Source: Peltaster fructicola | Taxonomy: Eukaryota > Ascomycota > Dothideomycetes | DNA: 64,000 bases | NCBI GenBank assembly: GCA_001592805.2 | Contig: CP051139.1 | Span: forward strand, 868,001-932,000 | Direction of reading: 5' to 3' | Shown: positions 1-64,000 of the stretch, one piece after another | How the letters are laid out: each line of letters begins with the position of its first letter | How positions within the stretch are numbered: the first letter of the stretch is position 1 | Translations under genes and position numbers: made by a program | Notes under the pieces: generated by a model | Seen by the model: the letters and a program-made list of their open reading frames with translations, nothing else | Database searches by the model: none | What the model was told of the DNA's origin: nothing

Positions 1-1
1 T

Positions 2-2806
2 GTGCTCTTCCGTTGCCGTGGATGCTACCGAGCTTGGCACGTCGAGCATCTGCCGTTGCACTGGACAGAGCAGGATGGATACGAGCTCAGATATATCCAA
101 GCACGTCTGCGTCAGTACTGCCAGGACTGGTCTTGCAATGATTGCGCACACTTCCCAAGTAAGGTCGCCGTAATCATAGCTTGGCGACCACGCGATGACG
201 ATGCCTTTGACGAACCGCTTTCATATGCCTTCGTCGACGAGGATCAGAAGGAGTATCTCGTCAAGTTCGAGGGCGATTCGTACTTCCGCGCTGTCTGGGT
301 GTCAGGAGCCTGGTTATGGCGAAGGACAACTGGAACGCAACGAAAGGCTTTTGCAAAGTGCGAAGCCAACCAGGAGGCCAAGCTGACTGCTGAAGCTGCA
401 ATTCCAAGTGAGTATCTACGTGCTGAGGTCATCCTGGCCGTCAAGTTTCATCCTCATGGTGACAGCATCAACGATATCGCAGAGGTTTTCGTCAAGTTCG
501 AAGGTCTGCCATACGAGGAGTGCAGCTGGGACTCGGCTCCGTATGAAGAGAATGCTGAGATATGGGACGCCTTCGAGCGGGCATACGAGGATTGGGAAAA
601 AGGAAGTTACATGCAGCCAGTCCAAGCTGATGTGCTTCAGCGTCGATTGGACGCGGTCCGAGGACTTCCATTCAGGCAGTTCCAGCTTCAGCCAATCTCA
701 CTCAAGGGCAAACTCATGGATTATCAGCTTGCCGGACTCAACTGGCTGTACTTCCATTGGTTCAGCCACGAGAATACCATTCTCGGCGACGAGATGGGCT
801 TGGGCAAGACAGTCCAAGTCATTGCTCTCATGGCTGGTCTGGTCGAAAGGCATCAGTGTTATCCATTCATCATTGTCGTGCCAAACTCCACTTGTCCAAA
901 CTGGCGACGAGAGTTCGCACGTTGGGCACCAGGTCTCAAAGTTGCCACATTCTTCGGCAGCAAGAAGACCAGAGACACTGTCCGTGACTATGAGATGTTC
1001 CCGGGTGATGGCAAAGATCTAAAGTGTCACGTTGTCATCACTTCGTACGAGACTGCATCAGATCGATCCACCCGCCTGCTCTTCCGCAAGATAAAGTGGC
1101 AAGGACTGATCGTTGATGAAGGTCAAAGACTCAAGAACGACACGTCGCATCTGTATGGAGTCCTTGCAGCAATGAAGACGCCATTCAAAGCGCTCCTCAC
1201 AGGCACGCCATTGCAGAACAATCAGCGTGAGCTCTTCAATCTCTTGCAGTTCCTGGACCGTCAGCACAACGCTGCGAAACTGGCGGAGCAATATCAAGAC
1301 CTGAACAAGGACAAGATTACCAAGCTTCATAGCGTGATCAAGCCGTACTTCTTACGCAGAACTAAGCTACAAGTTCTGTCCCTACCACCTATGCGACAGA
1401 TTGTGGTGCCAATCAGCATGTCTTCAGTACAGAAGAGAGTCTACAAGACGATCCTCACCAAAAATGCTGACCTCATGAAAGCCCTGCTTGCTACTAGAAA
1501 TGGTAGAAAGACGAATCGAACCAACCACAACAACATCCTCATGCAGCTGAGGAAGTGCCTATGCCATGCCTACGTTTACAGCCAGGGTATCGAGGAGCGC
1601 TCCATCGACCAGACAGTGTCACTTCGCAACCTTATCGATGCCTCTGGTAAGCTCAAGTTCTTGGAGGTCATGCTACCACTGCTACAAGCAGATGGACATC
1701 GTGTCCTCATCTTCAGCCAATTTTTGGACGCTCTGGACGTTGTTGAAGACTTCCTCAATGGGCTCAAGATGAAGTATCATCGTCTGGACGGCGGCGTCAG
1801 CGCTCAAGAGAAGCAGAAGCGCATTGACTTGTTCAACGCAGCAGACTCACAATACTTCGCATTCCTGCTCTCAACACGCAGTGGTGGTGTTGGCATCAAT
1901 CTTGCAAGTGCTGACACTGTGATCATCCTCGATCCAGACTTCAATCCTCACCAGGACCTCCAAGCCATCAGCAGAGCTCATCGATTCGGTCAGACCAAGC
2001 CAGTCTTGTGTTTCAAGCTCGTGACCGTGGGAACTGCTGAGGAGCGTATCATGTCCATGGGCAAACGCAAGCTTGCTCTTGACAAGGCACTGATCCGAGA
2101 GCTTGACCAGGAAGAGCTCGGCAAGAGCGATCTAGTGTCTATCTTGCAGCACGGCGTCAACGATCTATTCAGCGACACTGAAGGTCAGACTATTGTGTAC
2201 GACGAGGCAAAGGTGAGCGTGCTGCTGGATCGCAGCAACATGACCCAAGACAAGGATGACGAAGACAACATCTGGAGCTATGCTGAAGTTTGGAAGACCG
2301 GAGAAGAGAACGAACTACATGAAGATGCGTGGGACAAGATCCTGAAAGACAGAGAGCGCCGTGCAGCCAGGGCCGCGGCACAGCAGACCAACAGGCTGGG
2401 CAGAGGACGCAGACAGCGAGGAGAGATCGACTACACCGGCCGTGCTCCGTTTGAGGACGTTGAGGGACTCGGTCCACTGGAGGTAGACTCTCGCGGAGAG
2501 CTCGAGGAGGACGATCAAGACTTCCACGACAACAGCGATCCAGAGAGCGATGAGGACGGAGCAGTGCGTGCAGGTCGCAAGAAAGATGGTAACTCAGGTA
2601 AGCAAGTCGTGCCTGTGGCTACAGGGCGAATCACCCAACAATCCCAAGGCAAAACAGCCTTCCCAACCAAGAAGCTTGGTACTTCGGTTCCTCGCAAGGC
2701 TGCTGAAGTCGTACCCAAGAAGCGTGGTCGACCTAAAAAGGATGCCTCGAGTGCTGCGGCTTCTGCTTCAAAGGTGAAGAAGTCCGCGGCCGTTACCGAG
2801 GACTAG
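2..2806 (+). CDS. CHD/Mit1-type chromatin-remodelling ATPase (5' end cut by window)
   Basis: The gene enters from the left edge, so the N-terminus is missing; 934 residues are visible without an intron. The first residues carry a PHD-like Cys/His pattern (CRGC..H then CNDC). Chromodomain-like stretches follow (VFVKFEGLPYEECSWD near residue 165). The SNF2 motor shows Walker A DEMGLGKT at about 263-270, a DEGQ box near 371, LTGTPLQNN near 400, and a helicase-C half with STRSGGVGINL and ISRAHRFGQT near 620-660. The basic tail has an AT-hook-like KKRGRPKK near 910. PHD, chromodomain and SNF2 in this order, with DEGQ instead of DEAH, suggest the fungal Mi-2/Mit1 branch, whose members slide nucleosomes in heterochromatin silencing. 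The family is clear; the exact orthology is inferred. Confidence 0.9.
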   Translation: MLFRCRGCYRAWHVEHLPLHWTEQDGYELRYIQARLRQYCQDWSCNDCAHFPSKVAVIIAWRPRDDDAFDEPLSYAFVDEDQKEYLVKFEGDSYFRAVWVSGAWLWRRTTGTQRKAFAKCEANQEAKLTAEAAIPSEYLRAEVILAVKFHPHGDSINDIAEVFVKFEGLPYEECSWDSAPYEENAEIWDAFERAYEDWEKGSYMQPVQADVLQRRLDAVRGLPFRQFQLQPISLKGKLMDYQLAGLNWLYFHWFSHENTILGDEMGLGKTVQVIALMAGLVERHQCYPFIIVVPNSTCPNWRREFARWAPGLKVATFFGSKKTRDTVRDYEMFPGDGKDLKCHVVITSYETASDRSTRLLFRKIKWQGLIVDEGQRLKNDTSHLYGVLAAMKTPFKALLTGTPLQNNQRELFNLLQFLDRQHNAAKLAEQYQDLNKDKITKLHSVIKPYFLRRTKLQVLSLPPMRQIVVPISMSSVQKRVYKTILTKNADLMKALLATRNGRKTNRTNHNNILMQLRKCLCHAYVYSQGIEERSIDQTVSLRNLIDASGKLKFLEVMLPLLQADGHRVLIFSQFLDALDVVEDFLNGLKMKYHRLDGGVSAQEKQKRIDLFNAADSQYFAFLLSTRSGGVGINLASADTVIILDPDFNPHQDLQAISRAHRFGQTKPVLCFKLVTVGTAEERIMSMGKRKLALDKALIRELDQEELGKSDLVSILQHGVNDLFSDTEGQTIVYDEAKVSVLLDRSNMTQDKDDEDNIWSYAEVWKTGEENELHEDAWDKILKDRERRAARAAAQQTNRLGRGRRQRGEIDYTGRAPFEDVEGLGPLEVDSRGELEEDDQDFHDNSDPESDEDGAVRAGRKKDGNSGKQVVPVATGRITQQSQGKTAFPTKKLGTSVPRKAAEVVPKKRGRPKKDASSAAASASKVKKSAAVTED

Positions 2807-3020
2807 TCCTCGCACATCAGACTCTTTCCATAGTCTTGATGTGCTTGAGCTAGGTTCCCAGCAGATACCCTGATACACGATGGTCATCTCCTCTCTTGGA
2901 GATGTATCAGCTTGTGCTCCACCAACATCGTCTCGGCTTCCAGATGAATGATGAACAAAGTCTACTGACGAGCACAGACTGAAGGTACCATTGTGGACTG
3001 GCAGATCGCTGGGTTTGTGT

Positions 3021-3132
3021 GTGGTCAGTACGTGGATCGTTGCGTGGTTACTGCGTGGTTGTCGTGTGGTTAGTACGTGGATCGTTGCGTGGTTGTTGCG
3101 TGGTTACTATGTGGTTTGTTATGTGGTTTGTG
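3021..3132. repeat. GT-rich minisatellite, two 45-bp copies plus a partial copy
   Basis: Two near-identical 45-bp units lie head to tail at 3021-3065 and 3066-3110, followed by a degenerate partial unit to about 3132. Each unit is itself built of about 12-bp blocks around GCGTGGTT. It lies between genes, and ORFs across it are low-complexity products of the repeat. Confidence 0.85.
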
Positions 3133-3840
3133 TGTATTGCGGTAGCTTCCCTATGCAAAGCTGTACTTCTACTCACCTCACTTGAACGAAGGAGATTCAA
3201 GTCTACCGCAGGAGCATGAGGGTCGTGCTGAGCACCATCCGAGATGACAACGTCCACTCGTGGCTCATCACTCACCATGCAAAACGTCTTCTGCAGTGCT
3301 TCTACGGTCTCTCTGCAGTGCGATGACTCGAGTAACACAGATTCAATGAATTATGCAGTCAAGGATGTGCAGCAGACTATCGATTGGCATGGCCTTAAAA
3401 TGATCAACCAGTAATCAGACGAATCAGCCACGTGAATGCTAATTTGCCAACCGATCCTTACAAAGACAAAGAAGGCGCAGCCTAGGACGCACTAGCGGGC
3501 CCGCTTCTACATTCTGACACTCAGTACACCGTAAGGACCCTTCCAAGGGCTGGCCACGCACGCAAACCACCTTCACTATCCCTCGCAATCACGCTCAATT
3601 ATTCCACTAACCCAGAGAGCCTACAACACCATTCGCTCCTCCAGTCATTCGTTTCAACACTTCTTGACCGACGCACCTCGCTGTCTAGATCATACGACAG
3701 AACGGTCTCTAGCCACGAAGGATTCCTGCGGCGCGGCTACCAGATTGCGACGAGACAGAGCCTTTGCAGCCAACAACTGGCCTTGCACACTCACGCATCC
3801 ACACATTGGATGCCTTAATCGACAACCGGGACCCTCGTTG

Positions 3841-3882
3841 ATGCCGTTTCAACGTCCATCGACGACGTGTGCACCCTCTTAA
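3841..3882 (+). promoter_or_regulatory. short uORF ending 2 nt before the OPY2-like start
   Basis: An ATG at 3841 opens 13 codons and stops with TAA at 3880-3882. The next ATG, at 3885, starts the main protein. If the transcript includes it, translation would have to reinitiate or scan past it. Confidence 0.4.
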
Positions 3883-3884
3883 CC

Positions 3885-5357
3885 ATGTCGATCACCAAGC
3901 GAGGGACGGCAGCATGGCGTAAGCAGTACACTGTACCAACGCGACGTAGCTCTAACAAGAATGCAGAGGTGGAATACGCACTCCGGACGATCTTTAAGCG
4001 ATGCTTGGAGTGTTCTGACGACACACCGCCGTGCCCGCCATGCGCAAGCAATCAGATATGCTCAGTCATCGCTCGAGACTGCAACACCTGCGCTCGAAGC
4101 GATTGCGTTGCCAACCCGAACTACACTACACCTGCAGCATCTGGACCCAACATTGGCGCCATTGCTGGCGGTGTCATCGGTGGTGTGGCCCTGATCGGCA
4201 TCGTTGTCTTTCTGATCTGGTTCCTGTGGATTCGAAAGAGGAGAGCTCAGCAGGAGGCAGAGGCAGAAGAGTTGGAAGAAGATGAGATTGCACAGCAAAA
4301 GGCTGCTTTCCAGAGCATGATGCACGATGCAGCGTCGACACGGACACGGGGTTCCTTCGCGAACAGCATACTCAGCCGCGCGAGCAATGTCATCCAGATT
4401 GCTTTCATCCCAGGAGTCACAACACGAAACGGCTCATCACAGAACAGCTTGTTCGCTGCCTCTCCAGTTCCACCAATACCGGCAGCACGCGGCACTCCAC
4501 GATCTCCTCTAAGCAACGAGGATGATGCCATCTTCTTCCGACCTAAAGACATTCGTGACAGCTCCTATTCTGGTCACTCTTCAGTAGCGCTTGACAGGCG
4601 CGACACACAGTACTCATTCGACTCTCGAGCATCATCTCTTGGACACTCGGTATACCACGACAGTCTCACAATACAACCTATCCCTACACAAGCTGCACGA
4701 GGCATGGCACGAATGGTCTCAGTCAAGACATCTCCAATAACTACCCCAACCGAGAACGACAGCAGCGTACCCACATCAAGCTCTGAGTACTCGCAGTTCT
4801 CCGAGAACATACCTGCAAAGGGTAAAGCCATGCAGATATTGATGCCTGCACAGGGACAACGCGGTCCATTACAGAGCCAAGGCTCCTTTGGCAAAGCTCA
4901 CCAGATAACACTGGGCAGCAAGAACAAGGGCCGATTCCCAGTGCGCACCGCCGTCGATGTAGCCGGCGCCTCCGAGGGCAACGCTCGACATGTGCCAATG
5001 GTCTCTTCACCACTACGAGACGCTAACAACGATACCGACGAAGACGAGGAAGAGGAGCATGCACGAGCTAGAAAGTCGTTGCTGAAGACATCACCACGGC
5101 CTGATCAGCTTGGATTCGATAGCCCGTTCTCAGATGAGGTGGAAACTCCAGTACTATCCGCTACCAAGACACACCCATACGCATCCCTGTCCAGCACAGT
5201 TGGCGCACTGAACGTGCCAAAGCGTGGCAAGAGCATGGGCGGCTTATCAGCAGTGATTGAAGAGGCTACACGGAGAGCCAGCGACTCACCCGACTACGAT
5301 GGACTTGGCAACAAGCGTGAGTCTAGTCCATTCAGTGATAGCAACAAGATCGACTAG
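3885..5357 (+). CDS. OPY2: OPY2-like single-pass membrane anchor (HOG/MAPK scaffold)
   Basis: Reading from ATG 3885 (context CTTAACCATGT; the frame is open a little further upstream but without an ATG) gives 490 residues. A Cys-rich extracellular segment at about 40-76 has the Opy2 pattern CLEC..CPPC..ICSV..CNTC..C. A Gly/Val/Ile-rich transmembrane helix follows at about 89-115, ending in basic IRKRR, and then a long, Ser-rich, probably disordered cytosolic tail. In yeast, Opy2 holds the Ste50/Ste11 kinase module at the membrane in osmostress signalling; the same role is inferred here. A possible 48-nt intron (3919-3966, GTAAGC..CTAAC..CAG) keeps the frame and would remove 16 residues ahead of the Cys-rich part, so the N-terminus is uncertain. 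Confidence 0.75.
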   Translation: MSITKRGTAAWRKQYTVPTRRSSNKNAEVEYALRTIFKRCLECSDDTPPCPPCASNQICSVIARDCNTCARSDCVANPNYTTPAASGPNIGAIAGGVIGGVALIGIVVFLIWFLWIRKRRAQQEAEAEELEEDEIAQQKAAFQSMMHDAASTRTRGSFANSILSRASNVIQIAFIPGVTTRNGSSQNSLFAASPVPPIPAARGTPRSPLSNEDDAIFFRPKDIRDSSYSGHSSVALDRRDTQYSFDSRASSLGHSVYHDSLTIQPIPTQAARGMARMVSVKTSPITTPTENDSSVPTSSSEYSQFSENIPAKGKAMQILMPAQGQRGPLQSQGSFGKAHQITLGSKNKGRFPVRTAVDVAGASEGNARHVPMVSSPLRDANNDTDEDEEEEHARARKSLLKTSPRPDQLGFDSPFSDEVETPVLSATKTHPYASLSSTVGALNVPKRGKSMGGLSAVIEEATRRASDSPDYDGLGNKRESSPFSDSNKID

Positions 5358-5632
5358 AAGTCGCTCGCTACAATGTCGTTCCACCGTACCGTCTTATTAC
5401 AGCAACGGAGTTACCAGGCGTCAATGATATTGGGTTTAGTTGGGCGTCAGGGCAAGCTGATGGCGCACAAGGCGTTACGAGGACTGATGATCGAAAGACA
5501 TCGCAAGGAGGAACCTTTCAATCTGGCTTTGATTTCACTGCCCTGGAGTAAGCTCCACGACTATCAGCAATGTCTGTTCTACGATAACGATCTCACATAT
5601 GTATCGTATATTAGGGCATTATCTATTCTCTC

Positions 5633-6745
5633 TCACACTTCGTTCTCAGCTTCGACAAGTGCTGTCTCCATGATCACTCCCTCCGACTTGATTCTGAAAT
5701 AGAAGCCATCTTGTGTGGCTCGTAGCGTTTGCACATCTCGGATGTTCAATGGAAATTCGTCCACAAAGCATTCGAAACGTGCCATCGCCACAATCTTCAT
5801 CTGGTCGGCATGTTCTCGTAGCATTTCCTCTGGATTGAGGCCTGACGGGATCTTCTTCACGGGTACTCGCCGTACAATGAATCGCAGCGTTGGCAGCTGT
5901 GCTAGAGGCGGCGATAGGCAAGGTCGTAGCACCCGTGGTAGCTCACCAGCCATCGACCTTGGCAATCGACCAATGTGTCTCGAAGTCATGACGACGGGGC
6001 ACTGCAGTGCCTTGCTAGCTGATTCTATAACGTTCCGCAAGTCTGCGTAGGTGACAGCTCGCTCGGTGGGACCTTCTGGTGTGGCGGAAGACTGCATACT
6101 AGCTGTGAAGGCAGCAGTCTCCTCCTCAGCTCTGGTTTGCCAATAGAAGGCTGAGGCAGAGTCAATAGCAATGAGTGACATACATCGGTCCAGCGAGTTG
6201 TGGTTGTGACGGAGGAAGTATGTCGGCAGCTCGGCAAGTATCTCGACCAGATCGCGCATACTCTGAGGTTTGTAGATGTAGACATGGTACAGAGCTGATC
6301 GAATGATAGTGTTGATTGTCGTCTTGTCTTTGTTCGAGGCCCAGGTACTGAGCCGGTGCCTGATCTGCTGGGCCAACCTTGCAACGGAGAAATTGCCGTC
6401 TGCGTCGACGACTACCACACAGCCGCTCCTGCCTCCGTATTGTGTAGGTAGCACAGCAAGAGAGGCCAGAAGATATAACAGATGTGTCTTTCCACCACCT
6501 GCACCGATCGATGTGAACTCAAGTACAGGCGGTGCCTTGCTTCTGGCGGTGACATGTTGTAAAATATCATCGATTTGAGCACAGTTGAACCATCTTGGCG
6601 AGCTCTCGCGGCTCAGCTTGAGGCTATTGAGTAGCTACCATAAGACATTAGTGACATGCTCAAGAGGTGATGTCTTGGTGCTGACCTCATCGAAGCCAAT
6701 GACCTCCACATCAGCCAGCAATCGTCTGCCGAATGCTTCTGCCAT
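5633..6745 (-). CDS. XRCC2: XRCC2-like RAD51 paralog (recombinational repair)
   Basis: Exons are 6745-6686 and 6634-5633, joined across a 51-nt intron (GTCAGC..CTAAT..TAG), giving 353 residues. Walker A is GAGGGKT at 64-70. The Walker B segment is LIAIDSASAFYW, and the FYW after the acidic residue is characteristic of XRCC2 among RAD51 paralogs. XRCC2 works with other RAD51 paralogs to assist RAD51 filaments in homologous recombination. The protein is longer than human XRCC2 (280 residues), mainly because of its C-terminal part. Start codon: the only upstream ATG that joins in frame through a good intron. It is divergent from SOM1 with 116 bp between start codons. Confidence 0.8.
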
Positions 6746-6861
6746 CTTGCAACATCCCCATTGTGAGGTGTCTTAGTCGTACCTCGTCGGTGGATCACGA
6801 TGCTTTGACGGAGGTTGTGAGTGTTGAAGGAAGCAAAGAGCTAAACATCGCGAAGCGCAAG

Positions 6862-7116
6862 ATGTCGCCGCCTGTGGAGTCATTCCATCCTCGCCGGCTA
6901 GAGGATCATGTGCAGTACAAGACGGATGGCCGCATACGAAAGCCACAAGTGGAACTGCAGAAGTGTCAGCTGCAGGAGATGATCCAATTCAGCTGTGAAT
7001 TGGATGGGCCTCGCAACAGCGTGAAAAGTAAAGTCATATGCGAGCCTGTGCTGCGATTATTCAGAAGGTTTGTTGTTCGCAGCGCTCACCACGAAGACTC
7101 GTTGACAGAAGATTAG
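6862..7116 (+). CDS. SOM1: Som1-like mitochondrial inner-membrane peptidase subunit
   Basis: This small gene of 84 residues starts at MSPPVESFHPRRL. The core pattern HPRRL, then a CX9C pair (CQLQEMIQFSC), then VICEPVLRLFRR is that of the fungal Som1 family. Yeast Som1 associates with the Imp1/Imp2 inner-membrane protease that trims proteins sorted to the intermembrane space. The reading frame extends upstream to another ATG at 6733, but that part overlaps the first exon of the divergent XRCC2-like gene and shows no family similarity, so I start at 6862. It is tail-to-tail with TAF8, with 116 bp between stops. Confidence 0.7.
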   Translation: MSPPVESFHPRRLEDHVQYKTDGRIRKPQVELQKCQLQEMIQFSCELDGPRNSVKSKVICEPVLRLFRRFVVRSAHHEDSLTED

Positions 7117-7232
7117 ATGCGCCGACGGACTCAGCGTAGAGGTCACAAGCTACGAGGGCATACACGATCCTCAGAGTGTATCAGAGAGGCAGTAGTGCTT
7201 GCCGACAGCAGCATGGATGCATACATCTAAGC

Positions 7233-8144
7233 TCAGAATGCAAGGCCTTGCCTCTTTCCACCACGCCAGTATGAAGCAGAAGAGTTGACCAGCAATCCCT
7301 CTCTGATCTCCAGAGCTTCGACCTTTTCTTGCCTAGCACTCACAGCCTCGTGGTCGACCGCTCCATCAAGCCCTCCAATATCATGCAGCAAATCACCAAA
7401 GATATCCTCATTCTTTGGACGTACAGTACCAACAGTACGTTGCTTTCCTGGTCCAGACAGTGCCAGATCGTTCCGTCTCCTCGCCTCAGCCTTCACTGCA
7501 CCAGCCTTAGCAGCAGCAGCTAGCTTTCGTAGCGCTTGCTCGGCTAGCATGCCCTCCTCCGTGGCCTTCTCGCGCATCTTCCGTGAGTCCTTCTCTCGCG
7601 TAGGCCACACCTCTGTCGCTTTCCAGGTGTGTTGAGCCGGCAAGAGTGGGAAATGGCTTGGGATCCATCGTGGAGGCCTCGACTCGATCAGTGGCTTAAG
7701 CAGTCGTGAGAAGTCGGGAACTGGTTCAGGTGCTGGTTCAGGAAGTGGTATCGTAGGATATGAGATATTTTCTGGCAGCTCAATGTCGAGCTGTGGCCGC
7801 AGCACTCGAGGTGCACGCGTGTTTTCTGTTCTCGAAAGTGCCATGCTGAAGTCCTGTGCCGTGGGTTGTGTCCTTCGCTGTCCTTGCATCGATATCCGTA
7901 CTTCTGTCGCAAACCGCAGCATATACTCTTCTGCTTGGGCGCGAAACATCTCCAGCGCTGTAGATCTCACACTATCAAAGCCGGCAAGCGCACATGCTGC
8001 TGAGATGCTGCGCATGAGTTGCACGCCTGTGAACTCAGGTTGTTGTGGTGCCGGCTCGGTATGAGCTGGTTGTGCTTGCACGTGCCCGACTACACGCTTC
8101 TTGTACGGCCGCGAATCATCGGTGCCTTCGTGAGAGCGCTTCAT
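7233..8144 (-). CDS. TAF8: TFIID subunit TAF8
   Basis: One exon, 303 residues from ATG 8144; the frame runs further upstream but without similarity. A histone-fold region lies at about 40-115 (LMRSISAACALAGFDSVRS...). The TAF8 C-terminal motif comes next, with W-I-P-S-H-F-P-L-L-P and QHTWKATEVW at about 185-210. An Ala/Lys-rich helix follows. TAF8 pairs with TAF10 through the histone fold inside TFIID for RNA polymerase II initiation. No intron is needed. Confidence 0.8.
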   Translation of the reverse strand: MKRSHEGTDDSRPYKKRVVGHVQAQPAHTEPAPQQPEFTGVQLMRSISAACALAGFDSVRSTALEMFRAQAEEYMLRFATEVRISMQGQRRTQPTAQDFSMALSRTENTRAPRVLRPQLDIELPENISYPTIPLPEPAPEPVPDFSRLLKPLIESRPPRWIPSHFPLLPAQHTWKATEVWPTREKDSRKMREKATEEGMLAEQALRKLAAAAKAGAVKAEARRRNDLALSGPGKQRTVGTVRPKNEDIFGDLLHDIGGLDGAVDHEAVSARQEKVEALEIREGLLVNSSASYWRGGKRQGLAF

Positions 8145-8835
8145 ATTGGCGATAGAGCGAATTGAAAGAATGTGCGTCGAGAGGTGTTGACAGCGAATCG
8201 CGATTGTGATGTACGAGCGTGAATGATGCTGGGAGTCCTCAGGCTCACACCTGCGGCTCAAGCTTGTTCGCCGATCTCAAAGCACCTTCTCTTTGTCGCA
8301 AACACACTCTCTCGGTCTATGCACGACAGCATTGCACTTTCTTACCACTTCTCGAACAATGCTGATCAACGAAGCCTTGCGACTACGCTTGCCACGTTCT
8401 GCGTGCGACAGCAGTCACCACAACACGTGAGCAGGTTACGCTCGTGATCAGTCGAAGCTGTGCAATATCTGGCCATTAAGTCAATCTACACACCACTCTT
8501 CACCGCAGCCCTAACAACTTGCACAAGGTAATGTTCAACAAGGTGGTATATCAAGACGATATCTAGGTTTCGAGAAGGAGAGTCTCTTGTCCTTCACCTC
8601 ACCACCTGATTTCTTCGACGCGAGTCAAGGTATTACGCAGTGCAGGCTGCTAGCACTCGTCTAAGCTTGCCTTGCACATTTCATTCTCGTCCAGTCATTC
8701 CTCTCTTCCTTTAACCGGCTCTTATCGCACACCGAGGATACCTCGCTTTGCGGCGGTATAAGCTCGCACACATTCCCATACATCCAGCAGTCAGATCTGT
8801 GGCGTCTACCATTACTGGGCCAGCGCCACAGGTTC
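8145..8835. other. divergent intergenic region (TAF8 / Aro80-type regulator)
   Basis: I see no gene. It should hold both promoters; the right part is C/T-rich, as expected for a leader. Confidence 0.5.
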
Positions 8836-11828
8836 ATGGCGGGCCTGCATCAATCGCCTTGGAGTGGCACAGACTCCAACTTCGCGAACAGTCCTCCCGT
8901 GCCGGGTCAGAGCTCGGCTCAAGCAGCGACCATTCGCGATGCAGCAGCACATCAACGAACGTACCAAGGTAGTATTTCAAACAATGTCTTGAAGGCATGA
9001 CTGACGTTCCTTAAGCTTGCATACCATGTCGCCAGCGCAAAGTCAAATGCGATCTAGGTGCGGTAGACAACCCTCATGATCCACCATGCTCGCGATGCCG
9101 ACGGGAACAAAAGGATTGCTACTTCTCCTCTACACGACGCAAGAAGAAAGGCGGAGGTACGGAGATAGAGGAGGGTGAAGGGGAAGACAACAGTGTCGTA
9201 AAGGCAGGGCGCAAGCGACTGCGGAATGAGCAAGCTGAGGACGAGCCTCGAGATCGACCTCGTACACCTGGAGGATCCTACGGTAGAGCACAACCACTCC
9301 AGCGACCAGGACCAGCGAAGCCACAACAGTATGGCGAGGAGGATATCAAAGCTAGCGAGCAGACCACCGCGATGCTGCAGGGCGCAGAAGTTCATGGCGG
9401 ACACGATGCGCTGAAAGTCCTTATGGAGGCTGCTGGGATTCGTGGACGAGCAGCGAGCACGACCAGTAATGGCAGACCCAACTACGGTGGTATGACATCT
9501 GGAGGACTCCCGCCCACGACAAGCCCAATTCTCGAACAGGTCAATGCTGCTGGTTTCACTTCAAGCGCGATGCGGCGCAGCTCAACATCGAACAACAAGA
9601 ACACAACACTCATACCAAATGAGCCTGCTATAGAGATAGTCTCTTCGGATGCGCCGGGCTACAAGGCTGCCATCAAGGCATGGTCAAGATTCCGCTTCGT
9701 GCGTGCAGGCTGGTTCACCGCCAAGGAAGGCATTACATATGTGGCATACTTCTACAAGTATTTGTCACCACTCACGCCCGTCACTCTCCCTGACTTCAGC
9801 AATCTCGAGTTGCACGAGCGATTGCTCGAACACGAACCAATGCTGGTCGTCACTGTATTGCTCGTCGCCTCACGACACATGCGCCTAGAAGGTCCTGGTT
9901 CAGTCTCTCGACCACATACCATCCATCATAAGCTGTGGCGGTATCTACAAGGCATGGTCGATAGGGTCACCTGGGGTCAGGAGCAATTCGGTGGTGGCTT
10001 CTGTGGTGCCGGGTCACAGCCGGGTTGTGATGTTAATCCGTTGACACGTAAAGGACTTCGAACACTTGGCACTGTCGAGTCACTCATGCTGCTGACCGAG
10101 TGGCACCCTCGGGCTATGCACTTCCCTCCTGATGAGGCCGACGATGAACTGATGGCACCAGCTTCACCATCAGCAACATCAGAAAACGAGCTGACAGACG
10201 ACGGTGTTAAGGGTATCGGAGGACAGCGCATGGATTCGTGGCTTGAGCCATGCTGGAGAAGCGACAGGATGTGTTGGATGCTACTAGGCATGGCTATGTC
10301 ACTCGCATTCGAAATCGGCGTCTTCGACAAGAGCGAATGGCAGCGTCATGCATACAACACAAGCGGACAGCCAATGTCTGCCGACGAGCTACGAGCGTAC
10401 AACAGACGTCGAGGCCATGTTCGCGATCTTCTCCTTGTGTATGTCACTCAGACTAGTGGTCGGCTGGGACTCACATCCATGCTGCCACGCAACTACAGCA
10501 AACCAGAAGACAGCGATCTCTTTGACATCCCGCAAGGCGGACATGTGTCGATCCAAGATAAAGTCTTGCAATTCTGGCTTCGCATAGCCGCGATCATGCG
10601 TGAGGGCAACCAGAAGATGTTCGCCAACAAGAAAGCGACTCGCGACCTCATCAAGTCTGGCCAATACAGACACACCCTTGAAGAGTTCCGGCCACTCCTG
10701 GTACAGTGGCGCAAGGAGTTCGAAGCGTGCTCTGTCATACCAAAGTTCATGCGGTTCATCTTGGCCATTGAGTATTGCTACTGTCGGGTCTACCTCAACG
10801 CACTCAGTTTGCAAGCTGTCGCTGAGCGCTGCGCAAATGTGTTCCCACAGCTCAACGTCCCGCAGATGGATCTCTCCAAGCCTACGGTCAGCACCAACGG
10901 CATTCGTACAGACGTCCCTATTGCTCCGCAGACTCTGCACAATCTGCTTGGTGACGACAGGGTTTACATGAACGAGGTGCGAGACGCTGCTTGTAATCTC
11001 CTCAGCATCGTCGTGGACGGCCTCTATCCAGGCGAATACCTTCGTCATGCACCGGTGCGAACTTACTTCCGCATCATCAGCGTGGCCATCATGCTCTGCA
11101 AGTCATTCTCACTAGGAGCTAGTGGCCATGATATCAACGACAGCTTGACGTTGATGGACAAGACGGTGGCTGCTTTGCGAACCTGCATTGTGGACGACGT
11201 GCATGTTGCATCTCGCTTTGCAGACTTGCTGGACGTGCTGATCCAGAATCTGAAGCCTCGTCTGGTGCGCATATCAGCGGATGGTAGAGTAGCTCGCAGC
11301 ACGAAGCAGAGTGTTCGCACTACACCTGTTGCAGGCCAAGAAGCTCCTGCTCCTACCACCAACCAGACTCACTATGCTCAGCAGCAGTACTCCAATCTAG
11401 ACACGGCACAGAACAACTGGAGCTATCCATCGAGCAACACTCTCGCCGGTTTCTCTGACTCTCCTTACGACGTAATGGGCAACTACAGTGTATCCGTAAT
11501 GCCGCCTCCAGGCTTCGCCGATCATAGCACACCTATGGTCCACACCTCTACTCATGCAGATGCTGCAGCTGGGTATGCTAGCACGTTCGCCAATGACAAT
11601 AACATCGAAGCATTTGACCAGAACTTTCTCAACGGAGGCAACGATTTCATCTCAAACGACAGCACAGACTGGTTTGCTCTACCACTTGATCCTCTTCTGG
11701 GCCTGCCGGCGGGTGCAGACATTAACCAGACTATGTACGGGCCAGAAGTCGCAGGCCAGGATATGCTCGAGCTGTTGCTCACCAATCCGAACGCCAGCAA
11801 CAACGGTCACAACAATATGATGCAATAG
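8836..11828 (+). CDS. Zn2Cys6 transcription factor, Aro80-type
   Basis: Exons 8836-8968 and 9016-11828 (47-nt intron with GTAGTA donor, CTGAC branch, TTAAG acceptor) give 981 residues. The junction falls just before the zinc cluster, whose spacing is CX2CX6CX12CX2CX6C, with CDLGAVDNPHDPPCSRCRRE in the middle as in Aro80-type factors. A basic KKK segment and a long regulatory region follow, containing GTVESLMLLTEWHPRA and WLEPCWRSDRMCWMLLG. The tail is Asn/Gln/Ser-rich. Yeast Aro80 activates aromatic amino-acid catabolism; a similar role is inferred only. A DAHP synthase gene lies 31 kb away, so no cluster is implied. Confidence 0.8.
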
Positions 11829-12017
11829 ATCAACACTTCACCCGGGACTGTCGGTATCGCTGCTCTGTGACAGGGCCTCTTGCCTCTGAAAGCATCGTTT
11901 TACACGGCTAGATGCTGATTGGTCTATGAAAGGCATCCTGATTAAACTAATGATTGCTGCGTACGATACCCATGGAGCCTCTAATGACATAGCATTGTTG
12001 GTAATGAAAAATAACAA

Positions 12018-13106
12018 CTACTTCTTCTGGTCGATACTGTACGTTGCTGCTAGCCTCTTCATTAAATGTTCTCTTGCACTTATAACACCTTGTGGACCAT
12101 TGTCCTCCAAGATTCTCTCCTTGACGATCTTGCTAGGAACAGGTTCGAGCATGACATCGTCTAGCGGATGACAGAAGTATGCAATACTGTATCGATCACC
12201 AGCATCCTTGGCCTGAGTAGGGAACACAACCCTGTGCACAGTTGATTTGAGTAAGCCAGTAGTCCAATCTTCCAAGAGGTCGCCTATGTTCACAAGAATA
12301 GGCAATGGTTTACGGACCTCGAGGTTGTTCGTTGGATCCACAGGAACAGCTACCCATGAGCCGTCTGCTGCGCGGATTTCAAGGCCTGGCTGTCCGGGGA
12401 GCTGGAAAAGAAGAGTGATAGAGCCATAGTCACTGTGTGCACCAGCCCTGATGTCATCAATAGAAGCATCGAGAGCAGTGTGTAGTGCTGGATAGTACAG
12501 CACTCTCAGAATGGTGCCTGACTTGCCGGCGGATTGATCGTGCCTTGAGGTAAACCAGTCTGGCTCGATCGACAGCGCCCGAGCAAAATGAGATAATATG
12601 CGAAGACACAGCTGCTGACATGCTTGCTGAAACCTGACGATGGTCTCCTTGTGCGGCTGAAGTGGTCCCGGTAATGGTTGATCTGCTGCTAGAGGAGAGG
12701 ATATGTTCAGTGCTCTGCAACGTGCATCAGTGTTGTTTGTGCAGGAGACAAGACTGGATGATCGGAAGCGTCGCTGTAAGGAGACCATGAGTACCTACTC
12801 CTTGACATCAGGCTTCTTCTGCGTCGCTGGGTCAAGCTTCTCAACTCCTTGTTTCAGCCACCCTACATTGTCGCCAGCTGAGTTTGATTTGATGGCTACC
12901 TGCTCCTTGAGATCAAGTGGTAATGCAAAGAAGTTCTTCGACAATGCAAAAAGCTCGTCCAATAATGGCGGCGATATGCCCGCATGATTGTTCTCAACAT
13001 ACACGAAGCCATGAGTTGAAGCTGCAGCAAGGAGCTCTCTGGAAGCAGCGGGATTGCTCGTACTAATATCTATGACTGGTATCGAGAGAGCGTGCTCCTC
13101 GGTCAT
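12018..13106 (-). CDS. 2-oxoglutarate/Fe(II) oxygenase, isopenicillin-N-synthase family
   Basis: Exons 13106-12799 and 12714-12018 join across an 84-nt intron (donor GTAGGT, acceptor TTGCAG), giving 334 residues. The N-terminal DIOX_N part begins IPVIDIST and includes HGFVYVENNHAG. The catalytic half has the metal ligands in AHSDYGS (HxD), the distal His in STVHRVVFP, and the 2OG-binding R-x-S in RYSIAYF. The family hydroxylates, desaturates or cyclises small molecules; the substrate cannot be read from sequence. There is no biosynthetic cluster around it. It is divergent from the next gene with 299 bp between start codons. Confidence 0.85.
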
Positions 13107-13405
13107 GATCGTAAATGCTGTGGTTTTGGCTGCGATGTTGGCATAAGCGAGAGGTCTTCTCGAAGTGAGATAGATAACGTCGACAATGCTGAGGTAATCC
13201 ACTAATATCATTAGAAACTACCGATTGGTTGGTGGCCTACAAGCATCACCACCCTGCAGGTACCATAAAGCACCATTTGACATCGTCGTCAAAGCCATCC
13301 TCGCAGTCCTCACTACGACACATTGCCGTCACAAGCGACATGACGCCGAGTCGTGTGACGATCCAGCTGCCACGTTCGTCTCACACAGGCTGAGCCCACA
13401 CAAGC

Positions 13406-14977
13406 ATGCGACCCAACAGCTCGATACGCTTCTACGCCTTCACAGCAGCTGTCTTCCTCATAGTTGTTGGCGTTGGCATCACCTTTCGCAGTTCATTCCC
13501 TCAGCCTGGCGAGGTCATTGAGGGTTTCAAGAGTTTTCGGCCACTACACGATAACCATGACCAAGCACAACATCAGCCTCCTCAAGCACCAGAGGAATCT
13601 CCTTTGATTCATGCGCCTGCGCCTGTCACCACCGCACATGCACAAGTGAAGGCTTCACCAGCGGATAAGCTGTCAACGTCCTCCACGTTGTCTACAGCGC
13701 CATGGAGTCCGACCCAGTACGATGAGGTGCCACTTCCAGATCTTGACAAATGGCCTGGCCCAGGTCCAGACGGTCTTTACGGAGACCTCACAGACCTTAT
13801 CAGTGAGGAGTTCCACCGATACTCGAATGAGGATCAGAAAAAGAGGCACTTGAACATAACATCGAAGATGACTTCACACAAGAAGTTTATGAAGATCGAC
13901 TGGCTGGGAGATCACGAAGGCTACAACCCTAGCCTGATACCGCATCCCTCGAAAGAAAATACTTGGATCGTAATAGCACAGAGGGATAAGCACAATGATG
14001 ACAATACACACCATTCGCAAGAGCTGTTATGTGAGGCGACTTTTGTGGACGACATGATTCGGTGCACTCGCTCACCACTCATGTTGCCTATTGCTTCGAC
14101 CACTAGCAATTACTGCGATGAGGCCATGGGTTGGTTCAATACGAATATGGGACCTCACGACGCACGTCTCTATCATGGTCGCGACAGGCCGTATGTCATG
14201 TATAACCAGCAGTCCGCCTACAGCTGTGTTGGACAATGGCTGCAAGATGCTCGGAGACTGGTAGATTACGATGGCAACATCACAGACAGGACCGAGAACT
14301 TCTTCCAACCGATAAATCTGCAGAAGGTGGGCGGGAAGTATGGCATGGTCGAGAAGAATTGGTATCTCTTCTGGGACAACAAAGGCGAGGTCTACATCCA
14401 CCACAATCTGTCACCTCGAAGGTTGTTTGGAAAGCTCAACCCGGACGGCAGTGTGGGACGCGACCTCTCAGCAGCCTCTCAAACGCATGACACCGCCTGT
14501 ATGGCACGGTTGATGCCAAAGCTCAGGAATACCACCTGGGAGTACATTCATCAGGCCAGCAATGCGTTGGAGATCACTCTGTGTAAGCGAGCCGACGCAG
14601 ATTGTACGCCCACAGATGACAATACATTCATCTTTCACATATTTCAGACGAAGACGTTCTACGCACACGGCCAATACGAGCCGTACTTCATACTATTCAA
14701 GCGAACAGCGCCATTTGAGCTGTACGCGATATCGAAGACACCCTTCTGGTACTTTGGACGAGGGACAGCATTTGGGAAGTGGAGACTTGAGCCCAAAAAG
14801 CCGAAAGATCAAAGCCAAATGATCTTTACAACAGCGATGGGCTGGAAGCAGAGAGGCCAGACATATGGCGGCTTCCTGGACGATGAACTGATGATCTCCT
14901 TTGGTGTAGAAGACAAGCATAGTGGTGTTATAGACGTCACCGTTGGTGATCTGATTGCTGATGTGGCTTACTGTTGA
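13406..14977 (+). CDS. type II membrane protein with probable glycan-active propeller domain
   Basis: One exon, 523 residues. A short cytosolic N-terminus (MRPNSSIRFY) precedes one hydrophobic anchor at about 8-27, then a Pro/Gln-rich stem to about residue 110, the layout of Golgi-type enzymes. The large lumenal domain contains NPSLIPHP near 170, repeated Trp/Tyr strands, and ends in FLDDELMISFGVEDKHSGVIDV. That ending resembles the last blade of five-bladed propeller glycoside hydrolase/phosphorylase-like folds (GH130/GH43 type). The fold is my inference from motif style, and no activity should be assumed. The stop lies 15 bp from the convergent DUF1308 gene. Confidence 0.7.
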   Translation: MRPNSSIRFYAFTAAVFLIVVGVGITFRSSFPQPGEVIEGFKSFRPLHDNHDQAQHQPPQAPEESPLIHAPAPVTTAHAQVKASPADKLSTSSTLSTAPWSPTQYDEVPLPDLDKWPGPGPDGLYGDLTDLISEEFHRYSNEDQKKRHLNITSKMTSHKKFMKIDWLGDHEGYNPSLIPHPSKENTWIVIAQRDKHNDDNTHHSQELLCEATFVDDMIRCTRSPLMLPIASTTSNYCDEAMGWFNTNMGPHDARLYHGRDRPYVMYNQQSAYSCVGQWLQDARRLVDYDGNITDRTENFFQPINLQKVGGKYGMVEKNWYLFWDNKGEVYIHHNLSPRRLFGKLNPDGSVGRDLSAASQTHDTACMARLMPKLRNTTWEYIHQASNALEITLCKRADADCTPTDDNTFIFHIFQTKTFYAHGQYEPYFILFKRTAPFELYAISKTPFWYFGRGTAFGKWRLEPKKPKDQSQMIFTTAMGWKQRGQTYGGFLDDELMISFGVEDKHSGVIDVTVGDLIADVAYC

Positions 14978-14992
14978 TAGATTTGTACAGCA

Positions 14993-16633
14993 TCAGTATG
15001 TCGCTGCATTCTTGGCTTCGAGAACATCACTATAGTCGTAGCCGTTGGGTCGAAGATCAACCACCTCGTGTCCCTCGCGAAGTGAAAGAACATCGAGCCC
15101 GTTTCTTCGTTGGTTTTCACGGCGGAGAGGGTCTGGCAGTGGCCATGCACCTTCTTTGTCCTCCTTCTTTGTTGCGTTTCGCTTCTCCTTGCCGACCAAG
15201 GACCTTGCTGTTGGGCACAGCCAAATATTGGGCCAGACTGATTCAGGCAGGTCGTTGTATTTCTCGAAGTCAGTCTCGATCTGCTTAACCACAGTCCTGT
15301 TGCTAGTGATAGTCGTCCGTCCACTGGCCCAACCATGCAAGAAGATCGATTTATTGATATTTGTCATCAGTGCAGTTATTTCATGGGCTTCTTCAGGGAG
15401 CTTTGCGAGACAGTCGTCCTCGTTCTGATCGACGACCCTGATAGGCAGCTGCCAGTCGCTCGGAACTTCATGGGCAGACCACTGCTGCATCTCTACGATG
15501 AGGTCTGTCTGCGTCTTGCTATTGTCTGCGCCCATCATGATTGCTGTGCGGGCCTTCTCTGACGCAGTGCCGATAGTGTCCACAATCTCTTGCATGCGAG
15601 TTGCTGCTTCAGTTGTGCAGACGAGCATGTGCTTACCCATTGCAGGATACAGCATCGAGGGTAGCAAGTTCTCATTGCCTTCAATCTCGACTTGTCGTTT
15701 CAAAGCTGTGTGGAACCACGGCTCTTTCGACACTTTGGCATGCGAGAACTCGGAGACTAGCGCCAGCAGTATCGTACAGTCGATGTTGATCACATCGCTG
15801 AACGATGAGAATGGGTCTGGTGCCATGGTCGTAAGAACGTCCGAGATACGCGGGACTTGACCGCTGTCCTTGCCACATACGACCTCAACGCCTGCTTCCC
15901 GGCACTGCTCTATCACTCGATCGATCTCATCGGCTTCGCCTTCGATGACTCGCGGTAGTATGAGCACAACTCTGGGATGTCTCGTCCTGACCTTAGTGTA
16001 CCGAGCGGCAATGGCGAGCTCTCTCGCCATCTTGACGATCGGCAGATCAAGCTCATCATCAGACCTCTCGTCCAGTGAAGCAGAGTCGCTGCCAGAATCT
16101 CCTATCTCCCAGCCTTGCTTTGCGAGATCAAAGAGCATTCGAGTGTTGTTGAGTAGAGAGATCTTGATCCAAGTCTGTCCTGCGTCGACAATGGCATCGA
16201 CAACACAGCTGGCATTGAGATCGCTGCTTCGCTGTAGACGTCGTCTTCGGGGTACTGCTTTGGTCGGAGGCTTGGCAGGTAGATGAGGTGAAGGATAGTA
16301 TACTCGCTTCTGAAGAGCCACTAGTTTTGAGGAGCTTTTCACGGTCGACCACACCTTTTCGAGAAATGGTAGATTTGAAGACTTGGCGATGTGATATGAG
16401 CTCTGCTCAGGCTGCTTCTGGCAGAGACGCTCCAGCATCGCTAGCTCAGAACGCACAGTGCCATGGTAATGTGCTGTCTCGACAGTTGACCCTTGTCGTA
16501 TGGACCTAAGATGTTGCTTGAACACTTCTAGCTCTGCTAGGATGACTTGGGTCCTATCCTTCAGGTCGTCCAGCAGCTGCGTGATATGAGAGGTGTCGTC
16601 CGTATCGTGCGCATCATCTTGACCGTCACTCAT
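14993..16633 (-). CDS. DUF1308 / C7orf25-like (UPF0415) protein
   Basis: One exon, 546 residues from ATG 16633 (MSDGQDDAHD); an in-frame ATG 66 nt upstream is also possible. The central block matches DUF1308: VVDAIVDAGQTWIKIS, then LLFDLAKQGWEIGDSGSD, an acidic stretch, then KMARELAIAAR, RHPRVVLILPR and VVCGKDSG (about 150-260). A PIN-like DINIDCTILLALVSE stretch follows. Human C7orf25 has no settled biochemical role, so none is claimed. It shares a 181-bp bidirectional promoter with SRP9. Confidence 0.75.
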   Translation of the reverse strand: MSDGQDDAHDTDDTSHITQLLDDLKDRTQVILAELEVFKQHLRSIRQGSTVETAHYHGTVRSELAMLERLCQKQPEQSSYHIAKSSNLPFLEKVWSTVKSSSKLVALQKRVYYPSPHLPAKPPTKAVPRRRRLQRSSDLNASCVVDAIVDAGQTWIKISLLNNTRMLFDLAKQGWEIGDSGSDSASLDERSDDELDLPIVKMARELAIAARYTKVRTRHPRVVLILPRVIEGEADEIDRVIEQCREAGVEVVCGKDSGQVPRISDVLTTMAPDPFSSFSDVINIDCTILLALVSEFSHAKVSKEPWFHTALKRQVEIEGNENLLPSMLYPAMGKHMLVCTTEAATRMQEIVDTIGTASEKARTAIMMGADNSKTQTDLIVEMQQWSAHEVPSDWQLPIRVVDQNEDDCLAKLPEEAHEITALMTNINKSIFLHGWASGRTTITSNRTVVKQIETDFEKYNDLPESVWPNIWLCPTARSLVGKEKRNATKKEDKEGAWPLPDPLRRENQRRNGLDVLSLREGHEVVDLRPNGYDYSDVLEAKNAATY

Positions 16634-16814
16634 GGTCGTGATCTCGACGAGTTGTCCTTGTCCAGAACTCAGGTCCAGCCCACAATTGTCGAAATACACA
16701 AATGACGTCCAGGGTTCTCAAAATGGAAGTCGTGGGGTGTTGACTCGCGTGCTTTCGAAATTCATCATTGCACAGACAAACCTCGCCTCACGAACACGCA
16801 GCGATTGGGCAGCC

Positions 16815-17363
16815 ATGGTGTATCTCAGCACCCTCGAAGAGTGGCAGAAGCAGTCGATGCTGCTACTGCAAGCACGACCAGAATCGGTACGCCCACGAAG
16901 CACAACCGTAGGGCCACGACTGAACGATCACAGGCTCGCGTGACGACGAAATACAACATACCCAATCTCACCTCCGCCAAGTACCAGCGAAAAGAGCGTG
17001 GAAACAAGGATGAAACGGACAAGAGCGGTGACACGCCACGAGTGCCACGAGCAACGATCACTTTGAAGACATATGATCCAGTGTCTGGCACGACGCTGAA
17101 GTTCAAGACCGATCGCGCAGCAGATGTAGGCAGGACGATCGCAGGTTTAGGAAGTCTAGGACGCCATATGGCTGGACTGCCGCCGAAGGCTGAGGGTGAG
17201 ATCCTCCTCATGGTGTATGAGCTCGCTGATGGTTGTAGTGAAAGAAGCTGTCGACGAGCCGATGGAGTCAGTGAATACCACCAACACTGCAGACAACAAG
17301 CCCACCGCGCAGCCAACGAGTGGTGGTGGAGCTAGCAAGAAAAAGAAGAAGGGTAAGAAATGA
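16815..17363 (+). CDS. SRP9: signal recognition particle subunit SRP9
   Basis: Three exons, 16815-16886, 16934-17195 and 17239-17363, with introns of 47 and 43 nt, give 152 residues. The N-terminus MVYLSTLEEWQKQSMLLLQA and the later TITLKTYDPVSGTTLKFKT plus GRTIAGLGSLGRHMAGLP are the SRP9/Srp21 core. The tail is acidic, then Gly-rich, and ends in KKKKKGKK. SRP9 (Srp21 in yeast) with SRP14 forms the Alu domain of SRP, which slows elongation while ribosomes are delivered to the ER. The short fungal basic tail is typical. Confidence 0.85.
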
Positions 17364-20300
17364 TGATGGTAGTACACACCCATGTCGAAGCATCAACCAT
17401 ACACAACTGCTATACATCGGAAGAGCTAGCCTATTGCTGCAGGTGCATACGGCTATGCCGAGTGCACAGCAGCTTCACGACTGAACCGATCGCACTGCCG
17501 TCACTCCCCAACGCCAACACCCTGAAACACAACTACAAGGCAGTACGTATCGAAGGGGCCAGGACGACAGACAAGAGTCGACAACCTGCCAGATGGTATC
17601 GCAAAGGCACTGAACCACATGGGACAGCCTGGCCAATGTCGTTGGAATGCAGCTAGTTGCGGCGTCCTGCTGCACATAACACGATCGAGATTATGATTCA
17701 GCTGGTCGTCTACGTACACTACCAAAAAAGCACGTACGCGCCACATGCTGTATACCTCGCGATGGATGTCACCACGAGGCTGGCCAGCCCGCCGGCTTCC
17801 TTCATTGGGACATGAGTCGTGGTCATGCATACCGCACCAGTCTGGGGTGCACTTTGTGAGCAGCTTAGGGTCTGACAACTGCACAGTGGAGCACCTGAGT
17901 GAACGATTCTGCAAACAGTGATCAAAGATTGACGATCAATGATGTAGTTGGACTTGTTGCCAGCTTCGCGCCTGAATGCCCGACGATCATCGCCTTGTAG
18001 GCTGAAGAGCTTGCACAAAGTTCATGCATGACAGCTTGAGACACGATCCCGACGTCCTGCCTCTTGTCAGCGCCTCGGCCACGACTACCGCCGTGGGTCT
18101 GGCTTAGAGATCTTCGATTCGCCCTTGTGGGCCATCTTCAAAGCCTGGTGACTCTGTGACGCTATGTAGTTCATGCGTGCGACCAAGCCACGTCGCAGGT
18201 TGAACTCGTGGTTGTGGGTCAAGGACGGCCTAGTAGTTGCTGCTCAGGAGATCTCGGCGAGCCTTACGCTTGCAAGCCAAATCCTTGACACATTGCTCGC
18301 TCCTTCGCGAAACTGCAAGCCAGCTCAGCCGCCTATAGCTCGCCAGGGAGCAGCCACTGGCAGTGCTCATCTCGCTCATTCATAGTCTGTGGCGCCAAGA
18401 GACTAACGCCCAGCCTGCAGAATCTGGGGAAGATAGCTTCGCAGAAGTATGGCCGAGGATTCTGCGCTCATTGCTTGAATCTGCCGTGACGTTGCGCAGC
18501 ACGCTATCACCCAGGTATATGGTAGTCTTGCTGCTTAAGTCTCCTGCTTGTTGGAACCGTCTGGTGATCGAGCAGTCCCTGAGCAGGGCAGACGGCATTC
18601 TGCCACGGACCTCGTGTTTGAAAGGTCACGGGACAAGGAACATCCTTGCGGCTTGAATGCCGTATGTGTCCTTAGGGCCATTCGCTTGAGTAGCACCATC
18701 TGCACGCTATGGCACATGATGCATTCTCTTGTCTGGAGCCGCGCTATCCGTCCATTGCGCCTTTGACATCCACAAGATGCCGCACAGAGAAGTGGTGAGA
18801 CATGCCAGCCGAGAGAAGTGTGCTTCTCAACGAGATGTGCTTACAATCCTGTGGATTCGATGACATCGGTATGGGTCGTGCAGTCGAATGACGGTCCTAG
18901 TTATTAGTATTAAGCCGCACAGAGATGATCCAGCTAGAGCAGAAGGAGTTTAGTAGATGCGTGAGACATTTGTACGCAGTCAGACTAGCACAAGAAATGG
19001 GTGTGAAGTGCGACAGGACAGCGAAGTGAGCAAAGATGTGCATCAGAACTCTGAGCTGTGCAATAAAGCTTCTTCGTGGCAGGCCGCGCTCAAGCAATGG
19101 CACCCCATTAGTTCTCGACTGACGATCTTGGTCATATCAAACCTTGATCATCGCTTCGAACACGGTTGCGCCAGTATGGTCCCGAGTCGATCTCCAAAGG
19201 GTCGAATGGCTGGATAGCGGCTCTGTTGGCCAAACACGCGGCCGTTGGCGGCTCAGTGAAATTTTGTGGATTGAGTAGCAAGCCTGGTTCCTTCTCGGTG
19301 CTCATGCATGCAAGAAATTCATAGGTACGTATCTTTTTGGCTGCTAGCCGATAGCTTGAGGACCCTGTACCTTGCTCTTCGCGATTTTGTAGGCGAGATG
19401 TGCTTCAGATCTGTGGTGAAGGCGGCGTTATGCAGCTATGCGAGAGCTCCGTTTTCGATGGCAGCAGCAGCAATGGAAGCTTCTGAGCTCAGGGATGATG
19501 TGCAGACTAGCGCTGGTGTGCGAGGGCGTTGATGACGGTGATGATGTCCGGATGAGAGAGATGAGAGATGAGAGGACGGAGAGCGAACTGTAAAAAGCCA
19601 AATCGCAAGCACCCTCCAGTCGCCGCTGCCTTTTCCGGGGAAAACAGTCTGGGGAACTGGAGTTGAGAGCGTCGTGCCGCGACTGACATCCGCATCGTTG
19701 CGTGAGTTGACCCGTAACTGTCAAGAATAGCAAGTGATCGAAGGGGCTTCAAAGCAGCTAGCCAACGTCCAGAACTGCAGCATCAAGCATGAACCAGCGT
19801 TTGCAACAGGCTTGGTCTCTTCAACTTGGCATTTTTCCCGCGCTCCGAGTCAACGGAGTGGCTTGACCACGATTTGACTACAGATCAAAACTCTAATCGT
19901 CTCGCCTTCCTCACGCACCTGACGTCTCTGTGCTAAGCTGTCTGCATTCTCTGTCGTCCTGCGATCTGCTACTCTGCTGACCTCGTCTTCTTCCCAAGCT
20001 TTACCACACTTTTATACCCACATAACCCACTCAGCGCTCTCGCATTGACTATTACTATCTACGCACACACAATCACATAATCAACGCATTTCGGAGTTCT
20101 GTGCCAGACGGCAGGCATTAGTGCGGTACTTGAAACGACAAGGTTGAAGAACAAGGCAGGCCACAACCTGGGAGAAGAGCTCTAAGCTACACTCGATCTT
20201 CCATTTCATCAACCTCAAGCACTTTTGTGCTGCTTATTACACAGCATATCGATTGAGCTCCTGACCCAAGCAGCTCGCCCGCTCGGACCAGAGCAGCAGC

Positions 20301-20369
20301 ATTCGGAGCCGCCACCGACTCGCCTCCTTCACAGTGTTCCTTATACCTTCGGATGCCTACGGTGTGGTA
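17364..20369. other. 3-kb gene-free region upstream of the C2H2 regulator
   Basis: No ORF here has family similarity or sensible codon bias, and I found no tRNA boxes or long repeats. The last 500 bases are C/T-rich and likely form a long promoter and leader of the C2H2 regulator. A non-coding RNA cannot be excluded. Confidence 0.5.
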
Positions 20370-20370
20370 A
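20353..20370 (+). promoter_or_regulatory. 5-codon uORF overlapping the C2H2 regulator start (TAATG)
   Basis: ATG at 20353 encodes M-P-T-V-W and stops with TAA at 20368-20370. The final A is also the A of the main ATG at 20370. TAATG junctions allow termination coupled to reinitiation. Confidence 0.5.
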
Positions 20371-23300
20371 TGCAGTCAGAAACAGTATTGAAGCCGGCAG
20401 ATGGTGTATCTACAGTAGCACAAATGAACGACACGGAGCTCAGTGCACTGCACAAAGGTAGCAAATCCACACACTCACACGCTCCTAAGCTCCCGAGCTG
20501 ACCTCAAGCAGTGACCTCCAACACATCCACCATATCTGCTGGTAAGCCAGGAGTGGCTGTCAACGGCCCTGTCAACGGCAATTTCCCTCCGCCAAAGACC
20601 GACAAGCCTCGACCGCACGTCTGCGGCACCTGCGGGCGCTCTTTCGCTCGACTCGAACATCTGAAGAGACACGAGCGCTCACACACGAAAGAGAAGCCCT
20701 TCGAGTGTCCTGAATGCACAAGATGCTTTGCAAGACGAGACCTGCTCCTGCGCCACCAGCAGAAGCTGCACATGACGAACACCGCATCCTCCCGACCACG
20801 CAATGCAAGACGGGAGAGTGTGGCTGGCACATCGGTAGCGAACAACAAGGTTAGGAAGAACTCCATGGCCACGCCCAATCCGAATGCTGCCAATGGTGTA
20901 AGACCTCGTGCGAACACTATCGGCCATGTTGATCTGCAATCGCTAGGACTCGGCAACTCTGTCAATGGCGGCATGAACAAGATGAATCCGCTCGGTCTGG
21001 GTATAGGCATGCAGAATGGCTTTGCAGACGGAATGGGTGGCATGCCAAACCACATGCAAAACTTTGGCATGTCAGCTGCTCCTCACCACAACCCAGTTAT
21101 GGCAGGCTTACCGAAGCTCAATACAGAGTCGCTGAAGAACATGACCATGACTGAGACACTGCACACAGCTCCGCCGATGGCAGGTTTTGGAGGCTTCGAT
21201 CTCGATTCGCTCTTCAGCCCTGGTACGACCATTAACCCATCTCAACTACATGTTGGGGCCAATACACCCGGTGCTTTCATGCCACGGTTGTCTCCGTTCA
21301 ACAGCGCGCCTCAGATACTGGACGAGGATGTCGATCTCAGCTGGATGCGGAATTGGAGTGCTCAGGCTGGCCTTTCCATCTTTGACGATAATGAGAACGC
21401 CATTGACGAGTCTTCACCCTCGCGCATCAGCAGCGGTGACAGTCCTAATGAGCACAACGACAGTCTGGCAAACAGCACAGCTGCAATACATGTACCGAAC
21501 AGTATGGCATGGTCGCACAACGACATTCACAACGTGCCTACTACGCCTTTCATCGACTCATTTGCAAATCTCAACGCCTTTGGCAACTTCTCGCCAGATA
21601 TGCTGCAGGATCCCACGCCGACGAGCGACAACTACTTCCACAACGCCATGGCACAACAGCACAGTATGCAGCAACAGCAGATCCAGCAACAACAAGCGCA
21701 CCTTCAGCAGCGACAGCTCGAAATGCAGCAACAGACGCTGCAGGGCGTGCAGACTACGCTTTTCCAGCCTGGAGTATCAACAATGTCAAACTTCAGCTCT
21801 GGTAGTCCCAGCATGTCTTCGTCCATGGGCGGCAGTGCACGACAGAGCTCGGTCACTTCTGCCTCGACAGACTCCATCACTGACACCACGAGACAAGCAT
21901 TACTTGCAAGTCTGGCACAGCCATCGGTCTTTGGACGAACGCAACGGAAGTATTCGCAGCCGTCTGTAAGCTCGCCTCTATCGCCTGGCGGAGCACGAGT
22001 TGCTGGACCAAATCTTCCAAGCACAGCTGATCTGCGCCGATACGTCGATGCATTCATTCAATACGCACTCCCACATCTTCCATGCATTCACGTTCCTACA
22101 CTTACCTTCGACTCGCTCGAGTTCTGCAGCAGCATACGTACCTCCAACAACCCGCAATCGAATATGGGCAACAACATCACTATTATGGGTGGCGCAGGCT
22201 GTCTCATTCTCGCAATGGCGGCCATGGGAGCACTCTACGAATACGATCACCCGGCTTCGAAGGAACTGTTCGAGGCCGCGAAGAAGATGATTGGTCTCTA
22301 TCTTGAGGAACGACGAAAGGCAGATATGTCCTCATCGGGCGGTCCAGGCGCTCCACCTTTGCACACACCACTGTGGCTGGTGCAGGCTATGCTGCTTAAC
22401 ATCATATACGGCCACCAGTGTGGTGACAAGACTGCAGCAGATATTGCCAGTGGTCACTGTGCAGCTCTAGTCAGTCTTGCTCGTGCGGCAGATCTTGCTG
22501 AAGCCGTCGAGCTTGGACGAGTGGACGAAACCAACGGCCATAGCATATACGACATGGATCTGCAAACTCAATGGCTTGCATGGAAGAGCAACGAAGAGCG
22601 AAAGCGCACATTCTTTGCTATCTTTATCCTGTCTAGTCTCCTGACATCAGGCTACAACCAGACACCAACGATCATGAACTCCGAGATCATGCTGGATCTC
22701 CCTTGTGAAGAAGAGCTCTGGACTGCTGAGTCTGCACAAGAATGGCAGAATCGGGGAGGTCTCCTTGCGGCCGAGCAGGGCGCTATCTCATTTGCGCACG
22801 CGTTGAGCACATTGCTCACTGCTAACCAACGCCAGAGCATGTACATGGCGAACAAGAGCAACAACCCGCTCAATGCGTTGCGCAATGGACACAACTTTGC
22901 AGAGACAGAGATTCGCTTCAGCACGTTCGGCTGCCTTGTGCTGATCAATGCATTACACAACTACATTTGGGAAACACGAAGCAGACACAATGGTCGACAA
23001 TGGACAGCGCAAGAGACGGAGTCTATGTTCTCACACATCGAGCCGGCTCTTAACGCATGGCAAGCTGCATGGAAGGCGAACGGCAACCACAAGCTCGAGC
23101 GACCACATCCATTCGGCTTAGGACCACTATCAGCGGACAGCATACCACTGCTCGACCTTGCGTTTGTGCACCTCTTTGTCAACCTCGGACGAGCCAAGGA
23201 GGCTTTCTGGCGTCGTGACTTTGACGCTATGGCAGAGGAGATTGCGCGAGGATCTGAGCTTGTACAGCATGCTGAAGGATTGCTAGAGGAGCACGGCATG

Positions 23301-23944
23301 GACGGTATCACAGCAGCCGAGCGTGCTTCAAGTCGTCGTGAGCGTCATCTTCGCAAAGCTGCTTTCTACGCCGCAGACTCCCTGGCTATCTCTTGCAACT
23401 TCAATCTGACATATGCGGACGGCACTGCGCATGAGCTTCCTGTGCAAGCTGCAATCTGCTTCTTCGACTGCGGTCAAGTCCTTGGCGAATGGGCTGCAAC
23501 AGTACAAGATCGAGTCGGACGATATCTTGGTGTTCTTGGACGCGATCCAATCGACTTCTCCCAAGGACAAGTCAGGTTGTTCCTCGAGGAGGAAGATATC
23601 GAGCTTCTGCAGAAGATCGGCAACATCTGCGATATGCTGGAGGGCAAGCGCATGCAGCAGGAGAATATCCTGGCAATGGATCTGCAGCAATTGAATCCAT
23701 CTGCGCCAGTCAACTCGGCACAGATGAATGGGAACCTGGAGATGTGCGGCTATGGCAGCAAGCTGCTTAAGGTCTTGTCCATGATGCTGGAGAAGGCCGC
23801 CGTCTGGCCTCGTAAGTGTTTTGTCTCGTGCTTTTAATCATCGGCTAACCCAACATCACAGTGACACACGTTATGGCTATGGCAAACAATGTACTGGCCG
23901 CCCATATGGACAGACGAGCCAATGCCTCGATTATGGCACAATGA
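20370..23944 (+). CDS. C2H2 zinc-finger transcription factor, Adr1/AmdX-like
   Basis: Exons 20370-20457, 20512-23811 and 23862-23944 (introns 54 and 50 nt) give 1156 residues. Two C2H2 fingers lie at about 67-87 and 95-116. They are followed by basic RRES at 129-132, a protein-kinase-A consensus in the place where yeast Adr1 has its regulatory RRxS. The middle is Asn/Ser-rich with a glutamine tract near 21650-21740. The C-terminal half is a fungal-specific transcription factor domain (DLRRYVDAFIQYALPHLPCIHVP onwards). Adr1 and AmdX control alternative carbon or nitrogen use; the target genes here are unknown. The start is fixed by the good first intron and sits directly on a uORF stop. Confidence 0.85.
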
Positions 23945-24657
23945 GCGCGCATCAGCTCATCTACGACTTACGTCACAACTTCACTGTGACTGAATGAATG
24001 ATTACAACAAGTTTTCCGGCGAGCATTACGGGCAAGGAGCAATTGTTTCGACGAAAAGAGCACGAAAAGAAGAGGTCACATTGTGGAGCCTGGTCTGACC
24101 ACCGAATGTGCCATGGACCGACTGTACAATGAGACGGAGGCGTTGACATCTGTTGATATGGTCAACACAAGCCTCCAAGCATGCATGAAGATGAGTTGGA
24201 AGAGTTGTGGATGTTTTATGTTGAATACCTGAGCGCGAACGTGATTCTTTTCGGGAAAGGGAATGACGACTCTCTTTATGACGATGTAAGGAGCTATTAT
24301 GATATACCAGACGTCCATTTTGTCCTAGAGCGAGCATCAGAGCATGAGTGATAGAAGGTAGTGCGAGGAAGCCGTCTGACGTCTTCGGGTGGGAAGTACA
24401 TCATGTTCATGTTATACTTCACCGATCCCTGCATTTGACATGCCACATCGGTTCAGCCTTAACGCAGGTACCGTCTTCAAACTCACCGTCTTTCCACCTG
24501 CAGCAGTGACCGCCTTGACCCAATCGTGCAGAGTGGGATGAGACGCAACAGTCGCGGGACAAGGGTGATGTGATTGCCAACTTCCCTCACGGTACTGACA
24601 GCGTTTTGCCAGTACACAGGTCTGTACTACGAAGAGATTCTCACCTACTTCACCACG
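23945..24657. other. intergenic region
   Basis: It holds the 3' end of the C2H2 gene and the promoter of DUG3. I see no other feature. The frame of DUG3 is open to 24574, but without family similarity. Confidence 0.5.
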
Positions 24658-25872
24658 ATGTGTCGATTTCTCATCTACTCAGGCCAGTCGCCTATCCTAC
24701 TATCTCATCTTATCACATCTCCGACACATAGCATCCTCACGCAGAGTTACGACTCGAGACTACGACTCGATACAACCCGACCTCACAACGGCGACGGCTT
24801 CGGTGTAGGCTATTACACGACAGCAACCACATCAGCAGCGAGACGCACGGCAAATCATGAACCAACAGGACCAGTGCTAGCAGATACAAATGCACCATCG
24901 ATCGACCTTGGTCCGGAACCATGTATCTTCACATCTACCATTCCAGCATGGAACTGTCGTAACCTCGAGCGCCTGGCTAGCAAGACTGTCAGTCCTCTGA
25001 TCTTCGCACATGTGCGAGCCAGTACAGAGGGCGCTCTTAGCGACAGCAACTGTCACCCTTTTGCAAGAGGCGCACTGATGTGGATGCACAATGGAGGTAT
25101 TGGTGCTTGGAAGTTGGGAGTTCACCGAAGACTTGTCTCCTCGATCGCAGACCGCTGGTTTGAAAGCGTCGGAGGCAGCACAGACAGCGAGTGCGCCTTT
25201 GCGCTATTTCTCGATTCTTTGGAGCAGCTGGGTGTCGACGCAGACGATGAAGTCAAGCAGAGAGAAGGTTTTGGGCATACGATCCTGCGTAAGGCCATGC
25301 TGAAGACGATTGAGAGGATCAACGGCTTCATCGCAAGCCTAGGAGACAGCGTCAAGCGGCAGAGCGACACCCGAAGCCTGCTCAACTTCGCCGTCACAGA
25401 CGGTAAAAGTGTAGTCTGCACAAGATATGTGAGCAGCAGGACCGATGAAGCAGCGAGTCTTTTCTTCAGCTCGGGCACAAGCTGGACTGAGCAGGGCGGC
25501 ACCGAGCACGACCGCACGGGCAGGCCAAAGATCGGTAAGGGCGAGTACAAGATGGAGCGTCGTGATCGAGGCGCCGATATCGTGCTCGTTGCGAGTGAGC
25601 CTCTGACATTCGAGCGTGACAATTGGGTCACAGTGCCGACAAACAGCGTCTTGACGATACACAACCAGAACGTACTGATTCATCCAATTATTGATGAGTT
25701 CTATAACCATACCCCTGGCATCACTCGCAGCCATGAGTTCGCTGCGGACAAGGGACAGACTACTGGAGATGGTACAGTTGACCTTGGCACACAGATTGCC
25801 ATCGCGAGAGAATCTGGAAGCTTGGATTTACCTGGCCCTGTGTCTCACAAGCTGGGTCTTGCCGCTGCGTGA
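24658..25872 (+). CDS. DUG3: Dug3-like class II glutamine amidotransferase (glutathione degradation)
   Basis: One exon, 404 residues from MCRFLIYSGQ, so Cys2 becomes the N-terminal nucleophile after Met removal. The amidotransferase core shows SHLITSPTHSIL, RPHNGDGFGVGYY and FAHVRASTEGALSDSNCHPF, with ALMWMHNGGI around 140-150. In yeast, Dug3 with the peptidases Dug1/Dug2 breaks down glutathione in the cytosol. The longer frame upstream of ATG 24658 would bury the catalytic Cys, so I reject it. Confidence 0.88.
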   Translation: MCRFLIYSGQSPILLSHLITSPTHSILTQSYDSRLRLDTTRPHNGDGFGVGYYTTATTSAARRTANHEPTGPVLADTNAPSIDLGPEPCIFTSTIPAWNCRNLERLASKTVSPLIFAHVRASTEGALSDSNCHPFARGALMWMHNGGIGAWKLGVHRRLVSSIADRWFESVGGSTDSECAFALFLDSLEQLGVDADDEVKQREGFGHTILRKAMLKTIERINGFIASLGDSVKRQSDTRSLLNFAVTDGKSVVCTRYVSSRTDEAASLFFSSGTSWTEQGGTEHDRTGRPKIGKGEYKMERRDRGADIVLVASEPLTFERDNWVTVPTNSVLTIHNQNVLIHPIIDEFYNHTPGITRSHEFAADKGQTTGDGTVDLGTQIAIARESGSLDLPGPVSHKLGLAAA

Positions 25873-26647
25873 TGTCCTCGTGGCAGCGTGCACCATTGAA
25901 GAGCGTCTACCAAAGGTTGCAATCGAGCTACACTCGAACACTACAGTCTTGTCGGGCTTGTCACTGCATCTACCATGCGCTCTGTCAAGGATGCGTTGTG
26001 CGCTGAGCATGACAATAAGCAATTCAAGGATGAGGATGTCTGGGATCATGGTCAACTGTCTCAGACGTTGGCACATCGTTAGATGATCGCGTCGACTATG
26101 CCATATGCGAGAGCCTCTTCTCGAGCAATAGGATCGTGCAATCCTGCCTACCAAATAAGCGACTCAACAACCCTTCACTTGTGGGAGCAGCTCATGGCTC
26201 CTGCTTATCAAATGTGAGGGCTCTCTGACATACCAGCTGGCCTCTCAAGTCATTGCACTCGCAAGCACATACGCTTGCGACTTCTGCCAATCCGCAGGCT
26301 TGGCTCGTTCGTCGAGGACGTCGTCAAAGCAGTGGAGGACTCCGATCAAGAATCTGTTGGAGTTATCGATGCGATCTCAGTGCCGGAATCTGTGGCGCCT
26401 GTTGACCGGACTGCTGACAGACTGGGAAGTGATTTGACGTTATCACGCTCGTGGCTATGCGTGGTCAAGCTTCATTGCCGCAACCATCTTGGCCCGACTA
26501 TTTTAGTGAGACACTATGGCAAGGCACACTGAAGCTGTGGCCTCGTCCGTCCGTCATTGGCAAAGGTCTGGAGACCTGCCGGCCACCGTAGGGATCGTCG
26601 TCGAGCTGTCGTCCTGAGTATGTAGTGCACAAACTGACCAATCTCGA
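25873..26647. other. convergent intergenic region
   Basis: It lies between the stops of DUG3 and IBA57. One 85-codon ORF at 26275 has no similarity I recognise. No other feature seen. Confidence 0.5.
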
Positions 26648-27823
26648 TCATTCCACACGTCGCTGTACTCGCGGTTCTCGTATTCGTCCCCTGACCCAGT
26701 CTGGCACGAACGGTTGTATGCCCGTCACTTGTCCGTCTTGAGCCTCGACGACAAACTTCTCAGCTGGATCGAATGAGTTGCCCTCGCTTGTTACCACAAG
26801 ATCGCTCATCTGCTCGAGACGACAAAGAGCTAGACCGACGTTGCCAACGCTTGCGATGAGTTTCCCTGTTGCTCTCTTCTTCGAGCTGGCCTTCTTGATG
26901 TCCGTATTGCCTTCGGCTGCATGAGCGGTAGATTGTGGGTCATAGATCGGCTCTGTTGGTGGCTGACTTGCGGCATCGTATAACGACACCGGCAGGACAC
27001 GACGTCTCACCACGCCTGTGTGATGCGTGCGAATCGTAAGCTCTTGTCCAATGTAACAGCCCTTCTTGAAGTCAATACCACCCATGAGGTCAAAGTTGTA
27101 GTTCATCGGCAAGCTCTCTTCGCGAGGTATCTCACTCTGCCCTTCGGCAATGCCCCTGAGGTATCTCCTGATCGTGTACGCCGCAAGCGGTGCTTCCTGC
27201 ACACCATCCAGTTCTGGTGAGGATGTTGTCGGCGGCAAGAGCAGACGCTGACCCATTCCAGGCGCGCGACAGTCTTGCAAAGACAGTATCTCGTTGTTCG
27301 ATCTTGCGTGAGTGTGCTGTGTCCAGCGATCGTCCTCTCTCCAGACTGACCACACATCTAGCTCTTCTACCTCAAGCTGTCGCAACTTGAATTTCGATCG
27401 TAACTTGTGCCGTTTGAGGTGCTTGAAAAGCAGTTCTGCCTGCTCCGAGTCTACTTCGACTAGGAAGCCCTGGTCACCATCGTCATGATGGTCCTTTTGC
27501 CACCTCGATCCTATTGTAGGATATATAAAGACATCGTTCAAGACTTTGCCTTGAGCAGTGAGAAACGCTGCGAAGAAGCCATTGCCTGCAGTGCGATCGA
27601 CGCTGACACTATTAGTGATGATGCCTTGCAAGAATTTGGGTGCGTCAGGCCCATGGAGCGAGACGAGTCGTCGATTTGAGAGCTTTGCTGCACCTGTAGC
27701 TGGCGGTGGTGGTGGCGGAGATGGTGGGATTGACTGCGTCGACAGCTGACGTACTTTGCGATGTCGTTGTGTCGAATGTAGACAGCGCGTACATATCGAT
27801 CGTTGTGAGAGGGTGAAGGACAT
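26648..27823 (-). CDS. IBA57: Iba57/Caf17 mitochondrial Fe-S assembly protein
   Basis: One exon, 391 residues. The first 30 residues are rich in Arg, Ser and Thr and lack acids, as for a mitochondrial presequence. The folate-binding aminomethyltransferase-like fold starts at SNRRLVSLHGPDAPKFLQG and includes GFFAAFLTAQGKVLNDVFIYP. The family signature K-G-C-Y-I-G-Q-E is present at about residue 255. Iba57 acts with Isa1/Isa2 to build 4Fe-4S clusters for aconitase and radical-SAM enzymes. Length and signature are normal. Confidence 0.9.
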   Translation of the reverse strand: MSFTLSQRSICTRCLHSTQRHRKVRQLSTQSIPPSPPPPPPATGAAKLSNRRLVSLHGPDAPKFLQGIITNSVSVDRTAGNGFFAAFLTAQGKVLNDVFIYPTIGSRWQKDHHDDGDQGFLVEVDSEQAELLFKHLKRHKLRSKFKLRQLEVEELDVWSVWREDDRWTQHTHARSNNEILSLQDCRAPGMGQRLLLPPTTSSPELDGVQEAPLAAYTIRRYLRGIAEGQSEIPREESLPMNYNFDLMGGIDFKKGCYIGQELTIRTHHTGVVRRRVLPVSLYDAASQPPTEPIYDPQSTAHAAEGNTDIKKASSKKRATGKLIASVGNVGLALCRLEQMSDLVVTSEGNSFDPAEKFVVEAQDGQVTGIQPFVPDWVRGRIREPRVQRRVE

Positions 27824-29397
27824 GTTAAGCTGTGAATGTAGATTGAATCTCTATTGTGAAGTGATAAATAACATGCAGCCGTGACGTCGTCACTTCCGAT
27901 CGACATTCTCACAGCTACACGTACATCAGCACTCACAAACTGGCTATCCTGGGAGGGTTTCCAACGGGCCTTACACGCGGTCTGCCTGTAACAACTCAGG
28001 CATCACAGGGATGGGTGTCACCCATCAATGTCAGTCCGCTCTGCGAGTATGCCACCACCATGAGTCTCCATCAACCTTGACGCAGCTCTGTTTACACCAC
28101 ATTGGCCAGAGCAGCGACGAACGCAGCTGATCGTGAGCTTTCAAGGTCATGCTATGTTGAGCTGGCCATGATACTCTCTCCAGATCTTGTGAAGTCCTGG
28201 TGCAACGTCAAGGCGATCCTAGCGATGACTGGCAGTGGTGAAGGTCATTTCCTCGCATCGATTACCGCATATATCTGCGGCGACCTGTAGGCAACTTCAC
28301 CTCCATCAAGGTGAACAGGGTATGTACGATCAACACTGCTCATATCTTACGCTCAAGCAGGCTGGCGTGCGATATACCACGTCAGGCTTCAAAAAGTCAT
28401 GTCTCCTCCCAGCTTGCCGTTATCTCTCTGTGCAAGCCTGTCGAGCGGATCTGGCAAGTGTTCAGCAAGCAGTCACAGTTCGGAATCTCCTGCTCTCTTT
28501 CTGGGCATAAGGGACACTCCAAGAGGCGTAAGGTGGTAGCGCTTCAGGCATATATGTTCTGTCCCGACAACGCTCGAATCGTGGTACGGTAAAGGCTACC
28601 AGGCGAGCTCGACACGATGAGGGTCGACCGACTAAGGTATTGTGCTCAATACTTCTAGTCGGTCAAGTTATCAACACATACCTCCGGACCTGTAAAGCAT
28701 CACCTCGGAAAGCCTTGGGCACACGGCGATTGTGCACCTTCATCTAGCCATTGTATGGTCGCTGTGCCAGGGTCTTGTCGATACATGATCGAGTTACAAC
28801 TGAGTACATACTGTGCTCACTTGACCGGACGTTGTCTCGCCAAGGAAGATCAGACCAGAGACCAGATCTACTTGACAGTCCTCACATCCCGCAGAGTCTC
28901 TCCCCATCATAAAGCTGTCTTATCGGATGTGCTTGTTTTGCAACGCTCAGCACTGTCATCGTCCCGTCTTCGTTCTCATACTCGGTCTCCATTGAGACAG
29001 ATTGTCTCGAGACTGCACATTGTGTAGCTGGAGTCTGGGTATGGGCAACACAGGCTTGCTTAACATCAACTAATTTGATCGATCAACCAGACCGGCCGTT
29101 CAGCATGAGACACGACGACCTTCGAATATCATTGGACTATGAAGCAACACAATGCTTCGTCCTCTACCGAGCGTTGTTCTCAACGTATCTATGCCAACTT
29201 CGGATCTTCAAAATCTGACAGTCCATCATCAGTTACAAAACGATATTGCCAAGTTCCTGGTGCTCACACCTTGTCGCGGGCCTACGGCTACGCACGAGCT
29301 GGCTTTCAAGTCCTCAACGAAGCCTACAGCTCGTCCAAAAGGTTGGTTTCGCTCCCCAAGAGCTCAACTCTCGTCGCGGTCGACCTATGATCAACGC
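27824..29397. other. intergenic region
   Basis: No convincing ORF; several short ones have no similarity. It lies between IBA57 and the tRNA gene and may include a promoter of IBA57. Confidence 0.5.
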
Positions 29398-29408
29398 AAA
29401 AACAAAAA
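29398..29408 (-). terminator. RNA polymerase III terminator of tRNA-Ala
   Basis: On the minus strand two runs of five T, separated by one G, begin a few bases after the tRNA 3' end. T runs of this kind stop RNA polymerase III. Confidence 0.75.
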
Positions 29409-29412
29409 CACT

Positions 29413-29494
29413 GGAGAATGGGCGATTCGAACGCCCGACCTTTCCTATGCACAGAGAATGCGAAAGGAACATCATACCCCTAGACCAAATCCCC
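29413..29494 (-). tRNA. tRNA-Ala (anticodon CGC) with an 11-nt intron
   Basis: Read on the minus strand, the acceptor stem is GGGGATT with ATTCTCC and discriminator A at 29412. One pair (T6-T67) is mismatched. Position 3-70 is G-U, the alanine identity pair. The A box is TGGTCTAGGGG and the T arm GGGCG-TTCGAAT-CGCCC. The anticodon stem TTCCT/AGGAA closes a loop that reads TTCGCA, then an 11-nt intron (29448-29458) at the canonical place after position 37, then T. The anticodon CGC is at 29460-29462. A T-run terminator follows. Confidence 0.85.
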
Positions 29495-30206
29495 ACGGAA
29501 TGAGTCGGAGCATAAAATTTACTGTACTGAATCTCTCTGCTCATCCTCTGTATCGAGATCAGACGGCTACTACTGCTCCTCTGACTCGCACCATCGGCCA
29601 GCGAGGAACGCAGCACAGTCCAGGGCATGTTGGAGGAGACCAGGGCGGGTTCGACTCCAGTGTGAGAGACTGTCGAACTCAAAGGCTAGCCACGGATGAC
29701 AACGCAGCACTCTGTGAGTTCTGCGAGTAGTGTACTGTCACAACCACATCCCATACCAGCGAGGCACAGAAACGTGCATGCCAACAGCACAGCTGCTTGA
29801 TCAAACGCCGAAGACCGGTGCTGATGTGAGACGAAAGGGAGTCGAGCACTTTGTTGGGAGCTAGAGCGCTGCAAGGTGTCAGACCGCTTCATTCCGGTGG
29901 ATCAGCACACAAACAATTCAGCTCAGTCGTGCGTCACAGGAGGCTAGAGACAAACTCACGGCATAGAGCACAAGGTCCATATAGACAAAACCAGCACTGA
30001 GTGCTTTTTCAATTCGTGATTGTACATAATCAGGTGAGAACATGCTCTACCTTTCAGAACCGTTTTTTTCTATCCCATCATGTTGTGAGTCGTGAGTTTC
30101 CTGCTCGCTATCGTGGTTGGCAGACCGTCTTGTCGACGGATTCAACGTCGACCGCCGTGCAAGCGCTGATAAAGCGCCCTTTTGCAATGCCCTGCTCGTC
30201 GCTGCT
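29495..30206. other. intergenic region and 3' end of hacA
   Basis: It holds the 3' untranslated part of hacA; the unspliced reading frame of hacA continues to 30047. No other gene seen. Confidence 0.5.
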
Positions 30207-31207
30207 CTAGGCTGCGCCAGAAGCTGGGTCGATCGCGAAAGCTGCAACAGCGTCGGTGTTGATGTAGTCGTCGAAAAAGAAGTCGTTGCCGAACGATTCG
30301 TCGATGAACGAGTGATCAAAGCCTGCATTCGAGTAGGCGAGCTCATCCATAGGGCCAAGAGAGTCTGTTTGTAGACCGTCTGAAGCTGGAGATGGATAAG
30401 ATAGAGGAAGAGATTTGTCCACGACTTGGTGGCTTGTGAAATTTGGGATTTCGAAGAAGACCTGTTCCAGACGTGGGTCTGGCTTGTCCTCGCAACCCCG
30501 GTGCGGCTCGACAGACACTGCAGGTCGCACAACATTGCTGCAGAATGTTGTGTCGTGTCGAGCGACGGGATTGCGAGTTTGGAGTCGGTATCTTCGAAGA
30601 GGGAGAGTGGCATTATGGTGTCTGATGGTTCTGATTTAATTGGCATCGAGTCGATTAGTGTCTGTGCTGGTGATGGTAGTCCATCTGATCGTGGTGGTGA
30701 TTCGCTGTTGATGTTAGATTGAGCTGTGTGGTTCATCGACGAGTTGACATACGGATCTTTGCTGAGTGTCACTTCAGGGAGGACGACATCAGCTGGTAGC
30801 GGGCCGTGTAGCCTTCGGTACGCATCAATCTCTGCGCGAGCTCGAGCGAGAAGGACGGCGAGGTTCTCCGTTTCTTGTCGCTTGCGTTCTCTCGAGTTGT
30901 GTGCTGCTGCTCTATTTCGCTTTATCCGCTCGATGCGGCGTTGCTCCTTTTCATCATCGGTCTTGGCTCGTTTCCGAGGAGGCAGAGTGGTCTTTGGCTC
31001 TGGCAGCTCTTGTCCCCACGACTTTCTCTTCTTGGCGGGTCGTGAGTGTATTGTGATAGAGGCTGGTGTGTTGTCATAGGAGGATGCCGGGGAGGATGCA
31101 CTCTGTAAATCCTCCAGCTTGAGGTACTGTGGCTGAGGCGTGTCCATATTGTCCATGAAAGAAAACGAAGGATAAAAGTGAGAAGCAACGAGGGAAGAAG
31201 AGTCCAT
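30207..31207 (-). CDS. hacA: HacA/Hac1 bZIP activator of the unfolded-protein response
   Basis: The bZIP basic region (ERIKRNRAAAHNSRERKR, about 93-110) and zipper follow a basic N-terminus, as in HacA. Reading straight through gives a 386-residue form ending at 30047. Removing the 20-nt non-spliceosomal intron at 30521-30540 shifts the frame and gives 326 residues (exons 31207-30541 and 30520-30207). Its new C-terminus is acidic and aromatic (FGNDFFFDDY near the end), as expected of an activation domain. Ire1 cuts this intron during ER stress in fungi. The unspliced tail is Ser/Thr/Arg-rich and lacks that domain. Spliced-form coordinates are given. Confidence 0.93.
30506..30563 (-). promoter_or_regulatory. 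Ire1-dependent 20-nt intron and hairpin in hacA mRNA
   Basis: In the mRNA a 9-bp perfect stem CACAACATT/AATGTTGTG closes a 7-base loop CTG|CAGC. A second CTG|CAGT lies 20 nt downstream next to a short CGAC/GTCG pairing. An outer 8-bp pairing (arms 30556-30563 and 30506-30513) encloses both. Both cut sites match the Ire1 consensus CNG|CNGN. The intron is 30521-30540, exactly 20 nt, the length known for filamentous-fungal hacA. Confidence 0.93.
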
Positions 31208-31880
31208 GATGAGCAGACCAGCTGATCACGACGGCAAGTGTGTGTAGGCAGCGACTCTATCGCTGGTGACTGTGAGCTAATGGGGAAAGGACAAGTGTTC
31301 TGAATTCTGGAGTGTGAGATTACAGAGCGGGGGGTAAGACGGTATTAAATGCCAGCTGTCTGCGAATCAAGGGTCGAAAGGGAGGGCCAAGAATAGGCTT
31401 ACGAAAGCGCAGAGACCCTTTGCACGTGTTTCAGCCGCAGCGACCACACAGAAGCCGATTTCGCAGACGTTGGTAGAGCCAACTGCAAACACATTGTTGT
31501 ATAAGGTCGATATAGGCGTGAAGTCTGCTTTGCAAACAGTCTGTCCTCAGTTCGCTGTTGGCCTTGCTAGTTGTCTATAACCACGGTGCAAAGCCTTGAC
31601 GCCTTGCTGTAACGTCCTATGTCAACAAACATCCCCTTGCCAGCTTCGCCCGATCTGGATGGCAGACACAGGCATCGAGATCGCAAGGAGATCGCACGCT
31701 TGTACAACGAGGTCCTCTAGCACACAACACATGGTCAAGCAGTGCTCCTAACACAACACAACCCTTTGACATAGCCTTTCTAATTGTGCTTTTCATGATG
31801 TTGTACGCTAGAATGCCCACCGCACAGTGCTACGGACCATTATCTGAACGCTGCAACGGCCGTCTCGCCTTAGTGCGTCA
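31208..31880. other. hacA promoter/leader and 3' flank of TFC6
   Basis: No gene. On the minus strand a possible 31-codon uORF starts with ATG at about 31493-31495 and stops near 31399. A palindromic CACGTG, an E-box-like site, lies at 31423-31428. Whether the mRNA reaches the uORF is unknown. Confidence 0.4.
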
Positions 31881-33908
31881 TCATTCATTACTAGGCAGAG
31901 CAAGATCCTCAACCCTTAGCAGACCGTCTGCCATACCTGCAGCAGCCCAGCCACCGACGTGTAGGTTAGGATTCCAGACCAGTGCTGACACGGCGGTCTG
32001 CTTCTCGTAGACTGTATTGGTCAAGAAACCATTGCTTATGCCGTCTGTGGTGCCCGTCTTCGACAGTGACATCTTCTCGGGCTTGTATCCCTCGCAGAAT
32101 CTCGACAGACCTACCTTGGCGATGTGCTCACTCAGAGCATCGCCTGTCTCGCCTTGACCTCGCCGCCACTCATGCGTAAACCACGCTTGCTGCCAGACTG
32201 GTGCCTTCGAGTCAATCAGCTTGGTGATCGGGTTCATGCTGTGTACTTCGCCTGCTATCGTCGCGACCAACAGGAATGGGTGACATGGGCTGAGTGCGAG
32301 CACGGTAGGTGTGCTTCTCGTCCGTCCAATGGTGAAGAGATTGAAGATACGTCGGGCGAGGTGTAATCTCACACCGAAGCTCTCGTCAGTCAGGATCGCA
32401 GAACGAATGTAGTCATGCCAGACACAATTAGTCAAGACAGTCCTCGCTCGCGGACCATGCACAGTTGCAGATGGAGACGACCATCTTGTTTGTGCTGTAT
32501 CGGTGATGCGTAGAAAGCCATCCATAGAGCTTGACAGCAGCATGTTCGGGCATGATGGTGAACAAGAAGCAATGGCCAATATGTAGGTGGATGAGATTGC
32601 GGCGTATTTCATCGGCTTCAGGTTGTTGCAGTCGGGAGTTGCGGTGCTCAGGTCGAAGACTGCTATGCAGCCATTCGCACAGCCAACTGCTATCTTGCGA
32701 GGACTCATCCATGTGAAGCAGGTGTAGATCGTGTCGAGTGCTTTCGTCTCCACAAGTGTCTGCGTAATGTAATGCACATCGGTCTCGTCGCCATTCGATA
32801 TGTCAGGAAGCGCGATCACTCGCAAGCCACCATCTGACCACAGACCACACAATAGCAGCGGACTGGCGTTGTCTCTTCGAGCTTGATATGGGCAGAATTG
32901 GAACTTCTTGAGGCCACCAAAGTTGCTGCTCAGTATCGCTTTTAGACGTGGTGTGCTCGAGCGATCCACGACGTTGAGCCGCCAGATTTGAAGCAGTGAC
33001 TGATATGACTTGGAGGGTGTGAATGCTGGAGGATCTGGGTCCTCACAAGGCACGACATCCGGTCGCTTTGTCGTTGTGGCTACCGCCAGGTACTGGTGAG
33101 GTCCAGGCTGATCAGGAATCCAGTCCAGACACTGGATTCTCTCCCCAGTGTTGATTACAAACCCATTCCTGGAGTCAGTGAATACTTCTTGCAACGACAT
33201 GCACTCTCCAGCAGAGAGCATGCATTGCTTTGGATTCGCTACAGCGCCAATCAAGAACGCTCGTGGTGTGGTAGGCAGCAAGTGCTTAACTTCATCAAAC
33301 TGTCCGGGAGTGATGACCTGCCTCCTCATGATCTCTGCCGCATCACAGCACCAGCTCCAGTCCTGGTCGTTCAGCGCTTCGTAAGTCTTGCTGTCCTTCA
33401 GAAAAGGTCTGTGGAAACCTGCTTCTTGACTTGGAAGCACGGGTAGATCAATCCATTTTTTGACAACTTTCTGGACGACGGCGAGATCTTCTCGGGCACC
33501 TCCCCAGTACATCTGTCGTTTTGCTCCTCTCCCAGCCTGTAGGTGGTATCGTTGACCATCGGGCAGACCTCTGGTCCAGATGGTCGAGTCATCGACAGCT
33601 TTCCGTGTTCGAACGTGTTTACTCGCTGTGATAGCTTCATCGTCGTCATCTTTGGCATCATCATCATAATCGGAGGCATCACCATCCTCTACGTCGACAT
33701 TCTCCTCATCGCCAGTGGGTTCGCTCTCGCTGGATTCGTCACCGGGCTGCTTAGGCTCAGTGTCGACAACAAAGTCATCCGAGCTCGCATCATCTTGAGG
33801 ACTCGTCCTATCTGGCTCCTCCGAACCATCACGCAGCTCTGGAATCGACGCGAAGGCATCTGTCGTGTACTTCTTTCTCGGAGTACGCTGTGATGATCGC
33901 CGCTGCAT
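31881..33908 (-). CDS. TFC6: TFIIIC subunit Tfc6-like WD40 protein
   Basis: One exon, 675 residues. A basic start (MQRRSSQRTPRKKYTTDAF) precedes a strongly acidic stretch (about 30-90). The conserved part begins at WTRGLPDGQRYHLQAGRGAK and continues into a WD-repeat-like propeller (for example IQCLDWIPDQPGPHQYLAVAT). Fungal Tfc6 (tau91; human GTF3C2) sits in the B-block-binding half of TFIIIC, which recruits RNA polymerase III to tRNA genes. Assignment rests on the overall pattern, not a single motif. Confidence 0.72.
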   Translation of the reverse strand: MQRRSSQRTPRKKYTTDAFASIPELRDGSEEPDRTSPQDDASSDDFVVDTEPKQPGDESSESEPTGDEENVDVEDGDASDYDDDAKDDDDEAITASKHVRTRKAVDDSTIWTRGLPDGQRYHLQAGRGAKRQMYWGGAREDLAVVQKVVKKWIDLPVLPSQEAGFHRPFLKDSKTYEALNDQDWSWCCDAAEIMRRQVITPGQFDEVKHLLPTTPRAFLIGAVANPKQCMLSAGECMSLQEVFTDSRNGFVINTGERIQCLDWIPDQPGPHQYLAVATTTKRPDVVPCEDPDPPAFTPSKSYQSLLQIWRLNVVDRSSTPRLKAILSSNFGGLKKFQFCPYQARRDNASPLLLCGLWSDGGLRVIALPDISNGDETDVHYITQTLVETKALDTIYTCFTWMSPRKIAVGCANGCIAVFDLSTATPDCNNLKPMKYAAISSTYILAIASCSPSCPNMLLSSSMDGFLRITDTAQTRWSSPSATVHGPRARTVLTNCVWHDYIRSAILTDESFGVRLHLARRIFNLFTIGRTRSTPTVLALSPCHPFLLVATIAGEVHSMNPITKLIDSKAPVWQQAWFTHEWRRGQGETGDALSEHIAKVGLSRFCEGYKPEKMSLSKTGTTDGISNGFLTNTVYEKQTAVSALVWNPNLHVGGWAAAGMADGLLRVEDLALPSNE

Positions 33909-34266
33909 GATGCAGACTGGTTGGTGAGAAGCATAACACTAAACATTGATTAATGTTTGCATGTAGCGAATGAAATTGCTTAAGAGAAAATCGACCTTGC
34001 GCTTTCGAGGTCGCTAAAGAACGGGGCATCCTTTCTATTAATCGAAAGGCTCACATGCGAACTTCTGACGATGCGCGCCTCCTTGAGCACAACAATGTCG
34101 CGACGATGATGAGATGTACCTTACTTTGCCGACAAACAGTTCTTTTCTCGACTCCGCGAAGGCACTACAACCTCACGACTTGACAAAATTCCTCCCACCA
34201 CTTCCTGTTCTGCGAGTCGACACCAACGACCCGATCGCATCGTCCTTCTCAACACAGTCATGCGTC
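33909..34266. other. divergent promoter region (TFC6 / PER1)
   Basis: It lies between the TFC6 and PER1 start codons. An in-frame ATG at 34114 could lengthen PER1, but that would bury its signal peptide. No other feature seen. Confidence 0.5.
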
Positions 34267-35416
34267 ATGCTCCATTATGATGTTCAGAGATACTGCGTCC
34301 TGCAGACGCTGCTATTCGTGTTGATTTTCGGCGGACAAGCGAGCGCGAGCACTGGAGACAGACTGCCGGAGTTCAAGTCATGTGTGACAGTAAGCAAGAG
34401 TTAGAGTTGCATGGACAACGACTGACGGTGATAGGACTGTGTCACGGCGAACTGTGGTCCTGCTGGACTCTCAGTGCGTATGTATACTCAATGCTGAGCC
34501 CCAGGCAATGCTGACATGAGCCAGCGATTGAGCATCAGCTCCTCCTTTGGACTTGTCCACAGGAATGCGATTATACCTGCCAGCATATCATAACGGACGA
34601 GCGACTGGAGCGCGAACCGCAATACATCGAGCCGATTGTACAGTTTCACGGCAAATGGCCATTCTTCCGATTCCTGGGCATGCAGGAACCCTTTTCCGTC
34701 CTCTTCAGCCTATTCAACTTCGTAGCGCATCAGTGGGGCCTGGGAAAGATAAGGGAGCATATACCAGAGTCATACTCCCTGAGAAAGTACTACATGTGGT
34801 TTGGATACTGTGGATTAGCGAGCTGGCTGTTCAGCATGATCTTTCATAGTCGAGACTTCAAGTTGACGGAGCGGCTTGACTATTTCGCTGCTGGCATGAG
34901 TGTCATGTACGGCTTGTACTACACACCGATCAGAATCTTTCGACTGGACCGGACGGAAGTCGACACGACTACAACAAGGCGAAAAGAGAGCTTCGTCAGA
35001 GTCTGGACGATATTCTGCTTGTCAGCATACTTACTGCACATCAGCTATCTATCGTTCTACCGCTTCGACTATACCTACAACATGGCAGCAAACGTTGCGG
35101 TCGGCATTGTACAGAACGTGCTGTGGACAGGATTCTCCATCACACGCTTCCGCAAGGTTGGCAGGTTATGGGCAGCCTGGCCAGGTCTGATCGTTGCCTG
35201 GATAGTCCTCGCAATGAGTCTGGAGCTGTTCGACTTTCCTCCATGGTGGCGGATGTTGGATGCACATGCTTTATGGCATCTAGGCACTGTTGGACCGACA
35301 ATATGGTGGTACAAGTAAGCTCAGTTTACTGCGCACATCGTTCATCACTAACAAAGCACAGCTTCTTAGTGAAAGACGCACAGGAGGATCTACAGAGCCA
35401 GAGACTCAAAGCCTGA
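34267..35416 (+). CDS. PER1: Per1/PGAP3-like GPI lipid-remodelling protein of the ER
   Basis: Four exons, 34267-34389, 34435-34477, 34525-35314 and 35362-35416 (introns 45, 47 and 47 nt), give 336 residues. ATG 34267 starts a signal peptide (LQTLLFVLIFGG). The lumenal part has the family Cys pattern, ending LLLWTCPQECDYTCQH. Then come the GKWPFFR..GMQEP motif and about seven membrane helices. The last exon restores WWYNFLVKDAQED. Per1 removes an acyl chain from the GPI lipid of anchored proteins. Exon 2 must end at GTATGT, not the nearby GTGCGT, to keep the frame. Confidence 0.88.
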
Positions 35417-35887
35417 AACAATCCTATGGTTGTTTAGGGGAGCTTTCGAGAATGTTTCATGTTGCAACGCACATATACCCGATGAACATAGGCGCTAGTC
35501 ATAAATTCATATCCAACAGCAAACCATCACAGACTCATAACATCTCCCAACGAGTAAGCAAATACGTCCGTGTCATCGGTTCTGTGCGCAACACACGCTG
35601 GTTGGCTATCACCGTCTACACGAAAGTTGGGTTATATCGGACCAACCGCACTATCAGCTTCTTTGTAGCTTGCTCGCAAGTTAATCAGCCACGATCAGGC
35701 GCAGCACGGTGATGAAACCAGTTACAACAGGTCGCGACAAGCGATCCCTGTACTGATCCCTTGCTTACTACTGTCGATCTACCAGCTCGAGCATGATATA
35801 GGACGGCGTTATTGCCGTGTATACGCCAGCATCGTCGCGTGATCGAATCGACCTTCCTCACCAGCCTGTACCGAAGACTTCAACACC
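35417..35887. other. intergenic region
   Basis: 3' end of PER1 and probable promoter of the next gene. No other feature seen. Confidence 0.5.
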
Positions 35888-36966
35888 ATGGCTCCTGATA
35901 TCAACACCCTCTCACCAAGATCTCTCGCAGACGACCAGCATAGGGCCCGCTCATCACAAATGGGTCCTCCTGCAGCTCCTGCATCGACGCACACCACAAA
36001 TCTTCCACTTCGACATCCTCGCCCATTGACAGCTGCTGAGCTGTATCTTGAATGTGAGAAAGAGCAAGAAGCAGTCGTACGTGATGGATGGTATACATCG
36101 ATGAGCCACAGCTGACCATGCAGGTGAATCGTCTCACAAGAGAGCTCACAGCACTGCGCGCACAATCAGTGTCTGTAGCTAGTAACGCCTCTCAATCCTC
36201 GACTTCGTCGTCTCTGCTTCCGGTAGACATCACAGATCCCAATCCTGTTCACCAGGTGGTTGGCGCAACACACCCTACGCCTTCCAGGAGACACCGCAGC
36301 AGCTCGTCGTTGAGTGGTCGCAGCATCACCACTCCGGCTACGACAGCGTCAGGAATGAGCACAAGCTACACATCGGGAATGCAGACAGGCGTCTCACAAG
36401 CTTCTATGGCCAGAGCTGCAGCGGCGTCTGGAAGTCGAAGGCCATCTATGAGTGCTTCTGGAGCATCAACTCCAGCTCGACGTTCGGTGGACCTTTCAAG
36501 AGGACAGGGTTCATATACTAGCCGTCCATCACTGTCTCGGGATGTCTCACAAAACGCTGTGTTAACGACAGCAGGCAGCACACATGCAGACACTGCAACG
36601 TATCGATCAGAAATGGAAAGTGTGAAAGCAGAAAATGAGGCACTTCGACAACGAGTTCGAGCACTGGAACGAGCATTACGAGCACGAAGACGAGACAGCA
36701 GTCAGTCGGACGTTGCACGTTCAGAGTTAGGAAACCAAGGTATGCGTCCACGCGATGCTATCAGTCCTCCAGGTAGCGGCATGATGGGTCTCAGTTCTGC
36801 TGGAGTTGCCGCATGGGCAGCTGGCAGCGGCATAGGTGGTGTTGCTGGCCCTCGCGAGCGCAGCGAGAGTCAAAGCACCACAGCTAGCAGCAGACGAGGC
36901 ATACCGGTTGATGAGGAAGTCAAAGTCGGTGAAAGTGCTTCGAGCATTCCACCTCGTGGAGTCTGA
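35888..36966 (+). CDS. uncharacterised coiled-coil, Ser-rich protein
   Basis: Exons 35888-36076 and 36124-36966 (47-nt intron, CTGAC branch) give 343 residues. The intron falls inside a likely coiled coil: LTAAELYLECEKEQEAV before it, VNRLTRELTALRAQ after it. The middle is Ser/Thr/Ala-rich and disordered. A second heptad-like helix, MESVKAENEALRQRVRALERALRARR, lies near 235-260, and the C-terminus is Gly/Ser-rich. No enzyme motif, signal or membrane segment is visible. I do not recognise the family; it may be a scaffold or a polarity- or septum-associated protein, but that is a guess. Confidence 0.65.
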
Positions 36967-37097
36967 GGATGTGCTGTTACGATAAAACTAACGACATGAT
37001 AGACATGAAAGCAATGGAAGCGACTTCGTCTTACTGATGTATTGATTCTCTCGAGATTATTCATCCATCGTCTATAGCTCGTCTCCATCAAGTCTTC

Positions 37098-38602
37098 TCA
37101 ACGCGATTCATTCATCGTCTGATGCACCAACTCGCCGACATCTAGAACCATCTCGTCATCTCCGAATTGTCCTATGACCTGTAACCCAACGCTCTGCACG
37201 TCATGCGGATCGGTGCTTTGAAATGGCACAGGTATGCTGATCGCTGGAAGACCGGCTAAGCTGGCTGGGACAGTAAACACGTCATTCGTGTAGATGTCGA
37301 CCGCCCTCAACTTGCTGACCTCCTCGATCGTTGGAGGCAAGGTTGGTGCTGTAGGAGCAAGAAGGATATCAACACCTTCATCAGTCGGCTCTACATCCAG
37401 CAATGGATTCTGCAACGTAAAGACCTTATTGAAGTCGAGCTGCACAAGTCGACGAATCTTCTGAGCCTGGATGAAGTAGTTGTCGATGGCTTCGGAGCTC
37501 AAACTGTATGTGCCAAGCAAGATTCGTCTCTTCACCTCATCGCCAAAGCCTTGATATCTGGCTCGAGCATACAAAGGCAGCTTCTCTAGTGACTGTCCAG
37601 CATCCAGTGAAGGTCTCCTACCATATCGAATGCCATCATATTTGGCCAAGTTGGACGATGCCTCCGCCGGTGCCAGTACATAGTATGCTGATAGTGCTTG
37701 CTGTGTGGTTGGCAGCGAGACTGCATGCAGGCTGTGTCCGAGACTCTCCATCTTCTGCAGAGTTCTCAACCAGCAATCTCGAACTATCGGTGCGAGCTCC
37801 GTAACGTTGTACTCAATCGGCAGCCCTATGCGCAAAGATCTCGGAAGAGCTCGTTGGTGAGAAGCGATGCGAGCACGTGTTGAGGGCCACAACGAGCTTG
37901 GATCTTGTTCGTCATATGCGTTCATCGCACGGAACATAGCTCGCGCACATACAGCATCCTTTGCGAGCACGCCGACAGTGTCCAGAGAATTCGCATATTG
38001 AATGACCCCCCATCTCGAAAGAAGACCATAGCTAGGCTTGAAGCCACATACACCTGTATATGCAGCAGGCAGTCGCACGGAACCTCCAGTGTCTGTGCCT
38101 AACGCGGCCCAGGCTTGTCCTGTCGCAACCGCGATAGCACTGCCTCCGCTGCTACCTCCTGGTGATAGAGGGACGCCGTTTCTGGAGTATGGACTCAATG
38201 CAGGTCCAGTAGCAGCAGTCTGCGTATGTGACCCCATGCCAAACTCATCGAGGTCGGTCTTCGACGTGATCTCAGCTCCATGCTCTTTCAGAAGCTTGAT
38301 GACTGTGGCTTCAAAGGGAGTGTTCAGTCCAGCAAGGATGTTTGAGCTGGCTGTTGTCGGATGATCAATGGTGTTGATATTGTCCTTCACAGCTATGGCC
38401 TTGCCATTGAGTGTGCCTTGTCGTGATCAGCCTCGGTCTACCCGTACTCTTGCTCATGCATACCTTGATGGGATTGTTCACTGTGACCGGCACGCGGCGA
38501 GACGAATGAAGTAGCACATCGCGCTGCGACGTAGCGTTGCCTCACACGAGACAAGACAGCTGAATGATTAGACCACGCATGGACGCGTTGTCTGACGAGC
38601 AT
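37098..38602 (-). CDS. HER2: mitochondrial glutamyl-tRNA(Gln) amidotransferase subunit A
   Basis: Exons 38602-38464 and 38416-37098 (47-nt intron) give 485 residues. The N-terminus is rich in Arg, Ser and His and fits a mitochondrial presequence. The amidase catalytic triad is visible: Lys57 in AVKDNI, cis-Ser135 in GGSSGGS, and nucleophile Ser159 in [13 protein letters not shown]. With subunits B and F it makes Gln-tRNA(Gln) from Glu-tRNA(Gln) in mitochondria. It shares a 186-bp divergent promoter with the acetyltransferase. Confidence 0.9.
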
Positions 38603-38788
38603 CACATAGTCTCAGGAGTGATGGGAGGGCTCGTCATGAAATGCAATCAATTGATGTTGTAGAATCCGAGCTTCACCAAGTTCATCCAAAATAGGACGCC
38701 GCTCTCCCACACACCGTACACAATCGCCGAGCACGTATATGAGCTTGCAAGTAAGGTAAGCTGGCAGTCTTCAATCACTTCTCCTATC

Positions 38789-39421
38789 ATGGCGAATCCT
38801 TTTGTGTCTGAACGACTGGTCTACCGAGCACCAGAGCCCGAAGACGCGAAGTTCTTTGAGATCATTGGCAAAGATATCCCTGGCTATCTCAACTCCAACT
38901 ACAGCATTGGTGTTCCGCAATCGAAAAGCCGTTGTGCTGAGTATCATCAGTATGTCTCAGAGCAGGTTATGCTAGGCGTGGTGTTCTGTATCCCGAAGCC
39001 TGATGTTTCAAGCCCTGAAGCCGACAAGGATGAACTGGTCCCTATCGGATGCGTTCATCTGTCGACTATCAAGCCTGCTCAGGCTCACCACAGGAATTCG
39101 ATGTTAGGGATTGATGTGATACCTAAGTATCAAGGCAAGGACTGAGACATAGCCTCAAGAGCATACTGACACTCTTCAGGTAAGGGTTATGGAGGCGAAG
39201 CGATCAGATGGACATTACGATGGGCTTTCGAGATGGCTGGTCTTCATCATGTCAAGATATGTGTCTTCGGCTACAATGAACGCGCCAGACGCTTGTACGA
39301 GCGACTCGGCTTCGAGCACGAAGGCACGTTACGAGAAGATGTCTGGTTTCGAGGTCAATGGTATGATTGTCATTGGCTAGGCATGCTCGACAGAGAGTGG
39401 CATGCTATGCAGCAAGCATGA
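38789..39421 (+). CDS. GNAT-family N-acetyltransferase (RimJ/RimL-like)
   Basis: Exons 38789-39134 and 39180-39421 give 195 residues. They are joined by a GC-AG intron (CAAG|GCAAGG..CTGAC..CTTCAG), because no GT donor is available and the join restores the acetyl-CoA motif Q-G-K-G-Y-G. The N-terminal part begins SERLVYRAPEPEDAKFF. The C-terminal part has CVFGYNERARRLYERLGFEHEG. The substrate is unknown. Its stop is only 5 bp from the stop of the convergent dehydrogenase. Confidence 0.85.
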
Positions 39422-39426
39422 GTTCT

Positions 39427-40608
39427 TCACAAATCCACAGGATAGTCCAAAGTCTCGATCTTCTCTGGAAACTTCAGACCATTCTGCTTACGCACCTCGT
39501 CCATCACTTTCATGATGACCAAGCTCTCCTGCAAGCCCTCGTACTTGCCCTCCTTTCGGCCACTCTGCAGTGCAAAGGCACACTCGTCAGCCTCCCAGAA
39601 CATACCTTGGCCCTGACCCTCTGGCTGCCACGAACCGCCGAAGCCGTTCTTCCAGCCACTACCTGCACCAGGCCCTGGGAACTCCCAGGTCTTGTCCTCG
39701 ACGATGCCATCGCTAAGGACGAGTCGGGTGCGATAAGGTCGGAAGGCTGGTGGCCAGATCTGGACCTCACCATGCTGACCTTGTACCCTGATTGCAGGGC
39801 CAGCTGTGCCCTTGGAGTCGGGATCCGCGCTTACACGCATGCTCGCTGTAGCAAACCCGTGAGCGTCATTCCCGTCCTTTCTTGGGAACGTAAGCAGCAT
39901 ACTCGTGCTCTCATCCGCGCCGGTCTTGTACTTAGTGGCTGTGCTGAGCACTGTTGGCGGCTGAGGATCGCTCTGAGTATGGTACAGAGTCTGGAAGAGC
40001 CAGGTCAAGCTGTAGATACCGAGATCCAGCAAAGCACCACCAGCGAGATCAAGGTTGACCATACGGTTGCTGTCATCGAACGCCTCCTCGGGGTTCAGAT
40101 TCATGCTGAGGTCTGCCGTTGTACGCCACACGTTGCCAAGCTTGCCAGACGTGATGAGCTCCCTGATGTAGATCGAGAGGGGAAAGTATCGTGTCCATAC
40201 TGCTTCCATGAGGAAGACATTTTTGCTCTTCGCGATTTCGATGAGCTTCTCTAGCTGCTGAGCATTGGTGGTGAAGGCTTTCTCACAAAGGACATTCTTG
40301 CCAGCTTCTAGACAAAGCCTGGCATTCTGGTAGTGGTGGCTGTGAGGTGTTGCAACATAGATAATGTCGACGTTTGGATCTTGAGCCAGCTCCTTGTACG
40401 AACCATACGCCTTGGCACTCTCTGGTGCTCGTACTTCCTTCAGGAAATCCTGTGCTCGCTTGGCTGATGATGAAGATGCAGCAGCTACCACGACGTGCTC
40501 AATATCCTTGACTCCACGAGTCTCAGGATTGACCCAGAGGTCACGAGCGAAGGTCTCGGCAATGCCGCCAGTGGCGAGGATGCCCCATTTGAGCTGAAAC
40601 TTGGACAT
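39427..40608 (-). CDS. Gfo/Idh/MocA oxidoreductase (D-xylose/dihydrodiol dehydrogenase type)
   Basis: One exon, 393 residues. The Rossmann start KWGILATGGIAETFARDL binds NAD(P). The family EKP-like catalytic motif is CEKAF near residue 115, followed by LMEAVWTRYFP and GGALLDLGIYSLTW. These fit fungal NADP-dependent D-xylose 1-dehydrogenase and mammalian dimeric dihydrodiol dehydrogenase. The true substrate is not readable. There is no signal peptide. Confidence 0.85.
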   Translation of the reverse strand: MSKFQLKWGILATGGIAETFARDLWVNPETRGVKDIEHVVVAAASSSSAKRAQDFLKEVRAPESAKAYGSYKELAQDPNVDIIYVATPHSHHYQNARLCLEAGKNVLCEKAFTTNAQQLEKLIEIAKSKNVFLMEAVWTRYFPLSIYIRELITSGKLGNVWRTTADLSMNLNPEEAFDDSNRMVNLDLAGGALLDLGIYSLTWLFQTLYHTQSDPQPPTVLSTATKYKTGADESTSMLLTFPRKDGNDAHGFATASMRVSADPDSKGTAGPAIRVQGQHGEVQIWPPAFRPYRTRLVLSDGIVEDKTWEFPGPGAGSGWKNGFGGSWQPEGQGQGMFWEADECAFALQSGRKEGKYEGLQESLVIMKVMDEVRKQNGLKFPEKIETLDYPVDL

Positions 40609-41262
40609 TGTTGTTAAGAAAAAGCTGGTCTGACGTCGATGTCGGCTACTACTGCGGCATGAGGAGTATTATATGGTCTCGGATCGGCGACTGACGTAGA
40701 GCTATGGAGCCATCAAGTCGCACAGTTGGATATCGAGCTGCCTGTTCGAGCAGCTCATGTACAGTCATGATGTGCCATCAATGATGAAGGAGAGCACTAC
40801 GCCTTGGCGATCGGCAGATGAGGAACGCCTGCAATACGTATTTGGCGATTACCTTCTATATCCTGATTTGCTACGTAGTATTGAATGGCTGCCTGCGCAG
40901 GCTAACACTCGTTAACTGCTGTCGCTAAGAGCTGCAACATAAGTCAGCTGAGCGACAAGTCCAAAAGCTACTCTCTGTGTGTCATCGCATCGCGAGAACG
41001 CAAACGAACCATACGATCTGCTTGATCAACGTCATGGGCGGTGGATCAGCGACCGATGCAACTCGGAAATACACTCATGCCCGTAGACAGGGTATAGACA
41101 TTGAGTACTGTAACGGAGGATGAGTCCGTAGCCATGGAGCAGGTAATGGTGAAACAAAGAATGTATGGAAGCAAAGCTGTACAAAATGCATAAGGACCGC
41201 CAGCCAACGCCATCGCTCTGAAGCATCTGCTGTATGCTGCGTTAAGATCGTCTTTTCCATCG
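40609..41262. other. intergenic region
   Basis: Promoter side of the dehydrogenase and 3' flank of the next minus-strand gene. No supported gene. Confidence 0.5.
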
Positions 41263-42171
41263 TTAGTAGAAGTGATTCATATGCCCAGGCACCTTCTGTT
41301 GGCATTTCTCGCAGTCGGCACGGAATCCCATGCTGAAGCCTTTCCGGCTATGCAGTCCATCAGGACCGGGTGACTCTCGCATAGGCGAGTCTCCACCACT
41401 CAAGGCACCACTGCGTGCTCTAGTCTTCCCACGCAAGAAGCCAGGATCCGGCAACGTGTCCATCGAGTTCTGGTCAAAGCTACCATCGAGCTGGAAGCTG
41501 CGTTCCGCCTGAACAGCTATGCTTGGCGCGTCATCTGAGGTCATCTCGATGTCCCTCACAGTCAAGAGCTCTAGCTGTGATCCTGCTGCCTCGGCAGCTG
41601 ATGGCGGAGTGGGTATCTCATCCTCGTCGATGGGAGATGGCACTTCCAGTCGATCGGAGCTGATATTCTCTTGCGGATGTCTCGATCTCACATGGCTAGA
41701 CAGTAGTCGCTGACCGAGCTTTGGTGACAAGACTGGTGTTGGAGCTCTCTCAACTCGCAGCTGAGATCTCCATGGTCGACTAGGCGTAGCCTCGAGTGGC
41801 GTATCGAGACGTTGAGGGAAGCTGGCAACCTCGTCGTCTGAGTGCATTGACACGTCTTCATCCGAGACATGGCTCAAAGGTTGTGGACTGCCAGGCTCGG
41901 ACACAAGAGAAGATTGGTCGTCGCTGTCGTACTTGGCGTGCTCGGTATAGACATGCTGTGATGAGCCTATCACGGAGTCCCTTGGGAACCACAGGCTCTC
42001 CTCGCCGCTCGACTGCACCGTGGTTGGTCTCAATTTCTATGAAGCATCAGCGGCTAGTCTCTACATACGAAGCAGAGACTCGACCTTGTCAACAGGATGT
42101 CCGTCATGAGGCAACCAGTCTTCGCCATCACGCTGACGCTTGCGTCCAAATGGTGATGGTGTGTCCTCCAT
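41263..42171 (-). CDS. uncharacterised Ser/Pro-rich protein with a CxxC tail
   Basis: Exons 42171-42085 and 42036-41263 (48-nt intron with the weaker donor GTCGAG) give 286 residues. A charged start (MEDTPSPFGRKRQRDGEDW) is followed by long, acidic, Ser/Pro-rich disordered sequence with several S-P/T-P sites. The tail RADCEKCQQKVPGHMNHFY has a CxxC pair and two His residues, a possible small metal site or interaction motif. I do not recognise the family. The first-exon join rests on frame and branch site only. Confidence 0.6.
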
Positions 42172-42559
42172 ACTGAGGCGAGGTCGAATATCAGGCGTGA
42201 GAACGCTTGATTACGCAGGTCATGCCATGTGTGACATTCATGCATGTGCTCTGCAGCCTGAAATGGTAGACTACAGGCGTACTGCCGTCAATGGTTCAAG
42301 TGAATAAGGACAGAGGCACAGGATGGACCCTGAAGACAACGTGAGACCAACATCACCAAGTAGCACAGCCACGGTTGTGCCTTCCCCACCTTTGTCAAGC
42401 ACATGCATATTTCCTAAAAATCCATGGTGGGATGACTCGAAATATAGAAGCCCTGCATTATTTTTCACGTATCACACAGCTTGTCAAAAGACGGTGTGTC
42501 ACTCATCATTGTTCTACCACCGTCTTTGCACAAACAAGCCAGCTAGGCAGATCAAAACC
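42172..42559. other. divergent promoter / DAHP synthase leader
   Basis: The frame of the DAHP synthase start is open back to an ATG at 42323, which would add 79 residues with no family similarity. I regard it as leader sequence. Confidence 0.45.
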
Positions 42560-43728
<1,169 letters not shown>

Positions 43729-43967
43729 TAGAGCGTTGATATGAAGTCTAGATCGTTGTATATGTTGTGCCCAGAGTGATTGAAAGACAAGCTCGTGTCA
43801 ACGGCGTGTGTCTGATCGCGTCAAATTCCCGACCTCAGCTTGCAACGTTGCCGTCCCTGAACCTCCTCGACAACACTCCCACCAACTTTCGCGACACAGA
43901 CAAACCGCATACCATTGTAGTCGTAACGTTGCTCTACTAGAGTCGCGGACGCGAGCACACAGGCAAG

Positions 43968-44553
43968 ATGCCTTCTTACTGGTTATCAGATTGGCAGAGT
44001 GCGCACACAAGACCAGATGGACGAGTACGAATGCTAATAACGAGCAGAGATTGGAGTAGCATTCTGCAGTGGCGGTAGGTGAGCTGCAAAGCGAATTGTA
44101 GAGTAAGAGCAGGACTGATCAGCACACAGGTTTCTTCTTCTTCATCTTCGGCCTCGTTCTGTTCTTCGATCGCGCATTGCTTGCGATGGGCAATATCCTT
44201 TTCCTCTTCGGCGTTACACTTCTCCTCGGCACTCAGCGCACGTTTGTCTTCTTCGCGCGCCGACAAAAGTGGAAGGGCAGTCTAGCGTTCTGGACGGGCA
44301 TCCTCTTGATCTTGATGAGGTGGACATTCATTGGCTTTGCAATCGAGTGCTATGGCATATTCAGTTTATTTGGAGAGTTCTTCAAGCAGGTGAGCATGGC
44401 AGGCACGACGCTTGTTGAGACACTAATGCCATGGAGATCGCAGGGTTTGCATACAATATACCGATCGTTGGCCCGTACCTGGCGAAGGGCCTGCAAGTAG
44501 CTGGCGAGAAAGCCGGTGCGGATGGACGAGCACACAAGGATCTTCCAGTGTAA
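43968..44553 (+). CDS. GOT1: Got1 vesicle-transport membrane protein
   Basis: Four exons, 43968-43998, 44048-44074, 44130-44389 and 44437-44553, give 144 residues; exon 2 is only 27 nt. The result begins [20 protein letters not shown] and has the Got1 core [17 protein letters not shown], then [16 protein letters not shown], with four hydrophobic helices. Got1 supports ER-Golgi and Golgi traffic. The last acceptor must be CCATGGAG before ATCGCAGG, 9 nt upstream of the more obvious AG, to keep the frame. Confidence 0.88.
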
Positions 44554-45405
44554 GAGTCGGCATAAGCAACAGCTGTATAAGACTCCCTTCAAGACGACCT
44601 GAGCATAACATGTCACGGAGTGTGACTACCACCAATGATGTGACTGACACATACAGCGTCCCGACACTACAGCCATTGTCTCTGAGTGATCCGGCAGACC
44701 ATACCGACAGCCTGTCTTACCTACCGGGTCAGCGAAGTGCTACATCTAGCCATTCGCCATCTTGTGCCGGCACCTCAGAGCTCGAATTCGGTTGGCTGTA
44801 CCAGGCAGCAGTCGTCCATCACCAAGCAGAAGCAGCAGCTATTGTTCTCGCCTATGCTGCGTAGCAGCTGTTACTACCGGACGACAGGTTAGTGCAGAAT
44901 GTTACGCCGTGGTTTGTGTGACCACCTTGCTTCGAGCCACCAGAGACGCTGCTTTCTCATTTGTTGAAACTAACATGTATAGTCAAGAGTTGATTGCTTG
45001 CAGCTGGTGGCCTTCCAGGATAGTGAGTCGACGTCTTGATTCCTGGAACAGAGTCCATACTTCTTGCTAAACTCGATCTCTCCTCTTGCGCGTATCTGCC
45101 GCATCACTCAGACAACCCATATACTCCAATTGTTCATGTTCGCTACAGCATCCGAATGATCGACTGGGGTCCATCTATGAGCAGGAACTATTCCGGCTGG
45201 GTCAGTGATGTTGATTGTTTATGGATGTTACCACTCCGTGATACCACCGCACTGGTAGATTGGTGGCAAAGTCAACACTTGGGAGCCAACCTAACATTGC
45301 TGCGATGGGTGCCAACCATTGAGGAATGCTCGGCTGAACTGCAATTATGCATTCTCCGTTCAGCTCAAAGTCAAACGCCTGGTCGATGCGTGAACGACAA
45401 CCGCA
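44554..45405. other. intergenic region before the collagen-like gene
   Basis: No supported gene. A long ORF starting at 45036 crosses the collagen gene's first exon in another frame and is treated as a shadow. Confidence 0.5.
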
Positions 45406-48400
45406 ATGGAGAAGCTGTGGAAAGTGTTTTTCACGACCATCGCCTTCTCCAGCCTGGGAGGGTGTCAAAGAAGTTGCCAAGAGATAGGCTCGTCGAGCTT
45501 GCTCTACGAGCAGGCAGTCTCAATCAACACGGAGGTTCTCACAAATACAACGTTCAATCCTATACCTCAGGTCGCCTTGACCGTCACAGACGCCCCGACG
45601 AGCATTGACACGATCACTACACTCACATGGACCTCGACTGTGCCGGTTCAGCATGCTGATACACCTCTGCCATCGACCTTTGTGCTGATCAGCGGACAAC
45701 AAGGCAAGCAGAAACGACAATCTGGCACCACCTACATCGCACCAGGTGGTACTTTGACGCAAGACTGTGCATACGCTGTTCAGTACTCGATCGTGAACGG
45801 TCAGCTCATAGCCAACGCTTCTGATGGCACGATATACTACTACTCGACCTCACCGGGAGTAGCATATTCGCCATTCGTAGCGACCACTGTCCCTGGATCA
45901 ATCTCTACAACATTTAACATTACCGAGGCCTTTATATTAACATGGAGGAACACACAGTTCTATAACGGCGAGGCGTCATTCTGTTCCGTGGATGGCTCAA
46001 TCTACGCTGTATTTCAGCAAGGTGAAGAACCTGACGGTTGTTTCTTTGCTCCACTCAGTCCTGCCTACGGTCCTGGTTGCGTCTTATGGGGAAATTCAGG
46101 AGCTAGACAGACAAACGCAGATATGTCCTTTGACAAAGTGCTGCTGTTATAGCTGACATGTCTAGCACAGCCGCCATCTGCCGGCCCATCTGGACCTTCT
46201 GGGCCGTCTGGCCCGATTGATAAGTATTCTCAAACATAAAGAGCGAAGTCTTATGCTGATCCTGTTCCACGTCCGCAAGGACTAACAGGGCCCACGGGAC
46301 CAGTTGGAGCAGACGGCATATCTGGTGCTGTTGGAGCGACTGGTAAGTCTCCCATCTCCCAACAATGCATGTACTGATCGTTGCAGGACCGATTGATAAG
46401 TACACCCGCGTTCATTGTTGTACAGGCGCTGACATTTGAATACGCCCACAAGGTGTGGTTGGACCGACAGGTAGGTTGTGACGTATGTGAATGCTCCTCC
46501 AGCTGACAACTACAGGACCGACAGATAAGTCAACGTCTTCTTGTCTCTGTGACTTTACACTGACAGCATGTACGCCCGACCGGACTCCAAGGTCCAACTG
46601 TAAGTACAGGTGCGAGCTTGATGGTTCTTGACTGATCATGCATAGGGGCCTACAGATAAGTCCTCTCCTACAGTCTCTCGCAGAGTATCCTACTGACTGA
46701 TCCAAACGCCTCCAAGGCCAGAGTGGTGCTGTGGGCGCTACAGGAGTCCAGGGTCCTCAAGATGAGTCGAATCATATGTCCAATGCGCAAGGAAGCTAAC
46801 TGTATGCCAAGCCTGCAAGGTGACCAGGGTATCCAGGGCATCAGTGGCGCTGTAGGAGCGACTGGCTCACCCGGTGCTCAAGATATGTCAAATTTTGTTC
46901 AAGATAGGCTGCGGCTAACTTCTCGATACGTCCACAAGGTATTCAAGGCCTCAGTGGCGCTGTAGGAGCAAGCGGAGCACAGGGTCTGCAGGGCATTCAA
47001 GGGTCTGTTGGGCCTACAGGACCACAAGGTCTGAGCGGTGCTGTAGGAGCGACTGGTCCACAAGGCATTCAAGGTCTGAGCGGTGCTGTAGGAGCAACTG
47101 GTCTGCAGGGTATTCAAGGTCTGAGTGGTGCTGTAGGAGCAACTGGTCCGCAAGGCACTCAAGGTGCTAGTGGTCCTACAGGTCCTACAGGAGTCACTGG
47201 ACCTCAGGGTATTCAAGGTGTTGTTGGTCCTACTGGCCCTACAGGAGCAATTGGCCCGCAGGGTGACCAAGGTGTTGTTGGTCCTACTGGCCCTACAGGA
47301 GCAACTGGCCTGCAGGGTATCCAAGGTGTCGTTGGTCCTACCGGCCCTACAGGAGTCATTGGACCACAGGGTGTCCAAGGTGCCCAAGGTTTGAGCGGTG
47401 CTATAGGAGCAACTGGCCCGCAAGGTACTCAAGGTGCTGTTGGTCCTACTGGCCCTACAGGAGCCACCGGTGTTCAAGGCATTCAGGGTACCCAAGGCCA
47501 GACTGGTCCCACAGGTGCTACTGGTGTACAGGGCCCACAAGGTCTAATTGGATCCCAAGGTCAGCAGGGCCCGACAGGGCCTACAGGACCCACAGGAGCC
47601 CAAGGAATTCAAGGTACACAAGGTCTTAGTGGTGCAGTAGGAGCGACTGGACCGCAGGGGAGTCAGGGTAATCAAGGCATACAAGGTCCAACCGGTGCTG
47701 TAGGGCCAACTGGACCTCAAGGCATTCAAGGACTGCAAGGTGCACAAGGTCTCAGCGGTGCTATAGGAGCGACTGGTGCCACTGGCGCCCAAGGTATACA
47801 AGGCAATCTAGGACCTACTGGACCGACAGGACCAATCGGTCTGCAAGGCATTCAAGGTGTTCAAGGTCAAACTGGCGCTACTGGAGCAACAGGTCCTCAA
47901 GGTCAGCAAGGTATTCAAGGTGCGCAAGGTTCGACTGGACCGCAAGGTGTACAAGGCCTCCAAGATGTGTATCTCTCCAGATTGTACGGTCAACTTCGCT
48001 GACGATTCAGAACGCCTGTTAGGCCCGACTGGACCAACAGTGAGTAACCTGTAGTATCACTTTACTCCTATTCTAACATTGCATAGGGCCCAATCGATAG
48101 GTCGACCCGAACTCTATCCTGAGACTCAACTGACACTTCTTGCACGCCCACAGGGAATCCAAGGTACACAAGGTGTCAACGGCGCCACCGGTGTCTCTGG
48201 ACATGTGGGTACAATTGTAAGTAGCTGAGGTGATATAACCACGTCGCAGTTCTGATCGTCCTAGGGTCCAACTGATAAGTATATCAATCTACGAGGAACT
48301 ATCACTAACGTCTCGAGCACGACCGACTGGAGCTACTGGTACCATAGATATGTGCTCCGAGCAACAATCCCAGGCTAGACTAACTTCGATCAAGCCCTAC

Positions 48401-49115
48401 AGGACCTTCTGGACCACAGGGTGAGGAGACAGTCTTAGCTGATAGAGCAAACACTGATTGCTTATAGGCGCAACAGATTGAGTCTCTCGTCGTGACATCA
48501 CTAGTTTGTAAGCTGACAAGTACCAAGCGCCACAGGAGTCACAGGACCAACAGATTGAGTTACCCATAACGATCTTATGCACTGCAACTGACACGAAGCA
48601 AGCGCCACAGGAGCTACTGGCGCGACAGATAAGTCCTTCCGTAGGAGGGAGCGATCTAGCTGACATGTAGAACGTCCTACAGGATCCACTGGACCGAGCG
48701 GTACACCAGGGAACACCTTCAACTACTTTGGTTGCTACGTGAGTACCGGTAACTCGCAAGGCACCACTGGCAACTCCTTGAATCCGTTTCAAGCCAGCTA
48801 CTCAACCTATGGAGCAAGCTCATGTAGCACTACATGTCGGGGAGGCAGCTACAACTACTTTGGAGTGGTCAACAACAACTCTGGCGGCGTTGATTGCTAT
48901 TGCGGTAACAATATCGCACTGATTTCTACGTAAGTCTCCGACCCCACCATCTGATCTTCGCTGATCGATCCAGTACGCTAGTGGTCGGTGTGGCGCTCGG
49001 ATTGACAGGAGCCAACAATTGTCCGGCATGTGTGGGTGGTGCATTGTCTGGTGGAACTTCTGGTGCATGTGGTACCTACCAACAAAGTATGGCGATCTAT
49101 GCCCGAGGATTCTAG
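45406..49115 (+). CDS. secreted collagen-like protein with WSC-type C-terminus; 14 AT-initiated introns
   Basis: My 22-exon model gives 903 residues with no stop. Exons: 45406-46120, 46169-46219, 46271-46342, 46387-46395, 46444-46470, 46516-46524, 46574-46599, 46646-46655, 46708-46761, 46811-46882, 46930-47964, 48014-48039, 48087-48096, 48146-48216, 48265-48274, 48321-48347, 48394-48420, 48468-48476, 48527-48553, 48602-48628, 48674-48929, 48974-49115. It has a signal-like start ([19 protein letters not shown]), a DUF7908-like extracellular domain to about 238, Gly-X-Y repeats (GPQG, GATG, GIQG) to about 785, then an eight-Cys WSC-like domain ending MAIYARGF. It is probably a wall or surface protein. 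Only seven introns are GT-AG. All joins are inferred from frame, branch site and repeat phase; I have no transcript. Confidence 0.75.
46121..48673 (+). other. set of 14 AT-AC / AT-AA spliceosomal introns
   Basis: AT-AC: 46121-46168, 46220-46270, 46396-46443, 46525-46573, 46656-46707, 46883-46929, 47965-48013, 48097-48145, 48275-48320, 48629-48673. AT-AA: 46762-46810, 48348-48393, 48477-48526, 48554-48601. Donors are ATAAGT, ATATGT, ATGAGT, ATGTGT, ATAGGT and ATTGAG, which are normal U2 donors with G1 changed to A. Branch sites CTRAC/CTGAT lie about 9-11 nt before the acceptor, and lengths are 45-52 nt. They lack the U12 motifs ATATCCTT and TTCCTTAAC. Interspersed GT-AG introns: 46343-46386, 46471-46515, 46600-46645, 48040-48086, 48217-48264, 48421-48467. 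Confidence 0.75.
46930..47964 (+). repeat. long collagen-repeat exon (Gly-X-Y)
   Basis: This 1035-nt exon is one uninterrupted run of 9-nt-periodic Gly-X-Y codons, with recurrent units such as GPQG, GATG and GLSGA. Near-identical 30-60-bp blocks recur, so copy number probably varies. Confidence 0.9.
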
Positions 49116-49335
49116 GAGTGGGAAGGCGTGAGCAAAGAATATAGAAGCACTGAGGTGTATACAATGTACTGTAACATAGAAATGCTTTGATCGTGTTGTG
49201 GTCGAAATTGATACACAGACATACGACGCGTTGACAAAAGTCTTGTCCACTATATGTTACCATTGACCTCAATATTGTTTGTGTCCTCTACTCACATCCG
49301 GCGACTGACAAGCTTCTGCATGCATCTCAACAAAC

Positions 49336-50172
49336 ATGAACTGGACGCTCGCAGCCCAAATACCTGCGTTGCTCATCTTCGCATGGCTGCTCACGACGTT
49401 CATGATAGCCAGCTTCCCAGTCCTGCGTGGCAAGCGAATATGCCTCCTAATTGCTCACCCTGACGATGAAGCTATGTTCTTTGCTCCCACGATACTCGCT
49501 CTGAGCCGACCGATGCTGAACAACAAGATCTTTATCCTATGTCTGAGTAGTGGCGACGCTGACGGTCTTGGTCATGTCAGGAAACAGGAGCTTGTAGCTA
49601 GTGCACTGCAGCTCGGCATCACGAGCAAAGAGCATGTTGTCATCATCGAAGACGAACGCTTTCCAGATTCTATGAGCAAGACCTGGGATGCCGAAGCAGT
49701 CTCAGGCATCTTGACACACTATTTTGCACCAAAATCGGCCGTCGCACCAACATCTGCTGCTCCTCCAGTCATGATCGATGCACTGCTCACATTTGACGCT
49801 GGCGGAGTCTCGGGCCATCTGAACCACAGGTCACTCTACCATGGAGCACGAGAATTCTTGCGATCCTTGATGCAGCGACATCAGGGCTGGGATTGTCCAG
49901 TCAAGTTGTATACTCTGACGTCGACGAATGTGGTGCGGAAGTACAGCAGCATTGTGGATTGTATAGCTACGATCTCGCTCTCGATCTTTGCCAGAAAGCA
50001 AAAGGGAGAGTTTCCGACGCCCCTTCTAGCGGTCAGTGGTCCTGGAGGCATCCGCAAGGCTCAGCAAGCAATGACGACCGCTCATAAGAGCCAGATGCGA
50101 TGGTTTCGATGGGGTTGGATTGGCGTGAGCAGATATATGGTTATCAATGATCTGGTCAAGGTCAAGCTCTAG
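49336..50172 (+). CDS. GPI12: GPI12/PIG-L N-acetylglucosaminyl-PI de-N-acetylase
   Basis: One exon, 278 residues. An N-terminal membrane helix (about 8-28) is followed by the zinc-site motif AHPDDE at 40-45. Further family motifs are CLSSGDADGLGHVRKQEL and the second metal motif GGVSGHLNH near 160. The enzyme removes the acetyl group from GlcNAc-PI, the second step of GPI-anchor synthesis, on the ER membrane. Length is normal for fungi. PER1, acting late in the same pathway, lies 14 kb away. Confidence 0.93.
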   Translation: MNWTLAAQIPALLIFAWLLTTFMIASFPVLRGKRICLLIAHPDDEAMFFAPTILALSRPMLNNKIFILCLSSGDADGLGHVRKQELVASALQLGITSKEHVVIIEDERFPDSMSKTWDAEAVSGILTHYFAPKSAVAPTSAAPPVMIDALLTFDAGGVSGHLNHRSLYHGAREFLRSLMQRHQGWDCPVKLYTLTSTNVVRKYSSIVDCIATISLSIFARKQKGEFPTPLLAVSGPGGIRKAQQAMTTAHKSQMRWFRWGWIGVSRYMVINDLVKVKL

Positions 50173-50232
50173 GTGTTGAGGCAGCAGTGTCGAAGAGCCA
50201 TAAGTTGCAGAACAGGCCTCAGAACTCGATGC

Positions 50233-50813
50233 TCACAGAGTTTGCAGCTTCGAGGCTCTGTCAACAGCTATCTCACACATGGCCTATATGGTCGTCAGCA
50301 CGCACAACAGGCAGATTCCGTCTCACCCACGCTTATCGCAGCAGCTCGCTCCTGGACAATATCACCAGCAGCAATACGCTGACGCATGTCGTCCATGATC
50401 ACAGGCCGACCTCGACCATTGACGAAGACAACGTAACGTAGACCTGGAAAACGCTGCTCATACTCCTCGTTCAGGAGTCGCAGCTGCTCGGCCTCCTCAG
50501 CACTACCATGCAATTGAGCTTGTTCTGCTTGGCTCTGTGCACTATCTACCTTCTTGGCTCCCAATCGTGGATGCGAGCTCAAGATATCCTCGAGCCATTG
50601 TTTGTCTGATGCCGACGACGATCTCGACAGATCTGTCAGTTGTACACCAACGGACGAGATAAGATCGACATATGAGTCGAAAGTGTTCTCCCGTAGCAAC
50701 GATACCGAAAGGGTGTGCAGCTGCGTGCTTGGCTCGAATAGCAAGTCCAAGATCTTCGCACGAGCCGGAGTGTCAAGTGAGGGTACGTCTGCGATTGGAG
50801 GTAGGGTCGCCAT
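50233..50813 (-). CDS. OHCU decarboxylase (urate degradation to allantoin)
   Basis: Exons 50813-50331 and 50283-50233 (47-nt intron) give 177 residues. Motifs are SHPRLG with the catalytic His near 81, and LNEEYEQRFPGLRYVVFVNG near 115-135. The small last exon restores the family ending AMCEIAVDRASKLQTL; reading through the intron would instead end in CCAC. It decarboxylates 2-oxo-4-hydroxy-4-carboxy-5-ureidoimidazoline to S-allantoin, the last step after urate oxidase. It is convergent with GPI12. Confidence 0.9.
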
Positions 50814-52011
50814 GATGCGTGCTTGACAACAAAAAGAGCACGTCTATCGACGAGAAGCAGTCGAACGTCATGCCGCCGGCAGCCACATCTCTGCCTTGCA
50901 TGCTTTCTAAATAAGCTTCAAGCCATCAGGCTGATCCCGACAAGTGCTCGCGTCAGAGCACAAATTGAAGCCGCCAGATCGGGTCAGAGTATGCTTTGTG
51001 ACGAGTCATGCTGGTTAGTTTCCTGATCGTGTCCAAGGCTGATGGTTTGACTGAGTACGTCTTTCTAGGCCAAAGAACGATATCTGACGGTCATGGCCTA
51101 ATCAACACATCCTCCTGGGCATCATTGGATCGGCAACAATATCTTCCGGCTCATGCAGCAACAAGGATGACGCTGATCAGCACTGATCGATGGCCCAGAA
51201 GCAACATGAGATTAGCACCTAACGCTGAATGGCCTTGACCGTTCTGCAGCTGTACAGATCCGCAGCGGCAACCGTGAGGTCACTGACATCCTGGACGATA
51301 TACAAGCATAAAGCTGGCCGGTAGTATCATAATACCTCGCACTGTTTCAGCCAACTCGAGTGTCGCACGAATATCACACTGTCGACAATACGCACTCTCT
51401 GCTAGATCATTCGTCGAGATCTGTTCCGGAAAACCATCTAGAGAGGAGCCGGGAGATTGCGCCACGTCTTTCTAATTTAGCTTTTTGAGGGACGAGCAGT
51501 GGTGGACATGCCCCGATACACTGTACGTCTACGCACGACACTGCGAGAAGAGCAGCCAGCATCCTCGACCATGACGGGCAGCCACAGTTACCTGTAAATT
51601 GCATTCAGTGCATGTGTTACATATAACGACTATTCTGATGATTAGCTCTCTTTCTCTTATCCTCGTCAGTGCTGCGAGACTTTGTACCTTTTTCCCTTTC
51701 CCTCTCCTACAAACTTCTGGTCGCCGCCTGGATCACCGTGACACTAAACTACATCCTTCATTTGTACATTTGCTTGTGATCCTGTGGTTTCTTTCTTGGG
51801 CGCCTCTTCTCTCACTTCCAACATCGACTACTCACGCCTGCGACGTGCGAACTCTCTCCTCTCCTCTTGGCCGGCCTGGGAGGTGATGTTACTACGGCGC
51901 CATGTTTCATGAGCTTTCTGTCGCCCATTAACTCGGATCACTCTCCCCTGATCGCGGCTCGCTGGTCGAACCAATAGCGGTGCGCCGCATCCACCACTCT
52001 CTAATAACAAG
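50814..52011. other. intergenic region with a pyrimidine-rich leader
   Basis: No supported gene. From about 51640 on, the plus strand is rich in C and T, as in promoters and leaders of highly expressed fungal genes. Confidence 0.5.
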
Positions 52012-55000
52012 ATGTCTTTGAATGGCTTGGACACTCCAGAAGTTCAGGAAGCGCATCAGACTGCTGTTGCAGAACCAGGAGGATGGTCAGTCTGCGACTG
52101 CTGGGACTACAGGACCAGAGAGCTGAGACATTCACAGGTTCCTCCTCAAGTACATCTCGAGAGACTCGGTAGAACTCCATGGACGAGGCAAGGGCGGTGT
52201 CCATGAAGCGCGCCTTGCGATCGCAAAGTACCAGGACGCATCACCACTCTACGGTCTCTTGATCTACCGACGGCGGAAGGTGCTGATAAAGTATATACCA
52301 GTCGGTACATCGCGAGTATTGCAAGGTATGTGGTCAGCGACCCTCGACGTCAGTCATTGACACTCAAGCAGCACGGACTGCGGTCCATTTCCAAGATGTC
52401 GTCGAGCACTACTCGCCGTACGAGACACTACTCGAGATCACAAACGCCGATGGACTGAACGACACCTCACTCGCAGCCTCCTTCCCTCTCCACACAGCAT
52501 CCTTGTCAGCTTCAGCGACCCGACTACATGAGATCAGCGAAGATGCGGAAGACTCAGGCGCATCGCCTCGACGGCCGACCGGTCAGAACCAGGAAAGTGG
52601 CTCAATCTTCGGTACACGACAGTACAAGATCGAAAAAAGAGTTGATCAAATCATGCGTGCCGATCGTGCGCCGCCTTCGATACTTGGTGCGGGAGGAGAC
52701 GCAGCATCCATTGCATCCTCGACTCTATCGCCAGGCAAGACTTCCATTGCCTCACAAATCTTGGTGCGCGAGGACTCAGGCAAAAGATCGATCACATCGC
52801 TGAGTTCGCCATTATCAGAATCGATGACGAGTTATGGCGCAGCATCAGGATCATCTCTCGCGAAAGATAGCGAGAGTCGATCGAGCTTGGCGAGTGAGGC
52901 GTCGAGGTCTCGTCCGTCAGCTACAATGCAGCGTCCAGGAACACAGGGATCGAACCACACGGCATCTGGCGTAGAGCCTCTGCTTGAAGAGAGCAGCCTG
53001 AGCATGCCTGACAAGCTTTCATCGTCTCCCGATGCCCCTGTGTCGTCTCAGTCGCAGCGCATGAAGGAAGCGCTCGAGGAGCCGTACGACTTCAGTTACC
53101 TTGAGCCCAAGCAGAAAGTACGACTTGCTCCACGACCCGTCGCTGCGAAGCGTGCTACAACTTCTGGTGTCAGCGCTCTACCAGCTCACTATAGACCGCA
53201 GCCGAAAAAGCAGGAGACAGCACCAACATATCTCTCTGGATTCACGCCTTTGCAGCCGCCGCCAATACCTGCGGCAGCAGAATATGACCCACGTCCAATC
53301 TCCAGAGGCAGCGTGAAGAGCCTGCCTTCACAAAGAGGATCGAGCATGACAGCTGATAAGATCCGTCTCATGAAAGCCGTAGAGCTGAGAAAGAGACAGC
53401 TGCGAAAATCTAACCCACAACTCCCTACAATCGTGCCAGGACTCTCACCTGACGCACCAAACGTCCCTCGTATACCCGAACAGATCCCAGAGCAGCCAAA
53501 GCAGGAGCTCAAAGAGACACGCCTGGACCAGCTTCAGCATGCTGCTAGGGAAGATACCAACAAATCCGACTCTGGCATCCAAATGGACTACCAGAAACCA
53601 GAGTCGAAGCCCGACGAAACAGACAGCGGAGCTGAGACGAAGCCAAGTGGTGACGCAGCACCAGAAGATCCAGGTGTGGTCGAAGCGCTACTGAACGACG
53701 AGGCGAAAGCAGAAGCTGAAGGCTATGGCGCTGTGCCCGCAGAGGTGAAAGAGACTGAGCAGCCCAAACTGCCATCATACGGCACACCTCGAACTCCGAC
53801 AAGGCCAGATATGGACTTCACACCATCCTCAGCATACTCCGATGCAGCTGACTATCCCGAGGCTGTGGTGCAGGCTGCACAGAATGCCACCTTGGCGCTG
53901 AACAGATCTACGGTTGACGATTCCGCAGAGGACACAGCAGTGCCGACTATAACCATGTCTCCAGGCACACCAATGCAGGCACGTCACCCAGCTGCATTCA
54001 CAGATATGATGACATCAAAACACACGGAAGAGGACGAAGAGGAAGAGCTAGACCTCAGTGATGATGAACAGACGCCAAGCAACGACCTCGACGTACAGTC
54101 AAGTCCACGACGACAAAACAGCGATCTCGCGAAACGACGTCGTGGTGTTGTTGAACCACTTCATCTCGAAACGCAAGCCGAGCTGCTCTCTGACGACGAG
54201 CTTATGGATGAATTACAAGAGGCTGTGGTCCATGAAGCCAGGCCCATACAAGTTGCTCGATCACCCGTCAACGAGTACTTCCCTCGTCGACCAAGCAACA
54301 TCAGTCTGGTCTCGGCGCAATCAAAGACCTCCGACCACTCCGTGCCTCGGTTCCAGGCCAGTCGACAGCCCAGTCGAGATAAGATGACCGACGAGCCTGA
54401 GACGCAGGAAGGCTTGGCACAGCCATTGCAAATGGTCCGGAGATCTGTATCGCCTATGAATAGCATAGACACATTCTCGGGCATCAAGCGCAACGTGAGC
54501 TCTGGCATCACCAAGCGTTTCCAAGCTCTGACTGAGAATCACCGCGAGCCCATCGGCACTCCCACCACCCTCTCACCAGCACAGAGTCGGGAAGGCAGTC
54601 CTAAGGAGAAACGAATCAAGAGTCCTCCGAGGGCGCGCGCCGGATCGGTGAACAGACGCTGGGGTCTCGGTGAGCGAGGCAGCTCAACTACCAGCGTCAC
54701 CAGTAACTCAGAGAACATTCCTGTCTGGAGCGTTTCGCAGGATAGCACCGGCAATCGTGATTCAATCCACGTCAGGGCAAGGATCGTGAGACCAGCGTCA
54801 TCCTTGGACACTCACAATGAAAAGCCAGACTCTGAAGATGCTGCTGGACTGCAGCAATCGAAACTGGAAATCAACCACAGTGTTGCAAAGCCACTACCAC
54901 CTCTAAGTACTGCTTACTCATCTCTGGAATCACGATCGACATCTTCCCCTGTCAGTCGTCGAAACAAGAATCTCTCCATAACGACACCGATCACAGCACA

Positions 55001-55631
55001 GCCCGAAGACTTCCCAGTGCCTCCGAGCAACAGAGGCGTGACCTCCCCGATCGTTGACGATGCCCCTTACAGCATGTCTAGCAGCCGTACCAGCAGGTTC
55101 TTCAAGCGTATGAGCAGTCTTGGCGGTGGCAACAAGCGTCGTAGTGCGACGACACAGAATGCGGCCAGCTCACAAGCAGACTCTGCTGCGGCAAGTGTGA
55201 AGTCCTTGCGAACGACCAGTACCATTACTGAGAAGGACCGTTCGGACATGCCACCGGCAGCTGCTCTGGGTGATCTCAACGTGCAGTTCCCAGACACCTT
55301 GGTAAGTACACCACTATTGCGCATGAGAAATCAGATACTAATGGAGACACAGCTTTGGAAACGTCGGTGGCTCAGCCTTGATGAAGCTGGCAGCCTTGTG
55401 ATCGGCATCCCGCAGTCAATGGAGCACCATAAGTCCTCCGTACCTAAGAAGCACCACTTGGCTGAGTTCAAGCTACCGTACATGCCAGACCTGGATCGCC
55501 AGGAGATGCCTCACAGCATCTGCCTCGACTTCAACGAGGGCGGCACATTTCAGATTGCGTGCGAGGACGCCATGGGCCAACGTCACGTCTTGAACATGCT
55601 GCGAAACTACTGGAAGAGCTGGGTGGGTTGA
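52012..55631 (+). CDS. ADF-homology / PH-like actin-associated protein
   Basis: Four exons, 52012-52085, 52138-52325, 52372-55301 and 55353-55631, give 1156 residues. Exons 1-3 build an ADF/cofilin-homology domain (about 1-140): MSLNGLDTPEVQEAHQTAVA, WFLLKYISRDSVEL, GLLIYRRRKVLIKYIP, TAVHFQDVVEHYSPYETLL. A very long Ser/Pro/Glu-rich disordered middle follows. The C-terminus is PH-like, LWKRRWLSLDEAGSLVIG to NMLRNYWKSWVG. Such proteins probably link cortical actin to the plasma membrane; that is inferred. The third intron (55302-55352, 51 nt, GTAAGT..CTAAT..ACAG) is divisible by three and has no stop, so retention would insert 17 residues. Confidence 0.82.
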
Positions 55632-55873
55632 GCTTAGTTGGAAGCACAATCTTTGGGCCGATATTGAGCGGGCGTTCGTCTTTTCGTCGATCGGGCATCA
55701 CTGTCCTGGTCGTCATTTGTCCTTTTGTTGTCTCAACCATCATACCCACATTTTTCTGTATAGTTCATGCGTTATGTTCAGGTCAAGGGAAGTGCATCCG
55801 CAGAAAGGAAGCTTCATATGTAGATAATATCAATACCCATCTGTCAGGAGCAGTACTACAACCAACAACGAGC

Positions 55874-57900
55874 TCATATGCGAGTGATGTCCACTCTTGC
55901 TCTTTCGTACACTTTGTGAAGGACTACGTCTGCTTCACGTTCGTCATCGGTGAGTTGTCGAGGCTGAACACTGATTGCAGCTAGGGTGCCAGCACCACGC
56001 TTCTTAGACAGTGTACCCGGATTGATGCAAAGGACACCTCGGATGACCTGCAGAAGACGTCAGTACCACGGACCAATCGATGATTGCAACAACATACCTT
56101 TGCGAAGGGCGTCAGTACACTAGGCGTGATCAACACATCAGGAAGAGCACTCAGCCATTCTCCAAGCTTAAGATACTCTAGATCTAGGCTGGCGCCCACA
56201 GGCAATCGTTCCTCACCGCCGATCTCTGGTACCTCACCTGCAATTGCCGTTACCTTTGGCGCATCCTCGCGAGCCTGGGGTGGAAAGACTGGGAAGAAGT
56301 GCCGTTGATCAATGAGCTGTGTACTTAGACGTGCAAGCACATCATCGCCGTACTTCGACGATGAAGCAGCGCGATAGACATTGCTCCTCCGGAGTTCTGA
56401 AAGGACGTCCTCACTGACAATGCCGAAGTGTATCTCATTGATCGAAAGCATGATAGGATTAGTGACAATCTGCACCTGCTTGGGCAGGCCAAGGGCGGGT
56501 CTGGGTAATCGGTCCTGAGGGAAAGATACATGCTTGCTGATGGCGTCTCGTATCGATGGCACCATGATGATGATGATGCTCGGCGTGGCTTGCACCAAAG
56601 CATTGATCTTGCTTGCAATCAAGGCTCTGAAGACATCGTTTAGTGTAGCACGATCCGGGTCGATCTTGGCGTCTGCAGGCAAATGAGCTTCGAAGTCTCC
56701 AGATGCTACGACAGGATGTTCCAGATCCAGAAACGGACCAGTCAATATCAAGACATCAGGTTTCGACTCTGCAGCGTTCTCAAGCAGTGTGTTAAGTGCC
56801 ACGAAGTCGAGCTCAGCCTCTGTGGTGTATGGGCCACAAGCAATTTGCAAGCTCAGTGGCCTCCTCTCGCCATCAGCTCCAGTCAGGCGGTCGTTATAAA
56901 TGTCAATCTCGGTAGGTGTTGAAGCAGTTGGTGGAATAATCGGCATTGCTAGTACTTCTGAAACGGAGAAGTATTGTCCGCTGACATTGGTGCCACGCAG
57001 TGCTACGATCTTGCCGGGGAAAAGATCGTAGCCGACACCATCTTCGAACTTGAGAGGTACCCGCATACCGGCACCCAGCTGTCTGTCTGCCTCCAGGACC
57101 AACGAAGCAGCATTGAGCTTGCCATTCGGCTGATCGCAAGCAATGCGGCCAACAGCCACGATCTCTGCTGAGGACTGCGCGGCAGGACTGCCAAAAGCAC
57201 TTCTTGATAGCTTGTGATGAGTACATACGAGTTCCGTGAAGTTGTCTATGCGGTCGTCGAGCATCTCGCTGGCAGAGGACAGCTTCATTGCCATGGATCT
57301 GTACGCGAATCTCGGCAGATCTGTGTTTGCCTTCAGTTTCACTCTTGATTCCAGCACAGGTTCTGATGGCGTCTCTGCGAGCGGGAGGTGCGCATTCAGA
57401 GTCTCCATGATCTGCCCTGGGTTACTTCGATCTGCGAATGTGGTCGCCGTAGGGTGACTGGCTGAGAGTGGTGAGCTGTGGATGCCATTCTTCATCGCCT
57501 TGGTTGCAGGCGTCTGGAAGTCGCCAGCAGGTTTTCTCTTCATGCTGTTCGTCCGTGCAGGCGTGCCACCCATAATGCCATCCATCATAGCGAAGCTGTC
57601 ACCTCCCATACTCACTCGAGGCGTTGCTGTGACCTGTTTCTTGTTTGATTGCGGAACCTTGGCTCTCGACTCTCGATCAACGGCGTCTTCGAGATCTTTG
57701 CGGAAGTCTCTCACTGTTTTGTAGGACACCAGTGTGCTCTCAGCGCCCATCTTGATAGCGTAGGACTCCCATTTGTAGAACAGCTCTTGCGCATCGAGGG
57801 AGTATAGTCGGCATATCGATTCGAGTTCGCTAAGGATGTCTTTGGTGAGGCTTGCATTGGGTGCGAATAGATGGTTCAGTTGCTGCGCCTGGTCGTCCAT
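55874..57900 (-). CDS. POL12: DNA polymerase alpha B subunit Pol12
   Basis: Exons 57900-56098 and 56047-55874 (50-nt intron GTATGT..CTGAC..TGCAG) give 658 residues. It has the N-terminal helical domain (MDDQAQQLNHLF...), a linker, then the OB fold and the inactive calcineurin-like phosphoesterase domain (PDVLILTGPFLD, SIIIIMVPSIRDA, LSINEIHFGIVSEDVL). The last exon supplies the conserved CINPGTLSKKRGAGTLA. Pol12 ties primase-polymerase alpha to the replisome. Two MCB boxes lie 87-102 bp upstream of the start. Confidence 0.92.
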
Positions 57901-57951
57901 GTTGTCTGTGATGTGTCAAAGCGAGAGTGTTAAGAGCAGCAATAGCACTCT

Positions 57952-58335
57952 ATGTTGATGTCGTTGTTAGTGGAGATAGACGGGATACGCGTAGTGACGC
58001 GTAGAGTGACGCCAACTTTCCACGCTCTGTTCTCCACCAATTTAGACCATGCCCGAAGTGGTTCCATTGAGAGAGCAGATGGGGTCAACAGTAGCCTATC
58101 TCGTGTTCTCAATTCTGTTTACGAGCAGCAGGGGATATCTGAGCTCCTACGTGAGCCACAGATCTGTGTCTACAGCAAGCCTTCGCATTGCGTGGAGATG
58201 GTCGAAAGCATTGAGACAACATGGCAGCTCCAATCGTGCTTGGCAGATATCAAATTGCTCGGCGTAAGTGACAAGTCATACAACGATATGCGAGGTCAAT
58301 GGCTGTATACTTGCGATCTGAACAATGCCGTGTGA
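57952..58335 (+). CDS. doubtful ORF in the POL12 / Sec14 promoter region
   Basis: 127 codons from ATG. The second half (LLREPQICVYSKPSHCVEM, DKSYNDMRGQWLYTCDLNNAV) looks protein-like in composition and third-base use. But the N-terminal part overlaps the MCB boxes of POL12, and I recognise no family. It could be a small lineage-specific gene or chance. Confidence 0.25.
   Translation: MLMSLLVEIDGIRVVTRRVTPTFHALFSTNLDHARSGSIERADGVNSSLSRVLNSVYEQQGISELLREPQICVYSKPSHCVEMVESIETTWQLQSCLADIKLLGVSDKSYNDMRGQWLYTCDLNNAV
57987..58002. promoter_or_regulatory. paired MCB boxes (ACGCGT) upstream of POL12
   Basis: ACGCGT occurs at 57987-57992 and 57997-58002, 10 bp centre to centre, one helical turn. MCB boxes bind MBF (Swi6/Mbp1), which drives G1/S genes including POL12 in budding yeast. 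Distance to the POL12 ATG is 87-102 bp. Confidence 0.7.
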
Positions 58336-58592
58336 GGATAGCGAGTTCCTCGTGATCAAATTCTGTGGAAGAGTAGATGTTATCACCGAAGGTCTGGAGA
58401 AATGCTCAGCCGCAGATCCTCATCGTCATTTTCCTTGGCTTGCATGTGCTCAACCACGCTTCTTTGTATACCCTTGACAGGATCCTCTCCGAGCTACTGG
58501 AGTGTCACTACACCTTCTAGTCACTCGCTTGGTCTTTTCTTCGCTAGTCCTCCGAACCCACCACCCTTTCTACTGCCTGAACCACTTCAAGC

Positions 58593-59795
58593 ATGGCGGA
58601 GAACACAGTACACACAGGTACAACTCCTGCGGTGACCACCTCGACAACAACCCTTGATCCCTCTACCGTCGCCACAGAATCGACATCAAGAGCTGAATCG
58701 TTTGTCTCAGCACCGTCCAGCACACTCGGCACCCAGGGAAGCACGCCTGCCACCACAGTCTCTTCAAGTATTGCTCAAGAGAAGGATGCAGATCGCTATC
58801 AGGTCCCAACTGATGGTCCTCTAAAGACTGTTGTCAGCCGACCTCTCGAGTCAGCGATTCCACGAAAGCCAACACCATTGACGGCCGAGCAACAGGCAAA
58901 GTATGACGAGGTGCTGTCCGCCGTGAAGCAATGGACAACCATACCAGACTCAACCTTGAAGACGGCGAAGACAGTGCCACTAGAGGATCATGAGCGTATG
59001 TGGTTGACAAGAGAATGTCTTCTGCGCTACTTGCGAGCAACCAAATGGAATACCGCACAAGCATTGAAGCGTCTGCAGTCCAGCTTGAGCTGGCGTCGAG
59101 AGTACGGCGCAGACAAGTTCGCAGCAGACTATATCTCGCCAGAGGCAGAGACTGGAAAGCAAGTCCTCGTTGGCTATGATGTGGAAGGTCGACCATGCTG
59201 GTACATGACACCTTCGAGGCAGAACACAGACATCTCGGATCGCCAAATTCATCAAGTCAGCTACATGCTTGACAGAGCTGTTGAGCTCATGCCGCCGGGC
59301 CAGGAGACTATCTGTCTACTGATCAGCTTCAAAGGAAGCTCAAGAGGTGGCACGGTACCTTCTGTCAGTATTGGCCGACAAGCACTCAATGTCTTACAGA
59401 ACCACAACCCTGAGCGTCTTGGTCGTGCCCTGCTGATCGATATGCCATGGTTCGTGTCTGGCTTTATGAAGCTCATCTCACCATTCATCGATCCATTGAC
59501 CCGCGAGAAGATGGTCTTCGATCCGAAGCTGCGAGAATACGTCCCAGGAGCACATCTCATCAACTGGTACGACGGAGATCTCAAGTTTGACTACGAGCAT
59601 GACAAATACTGGCCTTCGTTGACTGAGGAGACTGCTAAGCGCCGCAAAGCATATCTCGAAAGATGGGAAGCTGGTGGAAAGTCGATCGGCGAGAACGAAG
59701 CATATCTGCGAGGTGGTGATGTTAAGCCAGTTCGAGATGAGACAGCTCAGAGCACATTAGTAGAAGGAGTCAGCAAGCTCGACGTCGCCGCTTGA
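58593..59795 (+). CDS. Sec14/CRAL-TRIO phosphatidylinositol-transfer-like protein
   Basis: One exon, 400 residues. A Thr/Ser-rich N-terminus of about 80 residues leads to the CRAL-TRIO N lobe (ECLLRYLRATKWNTAQALKRL, about 140-160). The lipid-binding lobe follows, with GYDVEGRPCWYMTPSRQNT, NHNPERLGRALLIDMPWF and KMVFDPKLREYVP. It resembles yeast Pdr16/Pdr17-type Sec14 homologues, which move PI and affect sterol and azole responses. The ligand is not established. Confidence 0.88.
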   Translation: MAENTVHTGTTPAVTTSTTTLDPSTVATESTSRAESFVSAPSSTLGTQGSTPATTVSSSIAQEKDADRYQVPTDGPLKTVVSRPLESAIPRKPTPLTAEQQAKYDEVLSAVKQWTTIPDSTLKTAKTVPLEDHERMWLTRECLLRYLRATKWNTAQALKRLQSSLSWRREYGADKFAADYISPEAETGKQVLVGYDVEGRPCWYMTPSRQNTDISDRQIHQVSYMLDRAVELMPPGQETICLLISFKGSSRGGTVPSVSIGRQALNVLQNHNPERLGRALLIDMPWFVSGFMKLISPFIDPLTREKMVFDPKLREYVPGAHLINWYDGDLKFDYEHDKYWPSLTEETAKRRKAYLERWEAGGKSIGENEAYLRGGDVKPVRDETAQSTLVEGVSKLDVAA

Positions 59796-59921
59796 AGTGC
59801 GGGTCAAGTAGCGTTATGAGCAGAGTTCGAGTGCAGAGATACACTCGCTCATGATACAGGTCAGCGAGCATCAATCCACAGCACGGAGTGATAGACTACA
59901 ATGTACACAGCTCAAGGACCA

Positions 59922-61695
59922 CTACTTTACAGTCAGTCTCTCTCGTTCTGCTGCATCGCCTTCGTCATCGCTGAATTTGTCTTCATCCTCAATTGCAAAC
60001 ATCGTCTCGCCGTCGAGGCTGGCACGAGGTATTGGTGCAGGCTTCGTTGGCTTGGGTGCAGGAAGGGGTGAGATGTCCCGATTTCTGCCCTCGAAGCCCT
60101 CATAAGGGGGAGGCGGTGCCTTCGAGCCGGGTTGAGGTGGACTGAGATCTGCGTCCTCGATGTCGAGGGAGTCCCGTGATGCGAGGTCGAAGCCGTCATC
60201 ATCTTGTGCAATCTATACAGGTCAGTGAGATCTCATTGCAGTTTCGTTGCTTGACGTACCTCGTCACTCATGGCAAAGCGGCGGTTGTTTGCTGTTGGTC
60301 GCCAGATATATGCAATGAAAGCAACATCAAGGAAGAACACAATGTTGAGCCAGCCGTCCAGGATGAACCACCTCGTCTTCCAGTGGTTCGGCACAAAGTC
60401 GTCAGCACTCTGCCCAGCGAAAGTCCAGCTATTGATGAAGAAGAAGACAAAGATCACGACGATGCTAAGCAAGATGACCCACCACAGTCGTCGGTACATT
60501 GCTGCTTTCACAGTCTGCTTGCGGTCGCGGAGGTCCTTCATCGTCGTACCCAGGGAGTTCAGCGTCCAGATGTAGAATCCCGTCAGAGATGCCGCCAGTG
60601 GAAGGATAACCAGCAGCACGAGTGGCCCAGCACTCTCCGGCGTGATAGTGAGTGATGTTACAGCATACAGAACGCCGAAGACAAAGTGAACAGCGGCGAG
60701 CCACCTGGCATAGACCATAGCCTTCCCGAGGCTGTGCTTGACAACGCCATAGCCCATGCAGACGATGAGCAGCAGGAAGAAAGAGAAGCTGTTGCGAGCA
60801 GCCGACAAAATCGACACGACCACTAGCAGCACCTTCGCGCCTGTATTGAGACCATGTCTGTTTTGGAAGTCGTAGAAGAGCCAGGTGATGAACATCTCCA
60901 CGACCAGGAAGACCAAGATCGCTGTGATGTAGTTCTGCACAGCCAGGATATCGTGTCGATTGAGCCAGTACAGTGCTCCCCATGCCATGGCCAGGAAGGC
61001 ATAGATGATCGTAATTGCAGCGTAGAAAGGTAGCTTGGCGATCTGAGCTGCAGGTAACTCTCCGTAGGCGTTCTGAAAGACCACGATAGCTTGGTAGTTA
61101 TCGGTTGTGTACCCAGATGTTCCCACACAGTAGTAGCCGGTGTTCTTGAGAGGATATTTGAATGCGGTCGTGTCGTTGCTCGCCGTATGTACTGCCAGGC
61201 TGACGATCTGGCTCCTCGGTCTCTCTGTCGAGTTATCTGCTGTGATGAATGCTCCTAGCTCTTTCGCTGTGCAGTATCCTGCATCGACTGCAGAACCATC
61301 GCATATCCACGTTTTCTGCTTGAGCCGTTAGCATGTCCACGACGCATCTTATCGATGTCAATAGACGCACCTCGTCTGGCTCTGCTATCACTCTTCCAAC
61401 CATGTCATGATCTCTCCATTCAAATATTACCATGCTCACAATTGGATCTGCTTGTGTTGTGTCTTGTGGCTTCTCGAACTTGACGAGAATGTAAGGGTCG
61501 ACCGCACCTCCCCAGGATGAAGAAGAGTACATGCCGGAGCATACTTGTCTGCTGGCCTCACTCTGGTCCTGTAGCTGTGTCAGTCCTCTGTTCGGCTGAC
61601 AGCGCAACTCCTGCACATACGATACTAGTCTCCCATGCTCTTGAATACACACATAACTGCAATAGCAGACCTATAAGGCCTATGCGACATCTCAT
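59922..61695 (-). CDS. PTM1: PTM1 / GOST-family seven-transmembrane Golgi protein
   Basis: Four exons, 61695-61621, 61568-61371, 61318-60260 and 60212-59922 (introns 52, 52 and 47 nt), give 540 residues. A signal peptide (MRCRIGLIGLLLQLCVYSRA) precedes a lumenal domain with CSGMYSSSSWGGAVDPYI and KTWICDGSAVDAGYC. Seven membrane helices follow (for example ILAVQNYITAILVFLVVEMF, SFFLLLIVCMGYGVVKHSLG). The cytosolic tail is acidic and Pro-rich. Fungal Ptm1 and human GPR107/108 form this family, placed in Golgi traffic. Confidence 0.88.
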
Positions 61696-62050
61696 GATGT
61701 CAAAGTGTGCTGGCCAATGGACCAGTGTAGTTGTATGCTCGGAGTAAGATGCGAGATGAGGGTCGAGAGGCTACGTCGAAGTTCAAGAAGTTAGAATCCT
61801 CCTGAGGCGTGTTGCAATCTGAGGCTGTGCAATGCCTATATCAATGTCGTTTCATCATGAGTTCCGCGCGCAAGAAAAATCTGATGGGAAACTGAGCGTG
61901 TGTACGTACGCGTAGAGGTGATGCAAGCTCTAGGATGATCGACCGGTTCATGACAGCAGCACGCGAGGAGCTCCACCGAGCTATTTGCGGAAGTCTTCGA
62001 CCACAACAGTCATTCATACATTAATCTAACCGTGGACAAATGCTCGATCG
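61696..62050. other. divergent promoter region (PTM1 / GEP4)
   Basis: No gene. It contains a single ACGCGT near 61907. Confidence 0.5.
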
Positions 62051-62732
62051 ATGAATGCTTTCAACCTCTCAGGCACTCTCAATGCATTTCGTGTCCTCTT
62101 CAGCCCATCGCTGAGCATTCCACACGCTACAGTCTCGCACTTTAGCCATCTTCCTACACCTCTTGCGACAGCCTTCACAGCAGCGCGCAGCGGCAAGCAG
62201 CCAGACATACGCGCTGTTGTGCTCGACAAGGACAATTGCTTTGCTGTACCATATACGAACGAGGTTGATGCATCATGTCGAGCGAAGTTTGATGAGCTGC
62301 GAAAAGCATATCCTGGCGACCGGCTTTTGATCGTCTCGAACTCTGCTGGCGCGACTGCGAGCGCCAAAGCAGAAGAAGAAGCGCGCATCCTCGAGCAGCA
62401 GACTCAGACAGCCGTGCTTCGACATGTGGTCAAGAAACCAGGCTGCGGCGATGAGATTATGAAGTTCTTCAGGTCGCGCCCAGATACTGGTGTCACTCAT
62501 GCTAGTCAGGTTGCTGTTATTGGCGATCGTGTCTTCACAGATGTTGTGCTGGCCAATATGATGGGCGCCAATGCGATCTGGATCCGAGATGGTGTGGTCA
62601 AAGATACCGGTCTGGTAGGTGAATCTGTCAACCAGGGTGGATGGTAATACTGACAATCAGCAGCTGCCACGCTTTGAAAAGCAACTCGTCCACTTCCTCT
62701 TATCATACGGCTTTGAGCCGAGTCGACATTAG
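62051..62732 (+). CDS. GEP4: Gep4 mitochondrial phosphatidylglycerophosphatase
   Basis: Exons 62051-62614 and 62664-62732 (49-nt intron) give 210 residues. The HAD-family nucleophile motif is VVLDKDNCF near residue 56. SNSAGA follows near 95, and the late acidic motif is VIGDRVFTDV near 160. Gep4 makes phosphatidylglycerol for cardiolipin in the mitochondrial matrix. The second exon restores the conserved ending RFEKQLVHFLLSYGFEPS. The acceptor is a tandem CAGCAG, so one residue may vary. Confidence 0.92.
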
Positions 62733-62755
62733 CGACTTAAGCCATAATAAAATCC

Positions 62756-63619
62756 TCATTCCTCGAGCTCGCCTTCTTCTCTTCCGTTCAGACCAGGCGA
62801 GGGTGGGACGAGGTCTTTGTATATCGATTCCTCTACTTCCTGTGTAGGCGCATCCGGCTTGTTGGCCGCTGCCGCCCAACTCCTAGTGACATATACGATC
62901 GCACGACGAAGCTCTGACACTTTGATGTGTTGAACAGCGTACCAAGGCCGCTCGCGATCGTCCAAGGGTATCGTGACATCGCAAAAGCGGCAAGCAGCGT
63001 AGAGTGCTGCGCCAGCTATGGTCCGACTGCTACAGAGCAGACATAGCTGTGTGTTGATCGAGTCTGTGACGAATGCCCATGCTGCGTTGCGCAAACGCTT
63101 GTTGTGCTCGAGCTTGTAGAACTTCAGCATCTCGAAGAGCTGTCTGTGTGCGCTGTCGATACTAAGGTCAAAGCACAGCACCTCCAGCAACACGTCCTCC
63201 GTATCGAGCAGTGTATCTCTCCAGCGCCAGTAGTCCTTACTCTGCTCATCAACAATCGCATTCGGACTCTTCGTAGCCACTCGACAGCAGCTTTGTACCA
63301 AATCTCTCATCTTCCGCGACGACTCTTCTACCTTTGTCGCAAGAAACAGCGCAGTCCCGGCGCTCTGATATGGGTGTAGTTTGGGTATGCCGTCTCGAGC
63401 TTTCTGCAGGCTGGCGCGCATGAGGAAGCGTTGAAAGAAGATGCATGCCGTGCTGAGTGTGAGCTGTGGCAGCGAAAGCAGTATGCCAACCTGCAGGATG
63501 AAATTCACACCTTTCGCTCGCTGCGCAGCTTCTTCCTCTGGAGGTAGTCCATCTTGTATGCTGGGTGTGTTCGCGAGTTCTGCTTCGCTGAAGATCCATT
63601 GGTTCTCGTTGCGCGACAT
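62756..63619 (-). CDS. transcriptional cyclin (cyclin K/T, Pch1-like)
   Basis: One exon, 287 residues from MSRNENQWIFSEAEL. The first cyclin box has RAKGVNFILQVGILLSLPQ, FFQRFLMR and ATKVEESSRK (about 35-105). The second covers WAFVTDSINTQLCLLCSSRT. The pattern fits P-TEFb-type cyclins (S. pombe Pch1, human cyclin K/T), which partner Cdk9/Cdk12-type kinases acting on the RNA polymerase II tail. Cyclin L is an alternative. ACGCGT and CACGTG lie just upstream of the start. Confidence 0.8.
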   Translation of the reverse strand: MSRNENQWIFSEAELANTPSIQDGLPPEEEAAQRAKGVNFILQVGILLSLPQLTLSTACIFFQRFLMRASLQKARDGIPKLHPYQSAGTALFLATKVEESSRKMRDLVQSCCRVATKSPNAIVDEQSKDYWRWRDTLLDTEDVLLEVLCFDLSIDSAHRQLFEMLKFYKLEHNKRLRNAAWAFVTDSINTQLCLLCSSRTIAGAALYAACRFCDVTIPLDDRERPWYAVQHIKVSELRRAIVYVTRSWAAAANKPDAPTQEVEESIYKDLVPPSPGLNGREEGELEE

Positions 63620-63890
63620 ATTCGCTGATTGTCGCACGCGTTACACGTGTGTTCGCGGTCGCGGTGTATGCACTTTCATGCGGCGATGATCGACGGTCAG
63701 GGAGTTAGATGCAGGAGTGTGTAGCATTGTCACCGACAAGTGGTGGCTCCCGGTGTGATTTTCATGTGATTACGGAACTGGTGTCACATGGCACCTTTCA
63801 AAGTTGGACGATCTTGTGTGACGTAGGCAGTTCTGCTGCATTGACTACACACATGTACATGTACAACATCTGTTGTTGTGTCCGGAAGGA

Positions 63891-64000
63891 CTACGGCTGA
63901 GGTCTAGGTCCTATGATCTGCCGACGACCACCCATGGCTATGCCACTGCCACTGCTGCTTCCACGATTCTGACCATCACCACCCATGTAGCCATATTGAT
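63891..64000 (-). CDS. C-terminal end of an unidentified gene (cut by window)
   Basis: 36 codons are visible on the minus strand before the stop at 63891-63893. They are Gly/Ser/Asn-rich (QYGYMGGDGQNRGSSSGSG) and end GGRRQIIGPRPQP. The composition recalls RNA-binding or splicing proteins, but this is too little to name. Confidence 0.55.
   Translation of the reverse strand, partial: QYGYMGGDGQNRGSSSGSGIAMGGRRQIIGPRPQP

Follow-up and report, generated by a model that had tools for sequence, protein, structure and literature searches.

Animal fibrillar collagen genes contain short exons that encode Gly-X-Y units, and fungal introner-like elements are near-identical copies of introns. Introns with AT...AC or AT...AA ends are, to our knowledge, otherwise found only as rare single introns. 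The U2-type AT-AC introns (AT-AC II) are removed by the major spliceosome and are said to be trapped by the end-pair rule, and a U12 origin has been proposed for those of sodium-channel genes (PMC2831892). In yeast, A1 and C-1 show reciprocal suppression (Parker and Siliciano 1993; Chanfreau 1994, as summarised in PMC8283771); A.C is the sole substitute end pair, while A.A supports splicing weakly (PMC8283771). An annotation-based survey found AT-AC ends in 0.019% of annotated fungal introns, and its main text contains neither 'gene famil' nor 'AT-AA' (PMC7072748). RNA-seq of P. fructicola exists, for example GSE121872 (PMC7181583). Among the top matches in open-licence literature, judged by title and the start of the abstract, none deals with clustered U2-type AT-AC introns or with the introns of the gene family described below, which leaves their absence from the literature unproven.

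Layout of the window gene and its paralogues

The window is a stretch of 64,000 nucleotides from Peltaster fructicola, apparently an apple-surface fungus. It contains a gene whose domains are identified by Pfam as DUF7908, Collagen (Gly-X-Y) and WSC (Table 1). When 21 introns (10 AT-AC, 4 AT-AA and 7 GT-AG) are taken out at the junctions proposed in a sequence-only reading, a single open frame of 903 amino acids remains, ending at 49115, and in-silico splicing thus confirms the intron classes and the 903-codon frame of that reading. Keeping any one intron destroys the frame (21/21 cases; 0/21 still open). Some details were amended. Introns described as 45–52 nt long measure 44–52 nt, so that the upper limit stands and the lower does not. 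Collagen exons, described as multiples of 9 nt, do sum to such multiples; in three places, however, a phase-0 GT intron divides a unit (26+10, 26+10 and 71+10), and the exon at 46169–46219 is 51 nt long. The 14 AT donors, described as standard U2-type donors apart from A1, include two that are not, the ATTGAGT donors at 48477 and 48554.

Table 1. Features of the window gene; intron ends are predicted
Feature	Position	Strand	Basis
Whole gene, DUF7908 + collagen (Gly-X-Y) + WSC, 903 aa, 21 introns out	45406..49115	+	open frame; Pfam
Exon 1, N-terminus and DUF7908 domain	45406..46120	+	Pfam; open frame
AT-AC intron, DUF7908-collagen junction; putative AT donor at this point in the close relatives P0005, P0006 and P0007	46121..46168	+	open frame; relatives' proteins
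AT-AC intron	46220..46270	+	collagen-frame model; open frame
GT-AG intron, then 9-nt exon 46387-46395	46343..46386	+	collagen-frame model; open frame
AT-AC intron	46396..46443	+	collagen-frame model; open frame
GT-AG intron, then 9-nt exon 46516-46524	46471..46515	+	collagen-frame model; open frame
AT-AC intron	46525..46573	+	collagen-frame model; open frame
GT-AG intron, then 10-nt exon 46646-46655	46600..46645	+	collagen-frame model; open frame
AT-AC intron	46656..46707	+	collagen-frame model; open frame
AT-AA intron	46762..46810	+	collagen-frame model; open frame
AT-AC intron	46883..46929	+	collagen-frame model; open frame
Long unbroken collagen exon, 1035 nt	46930..47964	+	Pfam; collagen-frame model
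AT-AC intron	47965..48013	+	collagen-frame model; open frame
GT-AG intron, then 10-nt exon 48087-48096	48040..48086	+	collagen-frame model; open frame
AT-AC intron	48097..48145	+	collagen-frame model; open frame
GT-AG intron, then 10-nt exon 48265-48274	48217..48264	+	collagen-frame model; open frame
AT-AC intron	48275..48320	+	collagen-frame model; open frame
AT-AA intron	48348..48393	+	collagen-frame model; open frame
GT-AG intron, then 9-nt exon 48468-48476	48421..48467	+	collagen-frame model; open frame
AT-AA intron, donor ATTGAGT	48477..48526	+	collagen-frame model; open frame
AT-AA intron, donor ATTGAGT	48554..48601	+	collagen-frame model; open frame
AT-AC intron	48629..48673	+	collagen-frame model; open frame
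Exon, collagen end and WSC start	48674..48929	+	Pfam; open frame
GT-AG intron inside WSC part	48930..48973	+	open frame

Assigning the trait to one gene, as that reading did, proved too narrow: three genes in this genome carry AT introns, and there are traces in relatives. The paralogue L015 has 47 introns within 3.8 kb, comprising 31 AT-AC, 4 AT-AA and 12 GT-AG with the junction intron included; after their removal 173/173 Gly-X-Y triplets are perfect and there are 0 stops. These counts include edits by hand: the final model gave 30 AT-AC, 5 AT-AA and 11 GT-AG (0 stops, 173/173 Gly), after which an AT-AA intron at 4973–5018 was changed to a GT-AG intron at 4966–5011 and the junction intron was added. 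The third family gene has one AT-AC intron, giving 35 AT introns in L015, 14 in the window gene and 1 in the third, 50 in total. The pooled set used below consists of 68 introns from the three genes (50 AT, 18 GT), with the WSC introns left out and the window junction intron added by hand.

Intron ends and the reading frame

The AT introns, which have +1A by definition of the set, share a uniform donor context (-1G in 50/50, +5G in 48/50, +6T in 44/50). The commonest donor hexamers are ATAAGT (17), ATATGT (13) and ATGAGT (7), with eight rarer kinds. A CTRAY branch site is present in all 50, across the three genes; the form CTGAN is frequent among AT and GT introns alike (38/50 AT, 10/18 GT). 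The last base is C in 42 and A in 8. An AG between the branch site and the intron end is bypassed in 21/50 AT introns as against 0/18 GT introns (Fisher p = 0.0006), and good CAG or TAG sites are skipped in some of the AT introns. That AT goes with AC or AA and GT with AG, and that AG is bypassed in AT introns only, supports the rule linking A1 to the last base that the sequence-only reading had put forward.

The frame was compared under several splice rules. With GT/GC-AG introns alone, 15 stops remained in the collagen part of the window gene and L015 kept 32, and these counts dropped to 8 and 22 once AT-AG was also allowed; the decoy ends CT-AC/AA left 14 and 25, and TT-AC/AA left 9 and 38. 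All four schemes, including canonical GT-AG splicing, are ruled out by the remaining stops. Adding AT-AC alone left 1 and 2 stops respectively, as did adding AT-AC/AA. These models demanded +5G, and the last stops remain because this demand excludes the ATTGAGT and GTACAC donors; loosening it gave 0 stops in both the window gene and L015. Among the schemes tested, the frame is kept solely by AT-AC/AA together with GT-AG.

A model blind to the ends (with no constraint on the first base or the last two) gave 35 AT and 9 GT donors in L015, with 29 AC, 8 AG, 4 AA and 3 other acceptors, so that 41/44 introns had AT-AC, AT-AA or GT-AG pairs. In the window it mis-parsed 4/19 introns, and for the ATTGAGT introns the end-blind models preferred other ends (TT-CA/TT-AG in one, TT-GC/TT-AG in another). 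A weight-matrix scan, which uses no reading frame, takes no account of the two bases at either end of the intron and has a threshold recall of 92% for AT introns, found 11 AT-AC/AA introns in the window and 33 in L015. The CT and TT decoys gave 0 and 0, GT-AC/AA gave 2 and 1, and AT-AG gave 5 and 9, the AG often sitting immediately before AC. A wider genome scan for AT introns had also been suggested; in 210,120 b sampled outside the family it found 1 AT-AC/AA against 4 GT-AC/AA, 1 CT and 1 TT, that is, no excess over decoys. Five CAGATAAGTAT sites inspected by eye lack a branch site plus AC.

Possible duplication, short exons and relatives

The sequence-only reading had the introns spread by duplication of exon-intron units. 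The regular units of L015, with nine 54-nt exons, fit this. Against it, the interiors of the introns resemble one another no more than shuffled sequence does (identity 0.549 vs 0.539; mean z 0.36 over 686 pairs, 8 above 3) and the 54-nt exons are on average only 53% identical (range 35–83%), so that duplication has left no visible mark in the introns and stands as a proposed step. The high identity between copies that marks introner-like elements is likewise absent. Nor do the modelled introns show the nesting of one intron in another that defines stwintrons or twintrons: they lie side by side, with coding exons of at least 9 nt between them.

Nineteen exons of these genes are 10 nt or shorter. 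Sixteen are preceded by a GT-AG intron and followed by an AT intron, three lie between AT introns, and none lies between two GT introns; the homologue P0118 was read as having the same GT-before, AT-after pattern. It is possible, rather than probable, that the two end types act as separate keys, whose orthogonal ends force the inclusion of 9–10-nt exons in a repetitive transcript. On such a reading pairing across the tiny exon would be blocked, since splicing that begins at GT could not be completed at AC/AA, nor splicing that begins at AT be completed at AG.

The list of homologues gives 120 of the 126 matches among the 8000 candidates scored. AT donors in these relatives are inferred from protein strings: a D-K or D-E read-through at the DUF7908-collagen junction, as from G|ATAAGT or G|ATGAGT, occurs in 15/119 other homologues among the matches listed, an agreement that is partly by construction, since the tail regex was devised after viewing the tails and requires that the D-pair be followed by S/Y/C/F/L/W or by the end. 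It gave 17 matches, from which the window protein P0004 and the annotated, probably mis-modelled P0034 were subtracted; P0118 and P0087 fall outside its matches. The trait therefore looks old. The tree has 108 rows, made up of two paralogues and 106 proteins; the other 14 of the 120 were dropped as too short or without a KRQ-type motif. In the Zymoseptoria tritici protein P0087 such introns are apparently translated as protein. One scan of viral contigs found no relative.

Proposed mechanism, alternatives and known systems

We infer the splicing of the AT segments, the spliceosome responsible and the order of evolutionary steps from sequence. The AT segments are very probably U2-type introns with A1/C-1 (and A1/A-1) ends that pair at step 2, multiplied with duplicated exon-intron units. 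The intact -1G, +3 to +6 and CTRAY branch site would allow recognition by the major (U2-type) spliceosome. At step 2, the usual G1/G-1 pair would be replaced by A1 pairing with C-1 or, more weakly, with A-1; we propose that AG is ignored and AC or AA used because of this pairing. The AT type probably arose once or a few times, was tolerated as the exons encode Gly-X-Y units and skipping a unit keeps the frame, and became more numerous as exon-intron units were duplicated in tandem. It would then be trapped because a return to GT-AG takes two simultaneous changes. Several points weigh against this explanation: 8/50 AT introns need the A.A pair, called weak in PMC8283771; U1 and U5, the expected pairing partners, gave no match in searches whose controls were equally silent; the end-blind models parsed the ATTGAGT introns otherwise and one of them mis-parsed 4/19 window introns; one AT-AA intron of L015 was parsed as AT-AG; and the introns show no visible duplication.

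The weakness of A.A also favours reading the eight AT-AA introns as AT-AG, ending at an AAG one base downstream, with AT-AC the only truly non-canonical ends. A G does follow all 8 AA ends, and the stop-count model parsed one AT-AA intron of L015 as AT-AG (8013–8060). We nevertheless consider this unlikely: the shift of one base breaks Gly-X-Y, the end-blind model places AA at 4/44 L015 intron ends (one with a wrong donor), and other AT introns skip good CAG/TAG sites.

It is quite unlikely that the AT introns, though real, depend for their removal on help from a dedicated variant component (e.g. a U1, U5 or Prp8 variant) rather than on the ordinary major spliceosome. The lack of excess outside the family in the sampled 210 kb would fit such a component. 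So would the failure of Rfam models to match U1 or U5 in the genome, where controls were equally silent, and the altered branch-binding sequence in one of the two U2 genes. However, the single U6 identified carries the normal ACAGAGA, introns of the GT-AG and AT types alternate within one predicted transcript, and A.C works with ordinary machinery (PMC8283771). The alteration in U2, moreover, would be expected to promote CTGAC across introns of every type, and CTGAN is indeed frequent in AT and GT introns alike. As candidates for a U1 variant pairing with A1, 13 matches of the 11-mer ATACTTAYCTG lack an Sm-type site within 260 nt and match no U1 family; they are probably opposite-strand donors or chance.

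Since splicing of the AT introns is read here from sequence, the segments might be unspliced, in decayed or unexpressed genes or through sequence errors. This is very unlikely given 50 AT segments in three genes, each with one unbroken Gly-X-Y frame and 0 stops, and the putative AT donors at the equivalent junction in relatives. U12-type (minor) introns typically have AT-AC ends, but the chance that these are such introns is negligible, with donors mostly AT[AG][AT]GT and +5G in 48/50, unlike the U12-type consensus ATATCCTT, none of the 50 being ATATCC, a CTRAY branch in 50/50, and no genomic match to U12 or U6atac models (a weak negative, as no control gave a signal).

If the preferred reading, of U2-type introns with A1/C-1 and A1/A-1 ends, is true, the family provides a natural, many-fold repeated test of the fit between first and last bases in step 2, the A/A pair included. 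End pairing would be heritable as a durable intron type, perhaps without a minor spliceosome, and an entire gene family can be misread when a gene finder accepts GT-AG introns only.

The genes resemble those of fibrillar collagens in their short Gly-X-Y exons, including the 54-nt exons of L015, but encode a fungal DUF7908/WSC protein and have 9–10-nt exons and AT introns. They share with introner-like elements the many similar-sized introns per lineage, but here the interiors look unrelated. Like the AT-AC II intron 21 of human SCN4A (PMC2831892), the AT introns mostly combine A1/C-1 ends with a U2-type donor (+5G); unlike the sodium-channel introns, they are clustered, with 35 in L015 and 14 in the window gene, and 8/50 end in AA. 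In relation to the proposed U12 origin of AT-AC II introns, the U12 and U6atac models are without a match here, weak negatives with silent controls. Their main end pair matches that of the yeast A1/C-1 double mutant, as summarised in PMC8283771; in contrast to that laboratory mutant, the pair is natural here and occurs in dozens of copies, mixed with GT-AG introns in one predicted transcript.

The collagen gene family and its AT introns

The protein encoded from position 45406 has DUF7908 and WSC domains together with a collagen region of Gly-X-Y repeats. Splicing out 21 introns in silico gives an open frame of 903 residues, with a stop ending at 49115. These introns comprise 10 AT-AC, 4 AT-AA and 7 GT-AG, exactly the counts proposed in the sequence-only reading, as is the open frame. 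Their lengths are 44–52 nt, against a proposed 45–52 nt that was wrong only in its minimum, and the AT donors were correctly described as standard except for A at position 1 (A1) apart from two of the 14, which read ATTGAGT. Retention of any single intron destroys the open frame (kept in 0/21). The window has a GC content of about 52% and introns of about 50 nt, and the available text of the genome paper gives 18.99 Mb, five chromosomes, GC 51.95% and a median intron of 50 (PMC7181583).

A DUF7908 search of the genome (18,987,130 bases in 5 contigs; window at C1:868001-932000) identified four places. The collagen paralogue L015 (C1 near 3.677 Mb) has 47 introns in 3,827 bases: 31 AT-AC, 4 AT-AA and 12 GT-AG, a total that includes one hand correction and one junction intron added by hand. 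At locus L014 (C2 near 0.378 Mb), a long collagen exon is accompanied by a single AT-AC intron; L016 has a DUF7908-like region within an 846-residue frame in which no collagen was seen.

Coordinates of the features in the window and at other loci
Feature	Sequence	Position	Strand	Remark
DUF7908-collagen-WSC gene	window	45406-49115	+
PIG-L deacetylase	window	49309-50172	+	downstream neighbour of collagen gene
OHCU decarboxylase	window	50295-50843	-	downstream neighbour of collagen gene
GTGG-rich short tandem array	window	3015-3128		units of 11, 34 and 45 nt
Strongest AT-intron case	L015	4794-8620		35 AT, 12 GT; outside window
Five consecutive AT introns	L015	5961-6368		start-to-start spacing 101 to 104 nt
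U2 snRNA gene	L035	1501-1693 (G000:C1:958184-958376)		121.4 bits
Second U2 snRNA gene	L036	1501-1760 (around G000:C1:3075431-3075610)	-	76.2 bits

Intron models, end pairs and splice signals

The introns were first modelled with base 1 and the final two bases left free; only five features were scored, namely glycine in each third codon, stop codons, T at +2, a +5 G combined with A/C/T at +6, and a CTRAY branch near the end. In L015 this end-blind model gave 44 introns, with 35 AT and 9 GT donors, acceptors of 29 AC, 8 AG, 4 AA and 3 others, and one remaining stop; 41 of the 44 had AT-AC, AT-AA or GT-AG pairs. In the window, 15 of 19 introns had these pairs, and four were mis-parsed, both ATTGAGT introns among them. 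A motif-bonus variant gave such pairs in 41/44 (L015) and 16/19 (window), and read the L015 intron at 8013 as AT-AG, compared with AT-AA in our own reading. The final model, which penalises all other pairs and relaxes the +5 rule, fully resolved both genes, with 19 introns and Gly 179/179 in the collagen part of the window gene and 46 introns, Gly 173/173 and no stops in L015. Limiting the allowed ends to sets that lack AT-AC/AA wrecks the L015 frame: there were 32 stops with GT/GC-AG only and 22 with AT-AG added, compared with 2 for AT-AC/AA, while CT and TT decoys gave 25 and 38.

Signal statistics were compiled from 50 AT and 18 GT introns of three genes, leaving out the WSC introns. G at -1 is present in 50/50 AT but 13/18 GT introns; the AT introns have G at +5 in 48/50, T at +6 in 44/50 and a CTRAY branch in 50/50. 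Their median score against a shared consensus is 15.2, compared with 9.3 for GT introns of the same genes, using a matrix built mostly from AT introns. With ends as modelled, an AG lies between branch and intron end in 21/50 AT introns but 0/18 GT introns (p = 0.0006); the model has no first-AG rule, though these counts depend on the modelled ends. Good CAG sites are bypassed, for example, in CATGCAGTAC behind CTGAC and in CTTGCAGTAA behind CTAAC. Such bypass is predicted by the requirement that the first and last bases fit each other in the second step of splicing, since A1 is unable to use AG. The accessible part of PMC8283771 describes G-G and A-C as fitting pairs and A-A as a weak one. It is highly probable that the AT introns are removed in this way, with A1 fitted to a C or A end.

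Repeat structure, genomic spread and relatives

L015 contains nine 54-nt exons, which share a mean of 53% of bases in ungapped comparison (range 35–83%). The introns preceding them have an identity of 0.549 by gapped alignment, compared with 0.539 when shuffled, and all 686 same-gene AT intron pairs have a mean z of 0.36, with 8 pairs above 3. The low likeness implies that the units, if duplicates, are old, having kept ends and branch while their interiors drifted; in that case AT and AC/AA would themselves have been under selection. Alternatively, many AT introns may be of separate origin. A second recurring unit is GT-AG, a 9–10-nt exon, then AT: 16 of the 19 exons of at most 10 nt have GT-AG upstream and AT downstream, and the other three have AT on both sides. 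Adjacent GT introns were absent from the whole intron set.

A weight-matrix scan blind to reading frames and end bases, at a threshold recalling 92% of known AT introns, found 11 AT-AC/AA candidates in the window collagen part and 33 in L015; here CT and TT decoys gave 0, GT-AC/AA 2 and 1, and AT-AG 5 and 9. Across a further 210,120 bases, some 1.1% of the genome, the scan gave 1 AT-AC/AA candidate versus 4 GT-AC/AA, 1 CT and 1 TT, and before AG there were 14 GT versus 1 AT, 2 CT and 0 TT. With training data drawn from these very collagen genes, the scan addresses spread rather than existence; there may be a few AT introns elsewhere in the genome.

Two homologue searches with the DUF7908 part returned 33 and at least 120 proteins. 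Many of those listed are unspliced gene calls, apparently running into the first intron. P0004, the window gene's own entry, has the tail ...NADMSFDK..., which is G|ATATGTCC translated as D-M-S. In 15 of the 119 other homologues listed (P0005, P0006, P0007, P0010, P0011, P0015, P0038, P0042, P0043, P0053, P0056, P0057, P0061, P0072, P0074), D-K or D-E occurs at the due Gly codon or the same junction. This pair is followed by S, C or Y or closes the string, which fits T at +6 but was required by the search expression itself; checking the listed homologues by eye revealed no contrary residue except D-E-P in P0087. Others have GT-type tails (e.g., P0009, P0014, P0070), and many have no readable donor. 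P0005, P0006 and P0007 align to the window part with 67%, 66% and 64% identity, so the AT donor read at their DUF7908-collagen junction would have outlasted that divergence and is probably older than it.

Protein strings back-read by hand suggest that the intron ends at AC|G in P0011, P0038 and P0042, past a branch compatible with CTGAC, CTGAT or CTAAC; for P0118 they suggest a GT intron, then a very short GPT exon, then an AT donor. Within P0087, an annotated protein of Zymoseptoria tritici, the stretch YADMAHARLALLEAR appears compatible with GCTGACATGGCNCAC|GCCCGACTGG, where the His codon would permit AC or AT as the intron end. Translated AT introns apparently form part of P0087 (strain ST99CH_1E4), in which a stretch of 27 residues is nearly repeated. 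P0034 (Oleoguttula mirabilis), a doubtful gene model, contains GVSGIADES, compatible with a further AT donor.

On a tree of 108 DUF7908 rows and 115 columns, 18 rows were labelled AT, and the label "other" takes in rows without a visible first intron. The AT label requires 9 changes, compared with 17.0 for shuffled labels (0/500 shuffles as low), of which only 2 are forced by well-supported branches. AT rows are spread over several groups, and P0053 clusters with P0041 from Cladosporium fusiforme (SH-aLRT 94, not starred). Resolution is poor (52/100 inner branches open), and AT gain and loss are not separable on this tree.

Proposed origin and comparison with known systems

U2-type AT-AC introns have been described singly. 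Our literature search listings did not show as many as 35 AT introns in one gene, a pattern of this kind across a gene family, AT-AA ends that recur, or alternation with GT-AG around 9–10-nt exons. In the available text of a survey, AT-AC makes up 0.019% of fungal introns, and the term AT-AA is absent from the main text (PMC7072748); a term search of the available text of the Zymoseptoria annotation paper (PMC4502367) did not find AT-AC.

The two U2 snRNA genes differ in their branch-binding sequence. The 121.4-bit gene reads AATTGCAGTATC, compared with the Rfam consensus AAGUGUAGUAUC, and its GCAGUA would be fully complementary to CUGAC branch sites. The 76.2-bit gene has an apparent 54-nt GT-AG mRNA-type intron within this sequence, without which it would read AAGTGTAGTATCTGTTC, the Rfam consensus.

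The AT introns have a normal branch and, except for A1, a normal donor. In the origin that we propose, the collagen exons sum to Gly-X-Y units, so that skipping a unit would stay in frame and a half-changed intron could be survived; a second change would then fix AT-AC, and reversal would need two simultaneous changes. For sodium-channel AT-AC introns, the accessible text of PMC2831892 describes a trapped state and proposes a U12 origin; searches of the P. fructicola genome found no U12 or U6atac RNA (weak negatives).
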